Below, in pieces: positions 1-64,000 of a DNA stretch of 64,000 nt. The notes below the pieces were generated by a model. It did not search any database. It saw nothing but the letters and a program-made list of their open reading frames with translations, and had not been told where the DNA came from. The translations under genes and the position numbers were made by a program. This stretch comes from Ectothiorhodospira haloalkaliphila ATCC 51935 (GTDB lineage Bacteria; Pseudomonadota; Gammaproteobacteria; Ectothiorhodospirales; Ectothiorhodospiraceae). Position 1 is the stretch's first letter; each line of letters starts with the position of its first letter. The stretch is from contig NZ_KK214998.1 of NCBI RefSeq assembly GCF_000633935.1, positions 1,598,411 to 1,662,410 on the forward strand. The letters are read 5' to 3'.

Positions 1-357
1 ACTCAGATACCCCGGGGCCACGGTCAGGGCAGTCAGGTAATCCAGTTGACGCGCGCCGTAACCCACCTCTTCCATGATCTCACGGTTGGCTGCCTCCAGC
101 AGTTCCTCGCCTTGCTCCACCAGCCCCTTGGGCAGGCCCAGTTCATAGCGTTGCGTACCGGCAGCATATTCGCGGATGAGCAGCACCGTGTCGTCATCCA
201 GCATGGGCACGATCAGCACTGCCCCCCGGCCAGAGCCCACCAGGCGTTCAAAACGGGTACGGGCGCCGTTGGCAAACAGGAGTTCCAGTTCCTCCACGTG
301 GAAGAGCCGGCTGCGTGCCACCGTTCGGCGGCTGAGGATCTGAGGTTTTTGCGGCAT
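1..357 (-). CDS. nudE: Nudix hydrolase, NudE-like (3' end beyond left edge)
   Basis: This reading frame starts at an ATG at 357 and runs off the left edge, so 119 N-terminal residues are visible. It carries a complete Nudix box of the form GX5EX7REUXEEXGU at residues 78-100 (G78, E84, R92, E93, E96, E97, G99). The N-terminal part resembles NudE, an ADP-sugar and dinucleotide hydrolase. It lies divergent to a YrfG-like gene, and nudE and yrfG are also close neighbours in enterobacteria, which supports the name. Substrate range cannot be read from the sequence. Confidence 0.85.
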   Translation of the reverse strand, partial: MPQKPQILSRRTVARSRLFHVEELELLFANGARTRFERLVGSGRGAVLIVPMLDDDTVLLIREYAAGTQRYELGLPKGLVEQGEELLEAANREIMEEVGYGARQLDYLTALTVAPGYLS

Positions 358-464
358 GATGTCTGGGTGCCCTGTGATGGGTCGATGGGGTAGTCTCATG
401 CTTGCCGGCGCAAGTCTCAAGGCCCGGATTTCATGTTTTCGAGTTTCGTGAGGACCGCAGTACA

Positions 465-1133
465 GTGAAGCCAACAGCCCCAAACCTGCCCTGGAACGAC
501 GTGGACACCGTGCTGCTGGACATGGACGGCACCCTGCTTGATCTTAACTTCGACAATCATTTCTGGCTGGAGTATCTGCCGCGCCGTTATGCCGAACGCC
601 ACGGCATGGCCCCGCAAGTGGCCCGGGAGGGCATGATCAAGCGTTATGCCGCGGTTCGCGGTACCCTCAACTGGTACTGCCTGGACTACTGGCAGCAGGA
701 GCTGCAGATGGATATCGTCGCCCTCAAGCAGGAGGTGGCCCATCTGGTGGCAGTGCATGAACACGTGCCGGCCTTTCTGGCCACCATGCGTCGCCAGGGC
801 CGCCGGCTGGTGCTGGTGACCAATGCCCATCGCGGTGGATTGGAGATGAAACTCACGCTCACCGCCCTGGAGGGGCATTTTCATCGGGTGATCAGCGCCC
901 ATGAGTACGGGCGCCCCAAGGAAGACCAGCGCTTCTGGGAGCAGTTCCGCACCAAGGAGCCCTTTGACCCGGCCCGTACCTTGTTTGTGGACGATAACCT
1001 GGATGTGCTGCGCGCCGCCGAGCGTTTCGGCATTGCCCATCTGCGCGCCGTGCGCCGGCCCGATAGCCGACGCGGCGAGGTGGACACCGGCGAGTTCGTC
1101 GCCATCCGCGATTTTCGGGATCTGATGCCCTGA
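465..1133 (+). CDS. yrfG: HAD-family GMP/IMP nucleotidase YrfG
   Basis: This is a haloacid dehalogenase-type phosphatase of 222 residues. Motif I DMDGT is at about residue 19, motif II LVTNA lies near the middle, and the C-terminal acidic motif FVDDN is present. The family dephosphorylates purine nucleotides. I chose the GTG at 465 because AGGA lies about 10 bases upstream and the conserved protein begins just after it. An in-frame ATG at 402 would add 21 residues with no recognisable conservation. The adjacent divergent nudE fits a nucleotide-housekeeping pair. Confidence 0.85.
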   Translation: MKPTAPNLPWNDVDTVLLDMDGTLLDLNFDNHFWLEYLPRRYAERHGMAPQVAREGMIKRYAAVRGTLNWYCLDYWQQELQMDIVALKQEVAHLVAVHEHVPAFLATMRRQGRRLVLVTNAHRGGLEMKLTLTALEGHFHRVISAHEYGRPKEDQRFWEQFRTKEPFDPARTLFVDDNLDVLRAAERFGIAHLRAVRRPDSRRGEVDTGEFVAIRDFRDLMP

Positions 1134-1173
1134 CGATCGCCCCCTGGAGCCATGGACCACCCCAAGGATTCAC

Positions 1174-1860
1174 ATGTCACTGGAACCCGGAACCCTCCTG
1201 GCCGCGTTTGTCGTCGGCCTGCTTGGCGGCGTGCACTGCGTGGGCATGTGCGGCGGCATCGTCGGCGCGCTGACCCTGGGCGTGAAGGGCGCCCAGACTG
1301 ATGAGCGCCCCCGTCTGGCGCCCTTCCTGCTGGCCTATAACAGTGGCCGCGTCATCACCTACACCCTGGCCGGCGTCCTGGCCGGTGGCGTGGGCTGGTT
1401 TGCCGCGAACCTCACCGATGTACACCACGCCCAGCAGGGGCTGCAGATCCTGGCCGGCCTGTTCATGATCGCCCTGGGACTGTATCTGGCCGGCTGGTGG
1501 TACGGCCTTGCCCGACTGGAGCGGGCAGGTGGTGTGGTGTGGCGGCGCCTGGAGCCCCTGGGCAGGCGCATGATGCCGGTACGCACGCCCGGGCAGGCAC
1601 TGGGGCTGGGGCTGGTGTGGGGCTGGCTGCCCTGTGGCCTGGTGTATAGCGTACTCATCTGGTCGCTCACCGCCGGAGGGGCCCTGCAGGGGGGCGCCCT
1701 CATGCTGGCCTTCGGCCTGGGCACCCTGCCCAATCTGCTGCTGATGGGGGTCTTCGCGGCGCGTCTGGCCAGCTTTGTGCGCAAGCCCTGGGTGCGGGGT
1801 ATCGCCGGTGGGGCAGTGGCGGGCTACGGGGTGTACATGCTGTTCGTGTCCTGGGTGTGA
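1174..1860 (+). CDS. Sulfite exporter TauE/SafE (UreH-like) membrane protein
   Basis: A 228-residue polytopic membrane protein with about six hydrophobic segments. It has the N-terminal motif GGVHCVGMCGGIVG and a central WGWLPCGLVYS typical of the COG2836 branch of the TauE/SafE superfamily. Related proteins are often near cytochrome oxidase or copper maturation genes, but none is nearby here, so the substrate is unknown. The paired cysteines in the first segment suggest metal or thiol chemistry (inference). Its 3' end overlaps the convergent DUF167 gene by 37 bp. Confidence 0.8.
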   Translation: MSLEPGTLLAAFVVGLLGGVHCVGMCGGIVGALTLGVKGAQTDERPRLAPFLLAYNSGRVITYTLAGVLAGGVGWFAANLTDVHHAQQGLQILAGLFMIALGLYLAGWWYGLARLERAGGVVWRRLEPLGRRMMPVRTPGQALGLGLVWGWLPCGLVYSVLIWSLTAGGALQGGALMLAFGLGTLPNLLLMGVFAARLASFVRKPWVRGIAGGAVAGYGVYMLFVSWV

Positions 1861-2156
1861 TCCTGGCCGCAAACATCCAGCGGCGCCGCAAGACGCTGCG
1901 GTGCCTCAATGGCCAGGGTCTTCTCCCGGGAGGTGGCGCCGGACACCAGTTCCACCCGGGACCGGGCCACGCCGCAGTGCTTGCTCACCAGTCGGATCAG
2001 CCGCTGGTTGGCCGCCCCGTCCACCGGTGGGGCGGTGACATGGACCTTCAGACGATCCCCCAGCGGTTCTCCCAGCTTGTCGCGTGAGGCCTTGGGCTGG
2101 AGTTTCAGGCGCAGCAGCAGGGTGTCACCCTGCCACTGCCACCAAGTGTGGTTCAT
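1824..2156 (-). CDS. yggU: DUF167 family protein YggU
   Basis: A 110-residue protein starting at the ATG at 2156. The core has the DUF167 signature, including KLQPKASRDKL near residue 18 and VTAPPVDGAANQRL in the middle. The biochemical function of the family is unknown. It follows yggT by 14 bases and closes the yggS-proC-yggT-yggU set, a gene order common in gammaproteobacteria. The C-terminal 20 or so residues extend beyond the conserved core and overlap the end of the convergent TauE/SafE gene. Confidence 0.85.
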   Translation of the reverse strand: MNHTWWQWQGDTLLLRLKLQPKASRDKLGEPLGDRLKVHVTAPPVDGAANQRLIRLVSKHCGVARSRVELVSGATSREKTLAIEAPQRLAAPLDVCGQDHTQDTNSMYTP

Positions 2157-2170
2157 GGCTCGGACTTCCG

Positions 2171-2725
2171 TCAGATGGAGCTCACGAAGATCAGCAGCAC
2201 GTTCAGCCCGATGATGGCCACCAGTGGCGACAGGTCCACCATGCCCGTCTGCGGCATGATGCGACGGATGGGGGCCAGAATGGGGTGGTTCAGGCTGAAA
2301 ACCAGGTCCGCCACCGGGTTGCGACCCATGGCGCCACCGGCCTGGAACCAGCTCATCACCGCCTGGATGATGATGCTGATGATGTAGATCCAGATCACCA
2401 GACGGACCAGCGCCAGCACACTCACTACAAACAGGGTGAAGATGGGCACGCCCACTCCGTGCAGCATGGCGATCAGCCATATCTCCAGCATCTTGAGCAA
2501 CAGCACCAGCACGAACGCCGCCGTGTCGATCCGGCCCATGGGGGGGATGAATCGGCGCAGCACCCGCAGCGGCGGATTGGTGACCGTGACCAGAAACTGG
2601 GATACCGGGTTGTAGAAATCCGCCCGGGCCATGGCCAGCAGGGTGCGGAGCATCACCGCCAGGATGTACAGGCTGAACAGGGTGGAAATCAGAAAGTCAG
2701 CGACGTTTTGAAACGCGTGCGTCAT
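2171..2725 (-). CDS. yggT: YggT family integral membrane protein
   Basis: A 184-residue membrane protein made of two YggT repeats. Each has a hydrophobic helix pair followed by an FYNPVSQ or GRNPVADL element and a proline/arginine-rich loop (LRVLRRFIPPMG, LAPIRRIMPQTG). The family is linked to osmotic tolerance in bacteria and to thylakoid assembly in plastids, but its mechanism is unknown. It lies 9 bases downstream of proC and is probably cotranscribed. Confidence 0.9.
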   Translation of the reverse strand: MTHAFQNVADFLISTLFSLYILAVMLRTLLAMARADFYNPVSQFLVTVTNPPLRVLRRFIPPMGRIDTAAFVLVLLLKMLEIWLIAMLHGVGVPIFTLFVVSVLALVRLVIWIYIISIIIQAVMSWFQAGGAMGRNPVADLVFSLNHPILAPIRRIMPQTGMVDLSPLVAIIGLNVLLIFVSSI

Positions 2726-2734
2726 GGATGAACC

Positions 2735-3562
2735 TCAGTCCCGACCCAGTTGGTCGGCCAGTGCATGGGAACGGTCACGGGCGGCGGTGAGGGCGCGCAG
2801 CATGAGCTCGCGCAGCCCCCCGGATTCCAGCTGCGCCAGCGCCTGCTCGGTGGTGCCTCCCTTGGAGGTTACCCGGGTACGCAGGGTGGCGGCATCCTCG
2901 TCGGACTCCAGGGCCAGCTTGGCAGCGCCGAAGGCGGTCTGCAGGGCCAGCAGCCGGGCCGTGTCTCGGGGCAGTCCCAACTCCACGGCGGCATCCTCCA
3001 GAGCCTCGATGAACAGGAAGCAATAGGCCGGGCCACTGCCCGAGAGGGCCGTCACCGCATCCAGCTGAGCTTCATCCTCCAGCCATACGGTCAGCCCCAC
3101 GGCGCGCAGTATGGATTCCGCCACGTCGCGCTGTTCGTCACTCACGTGGGGGTTGGCGGCCAGCCCCGTGGCGCCGCTGCCCACCAGGGCCGGCGTATTG
3201 GGCATGCAGCGCACCACCGGCAGATTGCCACCCAGCCAGCGCTCGATATCCGCACCGCGCACGCCGGCGGCGATGGACACCACCAAGGGGTGGCGTTCCT
3301 GCACCTGGGTGGCCACCGAGCGGCACACCTCGCCGAGCACCTGGGGCTTGACCGCCAGGACCAGCACCTGTGCATGGGCGATGGCCGCAGCATTGTCATC
3401 GGTCGCGTGCACATCGGGCCATCGCTGGCTCACCGCGTCTCGTTGGTCCGGATTGGGATCGGCCGCCCAGATGGCATCCTGGTTCCACCCATCGGCGATA
3501 AGTCCACCGATGAGGCTGCGCGCCATGTTGCCGGCGCCGATGAAGGCGATCGTCTCATTCAT
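2735..3562 (-). CDS. proC: Pyrroline-5-carboxylate reductase
   Basis: ProC reduces 1-pyrroline-5-carboxylate to proline with NAD(P)H. The 275-residue protein begins with the Rossmann motif FIGAGNMARSLIGG. It carries the helical signature including ALSGSGPAYCFLFIEAL near residue 175 and the C-terminal VTSKGGTTEQAL motif that lines the active site. Length is normal for the family. It lies between yggS and yggT on the same strand. Confidence 0.96.
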   Translation of the reverse strand: MNETIAFIGAGNMARSLIGGLIADGWNQDAIWAADPNPDQRDAVSQRWPDVHATDDNAAAIAHAQVLVLAVKPQVLGEVCRSVATQVQERHPLVVSIAAGVRGADIERWLGGNLPVVRCMPNTPALVGSGATGLAANPHVSDEQRDVAESILRAVGLTVWLEDEAQLDAVTALSGSGPAYCFLFIEALEDAAVELGLPRDTARLLALQTAFGAAKLALESDEDAATLRTRVTSKGGTTEQALAQLESGGLRELMLRALTAARDRSHALADQLGRD

Positions 3563-3648
3563 GGGATGGCCCGTGTTGGCTATGTCCGTAGAGGCCCTAT
3601 GGTAACCCGAACGCCGTGTGGATTCGTATGCCGCTCAAGCCCTGCCAC

Positions 3649-4332
3649 CTATCCTCTGGCACCGAAGATGGCGGTGCCCACGCGGACAATGGTGGCGCCT
3701 TCGGCCACGGCGGCCTCCAGGTCGTCGGTCATGCCCATGGAGAGGGTGTCCAGATCGAGACCGCGTCGGATCAGATCCTCCTGAGCCTCCCGCAACCGGG
3801 CAAAGGCCCGCCGCTGCTCATCGAAATCATCGCTGGGGGCGGGGATGGCCATCAGCCCACGCAGTTTCAGGCCGGGCAGGGGGGCCACAGCTTCGGCCAG
3901 GGCAGGCAGGTCTTCCAGCGCGACGCCGGACTTGCTGTCCTCCTCGCTGATGTTCACCTGCAGGCATACATTCAGCGGCACGGCACCCAACGGGCGCTGC
4001 TCGCTCAGCCGCCGTGCAATGCGTTCCCGATCCACCGAGTGCGCCCAGCGGGCCGTATCGGCGATCAAGCGTGTCTTGTTGCTCTGGATGGGGCCGATGA
4101 AATGCCAGGCGGGGTGCCGATCACCCAGTGCCCGGGACTTCTCCTCCAGTTCCGAGGCATAGTTCTCCCCGAACTCACGCAGTCCGCAGTCCATGGCCTG
4201 GGCCACGATTTCCGCCGGGCGCGTCTTGCTCACCGCCAGGAGCTGGACATCTTCAGTGGGGCGGCCGAAGCGCCGGGCTGCCGCCTGTAGGCGGTCTTGC
4301 ACCGCCTGGATTCGATCGCATAGCTGGCTCAT
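3649..4332 (-). CDS. yggS: PLP-binding homeostasis protein YggS (PLPBP)
   Basis: A 227-residue single-domain alanine racemase-like TIM barrel. It has LLAVSKTRPAEI near residue 30, which contains the PLP lysine, then FGENYASELEEK, WHFIGPIQSNK and the C-terminal LSMGMTDDLEAAV phosphate-binding motif. The family maintains pyridoxal phosphate balance and has no known catalysis. It is the first gene of the leftward set, and its start lies only 93 bases from the divergent pilT. Confidence 0.95.
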   Translation of the reverse strand: MSQLCDRIQAVQDRLQAAARRFGRPTEDVQLLAVSKTRPAEIVAQAMDCGLREFGENYASELEEKSRALGDRHPAWHFIGPIQSNKTRLIADTARWAHSVDRERIARRLSEQRPLGAVPLNVCLQVNISEEDSKSGVALEDLPALAEAVAPLPGLKLRGLMAIPAPSDDFDEQRRAFARLREAQEDLIRRGLDLDTLSMGMTDDLEAAVAEGATIVRVGTAIFGARG

Positions 4333-4364
4333 GGCGCTATGCTATATTCGGGGCTGATCAGAGT

Positions 4365-4400
4365 CACCTGTTCGTATGCGTTACAGGCATGCAACAGGTG
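4365..4400 (+). promoter_or_regulatory. Stem-loop in the pilT 5' leader
   Basis: A perfect 8-bp inverted repeat, CACCTGTT at 4365-4372 and AACAGGTG at 4393-4400, encloses a 20-base loop with a smaller ATGC/GCAT pair. It lies 25 bases before the pilT ATG and downstream of a possible -10 (TATATT, 4343-4348). It could be an operator or an mRNA structure; sequence alone does not decide. Confidence 0.4.
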
Positions 4401-4425
4401 AGGACAGGACATCAAAGGGGGCTGG

Positions 4426-5460
4426 ATGGACATCACCCAATTGCTTGCGTTCGCCGTGAAGAACGGCGCTTCCGACCTGCATCTCTCCTCGGGACTGCCC
4501 CCCATGATCCGGGTGGACGGGGACGTCAGGCGCATCAACGTACCCGCGATGGACCACAAGCAGGTCCATTCCATGGTGTACGACATCATGAACGACAAGC
4601 AGCGCAAGGACTTCGAGGAGTTCCTGGAAACCGACTTCTCCTTCGAGATCCCCGGCCTGGCCCGCTTCCGTGTCAATGCGTTCAATCATAATCGGGGTGC
4701 CGGCTCGGTTTTCCGTACCATTCCCAGCAAGATCCTCACCCTGGAGGAACTGGGCTGCCCCAAGATCTTCGAGAAGATCTCCGAATATCCCCGTGGCATC
4801 GTGCTGGTCACCGGCCCCACCGGCTCAGGCAAGTCCACCACCCTGGCGGCCATGGTGAACCACAAGAACGAGACCGAGTACGGGCACATCCTCACGGTGG
4901 AGGACCCCATTGAATTCGTGCACGAATCCAAGAAGTGTCTGGTCAATCAGCGCGAGGTGCATCGGGACACCCTGGGCTTCAACGAGGCCCTGCGCTCCGC
5001 TCTGCGCGAGGACCCCGACACCATCCTGGTGGGGGAAATGCGCGACCTGGAGACCATCCGCCTGGCGTTGACCGCGGCCGAGACCGGTCACCTGGTGTTT
5101 GGTACCCTGCACACCAGTTCCGCCGCCAAGACCATCGACCGCATCGTCGACGTCTTCCCCGCCGCCGAGAAGGACATGGTACGCGCCATGCTCTCCGAGT
5201 CCCTGCGGGCGGTCATCTCCCAGACCCTCATGAAAAAGATCGGTGGCGGCCGCTGCGCCGCCCACGAGATCATGCTGGGCACCCCCGCCATCCGCAACCT
5301 CATCCGCGAGAACAAGATCGCGCAGATGTACTCCGCCATCCAGACCAGCCAGGGTGCCGGCATGCAGACCCTCGACCAGGGCCTGAAGGAAATGCTCCAG
5401 CGAGGCCTGGTCAGCAAGGAAGAAGCCAGGCGCAAGGCGGCGAATCCGGATAATCTCTGA
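4426..5460 (+). CDS. pilT: Type IV pilus retraction ATPase PilT
   Basis: PilT is the hexameric inner-membrane-associated motor that depolymerises type IV pili for twitching motility. The 344-residue protein opens with the typical MDITQLLAFAVKNGASDLHLS. It has Walker A GPTGSGKST at 130-138, the Asp box (TVEDPIEFVH), Walker B (ILVGEMRD) and His box (GHLVFGTLHT). The C-terminal retraction motif AIRNLIRENKIAQM is intact. Length matches canonical PilT. It heads a rightward group of three related ATPases. Confidence 0.97.
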   Translation: MDITQLLAFAVKNGASDLHLSSGLPPMIRVDGDVRRINVPAMDHKQVHSMVYDIMNDKQRKDFEEFLETDFSFEIPGLARFRVNAFNHNRGAGSVFRTIPSKILTLEELGCPKIFEKISEYPRGIVLVTGPTGSGKSTTLAAMVNHKNETEYGHILTVEDPIEFVHESKKCLVNQREVHRDTLGFNEALRSALREDPDTILVGEMRDLETIRLALTAAETGHLVFGTLHTSSAAKTIDRIVDVFPAAEKDMVRAMLSESLRAVISQTLMKKIGGGRCAAHEIMLGTPAIRNLIRENKIAQMYSAIQTSQGAGMQTLDQGLKEMLQRGLVSKEEARRKAANPDNL

Positions 5461-5533
5461 GTCTGTCGGATACACTCAAACCAGGGTGGCCGGCGCCGGG
5501 CCGGCGGGTTGAATCACATTCGAGGCACGCTTC

Positions 5534-6700
5534 ATGGATCGGGACAAGGCAATACGCTTCATGCACGACCTGCTCAGAACCCTTTTGAGCAAACAGGGCT
5601 CGGATCTGTTCATCACCGTGGGCGCGCCGCCGTCCATGAAGATCGACGGCAAGATGACGCCCGTGACCAACCAGCCCCTCTCGCCGGCCCACACCCAGGT
5701 GCTGGTGCGCTCCATCATGAATGACCGGCAGTCCTCGGAGTTCGAGCGTTGCCAGGAGTGCAACTTTGCCATCAGCCTGCCGGGGATCTCCCGCTTCCGG
5801 GTGAACGCCTTCACCCAGCGGGGCAGCGCCGGGATGGTGCTGCGCGTGATCACCGCAGACATCCCCGCCCTGGAGGATCTGGGTCTGCCGATGCAGCTCA
5901 AGGATGTGTCCATGACCAAGCGGGGCCTGGTGATCTTTGTGGGCGGCACCGGTTCGGGCAAGTCCACCTCCCTGGCGGCCATGGTGGGTTACCGTAATCA
6001 GAACAGTTACGGACACATCGTCACCATTGAGGACCCCATCGAGTTCGTGCACTCCCATGTGAATTGCCTGGTCACCCAGCGCGAGGTGGGGGTGGATACG
6101 GAAAACTACGAGATTGCCCTGAAGAACACCCTGCGTCAGGCACCGGACGTGATCCTCATCGGCGAGATCCGTGATCGGGAGACCATGGATTACGCCATCG
6201 CCTTCGCCGAGACCGGTCACCTGTGTCTGAGTACGTTGCACGCCAACAGCACCAACCAGGCGCTGGACCGCATCATCAACTTCTTCCCCGAGGAGCGGCG
6301 CCAGCAACTGCTCATGGACCTGTCCCTGAACCTCAAGTCGGTGATCTCCCAGCGCCTCATCCCCAAGGCGGATGGCAAGGGGCGGGTACCGGCGGTGGAG
6401 GTGATGATCAATACCCCGCTGATGTCGGACCTCATCTTCAAGGGCGAGATCCACCAGATGAAGGAGCTCATGTCCAAGTCCAACGAGGCCGGCATGCAGA
6501 CCTTCGACCAGGCCCTGTTCCAGCTATTCGAGGCCGGCCAGATCACTTACGAGGATGCCCTGCGCAATGCTGACTCGGTCAACGACCTGCGCCTGCGCAT
6601 CAAGCTGGACAGCAAGCGGGCCAGGAGCCAGGGGCTGCTGGATGATACCCAGGGTCTGAAGATGGAGGAGACCCCGGAGGAGTCGGGGATGCTCAAATGA
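5534..6700 (+). CDS. pilU: PilT-dependent retraction ATPase PilU
   Basis: This 388-residue protein has the PilU architecture: a PAS-like N-domain, Walker A GGTGSGKST at 137-145, an Asp box with TIEDPIEFVH, and Walker B (ILIGEIRD). Past the ATPase core it has a longer, charged C-terminal tail than PilT. PilU works with PilT to generate high retraction force. It lies 73 bases downstream of pilT, as in Pseudomonas. A second PilU-like gene follows 49 bases later. Confidence 0.93.
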   Translation: MDRDKAIRFMHDLLRTLLSKQGSDLFITVGAPPSMKIDGKMTPVTNQPLSPAHTQVLVRSIMNDRQSSEFERCQECNFAISLPGISRFRVNAFTQRGSAGMVLRVITADIPALEDLGLPMQLKDVSMTKRGLVIFVGGTGSGKSTSLAAMVGYRNQNSYGHIVTIEDPIEFVHSHVNCLVTQREVGVDTENYEIALKNTLRQAPDVILIGEIRDRETMDYAIAFAETGHLCLSTLHANSTNQALDRIINFFPEERRQQLLMDLSLNLKSVISQRLIPKADGKGRVPAVEVMINTPLMSDLIFKGEIHQMKELMSKSNEAGMQTFDQALFQLFEAGQITYEDALRNADSVNDLRLRIKLDSKRARSQGLLDDTQGLKMEETPEESGMLK

Positions 6701-6749
6701 GTCGTCGTTACGCCTGACGCCGCCGCTTGCTGAATCACGGGACCCGGAC

Positions 6750-7964
6750 ATGCTGCTTCAACCCTACCTCAAACTCATGGCCCAGAAGAATGCCTCCGAC
6801 CTGTTCTTCACCACCGGTGCGCCGGCTTGCGTGAAGATCGAGGGAGAGGTGCGGCCCATGAGCCGCCAGTATCTGCAGTCGGGAGCAGTGAAAGAGCTGG
6901 CCTACGACATCATGGATGAGCGCCAGATCGAGATCTTCGAGCGCGAGAAGGAGATGAACCTGGGCATCTCGGTGGAGCAGTTGGGGCGCTTTCGGGTGAA
7001 TGTCTATGTGCAGCGGGGTGAGGTTTCCATGGTGATCCGCTACATCAAGAGCGAGATCCCCACCGTGGAGCAACTGCGTCTGCCGCCAATCCTCAAGGAA
7101 CTGGTGATGCATGACAACGGGCTGGTGCTGGTGGTGGGCTCCACCGGTTGCGGCAAGTCCACCACCCTGGCTTCCATGATCGACCACCGCAACAGCACGC
7201 GCACCGGGCATATCCTCACCATTGAGGATCCCATCGAGTACAGCTTCATGCACAAGAAGTCCATCATCGGGCAGCGTGAGGTGGGGCTAGACACCCTCTC
7301 CTACGACAATGCCCTTCGCGAGGCCATGCGCGAGGCTCCGGACATGATCATGATCGGCGAGGTGCGTGACCTCAACACCATGAAGGCGGCCATCACCTAT
7401 GCAGACACTGGCCATCTGGCCCTCTCGACCCTGCATGCCGTGAATGCCAACCAGGCCCTGGACCGGATCATCAATTTCTTCCCCCCCGAGGCCAAACAAC
7501 AGATCCTCATGGATCTTTCCCTGAATCTGCGGGGCATCGTCTCCCAGCGTCTGGTGCTGGGCAAGGAGGGTAATCGTCTGCCGGCCGTGGAGGTCATGCT
7601 CAATACCCCCTATGTGGCCGAGCTCATCCGCAAGGGGGAGATCAATGGCATCAAGGCCGTGATGGAGAAGGGTGCCTCCATGGGGATGCAGACCTTCGAT
7701 CAGTCCCTTTTCGAGTTGTACAAGGCGGATCTGGTCCACCTGCCCGAGGCGCTATCCAAGGCCGACTCCCGGGGCGACCTGGAATGGCGCATCCATTTCG
7801 GGGGTGGGGTGCGCAGCCTGAAGAAGAAGGACGAGGACCTCAATCTGCCCAGTTCCGACAGTATGGCGGGCGCACGGGGGGTCACGGACGGACGCAAGGG
7901 CTTTGATGATGAGCTCAAGCCCTTGTCGGAGACAGGGGTGGGATCCGGGCAACCAAAGGAATAA
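6750..7964 (+). CDS. Second PilU-type retraction ATPase paralogue
   Basis: A 404-residue PilT/PilU family ATPase, distinct from the gene just upstream. Walker A is GSTGCGKST at 130-138, with cysteine in place of the usual serine. The Asp box reads TIEDPIEYSFMHKK and Walker B is MIGEVRD. The His box GHLALSTLHAVNANQALDR and the stretch around FFPPEAKQQILMDLSLNLRG match PilU rather than PilT. The last 60 residues are charged, low-complexity and unlike PilU. It may be a retraction motor with a different partner or a tuned accessory ATPase (inference). Confidence 0.9.
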   Translation: MLLQPYLKLMAQKNASDLFFTTGAPACVKIEGEVRPMSRQYLQSGAVKELAYDIMDERQIEIFEREKEMNLGISVEQLGRFRVNVYVQRGEVSMVIRYIKSEIPTVEQLRLPPILKELVMHDNGLVLVVGSTGCGKSTTLASMIDHRNSTRTGHILTIEDPIEYSFMHKKSIIGQREVGLDTLSYDNALREAMREAPDMIMIGEVRDLNTMKAAITYADTGHLALSTLHAVNANQALDRIINFFPPEAKQQILMDLSLNLRGIVSQRLVLGKEGNRLPAVEVMLNTPYVAELIRKGEINGIKAVMEKGASMGMQTFDQSLFELYKADLVHLPEALSKADSRGDLEWRIHFGGGVRSLKKKDEDLNLPSSDSMAGARGVTDGRKGFDDELKPLSETGVGSGQPKE

Positions 7965-7976
7965 ACGGGCCATGGG

Positions 7977-8006
7977 GGCGGTGTCCCGGCGATGGGAGAC
8001 ACCGCC
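7977..8006. terminator. Hairpin between convergent pilU-like and pyrK-like genes
   Basis: A perfect 9-bp stem, GGCGGTGTC at 7977-7985 and GACACCGCC at 7998-8006, sits in the 46-base gap between two convergent genes. There is no T-run, so it is at best a weak or Rho-assisted bidirectional terminator. Confidence 0.45.
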
Positions 8007-8010
8007 TGGT

Positions 8011-8892
8011 TCAGGCGGCGGGGAACACCCGCTCCGCCGGGAACACCGGGCCATCCACGCAGACCCGCTTCATGGCGGGGCCCTGGTCTGTGTGCACCTT
8101 GACCACGCAGCCAGCACACCCGCCCACGGCACAGGCCATGTATTCCTCCAGCGATACCTGACAGGGCAGGCGGTATTCCCGGGCAAGCGCCGCACAGGCC
8201 TCCAGCATGGGGTGGGGGCCGCAGGCGTAGATCTGTACCTTGCGCTGCTCGTGCGGCGGCAGGGCGTTCAGCCACAGGCGAGCCAGGTCGGTCACGAAGC
8301 CTTCATGACACCCGGAGAATCCGGCCTGGCTGGTGAGCCTTGATGGCACGCCCCAGTCCTCCAGCAACGGCATGGCGGCGATCACGCCCTCCGGGATACC
8401 GGGGATCATGATGCGTGATGGCTGCGGCTTGAAGGGGAAGGGCACTTCCGAGCCCATGATGACGAACGGCTCACTCACCGGGTCGCGGCGCATGGCATCG
8501 GCCAGGAAGACCATGGGCGGGATGCCCACCCCACCACCCAGCAGCAGGGCCCGGGGTCGGTCACCGTGGGGCATCTCGAACGGCGTGCCGATGGGGCCCA
8601 TCATGTTGATCTTCTCGCCCACCTGGCGCCGTGCCAGCAGCCGCGTGCCTTCGCCCACCGACTTGTAAAGAAACTCCACCCAGCCCTCGTCGGGGTGGGT
8701 GCGCATGATGGACAGCGGCCGACGCATGGGCAGCAGCGGGTCGCACTGCAGGTGGGCAAAACTCCCGGGCCGTGCGTGGGCGGCGCACTGGGGCGCCCTC
8801 ACCCGCAGGATGTGCTGATCGCCGGGATGGGAGGTGTGAGACAGGATGGGCGCATCCTCGACGAAGATGGTCCCGCGGTGTTTATGATTCAT
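8011..8892 (-). CDS. PyrK-like FAD/[2Fe-2S] electron transfer subunit
   Basis: A 293-residue ferredoxin-reductase-type protein. It has an FAD-binding motif with RRPLSIM near residue 57, an NAD-binding LLLGGGVGIPPMVF loop, and a C-terminal [2Fe-2S] cysteine set at C254, C259, C262 and C278. This is the layout of PyrK, which links class 1B dihydroorotate dehydrogenase to NAD. No pyrD lies in the window, so the partner is unknown. It sits 15 bases downstream of the dihydroorotase-like gene and probably belongs to the pyr operon. It could instead serve another dehydrogenase. Confidence 0.8.
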   Translation of the reverse strand: MNHKHRGTIFVEDAPILSHTSHPGDQHILRVRAPQCAAHARPGSFAHLQCDPLLPMRRPLSIMRTHPDEGWVEFLYKSVGEGTRLLARRQVGEKINMMGPIGTPFEMPHGDRPRALLLGGGVGIPPMVFLADAMRRDPVSEPFVIMGSEVPFPFKPQPSRIMIPGIPEGVIAAMPLLEDWGVPSRLTSQAGFSGCHEGFVTDLARLWLNALPPHEQRKVQIYACGPHPMLEACAALAREYRLPCQVSLEEYMACAVGGCAGCVVKVHTDQGPAMKRVCVDGPVFPAERVFPAA

Positions 8893-8907
8893 GGGGCGAC
8901 TCGTTGT

Positions 8908-10188
8908 TTACTTTCGGGACTCGAAGATGACACGTCCGGCGGCCAGGGTATGGGTGACCCGACCCTGGAACTCCCAGCCGAAGAACGGACTGTTGCGACC
9001 GGCGCTGAGCCAGTTGTCGGCGCTGGGGCTATAGACCTTGTCCGGGTCCACCAGGGTGATGTCGGCCCGTGCATCCGGGGCCAGGGTGCCGGTGGGCAGG
9101 CCCATGATGCTGGCCGGGCCGGTGGTCACCCGCCGGATGGCCTCCATCAGGGGCAGCACGCCTTCTTCGGCCAGCCTCAGCGTCAGCGGCAGCAGGGTTT
9201 CCAGGGTGGACATGCCGGCCTGGGTGGCCGGGAACGGGGCCAGTTTGGCGTCCGCCTCGTGGGGTTGATGGTCCGAGCAGATGGCGGCGATGGTGCCGTC
9301 GGCCACCGCCTGGCGCAGGCCCTCGCGGTCACGGGCGGTGCGCAGCGGTGGCACCACGTGACACAGGCTGTTGAAGTCCGCCACGTCCATCTCGGTAAGG
9401 AACAGCTGGTGAGCGCATACATCGGCCGTCACCGGGAGGCCGTCCTGCCGGGCGCGGGCCACCAGGGCGGCACCCCTTGCCGTGGACAGTCGGCACAGAT
9501 GGATGCGGGCGCCCGTCTGGGCCACCAGTGCCAGGATGACCCCCAGGCTGGCTGTTTCCGCGGCCTCGGGGATACCCGTCAGCCCCAGGCGGGTGGCCAC
9601 GGAGCCCTCGTGGGCACAGCCACCCGCAGCCAGGGAACGGTCGATGGGGTGCAGGAAGACGGTGATCTCGTGGCTGGCAGCATATTCCAGAGCCCGGCGC
9701 AGCAGCACGTGGCTGTCCAGGGGTTTGAGGCCCTGGCTGGCACCCAGGGCGCCGGCCCGCTTGAGTGCTGCCATTTCCGCCAGTTGCTGACCCTGCAGGC
9801 CTTCGGTGAGTGCCCCCAGGGGATGCACGCGCACGCCGCAGGCCTGTTTGGCGCGGCGATGAATCAGTTCGATCTGAGCGGGGGAATCCACCGGCGGGTC
9901 CGTGTCCGGGGGGCAGATGAGGGTGGTGATGCCGGCGCTGGCGGCGGCCCGGGTCTCGGAGGCGATGGTGGCCTTGTTCTCGAACCCCGGCTCGCGCAGG
10001 CGCGCCGCCAGATCCACCAGCCCGGGCAGCACCCAGCGACCCCGGGCATCGATACGCCGGTCGGGGTTGAACCCCTCCGGCGCGACACCCATTGCGACGA
10101 TCCGCTCTTTTTCGATGAACAGATCCGTGACTTCATCCAGGCCCTGGTGCGGATCAATGACCCGGCCCTGTTCTATCAACAGCTTCAT
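8908..10188 (-). CDS. pyrX: Non-catalytic dihydroorotase homologue (PyrC'/PyrX)
   Basis: A 426-residue amidohydrolase-fold protein aligned with dihydroorotase. The metal-binding D-x-H-x-H-L-R-E-P-G motif reads [10 protein letters not shown] at residues 59-68, so both histidines are replaced (A61 and R63). The SDHQPHE aspartate motif is kept. In Pseudomonas the equivalent inactive protein is needed to assemble aspartate transcarbamoylase with PyrB. That role is likely here because the start overlaps the end of pyrB by 4 bp. An active dihydroorotase must then be elsewhere in the genome. Confidence 0.88.
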
Positions 10189-11207
10189 TGCGATGCCCCC
10201 TGGTTGACGCTCCCCCCCATGATCATGGACATCACGGCCATGCGCACGGCGATACCATAGGTCACCTGCTTGAGGATGACGGACTGTGGTCCGTCCGCCA
10301 CCCGGGAGTCGATTTCCACGCCCCGGTTGGCCGGGCCGGGATGCATGACGATGGCCTCGGGGGCAGCCAGGGCCAGGCGCTCCTCGTTCAGGCCCCAGAG
10401 CTGGAAGAACTCGTGCTCGGAGGGCAGCAGGCCGCTATCCATGCGCTCTCGCTGCAGTCGCAGCATGATGATCACGTCCACATCCTTGAGGCCGGCGCGG
10501 ATGTCGTGGAAGACATGCACACCCAGTTCCTCCACAAAGGCTGGCAGCAGGGTGCGAGGGGCGATCACCCGCACCTCGCCAGCGCCCAGGACGTTGAGGG
10601 CGTGGATCTGGGAGCGGGCCACCCGCGAATGCAGGATGTCACCGACGATGGCCACCCTCAGGGCGGAGAAATCCCCTTTGTGGTGGCGGATGGTGAACAT
10701 GTCCAGCAGCGCCTGAGTGGGGTGGGCATGACGACCGTCGCCGGCGTTGAGCACGCTCACGTGGGGTGCCACGTGCCGGGCGATGAAGTGGGCGGCACCG
10801 CTGTCGGCGTGACGCACCACGAACATGTCCACCAGCATGGCTTCCAGGTTGCGCAGGGTGTCCAGCAGGCTCTCGCCCTTCACCGTGGCCGAGGTGCTGA
10901 TGTTGATGTTGAGCACGTCGGCGGACAGGCGTTTGGCGGCCAGTTCGAAGGTGGTGCGGGTGCGGGTGCTGGCCTCGAAGAACAGGTTCATCACCGTCTT
11001 GCCCCGCAGCAGGGGCACCTTTTTCACCGTCTGGGCGTTCACGCCCAGGAAGGATTCGGCGGTGTCCAGGATCTCGGTGATCAAGGGCCGGGAGAGCCCT
11101 TCGATGGTCAGCAGATGGCGCAGCCGACCCTGGTCGCCAAACTGCAGCGATGGAGGCAGTGGCCCCGAGGTGGCTGGAGCAGGGGGGGTGGGCCGGGCCT
11201 CCGTCAT
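10185..11207 (-). CDS. pyrB: Aspartate carbamoyltransferase catalytic subunit
   Basis: PyrB condenses carbamoyl phosphate and aspartate, the first committed step of pyrimidine synthesis. The 340-residue protein has the carbamoyl-phosphate motif STRTR at 80-84, the HPTQALLD motif near the centre and [11 protein letters not shown] near the C-terminus. The roughly 25-residue proline-rich N-terminal extension is typical of the PyrB that pairs with an inactive PyrC. The start overlaps pyrR by an ATGA junction, which implies translational coupling. Confidence 0.96.
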
Positions 11208-11713
11208 GACGATGCCTCCAGTTGCACGATATCCAGATGCAACGGCTCAGGGCCGCGCAGCTTCACTTGTTGGTCCGGGTTCAGCTTCAGGTGTTCCCCC
11301 ACCACCTGGGCCTGGATGGGCAACTCTCGTCCGTCGCGCTCCACCAGCACCACCAGGGTCACCGAGGCGGGCCGCCCATAATCGAAGATCTCGTTCATGG
11401 CGGCGCGGATGGTGCGGCCAGTGAAGAGCACGTCGTCCACCAGCAAGATATGCCGGTCTTCAACCGAGAAGGGGATGGAGGAGGGTTTCACCTGGGGGTG
11501 CATGCCGATGCGACTGAAGTCATCCCGGTAGAAGGAGATGTCCAGTCTGCCCAATGGGGCCTCCAGCTGCAGGCGGGACTGCAACTGCTCGGCCACCCAG
11601 ACACCGCCACTGTGAATGCCCACCAGGCCGGGATCGGTGATGCTCTTGTCCTGCAGGCGGTGACGCAGTTCGTCGGCCATGCGGTCCAGGAGCTGTTTGA
11701 CGTGTTCAGTCAT
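11204..11713 (-). CDS. pyrR: PyrR bifunctional pyrimidine regulator / uracil phosphoribosyltransferase
   Basis: A 169-residue phosphoribosyltransferase-fold protein with the PRPP-binding loop [13 protein letters not shown] at about 89-101. It starts at the ATG at 11713 (MTEHVKQLL), 8 bases inside the end of ruvX. In Firmicutes PyrR binds an mRNA attenuator. I see no antiterminator structure here because the gene overlaps ruvX. The role may therefore be enzymatic or a different mode of control, as discussed for Pseudomonas. Confidence 0.93.
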
Positions 11714-12182
11714 GGGAGGTCTCTTGGGAAAGCCAGTGTTCCAGGAGCACCGCCGCCGCCACGGCGTCGATGTCCTCTTTGCGAATACGCCCGCGGCGTC
11801 CCTCGCGGCGCCAGTCCTTGAGATGGGATTCGGCCTCGGCGGAGGTGAATTGTTCATCCACCGGGCGCACCTTCAAGCCGTAGCGGGCACGCAGCCGGTC
11901 AGAAAAGGCCTGGATGCGTCGGGCCAGGGGGTGCTCGGTGCCGTCATCCGTTTCCGGCAGACCCACTACCAGCAACTGGGGCTGCCATTCGCGCACCAGG
12001 GTGTCCAGGCGGGGCCATTCGGGGATGCCGTTGCGGGCCGGCAGGGTTTCCAGGGGGGCGCTGGTGCCGGTGAGGCCATTACCCACCGCCACCCCAATGC
12101 GTCTCTCGCCATAGTCCAGCCCCAGTACCGTGCCCGACGTGGCCGGCCCCGTATTCGCCGGCTTCGATCGCTGTTCAGGCAT
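11706..12182 (-). CDS. ruvX: Putative pre-16S rRNA nuclease / Holliday junction resolvase RuvX (YqgF)
   Basis: A 158-residue RNase H-fold protein. The N-terminal LGLDYGERRIGVAVG holds the first catalytic aspartate, VVGLPETDDGTEH lies in the middle, and VDEQFTSAEAE and KEDIDAVAAAVLL supply the remaining acidic residues. The family matures the 5' end of 16S rRNA. It overlaps algH upstream and pyrR downstream by 8 bases each, as part of a tightly packed operon. Confidence 0.94.
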   Translation of the reverse strand: MPEQRSKPANTGPATSGTVLGLDYGERRIGVAVGNGLTGTSAPLETLPARNGIPEWPRLDTLVREWQPQLLVVGLPETDDGTEHPLARRIQAFSDRLRARYGLKVRPVDEQFTSAEAESHLKDWRREGRRGRIRKEDIDAVAAAVLLEHWLSQETSHD

Positions 12183-12732
12183 GTCCCGCCTGGCCGGTCA
12201 TCAGCGACAGATCGACCCCCAGGCGGCCCGCGGCAGCCTGCCAGCGCTTTTCGGTGGGTTGCTGGAAGAGGATGTCCGGGTCGGAGGCGCAGGTGAGCCA
12301 GGCGTTCTCGCCGATCTCCTGTTCCAGTTGCCCGGGGCCCCAGCCGGCGTAGCCCAGGGCGATGAGGTAGGACTCGGGGCCGCTGCCGCGGGCCATGGCC
12401 TCCAGGATGTCCCGGGAGGTGGTGACCGAGATCCGCTCGCTCACCTGCATGGTGGAAGTCCAGCGTCGCTCCGGCGGGTGCAGGATGAAGCCCCGGTCCG
12501 GTTGTACCGGGCCACCATTGAAGACGGGTACCTGGCTGGCGTCCACCTCGATGGAGATGCCCATGTGCTCCAGCACCGACTCCAGGGTGAGGTCGGTGGG
12601 ATGGTTGATGACGATGCCCATGGCGCCATCCTCGCTGTGCTCGCACACGTAGGTGACCGAATGAAAGAAATTCGGATCCTCCAGCGAGGGCATGGCGATC
12701 AGGAACTGGTCTGTGAAGTTGGCACTGTGCAT
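12175..12732 (-). CDS. algH: UPF0301 protein AlgH (YqgE)
   Basis: A 185-residue UPF0301 protein starting at the ATG at 12732. A GTG five codons upstream is possible. Conserved features are FLIAMPSLEDPNFFHSV at the N-terminus, GAMGIVINHP near residue 45, and the GYAGWGPGQLEQEI motif. The name comes from an alginate regulatory phenotype in Pseudomonas, but the molecular function is unknown. Its position immediately before ruvX is widely conserved. Confidence 0.92.
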   Translation of the reverse strand: MHSANFTDQFLIAMPSLEDPNFFHSVTYVCEHSEDGAMGIVINHPTDLTLESVLEHMGISIEVDASQVPVFNGGPVQPDRGFILHPPERRWTSTMQVSERISVTTSRDILEAMARGSGPESYLIALGYAGWGPGQLEQEIGENAWLTCASDPDILFQQPTEKRWQAAAGRLGVDLSLMTGQAGHA

Positions 12733-12822
12733 GGGTTCAGGGCGCACTTGGGGTACATGGGCTAGTGTACACCCTTGATGCCGGCTGTCGTAGGTGGGGC
12801 AGTCAGTCAGATCGACCGATGT

Positions 12823-13707
12823 TCAACGGGTGCGCAGGGTCTGGTTGCCCTGGAACACCCAGGTGCGGGTAATCATGATCTGGTCGTAGGACTTGCGCAT
12901 GTCGGCCGGGAAGGGCGCGAAAGGACCCGCCAGATCGACGATGCGCCGGGCTGCGTCGTCCAGCACGCGCTCTCCGGAACTGTTGCCCACCTCGATGCTC
13001 AGCACCTGGCCCTCCTGGTCCACCAGCACGCTGAGCACCAGGGAGCCGGAGAGACGCTGGCGCCGCGCCTCATCCGGGTAGTTGAGGTTGCCCACCCGCT
13101 CCACCTTGCGTACCCAGGCATCCAGATAACTGGCCTCCACGGCGGACTTGGCGCTCAGGGCATCCACGTAATGGGTGCGGGGACGATGGCCGTGGCGTCG
13201 GTTCTGTTCGGATATCTCCGAACTCAACCGCGCCATCTGCAGGCTGCGCTCCACCAGTTCATCGGTGGTCAGTTCACGCGTGGGTGCTGGCGTTTCGGTG
13301 GGGGTGTCCGGCGTGGCGGGCTGTTCGCTCTGCTCCGCGGTGATCACCTCCACTGCTTCCCGGGGCGTGGGTTCCGGGGCGCCGGCGCGCAATTCTTCCG
13401 GAGCCAGGCCGTCGGTGGGTCTGAGCAGGGGGGCGGTCACCGGACTGCTGGGGCGCTCCTCGTCGGCCTCACGGCCGCTGGCCTGTTGATCCACCTGGGC
13501 GATGTGGCGGGCATCGTCGGGCGTTTCCCGGGACTGGGTCTGCACCAGCACCACATCCATCATGGGTGGGCGTTCCAGGGGAGGCGCCGGCTCGAAATCG
13601 AAGCCCAGGCCGAAGATGACGATGCCGTGGATCGCCAGCGCCAGGAAGATTCCCAGGCCCAGGCGGTCGCCGGGTGTCACCATGCTGGAGGGGGTCAGGT
13701 TGCTCAC
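12823..13707 (-). CDS. tonB: TonB family energy-transducing protein
   Basis: A 294-residue protein with an N-terminal membrane anchor (LGLGIFLALAIHGIVIFGLGF), a long Pro/Glu/Thr-rich periplasmic linker and a C-terminal TonB fold around YPDEARRQRLSGSLVLSVLV. I chose the GTG at 13707 because it overlaps the upstream stop as GTGA; an ATG at 13683 is the alternative. In Pseudomonas the TonB at this locus (TonB3) has been tied to twitching motility, which fits the surrounding pil genes. No exbBD lies nearby. Confidence 0.88.
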   Translation of the reverse strand: MSNLTPSSMVTPGDRLGLGIFLALAIHGIVIFGLGFDFEPAPPLERPPMMDVVLVQTQSRETPDDARHIAQVDQQASGREADEERPSSPVTAPLLRPTDGLAPEELRAGAPEPTPREAVEVITAEQSEQPATPDTPTETPAPTRELTTDELVERSLQMARLSSEISEQNRRHGHRPRTHYVDALSAKSAVEASYLDAWVRKVERVGNLNYPDEARRQRLSGSLVLSVLVDQEGQVLSIEVGNSSGERVLDDAARRIVDLAGPFAPFPADMRKSYDQIMITRTWVFQGNQTLRTR

Positions 13708-14213
13708 GCTGAAGGCGAAAGCCGTCGTTGCATCAGGACCGCCATTGTACCGCTCACCAGACCGAAAATCAGTGAGAAGGTGAGCAACACCGGCAGCAGT
13801 TTGAGCAGGCTGGCGTGGGGGATGAACAGCCACCAGGCCAGCAGGAACTGCCCCAGCATGTGCGCCAGGGCCGCCAGCACGCACAGTCCCATGGGACTCA
13901 GGGCCCGGCCTGCCAGACAATGGGCCAGGCCCAGGGCTGCAAGGCTGCACAGGGCACCGGCGGCGCTGAGCCAGAACGTGGGGCTGAGAAAGGTGCCGAT
14001 CACCAGGCTGCCGGCCAGCACCCGCAGGCCGGTCACCCAGGCAGCCATGCGCCAGCCATAGAGCACCAGAACCAGCACGGTAATCACGTTGGCCAGTCCC
14101 GGCTTGATCCCCGGCAGCGGGCTGGGGAAGGCGGCCTCCAGCACGTGCACGGCAATGGCCAGGGCGGCCAGCCAGGCAATCAGGTGGTCTTCGCGGGTGG
14201 TGGCAAGCTGCAC
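13704..14213 (-). CDS. Gx transporter family protein (heptaprenyl diphosphate synthase component I-like)
   Basis: A 169-residue protein with about five transmembrane helices, including the family hallmark FPSPLPGIKPGLANVITVL near residue 29. Members are annotated as Gx transporters and resemble ECF-type S components. The usual neighbours are a NusG domain II protein and ApbE, and both follow here. The transported compound is unknown; a flavin or quinone-related molecule is possible (inference). Confidence 0.85.
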   Translation of the reverse strand: MQLATTREDHLIAWLAALAIAVHVLEAAFPSPLPGIKPGLANVITVLVLVLYGWRMAAWVTGLRVLAGSLVIGTFLSPTFWLSAAGALCSLAALGLAHCLAGRALSPMGLCVLAALAHMLGQFLLAWWLFIPHASLLKLLPVLLTFSLIFGLVSGTMAVLMQRRLSPSA

Positions 14214-14230
14214 GGGGGCGATGTCGGGAG

Positions 14231-14593
14231 TCAGTAGTTCATGCTGTCGAATTCGGACTCATCGCCCAGCACCTCGATGATCACCCGGTTGGGCAGGCTC
14301 ACGGCCATGTCGCCGGCCCGCCTCAACCAGCCTGCGCTCTGGCAGATGCCCTGGGAGCCGGGGGAAGCGGCACAGCGCGCGGCTCCATCGGCGATCTCCA
14401 CCACGGTGATGCCGGCAGGGCCCGAGATCTCCAGTTGCCGGGCCTCGTTCAGGGGCAGCCGGGCCACCTCTTCGTTGCCGGAAATCACCCGCACCTGCGA
14501 GGCGGGGGCACCCGGGCTCCAAAGCCAGGCATAGGTGCTGGCCACCAGCCCGCAGGCCAGCAGGATCACCAGGGCGTCGGCTCGGGTGATCAT
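14231..14593 (-). CDS. NusG domain II-containing protein
   Basis: A 120-residue protein with one N-terminal membrane helix (ADALVILLACGLVASTYAWLW) and a periplasmic NusG domain II. The domain has a paired-cysteine region (RCAASPGSQGICQSAGWLRRAGD) and ends with LPNRVIIEV. It lies between apbE, with a 4-bp overlap, and the Gx transporter gene. This three-gene arrangement is common, but its molecular role is unresolved. Confidence 0.87.
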   Translation of the reverse strand: MITRADALVILLACGLVASTYAWLWSPGAPASQVRVISGNEEVARLPLNEARQLEISGPAGITVVEIADGAARCAASPGSQGICQSAGWLRRAGDMAVSLPNRVIIEVLGDESEFDSMNY

Positions 14594-15675
14594 GCCGGCG
14601 GGGCGACGGACGCCGCGTCCTGCCCGTCGGGCAGCGGCGTGATGATGCGATCCTTGGGCTTCGTCTCGAAACGCACCCGCTTTTCCATGGCCGGGGTCAT
14701 GTGCACCACGCCCGCATCATCGATGAGCATGACCTTCTCGATGCCCAGGCGGGCGGCGATGCGGGGCCAGTCGTCGGTACCGGCGATGAACAGGGCGGTG
14801 CTGGCCACATCCGCCTCGGCGGCATGATCATGGATCACCGTGACCGATCGGGTGCCCCGTGCGGGATGACCGGTACGCGGGTCGAGAATGTGGTGATAAC
14901 GCTCGCCCTCGTGCATGAAATACCGCTCATAGTCGCCGGAGGTGAAAATGGCCTCATCGCCCTTGGTGTCGATGGCCGCGAGCACGCCCTGACCGTCGGG
15001 CGCGCGAACGCCGATGCGCCAGGGGCGGTTGCCCGGTCGGCCAATGGCGCGCAGGTCGCCCCCGGCATTGAGTATGGCGTTTTCCACGCCCAGGTCCTTG
15101 AGGTGTTCCATGGCCTGATGCAGGCCATACCCCTTGGCGTAGGCCCCCAGGTCCAGGCGCACGGCGGTATTGTGACTGCGCATGCGGATGCCGTCGATCC
15201 ATACATCGTCCATGGCAGGCTGTTGCTCCAGGATCGCCTGAATCTCCGCTTCATCCGGCGGCGGCCCCTGAGGATCGTCCGACTGAAAGCCCCACAGGGC
15301 AAACAGCTCTCCCAGGGCCGGATTGAACAAGCCCTCGGTGGCCTCGGAGAGTCGCTTGGCCTCGATGATCAGCGGCAGTACCGAGGGGTTGGCGGAGAAT
15401 TCCATGCCGGTGGCCAGCAGTTGGTTGGTGCGCCCCATGGGGCCGGGTTCCCAGGCATGCCAGGCGCCGTGCATGTAGTCCAGATCCGCCCGCACGGCCT
15501 CAGCGGCGGTGCGGGCCAGTTCCCGGTCAGCGGTGTAGATGTTCAGTTCGACGATGGTGCCGAAGGCGATGAAACGGTCCCGATGAATCTCCGGACGCTC
15601 GCAGCCGGCCATGAGGGCGGTGGTCACGAGGATGGCCAGTACCGCAGCGGCCCTGTGAAGGATTGCCCGGCTCAT
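14590..15675 (-). CDS. apbE: FAD:protein FMN transferase ApbE (lipoprotein)
   Basis: ApbE attaches FMN to threonine residues of exported proteins such as Rnf and Nqr subunits. The 361-residue precursor has a lipoprotein signal ending in LMAGC (C24). The core contains AGGDLRAIGRP and a GHPARGTRSVTVIHDHAAEADVASTA region holding the metal and FAD ligands. No Rnf, Nqr or NosR target lies in the window, so the acceptor is unknown. It overlaps gshB and the NusG II gene by 4 bases each. Confidence 0.94.
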   Translation of the reverse strand: MSRAILHRAAAVLAILVTTALMAGCERPEIHRDRFIAFGTIVELNIYTADRELARTAAEAVRADLDYMHGAWHAWEPGPMGRTNQLLATGMEFSANPSVLPLIIEAKRLSEATEGLFNPALGELFALWGFQSDDPQGPPPDEAEIQAILEQQPAMDDVWIDGIRMRSHNTAVRLDLGAYAKGYGLHQAMEHLKDLGVENAILNAGGDLRAIGRPGNRPWRIGVRAPDGQGVLAAIDTKGDEAIFTSGDYERYFMHEGERYHHILDPRTGHPARGTRSVTVIHDHAAEADVASTALFIAGTDDWPRIAARLGIEKVMLIDDAGVVHMTPAMEKRVRFETKPKDRIITPLPDGQDAASVAPPA

Positions 15676-16637
15676 GCCTCAGCCTCCAGTTTGCGGGCGA
15701 TGGCACCCATGAGTTGATCTCCGATATCCAGTCCGAACAGGGTGTCCAGTTCCCGGATGCAGGTGGGGCTGGTCACATTGATCTCGGTGAGATAATCACC
15801 GATCACGTCCAGGCCCACGAAGGTGAGTCCCTTTTCCCTGAGCCTGGGGCCCACCTGCTGGCAGATCCACTGATCCCGGTCGCTGAGCGCCAGACCCTCG
15901 CCACGCCCGCCCACGGCCAGGTTGGCGCGGTTTTCACCCTCAGCCGGGATGCGGGCCAGGGCGTAGGGTACCGGTTCGCCGTCGATGAGCAGGATGCGTT
16001 TGTCCCCCTGGCGATATTCGGGCAGGAAGCGCTGCGCCATCACCGTGCGGGTGCCCCGTTGCGTCATGGTCTCCAGGATGACCCCCGTGTTGCTGTCCCC
16101 CGGGGTGAGGCGGAAGACGGAAACGCCCCCCATGCCATCCAGGGGTTTGACCACGATATCCCCCTGGTGTGCCATGAACTCGCGGATGCGGCCGGGGTCG
16201 CGGCTGACCAGTGTGGGCGGGCAGCACTGGGGGAACCAGGCGGTGAACAGCTTTTCATTGGCGTCCCGCAGACTGGCCGGGTGATTCACCACATGGCAGC
16301 CCTCGGCCATGGCCAGCTCCAGCAAATAGGTGGTGTAGATATACTCCATGTCGAAGGGGGGATCCTTGCGCATGAGGATCACGTCCAGGTCAGCCAGGGG
16401 ATGGGTGCCGGCCTCATCCAGCTCGTACCAGTGCATGGGGTCGTCGCGGACCGCCACCGGGCGGGAACTGGCCAGCACGCGGCCGTCCTCCAGCCACAGG
16501 TCACCCTGTTCCAGATAATGCAGATGCCAGCCCCGGGACTGGGCAGCCAGCAGCATGGCCAGGGTGGAGTCCTTCTTCACCTGGATGCCCGCAATCGGGT
16601 CCATGACTACGCCCAATCGGATGTCTGTGCCGTTCAT
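15672..16637 (-). CDS. gshB: Glutathione synthetase
   Basis: GshB is an ATP-grasp enzyme joining gamma-glutamylcysteine and glycine. The 321-residue protein starts at the ATG at 16637. It has the N-terminal LGVVMDPIAGIQVKKDST, the ATP-grasp segments DIVVKPLDGMGGVSVFR and LTEINVTSPTCIRE, and standard family length. It is divergent from pilG, the same arrangement I recall from Pseudomonas. Confidence 0.96.
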   Translation of the reverse strand: MNGTDIRLGVVMDPIAGIQVKKDSTLAMLLAAQSRGWHLHYLEQGDLWLEDGRVLASSRPVAVRDDPMHWYELDEAGTHPLADLDVILMRKDPPFDMEYIYTTYLLELAMAEGCHVVNHPASLRDANEKLFTAWFPQCCPPTLVSRDPGRIREFMAHQGDIVVKPLDGMGGVSVFRLTPGDSNTGVILETMTQRGTRTVMAQRFLPEYRQGDKRILLIDGEPVPYALARIPAEGENRANLAVGGRGEGLALSDRDQWICQQVGPRLREKGLTFVGLDVIGDYLTEINVTSPTCIRELDTLFGLDIGDQLMGAIARKLEAEA

Positions 16638-16723
16638 CGGCCCACCCCACACGCTTTCAAGGAGAATGGGTGCATCATACAAGACAGCAAAGGCAAAGCC
16701 ATTGGCGGCGGCCTGGGGTTTTG

Positions 16724-16753
16724 TTTGATACGGCCCGGGGCATGGAGTAAATT
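16724..16753 (+). promoter_or_regulatory. Candidate promoter for the pilG-chpC operon
   Basis: A TTTGAT at 16724-16729 and a TAAATT at 16748-16753, separated by 18 bases, lie 25 bases before the pilG start. The 141-base divergent region must also hold the gshB promoter on the other strand. Both hexamers are imperfect, so this is tentative. Confidence 0.35.
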
Positions 16754-16778
16754 CGGGGGCCTGTCTTGACACAACGGC

Positions 16779-17210
16779 ATGCACGGGGGCGTCGTGAGCG
16801 AACACACCGAGGAAGGCGGTAGCGGGGAGGAGGATCTCTCGGGACTCAAGGTGATGGTCATCGACGATAGCAAGACCATCCGGCGCACGGCTGAGACACT
16901 GCTGAAAAAGCATGGCTGCGAGGTGGTGACGGCCACCGACGGCTTCGAGGCCCTGGCCAAGATCGCCGAGCACAAGCCGGACATCATCTTTGTGGACATC
17001 ATGATGCCGCGGCTGGATGGCTATCAGACCTGTGCACTGATCAAGCACAACCGGTTGTTCAAGCAAACGCCGGTGATCATGCTGTCCAGCAAGGACAGCA
17101 TATTCGACAAGGCCCGGGGGCGTATCGTCGGCTCGGAGCAGTACCTGACCAAACCCTTCACCCGTGACGACCTGCTGGGTGCCATCAGGTCGCATGTCAG
17201 GAAACAGTAG
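16779..17210 (+). CDS. pilG: Twitching motility response regulator PilG
   Basis: A 143-residue stand-alone receiver protein. The acidic pocket is in VMVIDDSKTIRR, the phosphoacceptor is D73 in FVDIMMPRLDG, and the conserved lysine is in YLTKPF. PilG acts in the Pil-Chp pathway that controls pilus extension and cAMP. The N-terminal 20 residues are poorly conserved; a GTG at 16794 is an alternative start. It is the first gene of the operon. Confidence 0.94.
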   Translation: MHGGVVSEHTEEGGSGEEDLSGLKVMVIDDSKTIRRTAETLLKKHGCEVVTATDGFEALAKIAEHKPDIIFVDIMMPRLDGYQTCALIKHNRLFKQTPVIMLSSKDSIFDKARGRIVGSEQYLTKPFTRDDLLGAIRSHVRKQ

Positions 17211-17297
17211 GCCAGGCCCGGGGTGGGGCCGACCATACCCGGCCCATGCCGCCATCAGGGCGGATGAGGCCCAGAGCATCCATAGGGAGACCATGTC

Positions 17298-17660
17298 ATG
17301 ACCCGCATCCTGGTGGTCGATGATTCACCCACCGAACTGCATGTCATCAAGACCATGCTGGGCAAGCATGGCTATGAGGTGAGCACCGCTTCCAGCGGTG
17401 AGGATGGCATGGCCAAGGCGCGGGAGATCCTGCCGGACCTCATCCTCATGGATGTGGTCATGCCTGGCCTCAATGGTTTTCAGGCCACCCGGCAGCTGAG
17501 CCAGGACGCCGCGACCGCCAGGATCCCGGTGATCGTGGTCACCACGAAGGATCAGGAAACGGACCGGGTCTGGGCCATGCGCCAGGGTGCGCGGGATTAC
17601 ATCGTCAAGCCCGTGAAGGAGAAGGATCTGCTGGAACGGCTCAAGGACATCCTGCCCTGA
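17298..17660 (+). CDS. pilH: Twitching motility response regulator PilH
   Basis: A 120-residue single receiver domain with DD at residues 8-9, phosphoacceptor D52 in LMDVVMPGLNG and a C-terminal VKPVKEKDL lysine. PilH acts as the second CheY-like output or phosphate sink of the Pil-Chp system. Its TGA stop shares one base with the pilI start. Confidence 0.94.
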   Translation: MTRILVVDDSPTELHVIKTMLGKHGYEVSTASSGEDGMAKAREILPDLILMDVVMPGLNGFQATRQLSQDAATARIPVIVVTTKDQETDRVWAMRQGARDYIVKPVKEKDLLERLKDILP

Positions 17661-18220
17661 TGGAGTCCACCCAGACCCATACGGCGGCCGCGGATCCCTT
17701 CGCCTACCTGGTCTCCATGGAGCGCAAGGGGCGCTCCCTGGGTGGGCAGCTGCCCATTCAGGAGGAGCTGCGCGGGGCCTGGAAGGGCGTTCTGTTCCGC
17801 ATTCACGGCGAATCCCTGCTGGCCCCCATGGAACAGGTGGCAGAAATCGTGACGCCCCCCTCGTTCACGCGCATCCCAGGGGTCAAGCCCTGGGCCCTGG
17901 GCATGGCCAACATGCGGGGCAACCTGCTGCCCATGATGGATCTGCACGGGTTCCTGTACGGCGACAACCTGGAATTCGATCCGCGACGGCAACGCCTGCT
18001 GGTGATGAATCACCAGGGCGTGTATGCCGGGCTGCTGGTGGAGAGCGTACTGGGGATGAAGCACTACTGGCGTGAAGAGCGGCTGGACGACGTGCCCGAG
18101 GTGGATGCGCGCCTGCAGCCTTACCTGGCCGGAGCCTGCCGCCGGGGTGATGAACATCTGGCGGTCTTCAGCCCGTGGAAGCTGGTGGACGACGAACAAT
18201 TCATGAACATCTCGGCGTAA
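17660..18220 (+). CDS. pilI: CheW-like coupling protein PilI
   Basis: A 186-residue CheW-domain adaptor linking the PilJ receptor to the ChpA kinase. It has [26 protein letters not shown] split over the first conserved CheW strands, then LLPMMDL and VLGMKHY. The start overlaps the pilH stop as TGATG, which suggests coupled translation. Confidence 0.92.
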
Positions 18221-18281
18221 GCCGGTATCACACACAGGGTGCCATGGCGGCAGACGCCCATGGCGGGTCGAGGGAGACACG

Positions 18282-20378
18282 ATGAAATCGCCTTCAAGTG
18301 ACGGGGCCGCGAAGATGGGCATCAGCCGGGGCATGGCGGTGCTCACCGGCATTGTGGTGCTGTTGATGCTGCTGACCGTGTCCGCCTTCGTGTATTACAC
18401 CATGCAGGTGGGTAACAGTCGGGACTATGCCGCCGTCGCCGCGGATCAACGACTGTGGGTTCAGCGTCTGGAGTCCCAGGCCCGGGTGGCCGCAGCGGGC
18501 GATGATGCGGCCTTTGTGGAATTGCGGCGTCACCGGGATCGTCTGGACGCTTCACTGACCCGTTTGCGGGACGGCGATGCCGACATCACGCCGGTCTCCG
18601 GCGCCCTGACCCGGCCGCTGGGGGATCTGCGCGGCGCCTGGGACAGTTTTCGCCCCCCCCTGAATGACCTGCTGGATGCCCGCTCCACCCTGGCCGATGC
18701 CAGCGAGCGCGTCGGGCGCGCTGCCCCGGCACTGTCCCGACTGCGCGAGTCGGCGGAGGTGCTGGCCGGCGATCTGGCGGAGGCCGGTGCACAGTCCGAC
18801 CGGGTCTATCTGGCAGCCCGCATCGCCATGAGCAGCCGGGACATGGAGCGGGATCTTCTGCTCGTCGAAGCCGGCGAGGGCCTTCCTGGCAGCGCCCAGC
18901 GTCTGGAGCAGGGGCTGCGGCGCCTGGAGGCGGACATCAATCGCCTGCAGGCCCTTGCCTTGCCGGACAACGATGTGGCGCCGGCCATGACAGATCAGGT
19001 GAGCCGGATTCAGGGCCACCTGGACAGCTTGAGCCCCGACCTTCAAGCCCTGGCGGGGTTGTCTTCCAGCCTGGCCCGCGTGTCCACGACCGCCGATCAG
19101 GCAAGCGCCCAGGCCGGCGACCTGCTGGCCGCGGTGGGTGGCTTTCAGGAGGCTGTGGAACGCCATGCTGCCGGGCTGAGCAAGTGGGTGATCGCCGGTT
19201 ACCTGCTGGCGGCCCTGACGGTGGTGACCATCGGCCTGCTGGCCTATCTCTTCTATCAGGACGCCCAGCGCCGACTGGCCGTGACCACGGAGCAGAATCG
19301 TCGTAACCAGCGGGCCATCCTGCGCCTGCTGGATGAGATGACCAACCTGGCGGAAGGGGACCTGACCGTTCACGCCACGGTCACCGAGGACATCACCGGC
19401 GCCATTGCCGACTCGGTGAACTACGCCATCGACGCCCTGCGCAGCCTGGTGACCACCATCAACCAGACGGCCATGCAGGTCTCCACCGCTGCAGTGAAGA
19501 CCCAGGCCACAGCGCTGCGCCTGGCCGACGCCTCCAACCACCAGGCTCGGGAGATCGCCTCCGCGTCCTCCGGCGTGACCGACATGGCCGACTCCATCGA
19601 GCAGGTGTCCCGCTCCGCCGAGTCCTCCGCCGAGGTGGCACAGAAATCCGTGCAGATCGCCTCCAAGGGCGCACTCACCGTGCGCAAGACCATCGACGGC
19701 ATGGACACCATCCGCGAGCAGATCCAGGAGACCTCCAAGCGCATCAAGCGCCTGGGTGAATCCTCCCAGGAGATCGGCGACATCGTCAGCCTGATCACCG
19801 ACATCGCCGACCAGACCAACATCCTGGCCCTGAACGCCGCCATCCAGGCCTCCTCGGCCGGTGAGGCCGGGCGCGGCTTCGCGGTGGTGGCCGACGAGGT
19901 GCAGCGACTCGCTGAACGCTCCTCCAACGCCAGCAAGCAGATCGAGGCCCTGGTCAAGACCATCCAGGCCGACACCAAGGAGGCGGTGATCTCCATGGAG
20001 CAGTCCACCTCCAACGTGGTGGGCGGCGCCAAGCTGGCCTTCGACGCCGGCGATGCCCTGGCAGAGATCGAGGGGGTGTCCCACCAGTTGGCCGACCTGA
20101 TTGCCAACATCTCCAAGGCAGCGCGTCAGCAATCCGAGGTGGCTCAGAACATCTCCAACACCATGAACGTCATCCAGGAGATCACCATGCAGACCTCCGA
20201 TGGCACCAACGAGACGGCCGTTTCCATCGGCAACCTGGCCAATCTGGCCTCCGAACTGCGCAAGTCGGTTTCCGGCTTCAAGCTCCCTGAGTCCGAGCAG
20301 CTGGAGACGGTGATCATCGACCCCGCCGACACTGACCAGGGAGGCAAGTCGGGCCGATCCGATCAGGGTCAGGCCTGA
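18282..20378 (+). CDS. pilJ: Methyl-accepting chemotaxis protein PilJ
   Basis: A 698-residue receptor. Membrane segments lie at about residues 19-40 and 302-326, flanking a helical periplasmic PilJ-type domain, and a HAMP region follows ([19 protein letters not shown]). The cytoplasmic signalling hairpin around residues 506-546 contains [20 protein letters not shown]. PilJ senses surface contact and pilin for the Pil-Chp array. Glu/Gln pairs typical of methylation sites occur in the long helices, but no methyltransferase gene follows. Confidence 0.93.
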
Positions 20379-20460
20379 TGCCCGAGTATCCAGGGCAATG
20401 ACCTGCGGGGCACGATAGTCGCCGGTTCGCTAACACCATTGGGAACAGGCTGGGTGGGCC

Positions 20461-23400
20461 ATGAGAGAAGACAGCCGAGAACATAGTGCCCTGCACTGGG
20501 TGAAGAAGGAGCTGGATGCGCTGCTGGTGGAGGCCCGCGTCGCCCTGGAAGCCTATCTGGAGGACAGTGCACAGACCGACAGGGTGCAGGAGACCCGCGC
20601 GCGGCTGCGGCAGGTGGAAGGCACCCTGCAGATGGTGGAGTTGTATGGCGCCGCCATGCTGGCTCGCGAGATGGAGGCGCTCACCACAGCCCTGGAGGAC
20701 GATACCGTCACCAGCCGCGACGAGGCCTTCGAGGTGCTCATGCGGGCCATCCTGCAATTGCCCGACTACCTGGAGCACATCCAGACCGGCCACCGTGACA
20801 TCCCCATCGTCCTGTTGCCGCTGCTCAATGACCTGCGCACCATCCGCAAGGCGGGGCTGCTGAGCGAGAATGTGCTGTTCTTCCCGGATCTGGCCGAAGG
20901 CGATGCCCTGCCCGGTCAATCTGCCGCCGAACCCCAGGAGGATGTCCGGGAATGGGCGCGCACCCACCGTCACCACTACCAGCGGGGCCTGCTGGCCTTA
21001 TTGCGGGGCCAGAATGCCAAGGCCGGCCTGCACCGTATGGATCGGGTCATCAGCGGGTTGCGCCGCAATGCCCGCGAGGCATCGGTGCGCCGGCTGTTCG
21101 CCATTGCCGCTGCCGTCACCGAGGCCCTCACCGATGAGGGTCTGGAGCCTGGTGCGGCCGTCAAGCAGTTGCTGGGTACCCTGGATCGTCAGATCCGCAC
21201 CCTGATCGATCAGGGTGAACAGGCCATGGCGGATCGCATCCCCGAGGAGTTGGTGCGTAACCTGCTTTACTACGTGGCCCGGGCACGCTCCGACGGGGAA
21301 CAGGTGCGGGCGATCCAGCAGGCCTACCGCCTCAACGAGCTGGTACCCGATGAGGCGGATCTGGAAGCCGCCCTGGAGGGGTTGCGTGCCCCCAATCAGG
21401 AATTGATGAGTGCTGTTGCCAAGGTGATCCGCGAGGATCTGGCCGACGTCAAGGACAGTCTGGATGTCTTCATGCACACCGGTGGGCGCCGCGGCGCGGA
21501 TCTGGACCCCCTGGTGGAAAAGCTGCATGGCATCGCCGACACCCTGGCCATGCTGGGCATGACCGAGCCCCGGGAGATTGCCCTGCGCGAGGCGGAGATC
21601 CTCGCCGCCATTGCCCGCGGCGAGAGTGAGGCTGACGAGCAGGTGCTCATGCAGGCGGCCGCCGAAATGCTCAACGTGGAGGCTGCCATCGGTTCGGCAG
21701 TGGCGGGTGAGGCCGGTCGGGAGCCGGAGCCGGCGGCTGGACGCCTGCCGCCCAGGTTGGGTGGCCTGTCACCGACGGATTCCCGTCCGGTGCTGGGGGC
21801 GCTCATTCGTGAGGCCCTGGCCGATATGAACCGGGCCAAGGAAGCCATCATCACCTTTTCCCAGGACCCCACCCACGTGCAGTCTCTGGATGAGGTGCCC
21901 GGGCACCTGGACGGCATTGCCGGGGCCCTGTCCATCCTCAACCTGGACGATGGTGTGGCCCTGCTGGAGGGGGTCCGGGATTACCTGCGCAACACCTTGA
22001 TGAGCGGCGGCCAGCCGGCCACGGATGAGACACTGTCCACCCTGGCCGATGCCATCACCGCAGTGGAATGCTATCTGGAGGATCTGGATTCAGGGCAGGG
22101 AGATCCGGACGCCATGATAGAACTGGGCCGCTCGGCCCTGGCCCGTCTGGGTGTCGAGGGCATGACGGACGAGGCCACGGAGGCCCTGTTCCCGGATCTG
22201 TCCGAGGTGCCGCAGGCGCCGGAAGAACCGGCAGACCTGGACGAGACACTCCTGGCCGAAGGGGAGCTGGAACTGCCGGACCTGGAACCTCCTGAGACGA
22301 CGCCTGAGGAGGTCGAACCCGAGACCGTGCTGACGGATACCGGGGATGAGGATCGCACCCTGGTGACGCCAGGTCGCCTGCCCGAGGAACAGGAGGACTG
22401 GCCGCCGTCGTTCCTGGGCGAATCCGATGTTACTCCGGAAGAGATCCCTGAAGAACCCTTGCCCGAGTGGGAGGACCAGACCCTGCGGCTTGAGCCGCTT
22501 GAGCCGCTTGAGCCGCTTGAGCCGCTTGAGCCGCTTGAGCCCGAGCCCGAGCCCGAAACAACATCTGAAACCACCGGCGACGAGGTCTACGGCACCGAAT
22601 CCCTGGCGGTGTTCGCCGGTGAGCCCGACGACGACATCCTGGAGATCTTCCTGGAGGAGGCTGCCGAGGAACTGGAACGCCTGCAGACCTGGCTGCCCCG
22701 CTGGCAGGCCAATCCGCAGGACGAAGAGGCCCTGACCACCATGCGGCGCTCCTACCACACCCTCAAGGGCAGTGGTCGTCTGGTGGGTGCGGAGTTGCTG
22801 GGCGAGTTTGCCTGGGCCAACGAGAATCTGATCAACCGTGTCATTGACCAGGCCATTCCCGTGGACGAATCGGTGCTGAGCCTCGCCGAGACCTCCTTGA
22901 CGGTGCTGCCCCAGTTGGTGGGACAGATCCGCGGGGAGGGGGGGCCGGACGTCAACGTCCATGCACTGATGGATCGGGCGCGGCGTTTGGCATCGGGGCA
23001 GGGAGACAGGTCCGCGCCCCTGCCCGCAGTCGAGCCTCCTGGGTTGATGGAGCACGAGCCAGTGCCCGCAGCATCCACGGATGCCGAACCGGACGCTGAG
23101 ACGGCCATGGAGCCGCGCATGGATCCGGCGCTGTTCGATATCTACCGCACCGAGACCGAGCAGCATCTGCACACCCTGGAAGGCCTGATCGCTCAGGGTC
23201 GGCGGGAGGTGGAGGGACTGCCGATAAGCGAATCCCTGCAGCGCACCGTTCACACCCTCAATGGCAGTGCCCGCGCCGCCGACGTGCCCGAAGTCTCGGG
23301 TGTTTGCAGTGCCTGCGAGCGCTACCTGCGTGCCGTGGGGGAGGACGATAATCCGCGCCTGCCCGCGGACTCGCTGGACGAACTGGAGCAGATGCTCACC

Positions 23401-25974
23401 CACGTCCGTGTCGTGCTGGAGGCTCTGCTCCAGCCGGCGGGGTCCTGGGTGCCCGACGGGGCGGCACTGGAGGCCCGTTTCCAGGCGTTGTACGAAGAGG
23501 CGCTGGCGCGGCAGGAGGAGGCCCGTCAGGCCCGCAGTCACGATGAGGGGTTCGCCGAAAACGAAGGCGCCGATGTGGAAGGTGCCGACGTGGAAGATGC
23601 CGACGTGGAAGGCGCCGGGGAACCCGACGATGAGCTCATGGACATCTTCCTGGAAGAGGCCAGCGACATCCTCAACGAGGTGGATACCACCCTGGAGCGC
23701 TGGGGCGAGAGCCTGGATGACCAGGAACTGATCAACGAATTCCAGCGGCAGCTCCACACCCTCAAGGGGGGCGCGCGCATGGCGGGGATCACCGCCATCG
23801 CCGATCTGAGCCACGCCCTGGAAAGCCTGATGATCGCCATTTCCGAGGGGGAACGCGAGGCTCAGTCATCCATGCTGGACACCGTTCACCAGGGTGTTGA
23901 CCGCCTGACCAGTATGGTGGAGCGGGCGCAGCGGGGTGAGCCTGTCCCGGTGGCCCCCGAACTGGTGGCGCAGCTGCACGACATGCGCGCGGGCGAGCCC
24001 GGCCCGGTGTTGGAACCAACGCCTGAGCCGGTACAGGAAGAGCCCGAGGTCCCTCCACCGGAAACCTCAGTGCCCATCCCGCCACCCCAGCCGTTCATGC
24101 CCGAGCCGGAGCCCGCTCCGGCCACACGCGCCGCTGCGGGGGGGCAGGAACAGGTGCGGGTGCGCGCCGATGTGCTGGATAACCTGGTCAACTTTGCGGG
24201 CGAGGTCAGCATCTACCATGCTCGCATGGAGCAGCAGATCACCGCATTCGGATTCAACCTGGGGGAGCTATCCCAGACCATCGCCCGGTTGCGCGAGCAG
24301 TTGCGCAAGCTGGAAATGGAAACCGAGGCGCAGATCCTGTTCCGGCACGAGCAGGAGCAGGGTGAGGATGCCAAGTGGCAGGAGGACTTCGACCCCCTGG
24401 AACTGGATCGTTATTCCAATATCCAGCAACTGTCACGGGCCCTGGCGGAGAGTGTCAACGACCTGGTGAGTATTCAGGATCTGCTCTCCGATCAGGTGCG
24501 TGATTCCGAAACCCTGTTGCAACAGCAGTCGCGCGTCTCCACCGAGTTGCAGGAAGGGCTGATGCATACCCGAATGGTGCAGTTCGACACCATGGCACCG
24601 CGGCTGCGCCGCATCGTGCGCCAGACGGCCACGGAACTGGGCAAACGGGTGGAACTGGACATCGAGGGGGAGGCCAGCGAACTGGACCGCTCCGTGCTCG
24701 AGCGCATGGTGGCGCCCCTGGAACACATGCTGCGCAATGCCATCGCCCACGGCATCGAGCCCCCGGAAAAACGCCTCGCCCAGGGCAAGGAGCCTGTGGG
24801 TCGCATCCTGCTGCGGGTCAGCCGTGAAGGTTCCGAAGTGGTTCTGCAGGTGCGGGATGACGGCGCCGGCATTCCGCTGGAGATGGTGCGGGAGAAGGTG
24901 CAACGCCTGGGGATGGTGCGTGACATGGCGTCCCTGTCGGACCACGACCTGATGCAGTTCATCCTGGAATCGGGCTTCTCCACCGCCGATCAGGTGAGCC
25001 AGATCTCGGGCCGCGGGGTGGGCATGGACGTGGTCAATAGCGAAATCAAGCAACTGGGCGGCGTACTGGCCATCGACAGCACCCAGGGAGAGGGCACCAT
25101 CTTTACCGTGCGCCTGCCCTTCACCCTGGCCATCACCCAGTCATTGCTGGTGCAGACCGGGGAGGACGTCTACGCCGTGCCCCTGTCCAGTATCGAGGGC
25201 ATCGTGCGCATGCGTGCCCGGGATCTGGCCGCGCTGTATGCGGAGCAGGACCCCCAGTACGAATATGCCGGCAATCAGTATGAGGTGAAGCACCTGGGGG
25301 CGCTGCTGGATGTCTCCCAGCCCCTGTTGCACAACCCGGATACCATGTTCCCGGTGCTGCTGGTGCGCTCTGGCGATGTGCGCATTGCTCTGCAGGTGGA
25401 TAACCTCCAGGGCAGTCGGGAGGTGGTGATCAAGTCCGTGGGGCCGCAGGTGGCCAAGGTCAAGGGCATCTCCGGCGCCACCATCCTCGGGGACGGCCGG
25501 GTGGTGATGATCCTGGATATCCCCGCCCTGGTGCGGGCCGGCGCCGGTGTGCAGCTGGTCTATCACGGCGATGGCCAGCCCGGCGCGGAGGAGTCCCGGG
25601 CCACCATCATGGTGGTGGATGATTCCATCACCATCCGCAAGGTGACGGCCCGGGCCCTGGAGCGCCACCATTATCAGGTGCTGACCGCCAAGGACGGCCT
25701 GGATGCCCTCGCCCTGCTGCAGGACACCGTGCCGGACCTGATCCTGCTCGACATCGAGATGCCGCGCATGGACGGTTTTGAGCTGGCCACCCACGTGCGT
25801 AACGATGTGCGTCTGAATCACATTCCCATCATCATGATCACCTCCCGCACCGGCGACAAGCATCGGCAGCGGGCCATGGAGATCGGCGTGAATCACTACC
25901 TGGGCAAGCCCTATCAGGAAACCGACCTGCTCAACCACATCCAGGGGTTGCTGGAGGCCCAAGGCTCCCGATGA
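20461..25974 (+). CDS. chpA: Hybrid chemosensory kinase ChpA
   Basis: A 1837-residue CheA-type hybrid kinase. The N-terminal 600 residues are FimL-like helical repeats without an obvious phospho-histidine. Three Hpt domains follow, with histidines in YHTLKGSG (H766), VHTLNGSA (H931) and LHTLKGGA (H1099). The CheA core runs from about 1232, with N box MLRNAIAHGIEPPEKR, GAGIP and GRGVGMDVV. A CheW-like domain (about 1560-1700) and a C-terminal receiver (VVDDSITIRK, LLDIEMPRMDG) complete it. The Pseudomonas protein is about 2470 residues with more Hpt-type domains, so this is a shortened version. The stop overlaps chpC by 4 bp. Confidence 0.94.
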   Translation: MREDSREHSALHWVKKELDALLVEARVALEAYLEDSAQTDRVQETRARLRQVEGTLQMVELYGAAMLAREMEALTTALEDDTVTSRDEAFEVLMRAILQLPDYLEHIQTGHRDIPIVLLPLLNDLRTIRKAGLLSENVLFFPDLAEGDALPGQSAAEPQEDVREWARTHRHHYQRGLLALLRGQNAKAGLHRMDRVISGLRRNAREASVRRLFAIAAAVTEALTDEGLEPGAAVKQLLGTLDRQIRTLIDQGEQAMADRIPEELVRNLLYYVARARSDGEQVRAIQQAYRLNELVPDEADLEAALEGLRAPNQELMSAVAKVIREDLADVKDSLDVFMHTGGRRGADLDPLVEKLHGIADTLAMLGMTEPREIALREAEILAAIARGESEADEQVLMQAAAEMLNVEAAIGSAVAGEAGREPEPAAGRLPPRLGGLSPTDSRPVLGALIREALADMNRAKEAIITFSQDPTHVQSLDEVPGHLDGIAGALSILNLDDGVALLEGVRDYLRNTLMSGGQPATDETLSTLADAITAVECYLEDLDSGQGDPDAMIELGRSALARLGVEGMTDEATEALFPDLSEVPQAPEEPADLDETLLAEGELELPDLEPPETTPEEVEPETVLTDTGDEDRTLVTPGRLPEEQEDWPPSFLGESDVTPEEIPEEPLPEWEDQTLRLEPLEPLEPLEPLEPLEPEPEPETTSETTGDEVYGTESLAVFAGEPDDDILEIFLEEAAEELERLQTWLPRWQANPQDEEALTTMRRSYHTLKGSGRLVGAELLGEFAWANENLINRVIDQAIPVDESVLSLAETSLTVLPQLVGQIRGEGGPDVNVHALMDRARRLASGQGDRSAPLPAVEPPGLMEHEPVPAASTDAEPDAETAMEPRMDPALFDIYRTETEQHLHTLEGLIAQGRREVEGLPISESLQRTVHTLNGSARAADVPEVSGVCSACERYLRAVGEDDNPRLPADSLDELEQMLTHVRVVLEALLQPAGSWVPDGAALEARFQALYEEALARQEEARQARSHDEGFAENEGADVEGADVEDADVEGAGEPDDELMDIFLEEASDILNEVDTTLERWGESLDDQELINEFQRQLHTLKGGARMAGITAIADLSHALESLMIAISEGEREAQSSMLDTVHQGVDRLTSMVERAQRGEPVPVAPELVAQLHDMRAGEPGPVLEPTPEPVQEEPEVPPPETSVPIPPPQPFMPEPEPAPATRAAAGGQEQVRVRADVLDNLVNFAGEVSIYHARMEQQITAFGFNLGELSQTIARLREQLRKLEMETEAQILFRHEQEQGEDAKWQEDFDPLELDRYSNIQQLSRALAESVNDLVSIQDLLSDQVRDSETLLQQQSRVSTELQEGLMHTRMVQFDTMAPRLRRIVRQTATELGKRVELDIEGEASELDRSVLERMVAPLEHMLRNAIAHGIEPPEKRLAQGKEPVGRILLRVSREGSEVVLQVRDDGAGIPLEMVREKVQRLGMVRDMASLSDHDLMQFILESGFSTADQVSQISGRGVGMDVVNSEIKQLGGVLAIDSTQGEGTIFTVRLPFTLAITQSLLVQTGEDVYAVPLSSIEGIVRMRARDLAALYAEQDPQYEYAGNQYEVKHLGALLDVSQPLLHNPDTMFPVLLVRSGDVRIALQVDNLQGSREVVIKSVGPQVAKVKGISGATILGDGRVVMILDIPALVRAGAGVQLVYHGDGQPGAEESRATIMVVDDSITIRKVTARALERHHYQVLTAKDGLDALALLQDTVPDLILLDIEMPRMDGFELATHVRNDVRLNHIPIIMITSRTGDKHRQRAMEIGVNHYLGKPYQETDLLNHIQGLLEAQGSR
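22489..22542 (+). repeat. 9-bp tandem repeat in chpA encoding Leu-Glu-Pro
   Basis: Five exact copies and one near-copy of CTTGAGCCG are tandem at 22489-22542. They encode (Leu-Glu-Pro)6, which runs into a Glu-Pro stretch in the linker just before the first Hpt domain. The unit is a multiple of three, so copy-number change would alter linker length without shifting frame. Confidence 0.95.
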
Positions 25975-26441
25975 GCAATCAACAGCCGGACAGCGTCAAT
26001 TGTTTCATCATCTCACTGCAGGAGCAGAACCTGCTGCTGCCCCAGTCGGTGGCGGTGGAAGTGGTGACCCAGCAGGTGGTGAGGAGTGTGCCTGGTGCCC
26101 CCGCGTGGCTGCGCGGGGTCTTCGACTGGCGCCAGGCCCAGGTCCCCATCGTCTCCCTGGACACCCTGCTGCAGGTGCCCGAGGAGCGTCAGACCCGCAT
26201 CAACCGTTTCGTGGTGCTGCATGGTGTGGAACGCCATGCAGGCCTGGAATATTACGGCTTGCAGGTGCGGGGCATCCCCCATCCCGTGAAGCTCAGCCCT
26301 GCCGATATCGAACTGGAGCCGCGCCGCGAAGAGGACCCATCGGTGATTGCCGCCCGGGTGCGTGCCAGTGGGGTGCTGTGCATCATCCCCGCCTTCGAGA
26401 TGATGGAGGACATGCTCGAGGCCGGGCTCAAGGGGCTTTGA
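25971..26441 (+). CDS. chpC: CheW-domain protein ChpC
   Basis: A 156-residue CheW-like adaptor. It has LLLPQSVAVEVV near the N-terminus, APAWLRGVFDWRQAQVPIVSLD in the conserved central region (positions about 42-63), and a C-terminal IIPAFEMMEDM. It follows chpA with an ATGA overlap, the position of chpC in Pseudomonas. It probably couples additional receptors to ChpA. No chpB-type methylesterase gene lies between. Confidence 0.88.
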   Translation: MSNQQPDSVNCFIISLQEQNLLLPQSVAVEVVTQQVVRSVPGAPAWLRGVFDWRQAQVPIVSLDTLLQVPEERQTRINRFVVLHGVERHAGLEYYGLQVRGIPHPVKLSPADIELEPRREEDPSVIAARVRASGVLCIIPAFEMMEDMLEAGLKGL

Positions 26442-27203
26442 TCAGCCCATGTCCCCCCACAGGGACTGGATGATGGCCAGGGCCGCTACACCGGCGGTCT
26501 CGGTGCGCAGCACCCTCGGGCCCAGTCGCACCGGGCTCAGGCCGCAGTGACGGGCCTGGGCAATCTCACCTTCCTCCAGTCCGCCCTCGGGGCCGATCAG
26601 CAGCGTGACCGCCCGGGGCTGATCCCTGGATGCCGCCAGATCCCCAAGACCTGATGTGGCCTCCGGGTCCAGTACCAGCGACCATGAGGCGACTTCCTGC
26701 GCCTCGCGCCCCGGCTGCTCGTCCAGCCACTGGCTCAGGGGCAGGGGGGGCAGCAACTTCGGGATATCCGTGCGACCGCTTTGCTCGCAGGCGCTGATGA
26801 TCACCCCACGCCAATGGTCCAGGCGCTTTTGCATGCGTTTCGGGTCGTCATGGGTCACGCTGCGCCTGGCCACCAGCGGCTGAATCCGGCTCACCCCCAG
26901 CTCCGTGGCCTTTTGCAGGCTGTAGTCCATGCGGTCCCCCTTGGCGATACCCTGCAGCAGGGTCACGCGCAGCGCCGGGCGGGTGTCCCGGGGGCGATGT
27001 TCATCAATGTGCACCCGGGAGGCCCTGCGTTCGGCCTGGGTGAGGGTGACGGCATATTCGCCGCCTTCGCCGTTGAAGAGTATCAGCGGTGCCCCTACCC
27101 GCAGCCGCAGCACCTGCACCACATGCCGGTGGGCGCGTTCGTCCAGGGCGATCTCTTCGCCGGTTTGCAGGGGTTGATCGATGAAGCAGCGTGGGATGCG
27201 CAT
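26442..27203 (-). CDS. rsmE: 16S rRNA m3U1498 methyltransferase RsmE
   Basis: RsmE methylates U1498 of 16S rRNA. The 253-residue protein has an N-terminal PUA-like region (MRIPRCFIDQPL, ERAHRHVVQVLRLRVG). Its C-terminal SPOUT knot carries LLIGPEGGLEEGE and LGPRVLRTETAGVAALAI. It ends directly against the chpC stop on the opposite strand. Confidence 0.95.
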   Translation of the reverse strand: MRIPRCFIDQPLQTGEEIALDERAHRHVVQVLRLRVGAPLILFNGEGGEYAVTLTQAERRASRVHIDEHRPRDTRPALRVTLLQGIAKGDRMDYSLQKATELGVSRIQPLVARRSVTHDDPKRMQKRLDHWRGVIISACEQSGRTDIPKLLPPLPLSQWLDEQPGREAQEVASWSLVLDPEATSGLGDLAASRDQPRAVTLLIGPEGGLEEGEIAQARHCGLSPVRLGPRVLRTETAGVAALAIIQSLWGDMG

Positions 27204-27276
27204 GGCCAGGGTCCGGTGGCTGTCACGGGGAGGCGGCTCACCTTACCCTTTGTGCCGGCCGTGCTCCAGTCCCGGC

Positions 27277-28806
27277 TTATCCGCCCGTGTCTTCTCGCCA
27301 ACGGTCCATGGCCCGATAGCTCAGGGCCTCCATGAGATGCGCCTGCTGGATGGTCGCCTGTTCATCCATGTCCGCCAGGGTACGAGCCACCCGCAGGATG
27401 CGGTGATAGCTGCGGGCCGACAGCCGGAACCGGTCCATGGCCTGTTCCAGCAAGCGTCGGTTTTCTGCGCTCAGTTCCGTCAGTCGCTCCAGTTCGCGAC
27501 CGGAGAGGGCCGTATTCAGGCAGCCCTGTCGCGCCAGCTGCCCCTCGCGACAACGGAGCACCCGGGCTCGCACGGTGGCGCTGGACTCCGGGGTGGGGCC
27601 GGCGTCCATGAGTAGATCCCGGGGCAGGCGCGGCACCTCGATGCACAGGTCGATGCGATCCAGCAGGGGTGCCGAGATGCGTCCGCGCTGACGCCTGCGT
27701 TGTTCCGGTGTGCAGCGGCATTGCGGCCCCAGGTCGCAGTCATATCCCTGAGGGCAGGGGTTCATGGCCGCCACCAGTTGAAACCGCGCGGGAAACTCCG
27801 CCTGATGTGCCGCCCGGGAGATGGTGATCTGGCCGGTCTCCAGGGGCTCGCGCAGCACGTCCAGCACCCGTCGGTCGAACTCGGCCATCTCATCGAGGAA
27901 AAGAATGCCGTGATGGGCCAGGGAAATCTCCCCGGGACGCGGTCGTGAGCCACCTCCCACCAGGGCCACCCCGGAGGCCGTGTGATGCGGCGACCTGAAT
28001 GGCCGGGTGCGCCAACGACGGGTGTCGATCCCCTGCTGGCTGATGGCGTGCAGGGCAGCGGTCTCCAGGGCCTCGGCCTCGCTCATGGGGGGCAACAAGC
28101 CCGGCAGGCGACTGGCCAGCATGGTCTTGCCGGTGCCTGGTGGGCCGATCATCAGCAGGTGATGGGCGCCGGAGGCGGCCGCCTCCAGGGCGCGCCGGGC
28201 CTGGGGCTGGCCGCGCACGTCCGCCAGGTCGGGTAGGGCGGATCCATGATCATCATCGGTGCCCTCGGATCGGCGCGGATGACTGTCCAGGGGCGATTCG
28301 CCACATAGATGCCCGCACACCTCCAGCAGATGTCCCGCGGCGATCACGTTCACATCCTCCACCAGCACCGCCTCGTCCGCATCCCCCCGGGGCAGGACCA
28401 GTGTTCGCCCCGCCTGGTGGGCGGCCATGGCCGCCGGCAGCACGCCACGCACCGGGCGCAACTCGCCGGTGAGACCCAGTTCGCCCAGGAATTCGCTGTT
28501 ACGGATGGAGGCCATGGGGATCTGCCCCGAGGCGGCCAGGATGCCCAGTGCAATGCCCAGATCGAAGCGGCCGCCATCCTTGGGCAGGTCGGCAGGGGCC
28601 AGGTTCACGGTGATGCGCCGGGCGGGAAACTCGAAGCCGCTGGTCTGCAGTGCGGCCCGCACCCGGTCGCGGCTCTCCTTCACGGCGGCCTCGGGCAGGC
28701 CCACCATGGCAAAGCTGGGCAGGCCATTGGCCAGGTGCACCTCGATATGCACCGGAGGCGCCTGGATGCCCAGTTGCGCCCGGCTGGCGATGACAGCAAG
28801 ATTCAT
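27277..28806 (-). CDS. comM: YifB/ComM family Mg-chelatase-like AAA+ ATPase
   Basis: ComM is a branch-migration helicase that helps integrate transformed DNA. The 509-residue protein starts at the ATG at 28806 (MNLAVIASRAQLG). It has a Lon-like N-domain (GLPSFAMVGLPEAAVKESRDRV), Walker A MIGPPGTGKTMLASRLPG near residue 220, the FRSPHHTAS motif, Walker B (ILFLDEMAEF) and a cysteine-rich NPCPQGYDC loop. Its presence beside a type IV pilus locus is compatible with competence, though ComM is widespread. Confidence 0.94.
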   Translation of the reverse strand: MNLAVIASRAQLGIQAPPVHIEVHLANGLPSFAMVGLPEAAVKESRDRVRAALQTSGFEFPARRITVNLAPADLPKDGGRFDLGIALGILAASGQIPMASIRNSEFLGELGLTGELRPVRGVLPAAMAAHQAGRTLVLPRGDADEAVLVEDVNVIAAGHLLEVCGHLCGESPLDSHPRRSEGTDDDHGSALPDLADVRGQPQARRALEAAASGAHHLLMIGPPGTGKTMLASRLPGLLPPMSEAEALETAALHAISQQGIDTRRWRTRPFRSPHHTASGVALVGGGSRPRPGEISLAHHGILFLDEMAEFDRRVLDVLREPLETGQITISRAAHQAEFPARFQLVAAMNPCPQGYDCDLGPQCRCTPEQRRRQRGRISAPLLDRIDLCIEVPRLPRDLLMDAGPTPESSATVRARVLRCREGQLARQGCLNTALSGRELERLTELSAENRRLLEQAMDRFRLSARSYHRILRVARTLADMDEQATIQQAHLMEALSYRAMDRWREDTGG

Positions 28807-28897
28807 GGATCCTTCCATCGGGTCTCGTCCTTGAAGACCGCAGACTATACGCGGCCACAAGGCGGTGGCAAGTGCCACCGCCCGGGACGGGTTGGCC

Positions 28898-30469
28898 TCA
28901 CCGGGCCAGCACCCTCACCAGCACCACGCCCCGTTGGGAGAACAGGATCTCGTAGTCCTCCAGCCGCTCCAGGGAGTCCTGCTTGGTGACCGCCACTTCG
29001 CCCACCTCGGGCTCTCGGCGCTCCACGCTGCGCTCTGCATAGATGTTGAAGCTCGGGTTGTGCAGGCGCCACATGACCACCGTATCGGGCAGATCGCGGG
29101 CGGCCAGGCCCGCTTCCTTGATGGGGGCCTGTTGCAGGCCGGCGGCGGCCGGGAGCAGCAGACCGGCCACGCCCACGTTCATCACCAGGCCCAGCAGGAA
29201 GATGCGCCAGGCCCGGGCCATGCGCCGGTCGAACATGAAGAACACCGCCGCCACGGTGGCAATGGCGAAGAAGGCATGCCAAAGCGGCCCGAAGTGCTGT
29301 GGGTAGTCGCTCAGCAGGGCCAGGATGAAGTCATCGTCCACATGGGGCTTGATCAGCCCCACCAGCTCCGGCAGGGCCAGCAGGGCGCCGAACAGCAGGG
29401 CCGGGGGCAGGAACAGCAGGAAGCGGCTGCGCACCGCGTCCAGGTGCATGGCCATGAGGATGAACAACGGCGTCACGCCATAGAAGATGTAGTGGGGCAG
29501 CTTGGTGCTGGCCAGGGAGAACAGGGCCAACACGAACAGGAACCACAGCAGCAGATAGCCCTGCAGGTCATCCCGGAAGCGTTCCTTGAGTTCCACAAAG
29601 CTGCGCAGCATTACGGTGGTGTAGGGGAGCATCACCACCAGCAGCACCGGCAGATAGTAAAAGATCGGCCCACTGTGGCTCTCCATGGGCTCCAGGAAGC
29701 GCTGCAGGTTGTGCTCCAGGAAGAACCCGAGCAGGAAGCCCGGCCCCTCCCGCCAGGTGATGGCCAGATACCAGGGCAGCACCAGCAGCAAGAAGAGCAG
29801 GATGCCCAGGGGGTTGAAGGCGGCCTTCAGCCAGTCCCGCCAGCGGCCCTTGAGGGCATAGAAAATCAGGCTGACCGCCAACGGGATGACCACCGCCACT
29901 GGCCCTTTGGTGAGAAAACCCAGGCCCATGCAGGCGAAGGCCAGGTATACCCAGCGGTGACCGCCCTCCCGGAAGTGCAGGAAGATGGCGAACATGGCCC
30001 CGGCAATGAACAGGTTCAGGGCGGCATCGGCGATGGCCCCGCGACCCACGATGATGATGCCGATGGTGGTGGCACCGATGATGCCCGCGGCCAGGGCCGT
30101 GTGGTGGTCCAGCACGCGACGGGTGAAGGCCCAGATGAGCAGCATCCAGCCGGCCGAGGCCAGGGCCGAGGGCAGTCGCAGGGCGAACTCGTTCAGCCCC
30201 AGGGCGCTCACGCTCAGGGCCTGTAGCCAGTAGATCAGTATCGGCTTATCATAACGCGGCTCGCCGAACAGGTAGGTGGCCAGAAAATCCCCGCGCTCCA
30301 GCATGTTCCGGGTGGCCTCGCTGAAGGCGCCTTCGTCCAGGTCGAACAGGGCGAAACCGTCCAGGTTGTAGAAAAAGCCCGTGAACAGGGCGGCCAGGAA
30401 CAGCACCCACAGCCAGCGCAGTGAGAGTTGATCCAGATCGGGACTCAGGGGGTCGGCAAAGCGGGACAT
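28898..30469 (-). CDS. ArnT-like lipid-linked sugar glycosyltransferase (GT39/GT83)
   Basis: A 523-residue GT-C-fold integral membrane protein with about 11-12 hydrophobic segments. The first periplasmic loop has FDLDEGAFSEATRNMLERGD (the acidic pair needed for catalysis) followed by YDKPILIYWLQ. ArnT-type enzymes transfer a sugar from undecaprenyl phosphate to lipid A or another acceptor. It faces a flippase-like protein and an ArnC-like GT2 gene on the other strand. No arnA/B/D lies here, so the sugar is unknown. Confidence 0.87.
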   Translation of the reverse strand: MSRFADPLSPDLDQLSLRWLWVLFLAALFTGFFYNLDGFALFDLDEGAFSEATRNMLERGDFLATYLFGEPRYDKPILIYWLQALSVSALGLNEFALRLPSALASAGWMLLIWAFTRRVLDHHTALAAGIIGATTIGIIIVGRGAIADAALNLFIAGAMFAIFLHFREGGHRWVYLAFACMGLGFLTKGPVAVVIPLAVSLIFYALKGRWRDWLKAAFNPLGILLFLLLVLPWYLAITWREGPGFLLGFFLEHNLQRFLEPMESHSGPIFYYLPVLLVVMLPYTTVMLRSFVELKERFRDDLQGYLLLWFLFVLALFSLASTKLPHYIFYGVTPLFILMAMHLDAVRSRFLLFLPPALLFGALLALPELVGLIKPHVDDDFILALLSDYPQHFGPLWHAFFAIATVAAVFFMFDRRMARAWRIFLLGLVMNVGVAGLLLPAAAGLQQAPIKEAGLAARDLPDTVVMWRLHNPSFNIYAERSVERREPEVGEVAVTKQDSLERLEDYEILFSQRGVVLVRVLAR

Positions 30470-30547
30470 GCCATCGGACCTGTCGGGACGAGTGAAAGGG
30501 CCGACAGTCTACCAAACAGCGCCGCCGCGCTCTGCCTTCAGTTACCC

Positions 30548-31459
30548 ATGCCTCACCTCAGACTGCTCACCTCCATTGCCATTTTCGGCGCCTTTGTTGT
30601 CTTCGTGGAACTGGCCTACGGTTGGTCACGGGTATTGGCGCCCTGGGCCGAACTCTCCTGGGGCCTGGTCATCGTGGCCGCACTGCTGGCCGGGCTGACC
30701 TATGTCCTGCGCACCCTGCGACTGTACGACTATTATCGGCCAGTGATGAGGGGCCGCTTTGGTGCCTGCCTGCGCCTCACCCTCACCCATAATCTGCTGA
30801 ATAATCTGCTGCCCATGCGCACCGGGGAGTTGAGCTTTCCGCTGCTCATGGCGCGTTACTTCCAGGTTCCACCACTGAACTCCGTGCCGGTGCTGCTGTG
30901 GTTCCGGTTGATGGATCTTCACACCCTGGGATTTTTCGCCCTGCTGGCCCTGGGCAGTCATGCCCTGGGGGTGGGGCCGGCCCTCGCACTGTCGCTCATG
31001 TGGCTGGCCACCTTGCCGCTCATCCGCCGGATGGCACCTTTCTTGATTGCCCGGATCGAACCCTGGGAGGACCGTCGTCTGGCATCCCTGATGCTCAGGG
31101 CCTTGCAGGCCCTGCCCGAGTCGCCCCGGGCATTCTGGCGTGCCTGGGGCTGGACCATGGGCAATTGGGCCGTCAAACTTGCCGTCTTTGTCTGGGTGCT
31201 GGCCCTGTTTCTGGAAGCCCCCGCCCCGGCCCTGTGGCTGGCCGTGATCGCCGGTGACCTCACCAGTGTGCTGCCGGTGCATGGCGTCGGCGGGGCCGGA
31301 ACCTACGAGGCCGGTGTCATGGCGGCCCTGCTACCCTTCGGGGTGTCCGCCCAGGATGCCCTGGCGGCCGCCATCAACCTGCATCTTTTCCTGCTGGGAT
31401 CAACCCTAGTCGCCGGCGCCCTGGTGCCCTGGCTCCCGGCGACCCGAGGAGAGACCTGA
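30548..31459 (+). CDS. LPG synthase TM-region (UPF0104/AglD-like) membrane protein
   Basis: A 303-residue protein with about seven membrane helices, starting at the ATG at 30548. It contains LTHNLLNNLLPMRTGELSFP and GDLTSVLPVHGVGGAGTYEAG, hallmarks of the lysylphosphatidylglycerol synthase transmembrane family. In glycolipid loci such proteins are proposed to flip lipid-linked sugars. It is coupled to the next glycosyltransferase gene by a TGATG overlap, which supports that role (inference). Confidence 0.82.
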   Translation: MPHLRLLTSIAIFGAFVVFVELAYGWSRVLAPWAELSWGLVIVAALLAGLTYVLRTLRLYDYYRPVMRGRFGACLRLTLTHNLLNNLLPMRTGELSFPLLMARYFQVPPLNSVPVLLWFRLMDLHTLGFFALLALGSHALGVGPALALSLMWLATLPLIRRMAPFLIARIEPWEDRRLASLMLRALQALPESPRAFWRAWGWTMGNWAVKLAVFVWVLALFLEAPAPALWLAVIAGDLTSVLPVHGVGGAGTYEAGVMAALLPFGVSAQDALAAAINLHLFLLGSTLVAGALVPWLPATRGET

Positions 31460-32535
31460 TGTCCAAACCGCTGCCCGTCGAACCTTCGTCACAGGAATCC
31501 AGCCCGGGCGAGGGCCTGGGCTATGCCATGTATGCCACCGAGGAGGGGTTGTCCCTGTCCCTGGTGGTGCCCATGTACAACGAGCAGGACAACGTGCTCC
31601 CCCTCGTGGAGCGCATCCACGAGACCCTGGCGGCACAACCCATCCCCTGGGAGGTGGTGCTGGTGGATGACGGCAGCGCCGATGCCACTCCCGACCGCAT
31701 GCTGGAGCAGCGCAAGCTTCGCGGCCCCCATGTGCGTGTGGTGTGCCTGCAGCGCAACTTCGGGCAGACCGCGGCCATGCAGGCGGGCATTGATCATGCC
31801 CGGGGCAGCATCATCGCCACCCTGGACGGGGATCTGCAGAACGACCCCGGCGACATCCCCGCCATGGTCCGTCGCCTGCTGGAGGAGGATCTGGACATGG
31901 TGGCGGGCTGGCGCAAGGATCGTCACGACGACCTGTGGAAGCGCAAGATCCCCTCACGCATCGCCAACAAGCTGATCCGCTGGACCACCAAGGTCAATCT
32001 GCACGACTACGGCTGCAGCCTGAAGGTGTTCCGCGCCAACATCCTCAAGGGGGTGCGGCTGTATGGGGAGATGCACCGTTTCATCCCGGCCTGGTTCGCC
32101 ACCCAGACATCGCCCCGGCGCATCCGCGAGCACGTGGTCACGCACCATGCCCGGGCCCACGGGGACTCCAAGTACGGTATTTCCCGCACCTTTCGGGTGA
32201 TTCTGGATCTGCTGTCGGTCTATTTCTTCATGCGCTACAAGGCCCGGCCTGGGCATTTCTTCGGCTCCATCGGCCTGGTCTTCGGTGGGTTGGGCTCGGT
32301 GATCCTGGGCTATCTGTTCCTGGTGAAGGTGCTGCTGGGTGAGAGCATCGGCACACGGCCGCTGCTGTTCGTGGGGGTGATGTGCGTGCTGGTGTCGGTG
32401 CAACTGTTGACCACCGGCGTGCTCAGCGAACTCATGGCCCGCACCTATTTCGAATCCGGCCGCATCCGCTCCTATGTGGTTCGCGCTGGCGGCTATGAGC
32501 GCGCCGAGCAGGCCGACTGGCATCGTGCAGGTTGA
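31459..32535 (+). CDS. GT2 family polyprenyl-phosphate glycosyltransferase (ArnC/DPM-like)
   Basis: A 358-residue GT2 enzyme with VVPMYNEQDNV, LVDDGSADATP and the DxD-type TLDGDLQNDPGDIP, then two C-terminal membrane helices. The layout matches ArnC, GtrB and dolichol-phosphate mannosyltransferases, which load a sugar onto undecaprenyl phosphate on the cytoplasmic side. With the flippase-like gene upstream and the ArnT-like gene opposite, it forms a plausible three-step glycosylation route: charge, flip, transfer. Confidence 0.9.
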   Translation: MSKPLPVEPSSQESSPGEGLGYAMYATEEGLSLSLVVPMYNEQDNVLPLVERIHETLAAQPIPWEVVLVDDGSADATPDRMLEQRKLRGPHVRVVCLQRNFGQTAAMQAGIDHARGSIIATLDGDLQNDPGDIPAMVRRLLEEDLDMVAGWRKDRHDDLWKRKIPSRIANKLIRWTTKVNLHDYGCSLKVFRANILKGVRLYGEMHRFIPAWFATQTSPRRIREHVVTHHARAHGDSKYGISRTFRVILDLLSVYFFMRYKARPGHFFGSIGLVFGGLGSVILGYLFLVKVLLGESIGTRPLLFVGVMCVLVSVQLLTTGVLSELMARTYFESGRIRSYVVRAGGYERAEQADWHRAG

Positions 32536-32604
32536 TGCCGGGCCGCCTTTGATGTGGGTCATGGACTTCGCCTTTCGCCATGGCGCGAAGGGTTTGAGTG
32601 GTTT

Positions 32605-32620
32605 ATTAGTAAATACTAAT
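32605..32620. promoter_or_regulatory. AT-rich palindrome upstream of the octaheme cytochrome gene
   Basis: A perfect inverted repeat, ATTAGTA and TACTAAT separated by AA, sits in an AT-rich patch about 100 bases before the cytochrome gene. The surrounding sequence is strongly GC-rich. It looks like a binding site for a dimeric regulator. The rest of the 184-base gap (32536-32719) holds no gene that I can see. Confidence 0.5.
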
Positions 32621-32719
32621 TAATCGACCCATCAGCGGTCTCGATAGGCCCCGTTACGCAGCGCGGCGTTCCGCCGCCCGCCGGGGCCTTCCTCCGCGAC
32701 ACCTCCCGAGGAGTCATTC

Positions 32720-34360
32720 GTGTCAAGACCCCTTGTCTGCTCTTTCCTGCTCGGAATCATGCTGACCCTGTTGATGGCACCTGTCCTGGCACAGGAGCCG
32801 GGCCAGTCGCCGGCGGCAGATACCCTGGATGCCCCCACCATGCTGCTGGAGAGCACTGCGGATCATCGCAAGTTCGAACAGCTCAGTGGTCCGTTCGAGT
32901 CTGGTCCCGATGTCACCCGGGCCTGCCTGGAGTGCCATACCGAGGCGGCCCTTCAAGTCCATCGCAGCATCCACTGGACCTGGGAGTATGATCAGCCGGA
33001 AACCGGCCAGAAGCTGGGCAAACGCTTTGCCCTCAATAATCTGTGCCTGGGGATTGCGGGCAGCGAGGAACGTTGCAGCTCCTGTCACACGGGTTACGAC
33101 TTCGACGGTGCTGACTTTGATTTCACCGCCGAAGAAAAGGTGGACTGCCTGGTGTGCCACGACACCACCGGCACCTACGTGAAGTTCCCCGTGGGCGGCG
33201 GCCATCCGCCCGCCGAGGACAGGGTCTTCCGTGGCACCCTCTTCAAGGCACCGGATCTGGCCGAGGTGGCGCAGAACGTGGGCAAGACCAGCCGCGAGAC
33301 CTGCGGTTCCTGTCACTTTGAGGGGGGCGGGGGTGATGCGGTCAAGCATGGGGACCTGGACAGCACACTGTTGTCTCCCGCCCATTCCGTGGACGTGCAC
33401 ATGTCACCGGACGGGCTGGATTTCAGTTGCTCCACCTGCCATGAATTCAGCGGGCATATCCAGGAAGGCAGTCGCTACCATGTAACCGCCAAGGCCGAGG
33501 GTGGCATCAGCGTGCCTGGGCGCGAGAGCGAACGCCCATCCTGCGAGTCCTGCCATGGCACCGAGCCCCACGACACCCGCATCCACGACAAGCTCAATCA
33601 GCACGTGGAGCGCATCGCCTGTCAGACCTGCCACGTGCCGGAAATCGCCCGGGGCGGGATGCCCACCAAGATCTCCTGGGACTGGTCCACTGCGGGCGAG
33701 CGGGACGAGGATGGGCGCCCCATCGTGCGCAAGGATCAGCAGGGCAACGTGATATATGACGGCATGAAGGGGAGCTTCGGCTGGGACGAGGACTATCCCC
33801 CCCTCTACCGCTGGTTCGACGGCAACATGCGCTACACCCTGCTGGGTGACCGCATCGACCCGGGCCAGCCGGTGGAAGTGAACTTCCCCGAGGGCAGCCC
33901 CGATGACCCGCGCGCCCGCATCTGGCCTTTCAAGGTCATGGAGGGGCGCCAGCCCTATGACACGCAGTTCGAGACCCTGCTCCTGGCCCACCTGTTCGGC
34001 CGGGACGACAATGCCTTCTGGCGGGGTTACGACTGGGACAAGGCCATCACCTCGGGCATGGCCGAGGCCCGCCGTGCCGGTCAGACCGATGCGACCTACA
34101 GCGGCAGTTTCGATTTCGTGGACACCCGCATGTACTGGCCGGTGAATCACATGGTGGCGCCCAAGGAGCAGGCCTTGAGCTGCGAGTCCTGCCACAGCAC
34201 GGACGGGCGCCTGGCGGATCTGCCCGGGCCCTACATTCCAGGGCGGGATCGTCATCCCTGGATCGAACCCATCGGCTGGACGGCCGTGATCCTCACCCTG
34301 CTGGGCGTGCTGGGCCACGGCGGGGTCCGTTACTGGCTCCATCGCCGCCGCTACCACTGA
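32720..34360 (+). CDS. Octaheme c-type cytochrome, tetrathionate reductase (OTR) family
   Basis: A 546-residue exported multiheme cytochrome. The signal peptide ends at about residue 24 (VLAQEP). Eight CxxCH motifs follow: CLECH (69), CSSCH, CLVCH, CGSCH, CSTCH, CESCH, CQTCH and a last CESCH. A single C-terminal membrane helix (IGWTAVILTLLGVLGHGGVRYW) anchors it. The order and spacing fit the octaheme tetrathionate reductase family, some of which also act on nitrite or hydroxylamine, so the substrate is unsettled. The next gene, 12 bases on, encodes its likely quinol-side partner. Confidence 0.88.
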   Translation: MSRPLVCSFLLGIMLTLLMAPVLAQEPGQSPAADTLDAPTMLLESTADHRKFEQLSGPFESGPDVTRACLECHTEAALQVHRSIHWTWEYDQPETGQKLGKRFALNNLCLGIAGSEERCSSCHTGYDFDGADFDFTAEEKVDCLVCHDTTGTYVKFPVGGGHPPAEDRVFRGTLFKAPDLAEVAQNVGKTSRETCGSCHFEGGGGDAVKHGDLDSTLLSPAHSVDVHMSPDGLDFSCSTCHEFSGHIQEGSRYHVTAKAEGGISVPGRESERPSCESCHGTEPHDTRIHDKLNQHVERIACQTCHVPEIARGGMPTKISWDWSTAGERDEDGRPIVRKDQQGNVIYDGMKGSFGWDEDYPPLYRWFDGNMRYTLLGDRIDPGQPVEVNFPEGSPDDPRARIWPFKVMEGRQPYDTQFETLLLAHLFGRDDNAFWRGYDWDKAITSGMAEARRAGQTDATYSGSFDFVDTRMYWPVNHMVAPKEQALSCESCHSTDGRLADLPGPYIPGRDRHPWIEPIGWTAVILTLLGVLGHGGVRYWLHRRRYH

Positions 34361-34372
34361 CGAGTGCATACC

Positions 34373-34984
34373 ATGAGTTCAGTTCGTATCTTCACCCTGT
34401 ATGAGCGTTTCTGGCACTGGAGCCAGGCGGTGCTGATCTTCGGCCTGTTGCTCACGGGGTTCGAGATCCACGGCACCTACGGGCTGCTGGGCTACAACAC
34501 CGCGTTCTCCATCCATATCGTGCTGGCCTGGGCGCTGATCGTGCTGTGGGCCTTCACCATCTTCTGGCATGTGGTCACCGGTGAGTGGCGCCAGTACGTG
34601 CCCACGCACCGGGGCATGCTGGCGGTGATGATGTACTACGCCTACGGGATCTTCTCGGGGGAGGCCAAGCCCTATACCCAGACGCCTGCGTCCAAGCACA
34701 ATCCGCTGCAGCGCATGGCTTATTTCAGCTTCAAGGCGGCCATTGCCCCGGCGCTGTGGATCTCGGGTCTGCTGTTACTCTTTTATGCCGCCTGGCGCGG
34801 GACGGCGCTGGAGGGCCTGCTCCCTTTCGCCACCGTGGCCTATGTGCATGTGGCCGCGGCCTTCGGGTTGCTGGTCTTCATCATTGGCCATGTCTACATG
34901 GCCGGCACCACGGGTGATCCCTGGTATGCCTACCTGAAATCCATGTTCACCGGGAAGAAGGAAGGCCGCTCGGACAGCCACTGA
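34373..34984 (+). CDS. Cytochrome b561-type membrane subunit
   Basis: A 203-residue four-helix membrane protein of the cytochrome b/b561 type. Candidate haem ligands are in RFWHWSQ, FSIHIVLAW, TIFWHVVTGEW and YVHVAAAFGLLVFIIGHVYM. I chose the ATG at 34373; a GTG three codons earlier is possible. It probably passes electrons between the quinone pool and the octaheme protein upstream, by analogy with other b-type/multiheme pairs. Confidence 0.87.
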   Translation: MSSVRIFTLYERFWHWSQAVLIFGLLLTGFEIHGTYGLLGYNTAFSIHIVLAWALIVLWAFTIFWHVVTGEWRQYVPTHRGMLAVMMYYAYGIFSGEAKPYTQTPASKHNPLQRMAYFSFKAAIAPALWISGLLLLFYAAWRGTALEGLLPFATVAYVHVAAAFGLLVFIIGHVYMAGTTGDPWYAYLKSMFTGKKEGRSDSH

Positions 34985-35016
34985 AGTCAGGGGCCGTCGA
35001 GTCCCTGAAACAAAAG

Positions 35017-35036
35017 AACCCCGCCAAGGCGGGGTT
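35017..35036. terminator. Bidirectional hairpin between cytochrome b and cold-shock genes
   Basis: A perfect 9-bp stem, AACCCCGCC at 35017-35025 and GGCGGGGTT at 35028-35036, with a two-base spacer, lies between convergent genes. AAAAG precedes it, giving a short T-run on the minus strand, so it best fits termination of the cold-shock gene. Confidence 0.65.
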
Positions 35037-35105
35037 CGCATCACTCAATTCTGTTGTCAGGTCTGCTGGGTTCGGCAGGCTTGCGCCCCCGGGCCTTCAG
35101 CCTGA

Positions 35106-35309
35106 TCAGGCGGGCTGGACGTTCGCCGCAGCCATGCCCTTGGGCGTGGTCTGGGTCTCAAAAGAGACCTTCTGGCCTTCGGCCAGCGTACGGAAACCAC
35201 CGCCTTCGATGGACGAGAAATGTACAAAGACATCCTTGCCGCCATCGTCGGGGGTGATGAACCCAAAGCCCTTGCTTTCGTTAAACCACTTCACGGTACC
35301 AGTCAGCAC
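35106..35309 (-). CDS. Cold-shock domain protein
   Basis: A 67-residue OB-fold nucleic-acid chaperone with RNP1 (KGFGFI) and RNP2 (VFVHF). The start is a GTG at 35309, supported by GAGGTAA 8 bases upstream and by the fixed GTVKWFN beginning of the family. It is one of two Csp genes in the window. Confidence 0.92.
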
Positions 35310-35534
35310 TTCAGTATTACCTCGATCAAAAGAACAAAAGAGCAGAGCGAGTGAAGTCCATACCATCAAGCGATTCAGGCCCGTCCAGTCAGGGCTTTCA
35401 CAATGTCTGCTCGCTCGATCATACGCCTGACCCTGGTTGGATGCTATAACTGTTTCACATTTTTGCGTTCCAGTGATCCAGTTCTCCTCACGGGCGGCAC
35501 GCCACCACGCCACCACGGCCCCGACGGCAAAACC
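35310..35534. other. Intergenic region between divergent csp and tmcA
   Basis: This 225-base gap must contain both promoters and the long 5' leader usual for cold-shock mRNAs. A TATAAC at 35445-35450 could be a -10 for tmcA, without a convincing -35. I see no gene in it. Confidence 0.5.
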
Positions 35535-37718
35535 ATGTCCTCACCCCAGGTTTCCCGGCACGACCCGGCGCATCGGTCACAGCGTTCCAGCCCCGACGTC
35601 CGGATCACACCGACTGATTCCCCGGAGCACCGTCGCCTTGTCTGGCTGGCCGGCCCGGCCGAGCCCATGCAGGCGCTGGCATGGGACTGGTGCGCCGGTT
35701 TGTCCGCAACCATGCGGATGGCCTGGGTGGGAGCCGCACCGGCCTCGCCGGCCTCGTACCCACACCTGCCCTCGGCCCAGGCCGATACCTTGCTGGGGCG
35801 GACGCTGGATGCGCTGATTCTGGACGCCACGGCCGGCTTGCATCCCGACGCCCTGGGAGCTGCGACGGGTGCAGTGCGCGGGGGTGGCGTGGTCCTGTTG
35901 ATCCTGCCCCGACGCCAGGCAGAGGTCTCCCGTTTCGGGCAGCGGTGTCTGCGTGTTCTGGGGGACTCGGGGCTGTTGCCGCTGAATCCGTCACGGGAGA
36001 GCCTGACGGCCCGGGACCTGCCTTTGCCTTTCACCCTGCCAGTCGGCATGCCCCGGACGCCCGATGCGGATGACTGCCTCACAGGGGATCAGCATCAGGC
36101 TGTCCAGGCCCTGGAGCGCCTGGCCCATGGCCGGGCCGGACGCCCGCTGGTGCTCACCGCCGACCGGGGACGGGGCAAATCCGCGGCCCTGGGCATCGCT
36201 GCCGCCCGTCTGCTGGCGGCCCGTCGGGGACTGCCGATGACGCATGCCCCTTACCGCATCCTGGTCACTGCGCCTCGTCTTGCTTCGGTGGCGCCGGTGT
36301 TCGCTCACGCTCGGGGCGGTCTGGGGGAGGACTCTTCGGGCGCGGCGCGTGATCGGGGCCATCGGCTGGAGGTGCCCGGTGCCGTTCTGGAATATCGTCC
36401 CCCTGACGAGGCCTGTGACACCCCTGCGGATCTGCTGCTGGTGGATGAGGCTGCCGGGATCCCCGTCCACTGGCTTGTCCGACTGCTGGAGGGGCATCAG
36501 CGGGTCGCCTTTTCCACGACCATCCATGGCTATGAGGGGGCCGGGCAGGGGTTTGCGACCCGGTTCCAGGGGATTCTGCGGAGCCGTGCCCCGCAGACCC
36601 GCTATCTGCACCTGACCCAGCCGATCCGCTGGGCGGCGGATGACCCGGTGGAGGCCCTCATGGATCGTTTGCTGATGCTCAGCGCTCGACCGGCCGAGGT
36701 GGGGCATGAGGCCCGCCCAAACCCTGGGGAGGGCATGGTCCAGGTGCTCTCACCTTCTCTGTGGCTGGAGGACGAACTCCTGCTGGAGCAGGTTTTCGGT
36801 CTGCTGGTGCTGGCCCATTACCGCACCCGTCCCTCGGATCTGCAGCGCCTGCTGGATGACTCCGGACTTCAGGTACTGGCCTGGCGCCATCAGGGGCAGG
36901 TGGTTGCCGTGGCGCTGCTGGCGCGGGAAGGGGGGCTGGATGACGAACTGACCCGGGCCGTTGCTCAGGGGCGCCGCCGGCCCCAGGGGCATTTTCTGCC
37001 GGTGGGGATGATTCTCCATGGTGGTGCCCCGCCGGCCTCGGGCCGTCTTCATTATGAGCGGGTGGTGCGGATTGCCGTGCATCCGCAGTTGCAACGGCAG
37101 GGCCTGGGCACGGCCCTGCTGAGGCGGGTGGTGGATCATGCGTGCCAGGGGGGCGCCGACCTGGTGGGAGCGGGCTTTGGGGCCACGCCGGAGCTCCTGG
37201 ATTTCTGGCGCGGCGAGGGGTTTGAAGTCACTCGCATCGGCGTCAAGCCGGAGGTGAGCAGTGGTGGCTGGGGCGCCACGTTACTGCGCCCACTCACCCA
37301 GGCCGGTAGAGAGGCCATGGAACCGGCGCGCAGCCACTTCGTTCGCGGTCTGCCGCGGCTGCTGGCCGGTCCCTTGCGTTCCATGGACGCGGACCTGGCG
37401 CTTGCCCTGGGTGCCGGTTCGGGCGCTCCGCCGCCCGAGCCCCGGGATATCCCGGCCCTGGAGGCCTTCGCCCGTTGGCAGCGCCCCTTCGAGGCCTGCC
37501 TTCCCGAACTGGATGCCCTGATCCGCTGGGGCCTGGCCGATCCGGCTCGCCTTGCCGGGTTGCCCCGGGCGCAACGACACGCACTGGTGATGTGCCTGCT
37601 GCAGCAACGTTCCTGGGAGGCGACGGCCCGGGCGCTGGGGGTGTCGGGGCGCAAATCGGTGATCCGATGTCTGCGTGAGGCGGTGGAAGGGGTTGCCAAG
37701 CGGTTTTGGGCCGCTTAA
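35535..37718 (+). CDS. tmcA: tRNA(Met) cytidine acetyltransferase TmcA
   Basis: TmcA acetylates the wobble C34 of elongator tRNA-Met using ATP and acetyl-CoA. The 727-residue protein has a DUF1726 N-domain, Walker [13 protein letters not shown] near residue 208, a DEAA box ([11 protein letters not shown]) near 302, a GNAT domain ([16 protein letters not shown], about 512) and a C-terminal tRNA-binding region. It is slightly longer than the E. coli enzyme. I chose the ATG at 35535; an upstream in-frame start at 35403 has no conserved sequence. Confidence 0.92.
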
Positions 37719-37762
37719 GATCAAGACCAAGTGAACAACACAACTATTCGGATCGCCATTTA

Positions 37763-37837
37763 ATGTTCGGTCACATGGTCAGCGTACGGGTACTGGTAGT
37801 CGTGGAAACACCACGGCCCGGGAGCCTGTTGCGCTGA
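37763..37837 (+). CDS. ilvL: Probable ilvGM leader (attenuator) peptide
   Basis: A 24-codon ORF, ATG at 37763 to TGA at 37835-37837. Seven of its residues are valine or leucine clustered at positions 6-14 (V6, V8, V10, L11, V12, V13, V14), with two more leucines near the end. It lies between tmcA and the acetolactate synthase gene, and a strong intrinsic terminator follows 27 bases after its stop. This is the layout of the ilv leader peptides that sense charged branched-chain tRNAs. The ribosome binding site is weak; an internal ATG at 37775 could also serve. Confidence 0.72.
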   Translation: MFGHMVSVRVLVVVETPRPGSLLR

Positions 37838-37864
37838 CGATCTGACCACACCGATCCGATTCCT

Positions 37865-37899
37865 GCAAAAACCCCCGGGTACCCCCCGGGGGTTTTTGC
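37865..37899 (+). terminator. Intrinsic terminator/attenuator before ilvG
   Basis: A perfect 15-bp stem, GCAAAAACCCCCGGG at 37865-37879 and CCCGGGGGTTTTTGC at 37885-37899, with a 5-base loop and T-run, lies 46 bases before ilvG. Upstream, GTCAGCG (37778-37784) can pair with CGCTGAC (37832-37838), or GGTCAG (37777-37782) with CTGACC (37842-37847). CCCGGG at 37817-37822 can pair with the terminator's 5' arm. These mutually exclusive pairings suit attenuation. It could also simply end tmcA transcription. Confidence 0.75.
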
Positions 37900-37945
37900 G
37901 TTATGGCCGCCCAAAAAAGACAGGATTCAGCAGGAGACTGACCCC

Positions 37946-39673
37946 ATGCCGCCCAGCCAAGCCGCCACCGCCGACGGGGCTCAAGCCCCGGATCAAGCCC
38001 CTTCCAACGGTGCCGACGCCGTTATCCAGATCCTGCGGCGCCATGGTGTCGACACCGCATTCGGTTATCCCGGTGGGGCCATCATGCCCCTTTACGATGC
38101 GCTGGCCCGGCAACCCGGCGCCTTGAAGCACATCCTCACCCGCCATGAACAGGCCGCCGGTTTCGCCGCCAATGGCTTTGCCCGGTCCTCCGGGCGCCTG
38201 GGGGTGTGCATTGCCACGTCCGGCCCCGGCGCCACCAACCTCATCACCGCCATTGCCGACGCCCACATGGACTCGGTGCCCCTGCTGGTGATCACCGGCC
38301 AGGTGCCCACCGGACTCATGGGCACTGATGCATTTCAGGAGACCGATGTCCTGGGTCTGACGCTTCCCATCACCAAGCACAGCTACCTGGTCCGCCGGGT
38401 GGAGGATCTGCCCGGCATCCTGGAAGAGGCCATCTGGCTGGCTCAGGAGGGGCGTCCCGGACCGGTCTGGGTGGACATTCCCAAGGACGTGCAACTGGCC
38501 CCCTTGCCCGGGGCGTCATGGGCGTCCGCCGAGACCGGTGTTGCCCATGAAGCCCCAGCCCTTGATGAGCAGGGATTGGCCCAGGCCCGCGCGCTGCTGG
38601 CCGAAGCGGATCAGCCCATCATCTATGCTGGCGGCGGCGTGGTGCTGGCCGAGGCAGTGGAGGCCTTTCGCGACTTCGTCGAGACCACCGGGGCGCCGGT
38701 GGTCACCACTCTCAAGGGGCTGGGCCTGCTGGTGGCGGATCATCCCCTGAACATGGGCATGCTGGGCATGCACGGAGCGCCCTGTGCCAACCGGGCGGTG
38801 CAGGCCTGTGATCTGTTGGTGGTGGTGGGGGCGCGCTTTGATGACCGGGCCACCGGGCGGCTGGCGGATTTTGCTCCCCATGCCCGGGTGATCCATATGG
38901 ACGTGGATGCCGCCGAGGTTTCCAAGCTGCGCCCGCCCCAGGTGTCGGTGCTGGGGGATCTGAATCGCCTGCTGCCGGCCCTGGCCACGCCCGCGTCCAC
39001 CGAGGTCTGGCGGCACCATTGCGCCGAGCTGCGCCGGGTGGGGGATTTTCGTCTGCCGCCGGAAAAGGGGGATACTTTCCCGGCACTGCGCTTTCTCAGG
39101 CGCCTCTCCGAGCAGGGCAATGCCCAGGTCCATATCGCCTGTGATGTGGGTCAGCACCAGATGTGGGTGGCCCAGTTCCATGGTTTTGGGCACCCGCGTC
39201 GACACCTCACCAGTGGTGGCCTGGGGGCGATGGGTTTTGGTCTGCCAGCGGCCATTGGCGCCCAGATGGCGCACCCCAGCGCCCAGGTGATCAATATCAG
39301 CGGCGACGGCTCTTTCATGATGAATGTGCAGGAGTTGGCCACCCTGCGCCGTTACAACCTGCCGGTGAAGATGGTGGTGTTCGATAACCAGTATCTGGGC
39401 ATGGTGCGCCAGCAGCAGGAGCTCTTCTATGAGGGACGCCTGGCGGAGGTGGATCTGTCCGATAACCCGGATTTCGTCCAGGTGGCCCAGGCCTTCGGTA
39501 TCCCGGCGCTGCGCATTGAAGGCGTGGATTCGGTGGATGCCGCCATTGAGGCCTGCCTGGAAACCCAGGGGCCGTTGCTCCTGCATATCCCGGTGGCCCG
39601 TGAACAGAATGTCTGGCCCATTGTGGGGCCGGGCATGTCCAATGACCAGATGATCGAGGAGGAAGTCGCATGA
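37946..39673 (+). CDS. ilvG: Acetolactate synthase large subunit (IlvG/IlvI type)
   Basis: The large subunit makes acetolactate or acetohydroxybutyrate from pyruvate with ThDP. The 575-residue protein has the catalytic glutamate in ILTRHEQAAGFAANG, a central FAD-type domain, and the ThDP motif ISGDGSFMMNVQELATL. The following gene encodes a short IlvM-type subunit with a 4-bp overlap, so I call it IlvG. The short small subunit and the leader resemble the enterobacterial ilvGM layout, but ilvEDA do not follow. Confidence 0.93.
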   Translation: MPPSQAATADGAQAPDQAPSNGADAVIQILRRHGVDTAFGYPGGAIMPLYDALARQPGALKHILTRHEQAAGFAANGFARSSGRLGVCIATSGPGATNLITAIADAHMDSVPLLVITGQVPTGLMGTDAFQETDVLGLTLPITKHSYLVRRVEDLPGILEEAIWLAQEGRPGPVWVDIPKDVQLAPLPGASWASAETGVAHEAPALDEQGLAQARALLAEADQPIIYAGGGVVLAEAVEAFRDFVETTGAPVVTTLKGLGLLVADHPLNMGMLGMHGAPCANRAVQACDLLVVVGARFDDRATGRLADFAPHARVIHMDVDAAEVSKLRPPQVSVLGDLNRLLPALATPASTEVWRHHCAELRRVGDFRLPPEKGDTFPALRFLRRLSEQGNAQVHIACDVGQHQMWVAQFHGFGHPRRHLTSGGLGAMGFGLPAAIGAQMAHPSAQVINISGDGSFMMNVQELATLRRYNLPVKMVVFDNQYLGMVRQQQELFYEGRLAEVDLSDNPDFVQVAQAFGIPALRIEGVDSVDAAIEACLETQGPLLLHIPVAREQNVWPIVGPGMSNDQMIEEEVA

Positions 39674-39951
39674 ACCCGCAATTCCAGTTACTGGCCCGAC
39701 CGGCCGATGGCAGTCTTGAGCGCATCTTGCGCACGGTGCGTTCCCGGGGGTTCGAGGTGCGGGACATGCATGTGCGCCTGGACGATGATGGCCATCGTTA
39801 TCATGTGCGTCTCAAGGTGGCCGGCAGTCGTGACCCGGCCATGCTGGCGCGGCAGCTGGAGAAGCTCTGTGATGTGGAGCATCTGGCGGCGCTGCACACG
39901 GCCGGGGCAGCGGATGAACCCGCCAACGCCCCCCGAATGGCCGCCGGCTAG
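39670..39951 (+). CDS. ilvM: Acetolactate synthase small subunit, IlvM type
   Basis: A 93-residue ACT-domain protein (FQLLARPADGSLERILRTV, then YHVRLKV) with the length of IlvM rather than the roughly 160-residue IlvH. It overlaps the large-subunit gene as ATGA. The last 20 residues are alanine/proline-rich and unconserved. Confidence 0.85.
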   Translation: MNPQFQLLARPADGSLERILRTVRSRGFEVRDMHVRLDDDGHRYHVRLKVAGSRDPAMLARQLEKLCDVEHLAALHTAGAADEPANAPRMAAG

Positions 39952-39986
39952 CCCAACGCCCCCGCCCCTGTGTCGGCAGGGCTTTT

Positions 39987-40010
39987 GTGGGAGCGGGCCT
40001 GCCCGCGAAT
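39987..40010. repeat. REP-like palindromic element
   Basis: GTGGGAGCGGGCCTGCCCGCGAAT contains GCGGGC and GCCCGC around a CT centre, shown here by position 39987-40010 with its key halves. It matches the classic REP consensus known from Pseudomonas genomes. It lies in the gap between convergent ilvM and the MFS gene, the usual location. Only this one copy was noticed in the window. Confidence 0.7.
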
Positions 40011-40025
40011 GAATGGCCGCCGATC

Positions 40026-41357
40026 CTACTGCACTTCCTCCAGCCGCCAGGCGCTGGCGACGCCGGCCAGGGTGACCAGGGAGAGCACCAGGATGGCGGC
40101 GGCGGTGCCGGCGAGTTGGGCCACCATGCCGAACAGGCCACCCACCAGGAGCAGGGCGCCGATCAGGGTATTGCTCACGGCGGTGTAGGCGGCGCGGGTC
40201 TGCTCGGTGGCCATGTCCACCAGATAGGTCTTGCGGCCCAGGCGGATGCCAGCATGGGCAATGCCCATGATGAACAGATAAACGGCAAAGGCCCAGTGGG
40301 TGGCGGCCCAGTCCACCCCCAGGGTGACCAGGGCGAAGACCAGCAGGCCCAGAAGCCCCGCCATGGCCCCGGAAAGCATGAGCACCTGGCGGCTGGATCG
40401 ATCCGAGAAGCGCCCCCAGAACGGGGCGCTGAGGGCGCCGGCCAGGCCGGTGGCGATGATCAGGATGCCCAGGCCGGAGATGTCACCGGAGCCTTCCTGC
40501 TGGGCCAGGATCACGTAGAAGGGCAGGGCCAGGGCGGTGGTCATGAGCAGGGCCCGGGTGATCACGAAATGCCGGAAGGGTCGGTCCGTGCGCATCAGGC
40601 TCAGGGAACGCAGGCCCTCGCTGACGGCGTTGCCACCGCCCTCGGTGGCGCCGGGGGCCTCCTTGAGTGCGGCAAAGACCAGGGCGGCCAGCAGCCAGAG
40701 TCCGCCGGCGATCATGAGCAGGGCGACGAAGAAGCCGATGCCGGCGTCTTCGCTGGCCTGGAAGGTCAGCCAGACCCCCACGGCCAGGGTGACGGCACCG
40801 GCCATGGCCGCTGCATAGCCCATCAGGGTGCCGCGGCGGCGTTTGGCGATGGTCTTGCCGAGCACGTCCTTGGAGGCCACGGAGTTCACGCCCCGGGACA
40901 GGGCGAACAGGGTCAGCAGCCCGATGATGGCCCAGCCGGCGGCGGCTCCGGTGAGTGTGAGGGCCACCACGGCCATGAGCATGACCGCCACCCCCTGACC
41001 CACGCTGCCCCACACCCAGAACCATTTGCGCACCGACGCTCGGCGGATGTAGGCGGCCACGAACAACTGCGGCAGCAGGGAGCCGGATTCACGGATGGGC
41101 ACCAGGAATCCGGCCAGTGCCGCCGGGGCGCCCAGGGCGGCCATGAGCCAGGCCAGCACCAGGCGAGCACTGGCCAGTTCATCGCCGATCTTGGAGGCGG
41201 TGTTGGAGACCAGATGGACGAAGAAATTCGCCGGCTGCACCCGGCAGGCGGCGTCGGGGATGTCCTTGCAGACCCGGGCGTCCTCGTCTCCGGTGAGGGT
41301 TTCGTAGAGTTCCACCACGGGGCGCGAAGGCTGCTGGAAAGGGGGTTGTGCTGACAT
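40026..41357 (-). CDS. MFS family transporter, substrate unknown
   Basis: A 443-residue protein with about 11-12 hydrophobic segments in an MFS-like pattern. Features include the cytoplasmic loop KDVLGKTIAKRRRGTLMGY after the fourth or fifth helix and WGRFSDRSSRQVLMLSGAMAG in the second half, the MFS loop motif. An unusual soluble N-terminal stretch of about 45 residues (VVELYETLTGDEDARVCKD) precedes the first helix. It lies downstream of metA on the same strand; the substrate cannot be inferred. Confidence 0.82.
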   Translation of the reverse strand: MSAQPPFQQPSRPVVELYETLTGDEDARVCKDIPDAACRVQPANFFVHLVSNTASKIGDELASARLVLAWLMAALGAPAALAGFLVPIRESGSLLPQLFVAAYIRRASVRKWFWVWGSVGQGVAVMLMAVVALTLTGAAAGWAIIGLLTLFALSRGVNSVASKDVLGKTIAKRRRGTLMGYAAAMAGAVTLAVGVWLTFQASEDAGIGFFVALLMIAGGLWLLAALVFAALKEAPGATEGGGNAVSEGLRSLSLMRTDRPFRHFVITRALLMTTALALPFYVILAQQEGSGDISGLGILIIATGLAGALSAPFWGRFSDRSSRQVLMLSGAMAGLLGLLVFALVTLGVDWAATHWAFAVYLFIMGIAHAGIRLGRKTYLVDMATEQTRAAYTAVSNTLIGALLLVGGLFGMVAQLAGTAAAILVLSLVTLAGVASAWRLEEVQ

Positions 41358-41438
41358 GGGCAGGATCCTTCAGCGGGCGCGCCACGCCCATGGAGGCTGG
41401 CGGCCCTGGATTCGATGGTCCATGGATGGCGCGCGGGG

Positions 41439-42512
41439 TCAGCCCCGGCTGCGGTTCAGGGGGTTTCCCGGGTCCACCTCGTCACGGAAGGGGCGTTTGC
41501 GATCAATATGGGTGTATTGATAGACGTTGCCAATCCAGTTGTTGATCACCGCCTCGGCCGTGTCGTGCCAGGTGTTGTCCAGTTGTTCGATGATGAGCTG
41601 CTCGGGAAACTCCGGGGGTACTTCGTTGCGGGCCAGGGCCAGGTTCAACTGTTCACGATGCTCTTCCAGGATCGCCTGACTCTTGAGGCTGAAATAATTC
41701 TGCACCACGGGTGGATAATCGGGACGCTCCCCCGCCGCATAGCGCTTGACCTCCCGCTTGTACTCCTTGAGCAGGCTGATGAGGTCGTACTCCGGGTGCC
41801 CCTGGAAGAAGACGATACGAAATTCGTCCTCGCTCACCGCCAGATGCACGCCGGCTTCCTCGCTCTCTGCCAGTACCTTGAGTCCGGCGGCCTCGAACTG
41901 CTCGCGGGAAACATGGTTGAAGCGGGAGTGGGGCACATCGAAGCGGGTATTCACGCCCGCCACCAGCGGATGAGTGCGATCCACCACACGATGGGAATAC
42001 ACACCCCAGCGCTTGAACCCCAGCGGGCTGCGGGTCTGGCCATAACGGAACTGCATCACCGCATGGGTGGCCAGGCAGGAGCACAGGGTGGAGGTCACGT
42101 TCTCGTGGGCCCAGTCAATCACCTGGATCAAGGGCTTCCAGAAGGGCTCCAGTGATAGATCCGGCTGAGTGACATTGGCGCCGGTGATGATCAGGGCGTC
42201 CAGGCCCTGCTCCTGGATCTGCTCCCAGGGCTCGTAATAGCGCTCCACGTGTTCGCGGCCCTTGGGGCCGCGCTCCAGGGCATCCAGGGTGAAGGGGTGC
42301 AGATAGAACTGGGCGATCTGGTTGCTCTCGCCCACAAGCCGGAAAAATTGGCGTTCGGTGGCCGCCAGGGCGGCATCGGGCATCATGTTCAGCAGCCCGA
42401 TGTGCATGGCCCGGATGTCCTGGCGCAGGGCGTAGGCACCGGCCAGCACCGTCTGGCCTTCTTGCTGAAGGCGGGAAAACGTGGGCAGTTCGGAGTTGGC
42501 GACAAGCGGCAT
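41439..42512 (-). CDS. metA: Homoserine O-acyltransferase MetA (HTS family)
   Basis: MetA acylates homoserine, normally with succinyl-CoA, in methionine synthesis. The 357-residue protein has NMMPDAALAATERQF near residue 43, the nucleophile in STLCSCLATHA and the His/Glu pair in FFQGHPEYD. The C-terminal part is about 45 residues longer than E. coli MetA. Acyl specificity (succinyl or acetyl) depends on one active-site residue and is not assigned here. It lies 22 bases after an ATPase gene on the same strand. Confidence 0.92.
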   Translation of the reverse strand: MPLVANSELPTFSRLQQEGQTVLAGAYALRQDIRAMHIGLLNMMPDAALAATERQFFRLVGESNQIAQFYLHPFTLDALERGPKGREHVERYYEPWEQIQEQGLDALIITGANVTQPDLSLEPFWKPLIQVIDWAHENVTSTLCSCLATHAVMQFRYGQTRSPLGFKRWGVYSHRVVDRTHPLVAGVNTRFDVPHSRFNHVSREQFEAAGLKVLAESEEAGVHLAVSEDEFRIVFFQGHPEYDLISLLKEYKREVKRYAAGERPDYPPVVQNYFSLKSQAILEEHREQLNLALARNEVPPEFPEQLIIEQLDNTWHDTAEAVINNWIGNVYQYTHIDRKRPFRDEVDPGNPLNRSRG

Positions 42513-42534
42513 GGTGAGGGTCCCGGTTCGGGGT

Positions 42535-43383
42535 TCAGAAAGTCTGTCTTTCCAGAGCCTTTTCGATCAACGCGTTGAACTGGTCTTCGCTATGTACCTG
42601 TGCCAGTTCATCCGTGGTGATGGTATAGCCGTACTGGTCCGCCAGGGCCTCGTAGCGGGGCAGGCGGTCGCGGAACAGGCGCGGGAACATCCAGCGCACG
42701 AATTGATCCGGGTCGATCTGGGCCACGTAACGCAGGTTGTTTTCCCTGAGATAGACCTCCAGCTCCCGGTCCAGGAAGTCCTCCCGGTAATACAGCGGCT
42801 TGGGGCTTTCCTCGGCCCGCTGAATCAGCTCTCGCTCGTCCCGGTCCGTGGCCTTGATGTAAATGATGAGGGAGTGCTCGGCCAGCAGTTCCATGACGCC
42901 CGGGTCGTCCAGTTCGCACACGCTGCCACCGGCGTCATTCACCACATGGTCGAATCCATAGATCTCGTGAGCCTTGCGGATGAAGTCCGGTACGTCCCGC
43001 ATGGCGTTCACTTCGCCGTCGTGGTGCAGGCGCTGGCGTCGCTTGAACTCCTTCAGCGACAGGCCGCCCTTCTCCGGGTCGCCCAGCTTGCCCAGAAAGC
43101 TGGACACCGGCTGGAGGTTGTCCACCGACAGGTTGTTGACGATGCTGATGGAATCCGAGCGCAGCAGGTCCCGCAGGAATTCGATGTGCATCACCTGGCG
43201 CTTGATGTTATCCAGGATGGGTTCATCCAGATAGCGGGTACCGATGCGGTAATCGCCGGAATAGTGGAACCAATGGGCGCGTCGCAGCAGGTGAGACAGG
43301 CGCGTCTTGCCCACGCCGGACATGCCCAGCAGGGTGATGGATTTGTTGCGCCAGTGCCGGTACTCGGAGGCCAGGAGTTTCAA
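42535..43383 (-). CDS. P-loop ATPase of unknown function
   Basis: A protein of about 282 residues with Walker A GMSGVGKTRLS near the N-terminus and conserved blocks HYSGDYRIGTRYLDEPI and NDAGGSVCELDD. I do not know its function. The likely conserved N-terminus (DEHALKLLASEYRHWRNKS) begins just before the only standard start I find, a TTG at 43383. The frame is open upstream, with an ATC at 43413 preceded by a GGGGG run. The true start may be there and non-canonical. metA follows directly. Confidence 0.75.
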   Translation of the reverse strand: MKLLASEYRHWRNKSITLLGMSGVGKTRLSHLLRRAHWFHYSGDYRIGTRYLDEPILDNIKRQVMHIEFLRDLLRSDSISIVNNLSVDNLQPVSSFLGKLGDPEKGGLSLKEFKRRQRLHHDGEVNAMRDVPDFIRKAHEIYGFDHVVNDAGGSVCELDDPGVMELLAEHSLIIYIKATDRDERELIQRAEESPKPLYYREDFLDRELEVYLRENNLRYVAQIDPDQFVRWMFPRLFRDRLPRYEALADQYGYTITTDELAQVHSEDQFNALIEKALERQTF

Positions 43384-43527
43384 GGCGTGCTCATCAGGTG
43401 ATGGGTGAGTGATCCCCCATTTTACTGATGTTTGGGCCGTGGGTGTCACCCGGCTCCTCGGTTGGACGTTTGAGACTCGTGGCTTCCGGGTACAATGCGG
43501 GTCCGCCCAAACCCTGCCGGAACCTCC

Positions 43528-45420
43528 ATGCCTTTGCTGGTCATGCGCAATATCCAACTCAGTTATGGTCATCACCCGTTGCTGGACGGAGTGGATCTGA
43601 CCATCGAGCCCGGGGAGCGCCTCTGCCTGGTGGGCCGCAACGGCGCGGGCAAATCCACCCTGATGCGCATGCTCAAGGGTGAAATACAGGCTGACGACGG
43701 CGAAATCGTGCGCAGTGATGGCCTCAAGGTGGCCATGCTGGAGCAGGCGGTCCCGAAGGGGGTTGAAGGCAGCGTTTACGATGTGGTTGCCGACGGCCTT
43801 GGGGCCCTGGGGGATACGGTGCGCCGTTATCATGGCCTGATTCGCGCCATGGAAACCGGTGCCGACGAGGCCCAGCTCAAGGCCCTGGAACAGTGCCAGC
43901 ACGAACTGGAGGCCGGCGATGGCTGGATGCTGGAGCAGCGGGTGGAGATGGTGCTGTCGCGCCTGGGGCTGGAGGCGGACGCGCCGTTCCATGGACTGTC
44001 GGGTGGTCTGAAGCGTCGTGTGCTGCTGGCCCGGGCCCTGGTCACGGGGCCGGATCTGCTGTTGCTGGACGAGCCTACCAACCACCTGGACGTGGCTGCC
44101 ATCGAATGGTTGGAAGAGTTTCTGCTGGGGTTCGAGGGCACCCTGCTGTTCATCACCCACGACCGGGCCTTCCTGCGGCGACTGGCCACCCGCATCATCG
44201 AGCTGGATCGTGGCCGGCTCACCAGCTGGCCCGGCGACTACGACACCTATCTCACCCGCAAGGCGGAGGCCCTGGAGGCAGAAGAGCGGCAGAATGCCTT
44301 GTTCGACAAGAAGCTCGCCCAGGAAGAGGTCTGGATCCGCCAGGGCATCAAGGCCCGGCGCACCCGTAACGAGGGGCGGGTGCGGGCCCTCAAGGCCCTG
44401 CGGGCGGAACGCAGCGAGCGGCGCGAGCGTCAGGGTACGGCGCGCCTCCAGACCCGCTCGGCGGCGCCATCCGGGCGCATCGTGGCAGAGGCGGAGAACG
44501 TCAGCTTCAGCTTTGACGGCAAGCCAGTGATCCGGGACTTTTCCGCGCTGGTCATGCGCGGCGACAAGGTGGGCATCCTCGGCCCCAACGGTGCGGGCAA
44601 GACCACCCTGCTCAAGCTGCTTCTGGGGCAGTTGGAGCCCCAGTCCGGTCACATCCGTCTGGGGACCAACCTGGAGGTGGCCTACTTCGATCAGCATCGG
44701 GCCGCGCTGGACGAAGAGGCCAGCGTGATGGACAACGTGGGCGAGGGTCGCGACCGACTCACCCTGGGGGATGAAAGCCGTCATGTGCTGTCCTATCTGC
44801 AGGATTTTCTCTTCGAGCCGGCCCGTGCCCGTCAGCCGGTGAAGGCCCTCTCGGGGGGCGAGCGCAACCGCCTGCTACTGGCCAAGCTGTTCACCCGCCC
44901 TGCCAACGTGCTGGTGCTGGACGAACCCACCAACGATCTGGATGCGGACACCCTGGAGATGCTGGAGGCGCGTGTGGTGGAGTTTCCCGGTACCGTGCTG
45001 GTGGTGAGCCACGACCGTGACTTCCTGGACAACGTGGCCACCAGTGTCATCGCCTTCGAGGGAGAGGGCTGTTTCCGGGAGTACGTGGGGGGCTACTCAG
45101 ACTGGTTGCGGCAGCGGCCCAAGGCGAAGGCGCCTTCCGCCACGTCAGTCGCCGCGCCCGCCGCTCAGGCCCCCAAGGCGAAGCCAGCACCGAAATCCGC
45201 CAAGCTCGGTTACAAGGATCAGCGGGAACTGGATGCCCTGCCCAAGCGCATTGAGGCCCTGGAGGCTGAACTGGCGGATATTCAGCAGACCCTGGGCGAC
45301 CCGGATTTCTATCAGCGACCCAAGGAAGAGATCGCCGCCGTCCAGGCCCGCATGGAGTCACTGGAAACCGAGTTGGCTCAGGCCTATGAGCGCTGGGAGA
45401 CGCTGGAATCGGGTGGCTGA
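43528..45420 (+). CDS. uup: ABC-F family ATPase Uup
   Basis: A 630-residue cytosolic protein with two ABC domains: Walker A GRNGAGKST and GPNGAGKTT, signatures LSGGLKRR and LSGGERNR, and Walker B LLLDEPTNHLD and VLDEPTNDLD. An arm/linker lies between the domains. The C-terminal tail is Ala/Pro/Lys-rich, followed by a coiled coil of about 80 residues typical of Uup. It has no membrane domain. ABC-F proteins act on ribosomes, and Uup is also linked to transposon excision and DNA branch structures. I chose the ATG at 43528. Confidence 0.94.
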   Translation: MPLLVMRNIQLSYGHHPLLDGVDLTIEPGERLCLVGRNGAGKSTLMRMLKGEIQADDGEIVRSDGLKVAMLEQAVPKGVEGSVYDVVADGLGALGDTVRRYHGLIRAMETGADEAQLKALEQCQHELEAGDGWMLEQRVEMVLSRLGLEADAPFHGLSGGLKRRVLLARALVTGPDLLLLDEPTNHLDVAAIEWLEEFLLGFEGTLLFITHDRAFLRRLATRIIELDRGRLTSWPGDYDTYLTRKAEALEAEERQNALFDKKLAQEEVWIRQGIKARRTRNEGRVRALKALRAERSERRERQGTARLQTRSAAPSGRIVAEAENVSFSFDGKPVIRDFSALVMRGDKVGILGPNGAGKTTLLKLLLGQLEPQSGHIRLGTNLEVAYFDQHRAALDEEASVMDNVGEGRDRLTLGDESRHVLSYLQDFLFEPARARQPVKALSGGERNRLLLAKLFTRPANVLVLDEPTNDLDADTLEMLEARVVEFPGTVLVVSHDRDFLDNVATSVIAFEGEGCFREYVGGYSDWLRQRPKAKAPSATSVAAPAAQAPKAKPAPKSAKLGYKDQRELDALPKRIEALEAELADIQQTLGDPDFYQRPKEEIAAVQARMESLETELAQAYERWETLESGG

Positions 45421-45521
45421 GGCTCTCCGATGATGAAAGCGACGTTTCGAGCCCCTCTCCCCGGGGGGGTGAGGGGTAAGGATCGGCACAGTGCCTGCCT
45501 CACCCCCCTCATCCCCTGACC

Positions 45522-45541
45522 TTCTCCCCCTCGGGGGAGAA
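45522..45541. terminator. Hairpin between convergent uup and sprT
   Basis: TTCTCCCCC at 45522-45530 and GGGGGAGAA at 45533-45541 form a perfect 9-bp stem with a two-base spacer, 3 bases from the sprT stop. The upstream part of the gap (45450-45520) has further C-rich and G-rich half-sites able to pair. The whole 124-base gap resembles a dispersed intergenic repeat, but only one copy was seen. Confidence 0.5.
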
Positions 45542-45544
45542 TGT

Positions 45545-46093
45545 CTATGTGGCTTTTACGTGAGGGGCCAGGGGTTCTTCCGGGGAAAAACGCAGGGTTT
45601 CGCCGCATTTGCGGCAATAGTAAATGCGCTCCCCGGCCTGCGCCGTTCTATGCCGTCGGGTACCCAGGGCGTAGACGTTGCAACTGCAGCGATAAGGGAA
45701 CTTGCGGGTGCGCCGGGTGGGCACCCCGGACAGATCCGATGAATGGGTCACCCGGGGCTCGAAACCGAGCCTCAACATGACCTCCCGCCACTCCGGCCCG
45801 TGGGGCCGTCGCCGGTCCGCCCCCAGACCAAAGCGTCGGTAAATGATGCTGTGGGCCACCTCATGAGCCACGGTCTCGGGAAAGTGATTGGCCCAGTCCT
45901 GGGCAAAGATGTGCGGGTTGAACCGCAGCGATTCCTCCCCGCAGACCACACGCCACTGACCTGCTGCACGCCCACGCAGGTTCAGAGCCACAGGCGGCGG
46001 TGGGCTGGTGATGTCGTACCAATGGGCGGCCCGCATGAACAGGTCATGGGCCGTTTGTCGGATGGCCTGTTGGCGGGCATCATCAAGGGGCAT
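45545..46093 (-). CDS. sprT: SprT family zinc metalloprotease-like protein
   Basis: A 182-residue protein with the zinc motif HEVAH at residues 77-81 in an SprT domain. A C-terminal zinc-ribbon (YRCSCNVYAL, YYCRKCGETL) follows. SprT is related to eukaryotic Spartan proteases, which process DNA-protein crosslinks; the bacterial role is less clear. I chose the ATG at 46093; a TTG 15 codons upstream is possible. Confidence 0.9.
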   Translation of the reverse strand: MPLDDARQQAIRQTAHDLFMRAAHWYDITSPPPPVALNLRGRAAGQWRVVCGEESLRFNPHIFAQDWANHFPETVAHEVAHSIIYRRFGLGADRRRPHGPEWREVMLRLGFEPRVTHSSDLSGVPTRRTRKFPYRCSCNVYALGTRRHRTAQAGERIYYCRKCGETLRFSPEEPLAPHVKAT

Positions 46094-46365
46094 CGCAGGC
46101 GTCGGGATCCGGGAAAGGGCAATTGAGGCGAGGGGCAAGGATAGCCCCTTTGCACGCGTTGCACCAATCCAGCGGGGGGCGTTCTACTTTTGCTTTGCGA
46201 AGCGCTAGAATGTCAGTTTTATCGACACAAACCAAAACCCCCAAGGGTTGGTTCCATGGCACCCGATGTGGGTGACGCAGCAATGTATCGCCACTTTATC
46301 TGCCCCTGGAACCGGCACTCATCAAGGGTATCCAATTATAAAATCATCATTGGCGTGTGAGAAAA
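46094..46365. other. AT-rich intergenic region
   Basis: A 272-base gap between divergent sprT and a coiled-coil gene, noticeably richer in A and T than its surroundings, especially 46320-46360. I see no gene. It presumably carries the promoter of the rightward gene (TATAAA near 46335). Confidence 0.5.
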
Positions 46366-46782
46366 ATGACCGAGTCGCTTGAAACCATGACTTCTGAAGA
46401 ATTGTACGAGCTGGCCCGCCAGCGCCGGGAGGACGAGCGCCGTCAAGTGGAGGAGGAGCGACGGGAGCGTCTCGCCCGGTTGCAGGCACAACGCAGTGAG
46501 GTGGTGGCCCGTCAAAAGGCTGAACTGGCAGCCCTGGATAAACAGATCAAGCAATTGGGGGCGGATACGGCCAAAGGCCGTGGCCGTGGTTCGAGTACCT
46601 CCAATCTCAGCCAGCATGTGGTGGACATCATCAGCGAGCGTGGCCAGATGAGCACCAGGGAACTCAAGGGCGAACTGGAATCCCGGGGCTTTGAAGCGCG
46701 CAATGTCAGTCAGACCCTGGCCTACCTCAAGCGCAATGGACGGGTGGTGAGCACGGCTCGAGGTGTCTACGCGGCTGCCTGA
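46366..46782 (+). CDS. Unknown small coiled-coil protein with C-terminal winged-helix-like domain
   Basis: A 138-residue protein that I do not recognise. Residues 8-65 are a highly charged Glu/Arg/Gln coiled coil. A short Gly/Arg/Ser linker (GRGRGSSTSN) follows. Residues 80-138 look like a winged helix: NLSQHVVDIISERGQMSTRE, a recognition-type helix around RNVSQTLAYLKRNG, then the wing VVSTARGVYA. This suggests a dimeric or oligomeric DNA-binding protein, loosely like nucleoid proteins in layout. The ATG at 46366 was chosen over a GTG at 46357. Confidence 0.72.
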   Translation: MTESLETMTSEELYELARQRREDERRQVEEERRERLARLQAQRSEVVARQKAELAALDKQIKQLGADTAKGRGRGSSTSNLSQHVVDIISERGQMSTRELKGELESRGFEARNVSQTLAYLKRNGRVVSTARGVYAAA

Positions 46783-47034
46783 TGAAGGCTTTGACCGCAA
46801 ATATTATGGTACAACGGAAATGCGCCCAATATCCTGATCCTGAAGGGGAAAATTCGTTGGGCCCGCGTCCGGGCGGCCTTGAATACAGTGCTTCGGGTTA
46901 TACCGGTATGGCGTGTGGGGCGGGAAGCGGATAGACTGGGCCCATGTAGCGGTTTGAGTTGTCCGTTCGACGTCGGCACCGGCCCGCTGCATGGAGCTGT
47001 ACTCACCTGAAAGAAAAGATTGAGGTTAGGATCA
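46783..47034 (+). other. Long 5' region of the second cold-shock gene
   Basis: A 252-base gap before a csp gene. Cold-shock transcripts usually carry leaders of over 100 bases with temperature-sensitive folding. A TTGAAT at about 46876 and TATACC 14 bases later are a poor promoter match. No other gene is visible. Confidence 0.4.
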
Positions 47035-47241
47035 ATGTCTACCGGTACTGTAAAGTGGTTTAATGAAACGAAGGGCTTTGGGTTTATCGCCCCCGCAGAT
47101 GGCGGTGCCGACGTGTTCGTGCATTACTCAGCGATCTCCGCTGATGGCTTCAAGACCCTGGCGGAAGGTCAGAAGGTCAACTACCAGGTTCAGCAGGGCC
47201 CCAAGGGTCTGCAGGCCGTTAACGTGACCGTTGAAGGCTAA
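47035..47241 (+). CDS. Cold-shock domain protein
   Basis: A 68-residue cold-shock protein with KGFGFI and VFVHY RNA-binding motifs. The ATG at 47035 follows a strong GAGGTTAGG ribosome binding site. It is similar to, but clearly different from, the first Csp in the window, and ends in a strong terminator. Confidence 0.95.
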
Positions 47242-47262
47242 ACAAGCCGGAATTCGATCATG

Positions 47263-47302
47263 AAAAAACCCCGCCGGTGATGACTCGCCGGCGGGGTTTT
47301 TT
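47263..47302 (+). terminator. Rho-independent terminator after cold-shock gene
   Basis: AAAAAACCCCGCCGG at 47263-47277 pairs with CCGGCGGGGTTTTTT at 47288-47302, a perfect 15-bp stem followed by more T. The A-run on the 5' side means it could also work for the leftward slyD gene. Confidence 0.92.
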
Positions 47303-47346
47303 TTGGGGCCTTACTTGGTTTCGGGCCGCTTCAAACGGGCTGAGGA

Positions 47347-47835
47347 TCAGTGATCGTTGGCCCCTTCATCGGTGTGTGCGTGACCGTGCTCCAGTTCTTC
47401 GGGAGAGGCCTCGCGCACTTCACGTACCGTGACATCAAAGTTCAAGGTGGTGCCAGCCAGAGGATGGTTGGCATCGATGGTGACATCATCACCATCAATG
47501 GCCACAACCGTCACCACCTGCACGCCACCGTTCTGGTTACCGGCGTGGAACTGCATGCCCACTTCCAGTTCGTCAACGCCCTGAAACTGACTGCGATTCA
47601 GGGTCTGGATCATCTGCTCATCCCGTTCCCCGTAGGCCTGTGCCGGCTCTACGCGAACATTGAGTTCGTCACCCTGCTTTTTGCCCTCAAGGGCTGTTTC
47701 CAGCCCAGGAATGATATTGCCCGCCCCGTGAAGGTAGGCCAGAGGCCCACGATCGGAGGAGTGATCGATCACCCGGCCTTCGTCGTCGGTAAGCTTGTAA
47801 TCAATGCTTACCACCTTGTTGCTGCCGATCTGCAT
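47347..47835 (-). CDS. slyD: FKBP-type peptidyl-prolyl isomerase, SlyD type
   Basis: A 162-residue FKBP with an insert-in-flap domain, starting at the ATG at 47835 after a GAGGAA site. It has SIDYKLTDDEGRVIDHS near the N-terminus, HGAGNIIPGLE in the active region, and DANHPLAGTTLNFDVTV. The C-terminal tail has a few histidines (HGHAH) but lacks the long metal-binding tail of E. coli SlyD. Confidence 0.92.
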   Translation of the reverse strand: MQIGSNKVVSIDYKLTDDEGRVIDHSSDRGPLAYLHGAGNIIPGLETALEGKKQGDELNVRVEPAQAYGERDEQMIQTLNRSQFQGVDELEVGMQFHAGNQNGGVQVVTVVAIDGDDVTIDANHPLAGTTLNFDVTVREVREASPEELEHGHAHTDEGANDH

Positions 47836-47899
47836 GCGGCCGTTCCTCCAACTTCTTTCATGAATGAGACCCCAGTCTAACGTGCATGCGGGGGCGACT

Positions 47900-49069
47900 T
47901 CATCTTTCCGGGTTCTCGCCATGGGTTAGCGTGAGCTGGTGACCTCGTACGGAAAGGCCAGTCTCCCCTCGTAGCCAGGTCGACAGTTCCCGTCCTGCGA
48001 GGCGGGCACGCCAGCCCTGCAGGAGCGAGCAGTCCGGGTCACCGGATACCAGGGCCTCCAGGTCACGGCGGGTGGCGATGGCGGCGGGGCTGATGTCGTT
48101 TTTCAGCGCCAGATGGCGCAGCAGGCCCATGGCCACGTCCACCAGGGCCTCCTGGTCGGCCTCCAGGCGTGTACGTGGGGGCAGGGTGGGGCAGTCAGCC
48201 GAGGGGCATTGGGCACCCTCGCGAATCAGTTCCAGCAGGGTGTCGCCGTGGCGGCGCGCGGTCTGCTCGGCCAGGCCCCGCACCCGTTCGAGGGTCTTGA
48301 GGTCGCGGGGCTTGCGGCGGGCCAGGTCCAGGATCACCTCGTCCTGGAGCAGCCAGCGGCGCGGGCGGTCCAGGCGCATGGCTTCCTGTTCGCGCCAGCG
48401 GGCCAGGTTGCGGGCCACGGCCAGAGCCTGTTCGCCGCGCAGGGTGTTGATGCCCTTCAGGCGCCGCCAGATGGTCTCCGGGTCGGGCTGGTAGGTGCGC
48501 GGATCCTGCATGCGCTGAAAATCGTCTTCCAGCCAGGCGAGCCGACCGTTGTCTTCCAGGGCCTGACGCATCAGCGGATAGGCTCGGGCCAGATAATGCA
48601 CGTCGTCAGCGGCATAACGCAGCTGAATGGTCTCCAGGGGGCGCTGGGCCCAGTCGGTACGCGACTGCCCCTTCTCCAGCTCCACTCCCAGCACCAGCTG
48701 GATCAGCTTGCCATAGCCGACCTGATCCCCATGGCCCAACAGGGAGGCAGCCACCTGGGTGTCAAAGATGGGCCCGGGCACGCGGCCTTGTTGATGAAAA
48801 AAGATCTCCAGATCCTGGCTCGCTGCGTGCAACACCTTGGTGATATTCGGGTCGAACAGCAGGTGCGTGAGCGGCGAGAGATCCTCAAGATTGAGCGGAT
48901 CGATGCAGGCGACTTCCTCGGGGGTGGCCACCTGAATCAGGCACAGCTGAGGGTAATAGGTCTTCTCCCGGATGAATTCCGTATCCAGGGCGAACCAATC
49001 CACCCCCTTGAGGCGCTCACAGAAGGCCTTCAGGGCCTCGGGCTGGTCGATGAACGGGACTGTTTCCAT
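47900..49069 (-). CDS. rnd: Ribonuclease D
   Basis: A 389-residue DEDD 3'-5' exoribonuclease for tRNA 3' maturation. The catalytic residues are in FALDTEF, HAASQDLEIF and the DxxxY motif YAADDVHYL. HRDC domains follow, with RRLKGINTLRGEQ and PRDLKTLERVRGL. The ATG at 49069 was chosen; a TTG two codons upstream is possible. It is divergent from the ChaN-like gene. Confidence 0.94.
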   Translation of the reverse strand: METVPFIDQPEALKAFCERLKGVDWFALDTEFIREKTYYPQLCLIQVATPEEVACIDPLNLEDLSPLTHLLFDPNITKVLHAASQDLEIFFHQQGRVPGPIFDTQVAASLLGHGDQVGYGKLIQLVLGVELEKGQSRTDWAQRPLETIQLRYAADDVHYLARAYPLMRQALEDNGRLAWLEDDFQRMQDPRTYQPDPETIWRRLKGINTLRGEQALAVARNLARWREQEAMRLDRPRRWLLQDEVILDLARRKPRDLKTLERVRGLAEQTARRHGDTLLELIREGAQCPSADCPTLPPRTRLEADQEALVDVAMGLLRHLALKNDISPAAIATRRDLEALVSGDPDCSLLQGWRARLAGRELSTWLRGETGLSVRGHQLTLTHGENPER

Positions 49070-49184
49070 GTTCAACGCCCCCTGCCGCGTGCGTGTGTGG
49101 CGATGGTGAAAAGGTCACCGAAGGCGGGGGATACAGGGTCCATCAGGGGCTCCATGGTGTTTTTTGCGGTAAGGGTTTTGGGCG

Positions 49185-49205
49185 ATACTGGCCACGGGTC
49201 AGTAT
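49185..49205. promoter_or_regulatory. Inverted repeat overlapping a possible -10 before the ChaN-like gene
   Basis: ATACTG at 49185-49190 and CAGTAT at 49200-49205 form a 6-bp inverted repeat with a 9-base spacer. The second half overlaps TATAAC (49203-49208), a plausible -10 about 45 bases before the gene. It could be a repressor site; it does not look like a standard Fur box. Confidence 0.35.
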
Positions 49206-49252
49206 AACCCTCCACCCGGGTTCACCGATCAATCCAGTGCAGGAAAGCCTCC

Positions 49253-50233
49253 ATGCGATTTCGTTTGCATCATCTTCTGTCTGCCGTGGCCCTCGGCGTG
49301 CTCATGTGCCTTCCTGCGCACGCCGAGGGCCATGAGTGGCTGGCGCCGCACCTGCGGGATCATCCCCTGGTGGGACAGATCTGGTCTCCTGACGACCAGC
49401 GTCAGATCTCCCGGGAGGGGCTGGACGAGAGGCTGATGGCGGCGGAGATCCTGCTTCTGGGGGAAGTGCATGGCAACCCGGATCATCACGCCTGGCAACT
49501 GAAGTTGATCCAGACCCTGGCGGCGGCGGACAGGGCCCCGGCGCTGGCCATGGAGATTTTTGATCTGGAGCACCAGTCCCGGCTGGACACCCTGCGCGCC
49601 CAGGGCGAGACAAACGCCGATGCCCTGGCTGACGCCGCCGGGGTGGAGGCCCGCCACTGGCCCTGGGATGAATATCGCCCGCTGGTGCAGTGGGCGCTGG
49701 ATCAGGACCAGCCGCTGGTGGCTGCCAATCTCTCCAGCGAGGAGGCCATGCAGGTGGCCCGGGATGGGCTGCGCGAGCACATGGACGAGGCCGAACGCCA
49801 GCGCCTGGGCCTGAGCGAGCCCCTGCCGGGTCCGGTGGGTCGCCGCTTGATCGAGCATATCGTCGACGCCCATTGCGGTTATCTTCCGGCGGCACGCACC
49901 GGTGGCATGGTGGATGCCCAGCGGGCCCGGGATGCCCACATGGCCGACCGGCTGCTGGACACGGCCGATCGGCCCGTCGTGCTCATCGCCGGCAGCGGTC
50001 ATGTGCGTCGCGACTATGGGGTGCCCCGGTATCTGCAGACCCGGGAGGCCCAGGGCACGGTCCTGAGCCTGGCCTTTGTGGAGGTGCGCGAAGGGGATGA
50101 GTCCATCGAGGATTACACCACCGCCATGGAAGGGGTGTACGACGTGATCCTGTTCACCCCGCGCCAGCGGATCACAGACCCTTGTGATGACTTCCGGGAG
50201 CAACTGGAGGGGATGCGCAAGCAGTCCTCGTGA
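49253..50233 (+). CDS. ChaN-like haem-binding lipoprotein-family protein
   Basis: A 326-residue exported protein with a signal peptide ending in PAHA (about residue 24). The ChaN domain has ILLLGEVHGNPDHHAWQ and, near the C-terminus, VLIAGSGHVRRDYGVP. Characterised relatives bind haem and are iron-regulated. The signal peptide has no lipobox cysteine at the cleavage site, so it is probably soluble periplasmic. A palindrome before the gene could be its operator. Confidence 0.85.
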   Translation: MRFRLHHLLSAVALGVLMCLPAHAEGHEWLAPHLRDHPLVGQIWSPDDQRQISREGLDERLMAAEILLLGEVHGNPDHHAWQLKLIQTLAAADRAPALAMEIFDLEHQSRLDTLRAQGETNADALADAAGVEARHWPWDEYRPLVQWALDQDQPLVAANLSSEEAMQVARDGLREHMDEAERQRLGLSEPLPGPVGRRLIEHIVDAHCGYLPAARTGGMVDAQRARDAHMADRLLDTADRPVVLIAGSGHVRRDYGVPRYLQTREAQGTVLSLAFVEVREGDESIEDYTTAMEGVYDVILFTPRQRITDPCDDFREQLEGMRKQSS

Positions 50234-50258
50234 CCTGCACCGCACGCACTGATGCGGC

Positions 50259-50285
50259 GCCACCCGCTGAACAGCGAGCGGTGGG
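50259..50285. terminator. Hairpin between convergent ChaN-like and sulfatase genes
   Basis: CCACCCGCT (50260-50268) pairs with AGCGGTGG (50277-50284) with one bulged C. It lies in the 54-base gap between two convergent stops and has no T-run, so termination is uncertain. Confidence 0.35.
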
Positions 50286-50287
50286 CC

Positions 50288-51883
50288 TCACCCGGGACCA
50301 AAGTCCGCATGCAGCCAATGCCGGAACGCATCCATCCCGGCCGCCTGCCCAGGCTTTGGCGGGATGAGACCGGGCACAAAGCCCCGCTCACGAAAAGGTT
50401 GCAGCAGCGCGGGGTCCCGGCTGATGAGGTGGACGGGCACGGCGGGAGAGGCGTCCTCGCCGATGATCAACGGTGCCGCCTGATGGTCTCCCAGCAGGAT
50501 CAGCAGGGTGTCGTCTTCAAGGAACTGCAGCGCCCAGTCCAGGGAGACATGCAGCGAATAATCCACCGAACGGGCAAAGTAATCGCGGACCCGTTCCATG
50601 TCCTGCCAGAGCGTCTCGGGGCTTGGGCCGGCCTCCCCCCAGGGCGCGAAGATGCGCCCATCTCCTACCTGTTCCCAGTCCTCGATCAGGGGCAGAATCG
50701 GGGTCCAGGGGGCATGGCTGCTGACCAGGGCCACCTGGGCGAACAGCGGTGCGCTCACCTGCGCCCGCAAGGCATTGAAGCGATGCAGGGTGAACTGGTC
50801 GGGCATGGTCACCCAATTCAGCGGCGGGCCGGCATAGTCCAGGTCGGCGGCGGCGAAGATGTGATCAAAGCCGTAGGCGCGACCCTCGGGCCATGGCATG
50901 GTAATGGCTGGCATGACCGTCATGGTTTCGTGGCCGGTGGCCTTGAAATCATCCACCAGCGTTGGCAGCCCCAGTTCCAGCATGAGGCGATACCACAATG
51001 CGTTGTCGATCCACACGCCGCTCAGCATCGAGGCATGCGCCAGCCACGACTGCCCACCCAGGATGGGCGCGTCCAGGCGCCCGGTGACCGCATGCAGCCC
51101 CGCCGCTTCCAGACGAGGGGCCATGGCTTCAAGCCGCGGCAGCACAGGGCCGGAGAACCGCGGATCGTCGGTCAACGAGACTCCGTAGGATTCCACGAAA
51201 ACCAGATAGACATCGCGCCCGGCCAGGCCGGGCAGGGCCCGGGCCGGTCTGGCCCCGTCCACCACGGCGGTCTCGAACTGACGACGGGCATGGTGGGTCT
51301 CCCGGATCTGTCGGGACTGGAACGCCAGGGTATCCACCACCGGGGTGCGGGCTACGGGTACGACACGCTCGCCGGCCACCTCCAGCGCCGTGAGCACGGC
51401 GGCCAGGGTGCCGATAACCAGGGCGGGCACGGCCGCACTCCCCCCCAGCGGCACGGGCCGCAGCCCCCGGAAGACCAAGGCCAGGATCCCCAGGAGCAGC
51501 AGCGCCGTCACCACCAGGATCATGACCGCCAGCACCTGACCGAGATTGCCCACCAGCAGGTGATGGACCGAAACCAGGGCCGGCAGGTCGAAGTACAGGT
51601 TCAGCGATCGGCCCAGTATCTGATGGGTCGCCGCATCCCCCAGGCCCGCCGCCACGGCCAGCACCAGCAGCAAGGCCACCCCGGCGCGGGCGGCGTGGGG
51701 CGTCCAGTGGGCGGTCAGCCAGGCGAACAGAACCGGCAGCCACCAGGCCTCCAGGGCGATCCAGCGGCCGCCCACGTCCCCGAAGCGCAACCACAGCGGC
51801 AGCACCAGCATGATGTTGAGCAGCACTGCGGCCAGCAGCAGGGGCCAGCCGGCGATGGGGTCTGGGCGGGGTGTGACGGGCAT
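50288..51883 (-). CDS. Sulfatase/phosphoglycerol transferase-fold membrane protein
   Basis: A 531-residue protein with five or so N-terminal membrane helices (to about residue 170) and a periplasmic alkaline-phosphatase-superfamily domain. Likely metal and nucleophile motifs are YLVFVESYGVS, GGQSWLAHASMLSG and LLILLGDHQ. Relatives include phosphoglycerol and phosphoethanolamine transferases. It starts 39 bases from divergent opgG. Together with opgGH this suggests a decorating enzyme for periplasmic glucans (inference); no OpgB or OpgC is otherwise present. Confidence 0.82.
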   Translation of the reverse strand: MPVTPRPDPIAGWPLLLAAVLLNIMLVLPLWLRFGDVGGRWIALEAWWLPVLFAWLTAHWTPHAARAGVALLLVLAVAAGLGDAATHQILGRSLNLYFDLPALVSVHHLLVGNLGQVLAVMILVVTALLLLGILALVFRGLRPVPLGGSAAVPALVIGTLAAVLTALEVAGERVVPVARTPVVDTLAFQSRQIRETHHARRQFETAVVDGARPARALPGLAGRDVYLVFVESYGVSLTDDPRFSGPVLPRLEAMAPRLEAAGLHAVTGRLDAPILGGQSWLAHASMLSGVWIDNALWYRLMLELGLPTLVDDFKATGHETMTVMPAITMPWPEGRAYGFDHIFAAADLDYAGPPLNWVTMPDQFTLHRFNALRAQVSAPLFAQVALVSSHAPWTPILPLIEDWEQVGDGRIFAPWGEAGPSPETLWQDMERVRDYFARSVDYSLHVSLDWALQFLEDDTLLILLGDHQAAPLIIGEDASPAVPVHLISRDPALLQPFRERGFVPGLIPPKPGQAAGMDAFRHWLHADFGPG

Positions 51884-51922
51884 GGGCAGCGCAACATCGG
51901 AGTTCGGGGGCTGGCGCTCATT

Positions 51923-53428
51923 ATGCTGACCTTGTGCCTGGCCTGGCCAGCCGCCCGGGCCGACCTCCTGGATACCCTGGGCGAACGGGCCCAGCGACTG
52001 GCCGACTCACCCTGGCAGGCACCCCCCACCCTGGAGGCATCGGCCCTGAAGGCGCTGGACTACGATGCCCACCGGCAGATCCGTTTTCGCCCGGAACGGG
52101 CCCTGTGGCGGGAGGTGTCGGACTTTCAGGTGCAGTTCCTGCACGCGGGCTTCCTGTTCGCCCAGCCGTTGCGGGTGTACGAGTGGGTGGATGGACAACG
52201 CCGGCCCATCCACTTTCACCCGGACCTGTTCCGCTATGACGACGACGCAGCGCAGCTGGACCCGGAGCAGCGCGCCGCTGGCGGGCTCTCCGGGCTGCGC
52301 CTGCACTATCCCCTGAACCGGGAAGATGTCCGGGACGAGTTCCTGGTCTTCCAGGGGGCCTCCTACTTTCGCCTGGTGGGGCGCGGACAACGCTACGGCC
52401 TGTCCGCCCGCGGGCTGGCGGTGGATACCACCCGCCTGGGCTCGGAGGAGTTTCCGGCATTCACCGAGTTGCACCTGCAGCGGCCGGAGCCGGAGGATCG
52501 GCACGTCAACCTGTACGCCCTGCTGGAGGGTCCGTCGGTGACCGGCGCCTATGCCTTCCGGGTGCACACCACGGAGCCGGTCACGGTGGACGTTCAGGCC
52601 CGCCTGTTTGCTCGTCACGACCTTACGGGGCTGGGGATCGCGCCGCTGACCAGCATGTACACCCATGGGGATCTTGCCGACCCCATCACCGCGGATTTCC
52701 GTCCCCGGGTGCATGATTCGGAAGGCTTGCTGGTGCATACCCGGGCCGGGGAGTGGATCTGGCGCCCGTTGAGCCGTCCTGAGACGCCGCAGATCTCCGC
52801 CTTTCTGGATGCCGGCCCCTCGGCCTTCGGGCTGATGCAGCGAACCCGGGGATTTGCCGCCTACCTGGACCAGGAGGCCCGTTATGATCTGCGGCCCGGC
52901 CTCTGGGTGGAACCCGCGGAAGGGGACTGGGGCGCCGGCCGCGTGGTCCTGCTGGAGCTGCCCACGCCCGATGAGACCCACGACAATATCGTCGCCTTCT
53001 GGGCGCCGGATAAGCCCATGGCGGCCGGCGAGTCCCGTGAATTCAGCTACCGGCTGACACCCCTCTGGCAGCGACCCTCGGCCCATGAACTGGCCCGGGT
53101 GGTGCGTACCCGTGCCGGCGCCGCCGGGGTGCCGGGGCAGGGCGACCCCGTGCCCCTGGACCAGCGGCGTTTCGTGGTGGACTTCCAGGGTGGCCCCTTG
53201 AGTCGGCTGGACGGCTCGTTGCCTGTGCGCGCCCATCTGGACCTGCACCAGGGCCAGCCGGTGGAACCGCCCCAGGTCACGCCCTTGCCGGATGGCGGTT
53301 GGCGGGCCACCTTCGTGGTGGCCGCCAGCCCCGAGTCGCCCGCCGACATGCGTCTGCAGCTGAGGCTGCATGATCAGCTGCTCACCGAGACCTGGCAGTA
53401 CCTGTGGCGGGGGCCGGAAGATGCCTGA
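51923..53428 (+). CDS. opgG: Periplasmic glucan biosynthesis protein OpgG (MdoG)
   Basis: OpgG is a periplasmic protein that branches or processes osmoregulated periplasmic glucans made by OpgH. The 501-residue precursor has a short signal sequence (LCLAWPAARA). Conserved features include the N-terminal YDAHRQIRFRPERALW and the ASYFRLVGRGQRYGLSARGLA motif. The ATG at 51923 gives a rather short signal; an in-frame CTG four codons upstream would lengthen it. The stop overlaps the opgH start by 8 bp. Confidence 0.92.
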   Translation: MLTLCLAWPAARADLLDTLGERAQRLADSPWQAPPTLEASALKALDYDAHRQIRFRPERALWREVSDFQVQFLHAGFLFAQPLRVYEWVDGQRRPIHFHPDLFRYDDDAAQLDPEQRAAGGLSGLRLHYPLNREDVRDEFLVFQGASYFRLVGRGQRYGLSARGLAVDTTRLGSEEFPAFTELHLQRPEPEDRHVNLYALLEGPSVTGAYAFRVHTTEPVTVDVQARLFARHDLTGLGIAPLTSMYTHGDLADPITADFRPRVHDSEGLLVHTRAGEWIWRPLSRPETPQISAFLDAGPSAFGLMQRTRGFAAYLDQEARYDLRPGLWVEPAEGDWGAGRVVLLELPTPDETHDNIVAFWAPDKPMAAGESREFSYRLTPLWQRPSAHELARVVRTRAGAAGVPGQGDPVPLDQRRFVVDFQGGPLSRLDGSLPVRAHLDLHQGQPVEPPQVTPLPDGGWRATFVVAASPESPADMRLQLRLHDQLLTETWQYLWRGPEDA

Positions 53429-55211
53429 GGCGTCCGTCCTGCGTCGCCGCCGTCGCCTGTTCGGTCTGCTGGTCCTGGGCACCGGGGGGCTGGGAACGCT
53501 GGCCATGCACCAGGTGCTGGTGGCCACCGGGGCGGGGCTGCTGCAGGTGCCGCTGCTGGTGCTGTTCGCCATCCTGTTCACCTGGATTGCCCTGGCCTTC
53601 TGGAACGCAATGGTCGGGGCGTTGCTGCTGCACCGGCGCCTGGACCCCCTCACACTGAAGCCCCGCGCACCCGCCCCCATCCTGCGTGCCCCGCACCGTA
53701 CCGCGCTGATCATGCCCATCCGTCACGAGGATGCCGGGTTCGTGGGGGCCGGTCTGGCCGCCACGCTGGAGGACCTGGCGGCCAGTGGCGATCCCGATGG
53801 GTTCGAGGCCTTCGTGCTCAGTGACTCCAGCGATCCCGTTGTGCTGCACGACGAGGCCCGCATGGTGGTGGCGCTGCAGCGCCGCTTTGAAGGCAGGATT
53901 CCGGTGCATTACCGTCACGGGCGGGAGCCCGGGGGGCGCAAGGCGGGCAATATCGCGGAATTCTGCCGCCGCTGGGGCGGGCGCTACGAGGCCCTGGTGG
54001 TGCTGGATGCGGACAGCCGCATGAGTGGCCACACCCTGCGCCGCCTGGTGGCGGACCTGCAGGCCGACCCGCAGACCGGGCTGATCCAGACCGTGCCCCG
54101 GCCCATGGGGGCCGAGACCCTCCTGGCCCGGGTACAGGCCCTTGCGGCGCAGTTGCATGGGCCCCTGCTGGCCGCCGGCCAGGCCTTCTGGCAGGCGGAT
54201 ACCGCCAACTACTGGGGCCACAATGCCATCCTGCGCACCCGGGCCTTTGCCGATTGCTGCGGTCTGCCCCGCCTGCCCGGTGCCGCGCCCTGGGGCGGTG
54301 ACATCCTCAGCCATGATTTCGTCGAGGCGGCCTTGCTGCGTCGGGGCGGCTGGCACGTGCGCCTGGACACCGGCGCCGATGGCAGCCTTGAACAGGTGCC
54401 GGCCAACCTGTCGGACTACCTGCGCCGGGAACGGCGCTGGGCCCAGGGCAACCTGCAGCATCTGCGTCTGCTGGGTGTGCCGGGGCTGCATCCCCTCAGT
54501 CGGCTGCATTTCCTGCTGGGGGCACTGGGGTTCGTCTATGCGCCCCTGTGGGCGGCCATGCTGATGCTGGGGTTCGTCAGTCTGGCCACCGCCACGGAGG
54601 CGGGGTCCGCCGCCCTGACACCCGGGGCTATCCCGGAGACGGCCCTGTGGTTGCTGGGCGCGACCCTTGTCCTGCTGCTTGGTCCCAAGGTGGTCGGCCT
54701 GGCGTTAGTCCGCGACCGGCGCCACTCCTTCGGTGGCACGCTGCCATGGCTGGGGGGCGGGCTGCTGGAGATGCTGTCGGCGGTGCTGCTGGCCCCGGTG
54801 CTGATGGTCTTTCACACACTGTTCATCCTGCAGATCCTCGCCGGCAGACCGGTGTCCTGGGAGGCACCCTGTCGTGCCGGGCGCTTGCTGGGCTGGCGTC
54901 GCTGCCTGCGCCTGGGGCTGCCTCCGGCATTGCTGGGCCTGTGCTGGCTGGTGCTGTGTCTGCTCATCCTGCCGGCCCTGGCCCTGTGGAGTGCGCCGGT
55001 ATGGCTGGGTCTGATGCTGGCGCCGGTCCTGTTCCGCCTCAGCGGGCGGCGCGCGCCCTCCGGGCTGCTGGTCACGCCGCCGGCGGAGGCGGTGGCCCGA
55101 TCCCCCGCGGGGGAGGCGGTGGAACGACCGCCATCATCGGATCGCCCGTGTCCGCCACCGCCCGAGTCGCCGCTGGCGATGCCGGCCCGGATGCTCATCG
55201 GTCCGCCATGA
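53421..55211 (+). CDS. opgH: Glucan glucosyltransferase OpgH (MdoH), short form
   Basis: OpgH is the inner-membrane GT2 glucosyltransferase that makes the beta-1,2-glucan backbone. The 596-residue protein has RTALIMPIRHEDAG, VLDADSRMSGHTL, and the QxxRW-type RRERRWAQGNLQHL, with about seven or eight membrane helices. E. coli OpgH is about 850 residues; this one lacks most of the long cytoplasmic N-terminal region that binds FtsZ there. The C-terminal 50 residues are proline-rich. The stop overlaps the next gene as ATGA. Confidence 0.92.
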   Translation: MPEASVLRRRRRLFGLLVLGTGGLGTLAMHQVLVATGAGLLQVPLLVLFAILFTWIALAFWNAMVGALLLHRRLDPLTLKPRAPAPILRAPHRTALIMPIRHEDAGFVGAGLAATLEDLAASGDPDGFEAFVLSDSSDPVVLHDEARMVVALQRRFEGRIPVHYRHGREPGGRKAGNIAEFCRRWGGRYEALVVLDADSRMSGHTLRRLVADLQADPQTGLIQTVPRPMGAETLLARVQALAAQLHGPLLAAGQAFWQADTANYWGHNAILRTRAFADCCGLPRLPGAAPWGGDILSHDFVEAALLRRGGWHVRLDTGADGSLEQVPANLSDYLRRERRWAQGNLQHLRLLGVPGLHPLSRLHFLLGALGFVYAPLWAAMLMLGFVSLATATEAGSAALTPGAIPETALWLLGATLVLLLGPKVVGLALVRDRRHSFGGTLPWLGGGLLEMLSAVLLAPVLMVFHTLFILQILAGRPVSWEAPCRAGRLLGWRRCLRLGLPPALLGLCWLVLCLLILPALALWSAPVWLGLMLAPVLFRLSGRRAPSGLLVTPPAEAVARSPAGEAVERPPSSDRPCPPPPESPLAMPARMLIGPP

Positions 55212-56002
55212 GCACAGGGCGCGGGCAATGGCTGGAGCGGGGTGCCGCGGGCCTGGGGCTGGCCCGGTCCCTGGTGATCTACTGGCGCCCGGGGCGGCAG
55301 CCGGGGTTGCGTCGCCTGTATGGGCCGTTCGTACGCCCCGGGGATCTGGTCTTTGATGTGGGGGCCCATGTGGGCGACCGCACCCTGGCCTTCGCCGCCC
55401 TGGGGGCCCGGGTGGTGGCGGTGGAACCTCAACCCCTGCCACTGGCCTGGTTACGGTGGCTCACCCGGGGCCAGCCGGGCATCCACCTGGAAGCCGTGGC
55501 CCTGGACGACCGTCCCGGCTCGGCACGGCTGGCCATCAGCCGCCTGCATCCCACGGTGTCCACCCTGGCCCGGGAGTGGCGCCAGGCACTGCCGGAGCGA
55601 CATCCGGGCTTTCGACGGGTACGCTGGGAGGATGGCATCATGGTCCCCGTCACCACGCTGGATGATCTCATCGCCCGCCATGGCGTGCCGGCCTTCTGCA
55701 AGATCGACGTGGAGGGGCATGAGGCCCGGGTGCTGGCGGGCCTGTCACAACCTCTGCCGGCTCTGTCCGTCGAGTTCATCCAGGGCGCCCTGTCACAGGC
55801 CGAGGCGTGCATCGATCGCCTGGAAACCCTGGCGGCTTACGAGTACAACGTGGTGGCCGGCGAGCAGCGGCGCTTTCTCTGGCCCCGGTGGCGGCCGGCG
55901 ACGGCACTGCCCTCATGGCTGCAAGCCGGCGCCGCCGGCATCGCCTCAGGAGACCTCTATGCACGTTGGCCAAGACCGCTGGCAGGATCTGACCGCACCT
56001 GA
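55208..56002 (+). CDS. FkbM family methyltransferase
   Basis: A 264-residue SAM-dependent methyltransferase with motif I DLVFDVGAHVGDRTLAFAALG (about residues 46-66), VVAVEPQP, and the FkbM motif FCKIDVEGHEARVL. FkbM enzymes mostly O-methylate sugars or polyketides. It is translationally coupled to opgH by ATGA, so it could methylate a glucan. It also overlaps the next gene by 44 bp, joining it to the creatininase-RibD pair. Confidence 0.85.
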   Translation: MSTGRGQWLERGAAGLGLARSLVIYWRPGRQPGLRRLYGPFVRPGDLVFDVGAHVGDRTLAFAALGARVVAVEPQPLPLAWLRWLTRGQPGIHLEAVALDDRPGSARLAISRLHPTVSTLAREWRQALPERHPGFRRVRWEDGIMVPVTTLDDLIARHGVPAFCKIDVEGHEARVLAGLSQPLPALSVEFIQGALSQAEACIDRLETLAAYEYNVVAGEQRRFLWPRWRPATALPSWLQAGAAGIASGDLYARWPRPLAGSDRT

Positions 56003-56771
56003 GCTGGCGTCGCGGATGGGCCCGGAAACGGTCGCTGTCATGGTGCTGGGCGCCGTGGAACAGCACGGCCCCCACCTGCCCCTGTCCACCGACCTGGATA
56101 TCGGGCTGGGTCTGCTCACCGAGGCCCGCCGGCATTTGCCCGCGGACTTTCCCCTGCTGGTGATGCCTCCCCTGGCGTTGGGCAGCAGCGAGGAACATGG
56201 CGGGTTTCCCGGCACCCTGAGCCTGCCGCCGCAAACTGCGGTGGCGGTGCTCGAGGCCCTGGGCGAGGGGGTGTCCCGGGCGGGCGGTCGACGTCTGGTG
56301 TGGCTGAATGCCCATGGCGGCAATACCGCCATCATGGATCAGGCGGCCCTGGCACTGCGCCGTCGCCATGGGCTGCTGGTGATCAAGGCCACCTATACCC
56401 GTCTGGGCCAGCCTCCGGGCATCGATGCCGATGAATGGCGTCATGGCCTGCACGGGGGTGCCCTGGAAACGGCCCTGATGCGCCATCTGGCCCCGGAGCG
56501 GGTGCGCGAGGACCAGGTACGGGACTTCCCGGGCCGGGGCCAGTACCTGGTGGCGTCCGGCCACCGGTGGCTGGGGCCGGAGGGGGCCGGTGCCTTCGCC
56601 TGGCTTGCCGAGGATCTGCACCCTGATGGGGTCACGGGCGACGCCGCTGCAGGCACCGCCGAACTGGGGGCGCGCATCCTGGGATTTTACGGCGAGCGCC
56701 TGGCGCAACTGCTGCAGGAGGCCGCCAGCCTGCCATGGGACGCCCGGCCCGCCCCGGGCCCGAGGGACTGA
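55959..56771 (+). CDS. Creatininase family amidohydrolase
   Basis: A 270-residue protein starting at the ATG at 55959 with an AGGAG site. The metal-binding motifs are VEQHGPHLPLSTD near residue 33, GSSEEHGGFPGTL, and WLNAHGGN. Besides creatininases, the family includes archaeal ArfB (a deformylase in riboflavin and F420 precursor synthesis) and MftE. The RibD C-terminal-type reductase gene starts 3 bases later, which favours an ArfB-like step (inference). Confidence 0.85.
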   Translation: MHVGQDRWQDLTAPELASRMGPETVAVMVLGAVEQHGPHLPLSTDLDIGLGLLTEARRHLPADFPLLVMPPLALGSSEEHGGFPGTLSLPPQTAVAVLEALGEGVSRAGGRRLVWLNAHGGNTAIMDQAALALRRRHGLLVIKATYTRLGQPPGIDADEWRHGLHGGALETALMRHLAPERVREDQVRDFPGRGQYLVASGHRWLGPEGAGAFAWLAEDLHPDGVTGDAAAGTAELGARILGFYGERLAQLLQEAASLPWDARPAPGPRD

Positions 56772-56774
56772 ACA

Positions 56775-57647
56775 ATGGAGCATCAGATGGCATCGCTGGA
56801 GACACCCGAGTTGGCCTGGTCGCTGATCCTGCAGGTGCGTGACCATGACTGGAGCCGGCAGCCCCGCGGCCTCTGGCACCTCCCCGGCGGGGAGCTGAAG
56901 ATCACCGCTGGCGGGCACTGGCGCAGTCATGCCCTGATCGAACCGGAGGTGGCCCGGATGCTGGACTGCCTTCTCCCCCTGGCGGCCCACGACCGGCCCT
57001 GGGTCGTGGGCCAGCTGGGTCAGAGTCTGGATGGGCGCATCGCCACCCACACCGGAGCCTCGTATTACATCAGCGGCTGGGAGGCGCGGGTGCATCTGCA
57101 CCGTCTGCGGGCCCTGGCGGATGCCGTGCTCGTGGGCGCCGGCACCGCCGCCACCGACCGGCCGCAACTGACGGTGCGCCATGCGCCCGGGACCAGCCCG
57201 GCCCGTGTGGTGCTGGATCCGCGTGGGCGCGTGCCCCATGAGGGCCCCCTGTTCGAGGCGGCTGCGGATGCCGCGACGCCGCCCACCCTGTTGCTGCTGG
57301 GAAATGATGTGGGCCCGATGCCGGATCTGCCTGCCCATGTGCGCTGCCTGCACCTGGAAACGGACGAGGCCACGGGGCGCATCTGTCCCCAGCAGGTGCT
57401 GAACTGCCTGGCCCAGGCGGGCTATCGGCGGGTGCTGGTGGAAGGCGGCGGCGTGACCGTGTCACGGTTTCTTGAGGCGGGGTTGCTGGACCGGCTGCAT
57501 CTGCTGGTGGCGCCCATGGTGATCGGCTCCGGACGGCCGGGGCTGTCGCTGCCGCCCATCGACACCCTGGATCAGGCGCTGAGGCCCCGGGTGCGTCGCT
57601 TCACCTGTGGCGAGGACACCCTGTTCGACGTGGATCTCAGGGGCTGA
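56775..57647 (+). CDS. RibD C-terminal-type reductase with N-terminal extension
   Basis: A 290-residue protein. From about residue 77 it is a RibD C-terminal (dihydrofolate reductase-fold) domain: VVGQLGQSLDGRIATHTG, ADAVLVGAGTAATDRPQLT and VLVEGGGVTVSRFLEAGLLD. The first 75 residues are unrelated to the RibD deaminase domain and lack its HAE and PCxxC motifs. Such stand-alone domains include archaeal ArfC, which reduces the ribosylaminopyrimidine product of ArfB. The true substrate here is unknown. Its end overlaps the convergent gene by 11 bp. Confidence 0.87.
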   Translation: MEHQMASLETPELAWSLILQVRDHDWSRQPRGLWHLPGGELKITAGGHWRSHALIEPEVARMLDCLLPLAAHDRPWVVGQLGQSLDGRIATHTGASYYISGWEARVHLHRLRALADAVLVGAGTAATDRPQLTVRHAPGTSPARVVLDPRGRVPHEGPLFEAAADAATPPTLLLLGNDVGPMPDLPAHVRCLHLETDEATGRICPQQVLNCLAQAGYRRVLVEGGGVTVSRFLEAGLLDRLHLLVAPMVIGSGRPGLSLPPIDTLDQALRPRVRRFTCGEDTLFDVDLRG

Positions 57648-59568
57648 TCCCGGGGCGGGCGAAGACATCCCGGTGGCCCACCCACAAGCCCAGATGGCCC
57701 TCCCGCAGCGCCTCGCTCCGGGCCCCGTGCCAGGCAATGATGCGCGCCCGCTCCCCGGGGGCCTGCGCCAGCAGGGCGCCCCGCCAGCCGTCCAGCGTGG
57801 CCACCCCCAGGGTGCGAGCCTCCTCGCTGCCCGCCGGCAGACACCAGGGGCTGGGGCGCTGGTGCACCCGGTAACCCCGGGCCTGCAGGCGCCGGACAAG
57901 ACAGGACGGGGCCTCAGGTCCCAGGGCCGCCCCCAGGCCCTTGTTGCGCCGCTGATGGGCGTGGAACAGGGCTGTTGCCCAGGCATCCTCGGCATCGTCC
58001 TGTCGCCGGCCCTTGGCATCCAGAAAGCCCCGCGAGCCGTCCACCGATAGCGTCAGCAGCAGGGCAGTGCCCCCATGCGCGCAGGCATCCACCAGCTGTG
58101 ACAGCCACCTGGCCGACACCAGATCCAGCAGGGCGGAAGCGGTGACCAGCTGCGTGCCTGCCAGATCCGCAGCCGAAAGATCGGCCAGATCCGCCGTGCG
58201 CACCTGTCGCATCACGTTGCCCCCATGGGCATCATGGGGCGGCGCATCCGCCAGGGCTGCCGCCAGCAGATCCGGATCCTGGTCCCAGAGCGTCCAGTGC
58301 TGTGGTCCGGGTAGCCGGGGTGCCAGGTGGCGCAGGTTGTTGCCGGAGCCGGCCCCCAGGTCCAGGATGGGATGGGGCGCCTCGCAGCGATGTTTCAGCC
58401 AGGCCGCGGCGGCCCGGGTCAGGCGCGGGTGTCGGGCGCGGCTGTCGGCAGCGGCACGCAGGGCCAGCCAGTCGCCGGCAAAGCCCGCATCCCCGAGGCG
58501 GGGCGGCATGTCCAGTGCCACGGCAACCCGTCGGGCCGTTTCCGACCATTCGGGCAGGCGCCCCCGGGCGACCCGCGCCCCGGCGATCAGACGGGCCCGC
58601 AGCGAGGCATCCGTGAGCCAGCGCCGCAGGGCATCGGCCAGGGCCGGGGCGTCATCGGGCGGCACCGCCAGTCCGGCTCCGGGGGGCAGGGTGTCCTCCA
58701 GGGCGCCGCCGGTGGTGGTGATGACCGGCAGGCCCCGGGCCAGTGACTCGGTCACCACCATGCCATAGCCCTCGTAGCGGGAGGGCAACACGAATACCGA
58801 GGCCGCGTCGAAGGCCGCGGCCAGTCTTTCGGCGCCAAGCTCACCGTGCAGGGTGACCCGCCCCCCGAGGCCCAGGGCACGACACTGTCGGCGCAAGCCA
58901 TCCGTCCACGGGGGATCACGATCCGTGGAGCCCACCCAGTGGCAGTGCCAGGGCAGGTCCGTCAGATGATTCAGGGCCTCCAGCAGCACATCATGACCCT
59001 TGCGGGGGGCCAGGTGGGCCACGCAGAGCAGTTGCGGGATGGCCTGCTCCCCAAGGGTCGCATTATCCCGGGCGATGGCGCACAAGGGGGCCGGCGCCAC
59101 CCCTGGTGGTGCCACGTGGATCGATGCCGGCGGCAGGCCCAGTGCCTCCAGGCGCCGGGCGGTGAAATCGCTGGTGACGATGATCCGGCTCACCCGTTCC
59201 AGGGCACGGGTTTCCAGCTCCAGCAACTGATCACGCCGGGCGGGCGCCAGGCCACTTTCATCCCCCAGCGGATGATGCACCAGGGCGGTCAGGTCCAGGC
59301 GGTCCGCGTGGGTGTCGATCACCCCGGGAAAGGCGCCCATGGCGAGACCATCCAGCAGGGCGCGGGAACCCGCTGGCAGGGCTGCCAGGGCCTGATCCAG
59401 CGACCGTCGGGCCGTTTCATCAGGGCCGGGGAAGGCGCCGTCGAGCCCCGTTGGTGTGACGGTCCAGCCCGCCGCTTCCAGCTCCCGGGCCAGATGCCGG
59501 TCGTACAGATAGCCGCCGGTGATCTGCCCGGGATCTCCCGGCACCAGCAGGGTGAGCCGATGATTCAA
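57637..59568 (-). CDS. Fusion of GT4 glycosyltransferase and SAM methyltransferase
   Basis: A 643-residue two-domain protein. Residues 1-370 are a GT-B/GT4 glycosyltransferase: [17 protein letters not shown] at the N-terminus, the [15 protein letters not shown] motif, and [18 protein letters not shown]. Residues about 385-640 are a class I methyltransferase with [17 protein letters not shown] and [14 protein letters not shown]. The fusion implies that one product is both glycosylated and methylated. It overlaps the PTPS-like gene upstream by 4 bp. Confidence 0.87.
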
Positions 59569-59963
59569 AGCGGGCCCTCGAAGCCTGCCTGAGCCACATG
59601 GGACTCATGCAGGGTCACCGCCAGGGCAGACAGACCCCGGGCCGAGGCCCCCAGACGTCCCTCGCGGATGGCCACCGCGAGTCGGTCGAAGATCACCCGG
59701 GCCATGAACTCGGTGGTGGTGTTCTGCCCCTGGAAGGCTTCCACCTCGTCCAGGTTGCGATAGTTGAACTCACCCAGGATCTGATGGAGCACCTCGCTCG
59801 CCCGCCCGATGTCCACCACCAGGTTCTCCTCATCCAGTGCCTTGCGCTTGAAGCAGGCATCCACCACGTAGGTGGCGCCGTGCAGGCGCTGGGCCGGTCC
59901 GAAGGTCTCGCCGCTGAAGCTGTGGGCGATCATCATGTGATCTCTTACGTTCACCATGTACAC
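59565..59963 (-). CDS. Divergent 6-pyruvoyl-tetrahydropterin synthase/QueD-like protein
   Basis: A 132-residue protein of the PTPS/QueD (COG0720) family. The first zinc histidine (MMIAHSF) and the LHG histidine are present, but the usual HGH reads HGA. The cysteine before it is absent (FGPAQRLHG), and the catalytic DHHxLN motif reads EFNYRNLD. A glutamate near the C-terminus (LHESHV) is kept. Canonical PTPS or QueD catalysis therefore looks unlikely. It is cotranscribed with the GT-methyltransferase fusion and an oxidoreductase, so it probably makes or binds an unusual pterin-like intermediate (inference). Confidence 0.83.
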
Positions 59964-59984
59964 GGGGCTTCTCCTGGAATGTAT

Positions 59985-60986
59985 TCAAGGGTTGGACATC
60001 GCGGCGGGATACCGAATCCGATGACAGAGCACCTGGCCTGCCCCCTCCACCAGCGAGGGCATCACACGAGGCAGGTCAGCAAAATCCGATTCGCCACTGA
60101 TCAACCGGTCCAGCACCGGATCTCGCAGCAGATCCAGTGCCAGGGCCAGGCGGCGGCGATGATCCCAGCGGGTCGCGTGCGATGGCGGCAGTTGGCCCAC
60201 CTGGCTGGAGCGCAGGGTGAGCCGTCGGGCATGGAAGGCCTCGCCCAGGGGCAGGGTGACCGGCGTGTCGCCATACCAGCTCATCTCCAGCACCAGGGCC
60301 TCGTGGCCCGCCAGCTCCAGGGCCCGCACCAGTCCGGCCGGCTGGCCGCTGACGTGGATCACCCGGTCCTGTTCCGAGGGGGCATGCTCCGGGAGGGCGA
60401 AGCTGGCCCCCAGGGCCTGGGCCAGTGGGGCCCGTTCGGCCTGCAGATCCACCAGGGTCACCCGCGTGCCCGGGATGCGTGCCGCCAGGTAGGCCAGCAG
60501 GGCACCCACCACCCCGGCGCCGATGACGCACACCCGATCCCCGGGGCTGATCCCTGCATCCCAGATGCCGTTGATGGCGGTTTCCATGTTGGCCGCCAGC
60601 ACGGCCCGCCCCGGGGGCAGGTCCTCGGGCAGCGAGGTCACCGCCGTGGCAGGCACCTGATAAATATCCTGGTGGGGGTGCAGACAGAAGACCCTCTGGC
60701 CCTCCAGCTCGTCAGGGCCGGCCTCCACCCGGCCCACGCTGGCATAACCGTATTTCACCGGTCCGGGAAAGGCCCCCGCCTGAAAGGGGGCACGCATGCG
60801 CTCATGCTCCGAGGGCGGCACGCGCCCCTGAAACACCAGGGACTCGGTGCCCCGGCTGATGCCGCTGTAGAGTGCCATCACCCGCACCTGGCCGGCGGGC
60901 AGCGGCGGTATTGCCTCCCGGCGCAGCTCTCCCTGACCGGGGCCGGGTATCCAGAAGGCGGTGGCGGCGGCACTGTTGGTGGACAT
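59985..60986 (-). CDS. MDR-superfamily (zinc-type) dehydrogenase
   Basis: A 333-residue medium-chain dehydrogenase/reductase with ALYSGISRGTESLVFQGR, GYASVGRVEAG and a Rossmann motif VIGAGVVGALLAYLAAR. The structural-zinc cysteine quartet is absent, and the catalytic cysteine position looks replaced by serine. The N-terminal SGISRGTE motif recalls BchC-type and related oxidoreductases. It is the first gene of the leftward three-gene group; the substrate is unknown. Confidence 0.82.
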   Translation of the reverse strand: MSTNSAAATAFWIPGPGQGELRREAIPPLPAGQVRVMALYSGISRGTESLVFQGRVPPSEHERMRAPFQAGAFPGPVKYGYASVGRVEAGPDELEGQRVFCLHPHQDIYQVPATAVTSLPEDLPPGRAVLAANMETAINGIWDAGISPGDRVCVIGAGVVGALLAYLAARIPGTRVTLVDLQAERAPLAQALGASFALPEHAPSEQDRVIHVSGQPAGLVRALELAGHEALVLEMSWYGDTPVTLPLGEAFHARRLTLRSSQVGQLPPSHATRWDHRRRLALALDLLRDPVLDRLISGESDFADLPRVMPSLVEGAGQVLCHRIRYPAAMSNP

Positions 60987-61123
60987 GGCGGAATCTTTCG
61001 GCGTCGGCGCCTGTCAGTGGCTTCAGGGGCAGCATAGGCCCGAACGGGCCGGGTGTCTTCCCCCGCATGGGCCTGCCGGCCCGCAGGCATCGGTCAGCAT
61101 CAGGCATCGGGAGCGCGCGCGAC

Positions 61124-61870
61124 GTGGATAAAGCGGCAGAGATATTGAAGGGCAGGGTGGCTGATCCAAAGTCGCCCCCCCGGCGCCTGCTCCCTGATTT
61201 GCTGGTGGCCCTGGGCCTGCTGCTGGCGGGCCTGGCGTGGCTGATGGGTGCGGGGCCGCTGTCCCTGATGGCCGCGACCGGGGCCATCCTGGCCTATACG
61301 CTGCTGGCCCTGCTGCTGCTGAGAGCCTGGTCGGCGCCCTCGGGCGGGTTCGGCTGGCCCAACCGGGTGACCCTGGTGCGCGCCCTCCCGGCCTGTGTGC
61401 TGGCGGGCGCCCTGATGCAGCCGGAGCTGTACCGCGAGCACGGTACGCTGCTGGCCGGTCTGGCCGTGGCGGCCCTGTTGCTGGATGGCCTGGATGGCTG
61501 GCTGGCCCGACGGCTGGACGCCGCCACGGCCTTCGGCGCCCGCTTCGACATGGAACTGGACGCGGCCCTGATCCTGGTGCTGTGCCTGGGGCTGGCCCTG
61601 TCGGGCAAGGTGGGGGCGTGGGTCCTGGCCATCGGCCTGATGCGTTACGCCTTCGTGGCTGCCGGATATTGGGAGCCTCGACTGCAGCAGGCCCTGCCCG
61701 ACAGCCATCGGCGCAAGGCCGTTTGTGTCTGGCAGGTGCTGGCCCTGCTGGCCTGCCTGCCTGGTTTTGTCAGCGGGTCTTTGGCCACCGGGCTGGCGGC
61801 CTCGGCGCTGCTGGCGTTGACGGTATCCTTTGGTCTGGATGTGCGCTGGCTGGTGCGAAGGGTACGGTGA
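61124..61870 (+). CDS. CDP-alcohol phosphatidyltransferase family protein
   Basis: A 248-residue membrane protein with the full signature D(x2)DG(x2)AR(x8)G(x3)D(x3)D, present as DGLDGWLARRLDAATAFG plus ARFDMELD, and about six helices. The family joins CDP-activated lipids to an alcohol headgroup. The GTG at 61124 has GGGAG 10 bases upstream; an ATG at 61067 is the alternative. It is divergent from the MDR dehydrogenase gene, so it may lipid-link a product of the neighbouring pathway (inference). Confidence 0.85.
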   Translation: MDKAAEILKGRVADPKSPPRRLLPDLLVALGLLLAGLAWLMGAGPLSLMAATGAILAYTLLALLLLRAWSAPSGGFGWPNRVTLVRALPACVLAGALMQPELYREHGTLLAGLAVAALLLDGLDGWLARRLDAATAFGARFDMELDAALILVLCLGLALSGKVGAWVLAIGLMRYAFVAAGYWEPRLQQALPDSHRRKAVCVWQVLALLACLPGFVSGSLATGLAASALLALTVSFGLDVRWLVRRVR

Positions 61871-61878
61871 GGTCAGGA

Positions 61879-64000
61879 TCACTCCGTGTCGGTGCCGGAG
61901 TGAATCTGTCTCAGGGTTTCCAGCGCCTGCCCATAGTCAAAGTCGCGAATCTGTCTGACCAGTCGGGCACCCGGTTCTCCAAGCTGGGCGGTGAGTTGCG
62001 CGGAGCAGCTTTCCAGCACTTCATTGGCGCGGGTATCGTTTTCCCTCAGATAGGTCTCCAGCTGCTCCAGGACAGAACCTGGAACCCGTGACAATGAGGT
62101 GGCGTTGGTCATGGAATCAGACATCATCAGTGTGCCCTGAAGGGCATCCACCAAGGCCTGAAGATGGTCGTCCAGTTGTGCCAGTAGCAGGGTGCATTGC
62201 CCCGATTCATCCCCCCCGCGAGCGCCTTTCTCCAGCAACGCGGCCAGGGGCTGGATCCGGGTCGCCCCGAGGGTGCCGGCCACACCCTTGAGACCATGGG
62301 CCTGGCGGGCAAGCAGTGGCAGGTCCCCTGATTCCAGTGACTGCCACATGTCCAGGGCATCGCCGCCGTGCAGCTCGATGAACTGCCTGAGCAGTCTTTG
62401 ATAGCGCTGACCATCCCCGCGCATCATGCGTAGCCCCACCTCGGTGTCCAGCCCCTCCACTTCGGCCAGACGAGCCAGCACCATGGCATGATCATCCGTG
62501 GCTTCAGTGTGAGCCGAGGCAGGGCGTGGCGCCGATGGGGTTGCGTGGACCGCGCACTCCGGCAGCCACTTGAGCAGGGTGGTGTAGAACAGCCTTGGCT
62601 CCACCGGCTTGACGATATGATCGTTCATGCCCGCGGCCAGGCAGCGGGTGCGATCCTCCTGGAAGGCGTTGGCGGTCATGGACAGGATGGGGATATCCTG
62701 TCCATGGGGTAGTGCCCGTATGGCCCGGGTCGCCTGCAGGCCGTCCATGATCGGCATCTGCACGTCCATGATCACCAGATCGAAGACCTCCCCCCGGAAC
62801 CGCTCCAGTGCCTCCGCCCCGTGCCGGGCCACCCGGGTCTCCATGTCCACAGCGTCCAGCAGTCGGCAGGTGACCTCCTGATTGATGAAGTTGTCTTCCG
62901 CCAGCAGCACGCGGCCGCCGCCCCTGGCCTTGAGCAGGCTTTCCAGCATGGCGGTGTCCATGTCACGGGTCGATGACGGACCGGGGTCACTGCAGAGCAG
63001 GGTGGCCAGTGCATCCTGCAGGGATGAACGGGTCACGGGCTTGGGCAGCACCAGGTTGATGCCCGCCGAAGCGGTTTGCTCGTGGGTGAGATCGTTGCCG
63101 TAGGCGGTGACCATGACGAAGTCCGGGCGATGCTTCAGATCCAGGGCCTGGATCTTCTGGGCCGTGGTCAGGCCATCCATGACGGGCATGCGCCAGTCCA
63201 CGATCACCAGGTCATAGGCCCTGTCCTGGCCATCGGCCATGCGGATGGCCTCCACCCCGGCCTCTCCGGAATCGAGACTGTCCACCTGCATGCCCAGATC
63301 CTCCAGCATGTGGGAGAGTATCTCGCGCGCCTCGGTCAGATCGTCGATGATCAGCACGCGCAATCCCCGGAGGGGATGAAAATCCTGGACAGGTTCTGGT
63401 GTCGTGTCCTCTGCGTAGGTGAAGGGCAGGGTCACGGTGAAACGGCTGCCCTTCCCGGGGGTGCTTTTCACCTCGATACGTCCCCCCATCAGTTCGGCCA
63501 GATGCTGGCAGATGGCAAGCCCCAGCCCCGTGCCGCCGAAGCGACGGGTAGTGGAGCTATCCGCCTGTTCAAAGGCCCGAAACAGGCCTGCCAACTGATC
63601 CGGGGCAATGCCGATGCCGGTGTCGCGCACCTCGAAGGACAGCATGATCTGATCGTCCTGGCGCGCCTGGCAGCGTGCCACCAGGGCGACACAGCCCTGT
63701 TCCGTGAATTTGACGGCATTGCTGAGCAGGTTCAGCAGGATCTGCGACAGGCGGTGACTGTCGCCCCGCAGCATGATCGGCAGGTCATCCAGGTCCACCA
63801 CCAGATCCAGGCCCTTGCGGTCCACCTGCTCGGACACGATGTCGCAGATGTTGTCCACCGTGCGGGCCAGTTCAAAGTCGGCGCATTCCAGCCGGATCTT
63901 GCCCGCCTCGATCTTGGACAGGTCGAGGATGTCGTTGATCAGTTGCAGCAGATGCTGGGCCGACTGGGTCAGCTTGCCCAGGTGTGACATTTGGGCGGCG
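61879..64000 (-). CDS. Hybrid sensor histidine kinase with two receivers and Hpt (5' end beyond right edge)
   Basis: The visible 707 residues begin inside the HisKA domain ([18 protein letters not shown]) and end at a normal stop. A HATPase domain follows (N box near [11 protein letters not shown], then [11 protein letters not shown] and [10 protein letters not shown]). Two receivers come next: one with LIIDD and [10 protein letters not shown], the second with LLAEDN and [14 protein letters not shown]-terminal Hpt domain carries the phospho-histidine in QAHGLKG. This is the layout of BarA/EvgS-type phosphorelays. The sensory part lies outside the window, so the signal is unknown. Confidence 0.93.

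Follow-up and report, generated by a model that had tools for sequence, protein, structure and literature searches.

The riboflavin branch of archaea and fungi (ArfA/ArfB/ArfC; Rib7) is among the described systems closest to the locus analyzed here: it opens GTP and employs a creatininase-family protein and a stand-alone RibD_C reductase that acts before deamination. GTP cyclohydrolase II (GCHII) also initiates the synthesis of certain natural products, such as the pyrimidotriazines. Streptomyces coelicolor SCO6650, whose structure is said to have been the subject of an earlier paper, as is the enzyme SCO6655, is listed as uncharacterized in the database, and we know of no pathway for either protein.

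We analyzed a 64,000-nucleotide stretch of the Ectothiorhodospira haloalkaliphila ATCC 51935 genome (the window), which contains the block of genes listed in Table 1. No description of this gene cluster was found in a literature search of open-licence PMC papers. We propose, with a probability of about two in three, that the cluster encodes an undescribed GTP-derived route to a glycosylated, methylated, and probably membrane-attached molecule. Sequence comparisons show four elements of this proposal: a conserved gene set, dedicated GTP-opening enzymes in relatives, the specificity residue of the RibD_C protein, and a lost active site in the 6-pyruvoyl-tetrahydropterin synthase (PTPS)-like protein.

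Table 1. Genes of the block, with positions in the window and supporting matches
Feature	Position	Strand	Support
Membrane protein C11, alkaline-phosphatase-superfamily domain	50288..51883	-	PF00884 26.6 bits (cut-off 25)
MdoG/OpgG periplasmic glucan synthesis protein	51920..53428	+, start uncertain	PF04349 572.9 bits
MdoH/OpgH glucosyltransferase	53370..55211	+	NCBIfam MdoH 636 bits (cut-off 419)
FkbM-family methyltransferase	55208..56002	+	PF05050 51.4 bits (cut-off 22.7); TIGR01444 88.4 bits, above cut-off
Creatininase-family amidohydrolase, accessory	55959..56771	+	PF02633 201.6 bits (cut-off 31.3)
Stand-alone RibD_C reductase, Rib7/ArfC-like, 290 aa	56775..57647	+	PF01872 124.3 bits (cut-off 24.1)
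GT4 glycosyltransferase/class I methyltransferase fusion	57637..59568	-	GT4 108 bits
PTPS-like protein, SCO6650 subfamily	59565..59963	-	PF01242 77.2 bits (cut-off 22.4)
MDR-superfamily oxidoreductase	59985..60986	-	Fold match to zinc-type alcohol dehydrogenases
CDP-alcohol phosphatidyltransferase	61124 (GTG) or 61145 (TTG)..61870	+	PF01066 60.9 bits (cut-off 22)

The first-pass annotation described seven genes in two facing, overlapping groups, beginning at 55208. All seven were present, but the block reaches back to 50288: the stop of mdoH is overlapped by 4 bp by the FkbM gene, and mdoH, FkbM, and C11 recur in the loci of relatives (49, 56, and 56 of 80 contig loci, respectively), which places the start of the block farther upstream. 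mdoG was present in 39 to 57 of the same 80 loci, varying with the method. The remaining overlaps are those of FkbM with creatininase (44 bp), of the convergent RibD_C and GT4-methyltransferase genes (11 bp), and of GT4-methyltransferase with the PTPS-like gene (4 bp); by open reading frame layout, the CDP-alcohol transferase gene diverges from the MDR gene.

The PTPS-like gene was found in 13 of 276 genomes of the class, and MDR matches at 309 to 566 bits fell in the same 13; four more MDR matches (192 to 213 bits) were all in class genomes without the PTPS-like gene. RibD_C matches of at least 209 bits occurred in 12 of the 13 carriers, and the 13th was recovered by blastp. In a draw from the phylum, 21 of 299 genomes carried the PTPS-like gene, 12 of them outside the class; at the loci examined (15 of the 21), MDR and GT4 were nearby in 15/15 and RibD_C in 13/15. 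Contig loci were the best 80 of 166 and are mostly from halomonads, so they are not independent. Where both genes lay in the stretch, MDR and PTPS-like were immediate neighbors with the same orientation in 74 of 75 contig loci and in 12/12, 15/15, and 11/12 loci of three other samples. In carrier genomes, none of 16 families had a match in 40 control stretches of 18 kb chosen at round coordinates. The CDP-alcohol transferase, MDR, PTPS, GT4, methyltransferase, flippase, and RibD_C genes are retained in two genomes of 1.0 to 1.1 Mb; in genome G098, cluster genes are scattered across three contigs.

The PTPS-like protein also had matches in 20 plasmid records; among 13 examined, cluster genes were alongside in 10 and absent in 3. 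Streptomyces plasmid stretches L204, L206, and L212 have the PTPS-like gene without other cluster genes and, together with L218 (an MDR fragment from another part of the L212 record), are excluded from the 12 plasmid loci counted below. The MDR search contributed three Haloarcula records, two of which were examined; RibD_C and a similar GT4 are both absent from the Haloarcula stretch, whose PTPS-like protein retains an HxH motif. The genes that the first-pass annotation grouped as one candidate pathway were found together in distant genomes, the opposite of the outcome that it had named as refuting, and its interpretation is partly supported. Judged from these distributions, the gene set is a conserved and probably horizontally spread cluster present in many bacteria and some archaea.

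The window RibD_C protein matches PF01872 only, lacks a deaminase domain, and has 6p8c and 2azn as its best solved relatives. In published work (PMC3631187), a Lys position separates AROPP from DAROPP users, Lys favoring the deaminated substrate; fungi have Thr and archaea Asn at this position, and cluster copies have Gln or His. The window protein carries Gln80 in place of Lys and retains the catalytic Asp128 and Glu223. Across 125 loci, 107 copies could be read at the selectivity position (18 loci gave none), with Gln in 99 and His in 8; the catalytic Asp was present in 107/107 and the Glu in 105, the other 2 not covering it. Housekeeping RibD proteins had Lys in 9/9. With Gln or His rather than Lys, the cluster enzyme should reduce the undeaminated diaminopyrimidine (DAROPP); this is the residue expected for an ArfC/Rib7-type substrate and agrees with the parallel to archaeal ArfC drawn in the first-pass annotation.

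An associated GTP cyclohydrolase, which the first-pass annotation had proposed looking for, was present in relatives. GCHII lies beside the cluster in 68 of 80 contig loci and also in rhizobial plasmids and Streptomyces. A GTP cyclohydrolase was alongside in 4 of 18 class regions (several of which are from one genome and which include L166, a lone creatininase), 6 of 15 phylum loci, and 7 of 12 plasmid loci, 2 of these being GCH III. In Haloarcula, the enzyme is GCH III (ArfA type, a different family; 276.5 bits), and its gene overlaps MDR. The in-cluster GCHII proteins of the contig loci retain the zinc Cys residues and the Tyr wherever covered. Because GTP-opening enzymes of two families joined the same gene set, the comparison points strongly to GTP as the starting material. 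The same annotation had the entry step supplied from elsewhere. No source was located: family searches recognized no intact GCHII or GCH III in the genome itself, where the sole candidate is a RibBA with a degenerate RibA domain. Searches of 17 genomes found no GCH III (PF05165) and no GCHII above the curated score, and 8 of the 13 class carriers have no recognized GCHII or GCH III (G000, G098, G158, G162, G175, G257, G261, and G272).

Both GCHII and RibD_C belong to enzyme types of riboflavin synthesis, and in three genomes (G190, G283, and G011) the in-cluster GCHII was the only intact copy found, as might be expected if the locus supplied riboflavin (vitamin B2) by making its ribitylaminopyrimidine in a second way, the other genes alongside being unrelated. 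We consider this very unlikely. A housekeeping rib locus whose RibD is of the Lys type is present in the window's own genome (the other genes of that locus were named from open reading frames), genomes G277 and G264 carry separate intact RibA (outside the cluster in G277), and the cluster RibD_C has neither the deaminase domain nor the Lys; moreover, its tightest partners, MDR, GT4, methyltransferase, and CDP-alcohol transferase, are not needed for riboflavin.

The creatininase occurs in 70 of 80 contig loci and in 7 of 13 cluster-bearing class genomes, at ~330 bits or more in 6 and at 206 bits in G264, where it sits on another contig. It is fused to RibD_C in L080. Its absence at the cut-off from the other 6 of the 13 led us to reject it as a core gene; by this distribution, it is accessory to the pathway. 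The window protein has a creatininase domain with the E-H-D and H-GG-E motifs, which have metal roles, and scores below the named equivalogs (creatininase, 68.9 versus 235; MftE, 111.4 versus 172). The family assignment made in the first-pass annotation was thus confirmed, but an ArfB role gained less support, both from these absences and from the neighboring proteobacterial GCHII: as its catalytic Tyr is retained, no formyl group should remain for removal. With such a deformylase, the formyl compound FAPy would be a pathway intermediate, as it is in archaea. Haloarcula, which uses GCH III, would fit that route, as would two Streptomyces in-cluster GCHII copies (L210 and L211) in which Met replaces the catalytic Tyr and a creatininase adjoins, a change reported to give FAPy in SCO6655. 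The Met-for-Tyr substitution was confined to these two copies; Tyr was found in every proteobacterial in-cluster GCHII read, despite the frequency of creatininase in the contig loci. The window and Streptomyces creatininases are only 28% identical, the gene is missing from the cluster in two of three cluster-bearing members of the window's genus (G007 and G009/L032), and two genomes without the PTPS-like gene (G128 and G234) have creatininases of >250 bits. A deformylase role for the creatininase is therefore improbable.

The profile of the PTPS-like protein matches SCO6650 over its full length (3d7j; E value of 2.8e-63, positions 1 to 132). PTPS enzymes have three zinc His residues and a catalytic Cys. 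His14 and His28 are retained here, the third zinc His is Ala30 in 18/18 proteins aligned, and there is no Cys; L154 has Thr at the third position. The protein scores 45 against a QueD cut-off of 89.25. Since the zinc/Cys site is lost, we rejected both PTPS and QueD as its identity, and the earlier argument that PTPS enzymes act on GTP-derived compounds does not transfer to it. By sequence, its MDR partner has no Pfam domain above the cut-off; a fold comparison of its AlphaFold model (pLDDT, 87.5) gave matches to zinc-type alcohol dehydrogenases, with a best E value of 5.9e-20. The methyltransferase part of the GT4 fusion falls just below Pfam cut-offs (24.6 versus 27), and many other lineages encode GT4 and methyltransferase separately.

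The window CDP-alcohol transferase has the full D(2)DG(2)AR(8-9)G(3)D(3)D motif, also present in 93 of 125 loci, and the gene is the upstream neighbor of MDR in 87 of 125. It accompanies the cluster in Actinomycetota as well and is near MDR in Haloarcula. It is missing from many alphaproteobacterial loci, which have an MdoH-like glycosyltransferase in its place, so any lipid linkage cannot be universal; an MdoH-like gene is upstream of MDR in 10 loci of other lineages. A flippase-like gene (none was found in the window), creatininase, FkbM, C11, and MdoGH are optional across loci. MdoG was considered as a housekeeping gene and rejected as such in the window's genus, where it is present in 3/3 genomes with the cluster RibD_C and 0/7 without. 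Among 12 other genomes, 7 have no MdoG and 5 have 2 to 3 copies, all outside cluster stretches; its link to the cluster is thus lineage specific. YceI, a lipid- or quinone-binding fold, occurs in 17 of 125 loci and cytochrome b561 in 11 of 125, never both; neither occurs in the 40 control stretches.

C11 has about four hydrophobic segments and an alkaline-phosphatase-superfamily catalytic domain. Its sequence had no match among solved proteins at E values up to 1; the match came from a fold search, in which its AlphaFold model (pLDDT, 82.5) aligned with LtaS, LtaP, GacH, and EptC (Z scores of 19.9 to 21.9 over 259 to 264 residues) and with sulfatases (up to 18.5). E231, S279, D466, and H467 are invariant in the 12 rows aligned, matching the conserved Glu, Ser/Thr, and Asp-His of the active site in LtaS/EptA-type enzymes. 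From the model, C11 is predicted to be a putative head-group phosphotransferase of the LtaS/EptA/OpgB type.

Three proteins, the CDP-alcohol transferase, the flippase-like protein, and the predicted head-group transferase, suggest that the product is attached to the membrane. Alternatively, the product could be soluble, a glycosylated and methylated pterin or pyrimidine acting as a cofactor or pigment, with the neighboring genes for CDP-alcohol transferase, flippase, MdoGH, and C11 serving envelope lipids and glucans independently; pterin glycosides are known from cyanobacteria. The most constant parts of the cluster are RibD_C, MDR, PTPS-like, and GT4, many loci, alphaproteobacterial and other, lack the CDP-alcohol transferase, and Rhodobacteraceae locus L208 has only MDR, PTPS-like, methyltransferase, and RibD of the set. 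We nevertheless regard a soluble product as doubtful, given the position of the CDP-alcohol transferase upstream of MDR in 87 of 125 loci and also in Actinomycetota, its place near MDR in Haloarcula, its retention in both 1-Mb genomes, and the recurrence in several lineages, but in 0/40 controls, of flippase, C11, MdoH, YceI, or cytochrome b561.

For a membrane-attached product, the pathway might run as follows. A dedicated GCHII or GCH III would open GTP to the phosphoribosylated diaminopyrimidine DAROPP (step 1), and the stand-alone RibD_C would reduce its ribose to ribitol, with no deamination, to give DARIPP (step 2). From DARIPP, the PTPS-like protein, lacking its zinc site, and the MDR enzyme that constantly accompanies it would form a pyrimidine- or pterin-type core (step 3), to which GT4 would add a sugar and the methyltransferase(s) a methyl group or groups (steps 4 and 5). 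The CDP-alcohol transferase would then link the product via phosphate to lipid (step 6). Where present, the LPG_synthase_TM flippase-like protein could carry the lipid-linked product to the other side of the membrane, and the LtaS/EptA-like C11 may hand the head-group to an acceptor, for example, the MdoGH glucan. Every reaction in this scheme is inferred, as are the substrates beyond step 2, the link to lipid, and the acceptor. A speculative extension, to which we give a low probability, is that the product belongs to a new class of redox cofactors anchored to membrane or glucan: a GTP-derived pterin or diaminopyrimidine, reduced, glycosylated, and methylated, that would be served by YceI or cytochrome b561 and common to bacteria and haloarchaea. 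The anchor in that case would be a phospholipid head-group or the periplasmic glucan.

If the proposed route is correct, a whole GTP-derived pathway has been overlooked in public genomes, its genes annotated "6-carboxytetrahydropterin synthase," "RibD family protein," and "zinc-binding alcohol dehydrogenase"; SCO6650, with a structure solved but unexplained, would gain a gene setting, and aromatic molecules derived from GTP would have a new source at the cell envelope.

Among known systems, the archaeal and fungal riboflavin branch has in common with the cluster the three features named at the outset. The cluster adds the PTPS-like, MDR, GT4, methyltransferase, and CDP-alcohol transferase proteins, shows no deaminase, lumazine synthase, or riboflavin synthase, and in bacteria uses GCHII, not GCH III. 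In GCHII-initiated natural products, too, a RibD-like enzyme is fed by a GCHII paralogue dedicated to the pathway; in contrast, the cluster lacks a deaminase, includes membrane-linking genes, and spans several phyla and an archaeal genus. QueD and 6-pyruvoyl-tetrahydropterin synthase share the PTPS Pfam domain with the cluster protein but have the zinc His/Cys site that it has lost. LtaS, EptA, and OpgB share the fold and acidic/His active-site positions with C11 at 10 to 15% identity; the fold also occurs in sulfatases, with lower Z scores. The full-length match of the PTPS-like protein to S. coelicolor SCO6650 (PDB 3d7j) compares the protein alone; plasmids of S. globisporus and S. fungicidicus carry the same gene set beside an SCO6650-type gene, the S. 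fungicidicus stretch without RibD_C.

All seven genes named in the first-pass annotation, encoding a creatininase-family amidohydrolase, a RibD_C reductase, a PTPS-like protein, an MDR oxidoreductase, a GT4-methyltransferase fusion, an FkbM methyltransferase and a CDP-alcohol transferase, were found where it had placed them. The FkbM gene overlaps the mdoH stop by 4 bp, and we count mdoH, mdoG and the gene for C11, a membrane protein with an alkaline-phosphatase-superfamily domain, with the cluster. The host genome comprises 3.45 Mb on four contigs. Elsewhere in the window, a tRNA-Cys was called whose anticodon is unusual for bacteria; it is possibly a false call.

Coordinates of individual features in the window and in other stretches read
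Feature	Sequence	Position	Strand	Remark
C11 membrane gene	window	50288-51883	minus	left of FkbM, with mdoG, beyond mdoH
tRNA-Cys, anticodon ACA	window	2328-2415	minus	called by ARAGORN
L001, stretch of the host genome	G000:C2	379851-380339
Creatininase-RibD_C fusion gene	L080	7706-9517		Gemmatimonadales contig; 603 residues
Cytochrome b561 gene	L207	12026-12565		within or next to cluster

The cluster is a real finding and is spread more widely than the first-pass annotation could see. A scan with the GT4-methyltransferase fusion as query yielded 166 relatives in public genome contigs. Among the best 80 of these 166 loci, mostly from halomonads (11 of the 80, judged by title, were taken as others: L032, L046, L076, L077, L078, L080, L082, L086, L103, L106 and L109), with up to 10 kb read per side and several loci ending at contig edges, we found the PTPS-like gene in 77, the methyltransferase in 76, MDR in 75, RibD_C in 73, the CDP-alcohol transferase in 72, a PF03706 flippase-like membrane protein in 71, creatininase in 70 and GTP cyclohydrolase II (GCHII) in 68; FkbM and C11 were each present in 56 and MdoH in 49. 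MDR and PTPS-like genes were adjacent on the same strand in 74 of the 75 loci among these 80 that carry both. This near-perfect pairing suggests that the two proteins act on one intermediate. Three GT4 relatives (L094, L097 and L100) had neither a PTPS-like nor an MDR gene in the stretch, and those in L097 and L100 adjoin MdoG and MdoH. The copy on L109, a 5-kb contig titled Natrialbaceae archaeon, resembles those of halomonads; this contig is probably mis-binned.

To avoid selecting by GT4, we searched an even sample of 276 class genomes, of which 13 matched the PTPS-like profile. MDR matched 17, of which 13, at 309 to 566 bits, were exactly the PTPS-like genomes and the other 4 scored 192 to 213 bits. 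RibD_C matched 14: 12 of the 13 carriers at ≥209 bits and 2 other genomes at 141 to 172 bits; in the thirteenth carrier, G261, RibD_C was found by blastp. Creatininase matched 16 genomes: 6 carriers at ~330 bits or more; a seventh carrier, G264, whose 206-bit match lies on another contig; and 9 genomes lacking the PTPS-like gene at 111 to 256 bits. The 18 class-genome regions read include several from the same genome and one lone creatininase relative without the cluster (L166). Cluster genes were dispersed over three contigs in G098 and two places in G011. As controls, 40 stretches of 18 kb were taken from carrier genomes at round coordinates; none matched the query proteins of 16 families at an E value of 1e-6. 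In the phylum, 21 of 299 genomes matched the PTPS-like profile, 12 of them outside the class; the 15 loci read from these 21 held MDR (15/15), GT4 (15/15), RibD_C (13/15) and the methyltransferase (13/15). A near-complete cluster is kept in two genomes of 1.0 to 1.1 Mb (G162 and G261), from two genera of one family, and its product therefore probably matters to streamlined life.

Plasmid records with cluster genes came from Methylosinus, Thiodictyon, Rhizobium, Peteryoungia, Palleronia, Rhodobacteraceae, Microbacterium, Arthrobacter, Streptomyces and Haloarcula; 20 records had a PTPS-like match, and 13 were opened. The Streptomyces globisporus locus (L211) encodes the CDP-alcohol transferase, MDR, PTPS-like protein, GT4, methyltransferase, flippase, RibD_C, creatininase and GCHII. 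Its gene order and strands match those of halomonad loci apart from creatininase and GCHII, which have changed places. Three Streptomyces plasmids (L204, L206 and L212) carry the PTPS-like gene with no other cluster gene in the stretch, near cupin, MBL-fold and YbaB or MEKHLA genes; on the L212 record, a relative of MDR that aligns over 46% of the query lies ~39 kb away.

The first-pass annotation was right that the window holds no GTP cyclohydrolase. It had supposed the entry step to be supplied from elsewhere; relatives hold the enzyme inside the cluster, and our search of the host genome found none of type II or III. Proteobacterial in-cluster GCHII copies keep the zinc cysteines and catalytic Tyr wherever these sites are covered; the L069 and L099 copies are divided between two reading frames. 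Two Streptomyces in-cluster copies have Met in place of the catalytic Tyr, a change that in SCO6655 reportedly yields a formylated product. In Haloarcula, a GTP cyclohydrolase III (GCH III; PF05165, 276.5 bits in L216), which belongs to a different family from GCHII, overlaps the MDR gene. That two distinct GTP-opening families have been recruited to one and the same MDR/PTPS-like/CDP-alcohol transferase set is the best evidence for GTP as the starting material.

In the host genome, no intact GCHII or GCH III was found; the sole PF00925 match is the RibBA of the riboflavin locus, and the zinc cysteines are missing from its RibA part, as they are in all 10 genus members. Reading of open reading frames placed genes for riboflavin synthase, RibBA, RibH and RibD in this genome. 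No recognizable intact GCHII or GCH III was seen in L001 or in 16 further genomes: among these 17 genomes, which include all ten genus members and 8 of the 13 class carriers, none reached the curated RibA score and none had GCH III. An entry enzyme for GTP opening, that of riboflavin synthesis included, was not recognized in them by these family searches.

In bacterial RibD reductases, Lys at the substrate-selecting position favors the deaminated substrate, with Thr in fungi and Asn in archaea (PMC3631187). This position maps to Gln80 in the cluster RibD_C. RibD_C was recovered from 107 of 125 loci, with 99 Gln, 8 His and no Lys; a further set of 23 relatives, partly overlapping the 125 loci, had Gln throughout, and 9 of 9 housekeeping RibDs, including that of the host genome, had Lys. 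All RibD_C copies retain the catalytic Asp, and all in which the site is covered retain the Glu. The absence of Lys and of a deaminase domain predicts DAROPP (the phosphoribosylated diaminopyrimidine from GTP opening) as substrate and DARIPP (its ribitol form) as product. Creatininase is accessory to the cluster; in L080, it is fused to RibD_C.

PTPS-like proteins keep two of the three zinc His residues. In all 18 copies aligned, Ala replaces the third and there is no Cys; the copy of L154, from one of the 1-Mb genomes, has Thr at that third position. The closest solved structure is PDB 3d7j, "uncharacterized protein SCO6650" (E value of 2.8e-63; next solved relative, 1.2e-5). Because these site residues are lost and the SCO6650 match is so far ahead, we did not file the protein as a PTPS. 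In Haloarcula, the protein is less closely related and retains an HxH motif. The MDR model (pLDDT of 87.5) has an alcohol-dehydrogenase fold.

The gene next upstream of MDR encodes the CDP-alcohol transferase in 87 of 125 loci; in 10 it encodes an MdoH-like glycosyltransferase, in 3 GCHII and in 2 GCH III. The remainder have another gene there, none of the set, or no MDR/PTPS-like pair in the stretch. The window and 93 of the 125 loci have the full CDP-alcohol motif. FkbM and C11 stay with the cluster in L086 and L106, where MdoGH is absent; within the genus, MdoG occurs in 3/3 genomes with the cluster RibD_C and 0/7 without it. YceI (PF04264) neighbors the cluster in 17 of 125 loci; cytochrome b561 (PF01292) does so in 11 others, no locus having both, and lies between the methyltransferase and RibD_C in L189, L190, L197, L198 and L205. 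These neighbors, found with queries taken from these same loci, hint at a redox-active envelope molecule. Carriers of a cytochrome b561 gene inside or alongside the cluster, among them L207, L214 and L205, include rhizobia, Thiodictyon and several genomes from outside the class.

As a whole, the cluster is best explained as a conserved pathway to a GTP-derived, glycosylated, methylated, lipid-attached molecule, at a probability of about 0.66, lowered from 0.68 because no GCHII or GCH III was recognized in 8 of the 13 class carriers. We found no published description of it in the literature searched. GCHII or GCH III would convert GTP to DAROPP, as gene association suggests, and RibD_C would reduce this to DARIPP, as its residues indicate. 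PTPS-like protein and MDR may then form the core, which would be glycosylated, methylated and attached to lipid phosphate, with possible transfer to glucan, depending on lineage. The modeled catalytic domain of the membrane protein C11 is closest to LtaS, LtaP, GacH, EptA and EptC (Z scores of 19 to 22, versus up to 18.5 for sulfatases), enzymes that transfer head-groups from phospholipids to glycans or lipids.
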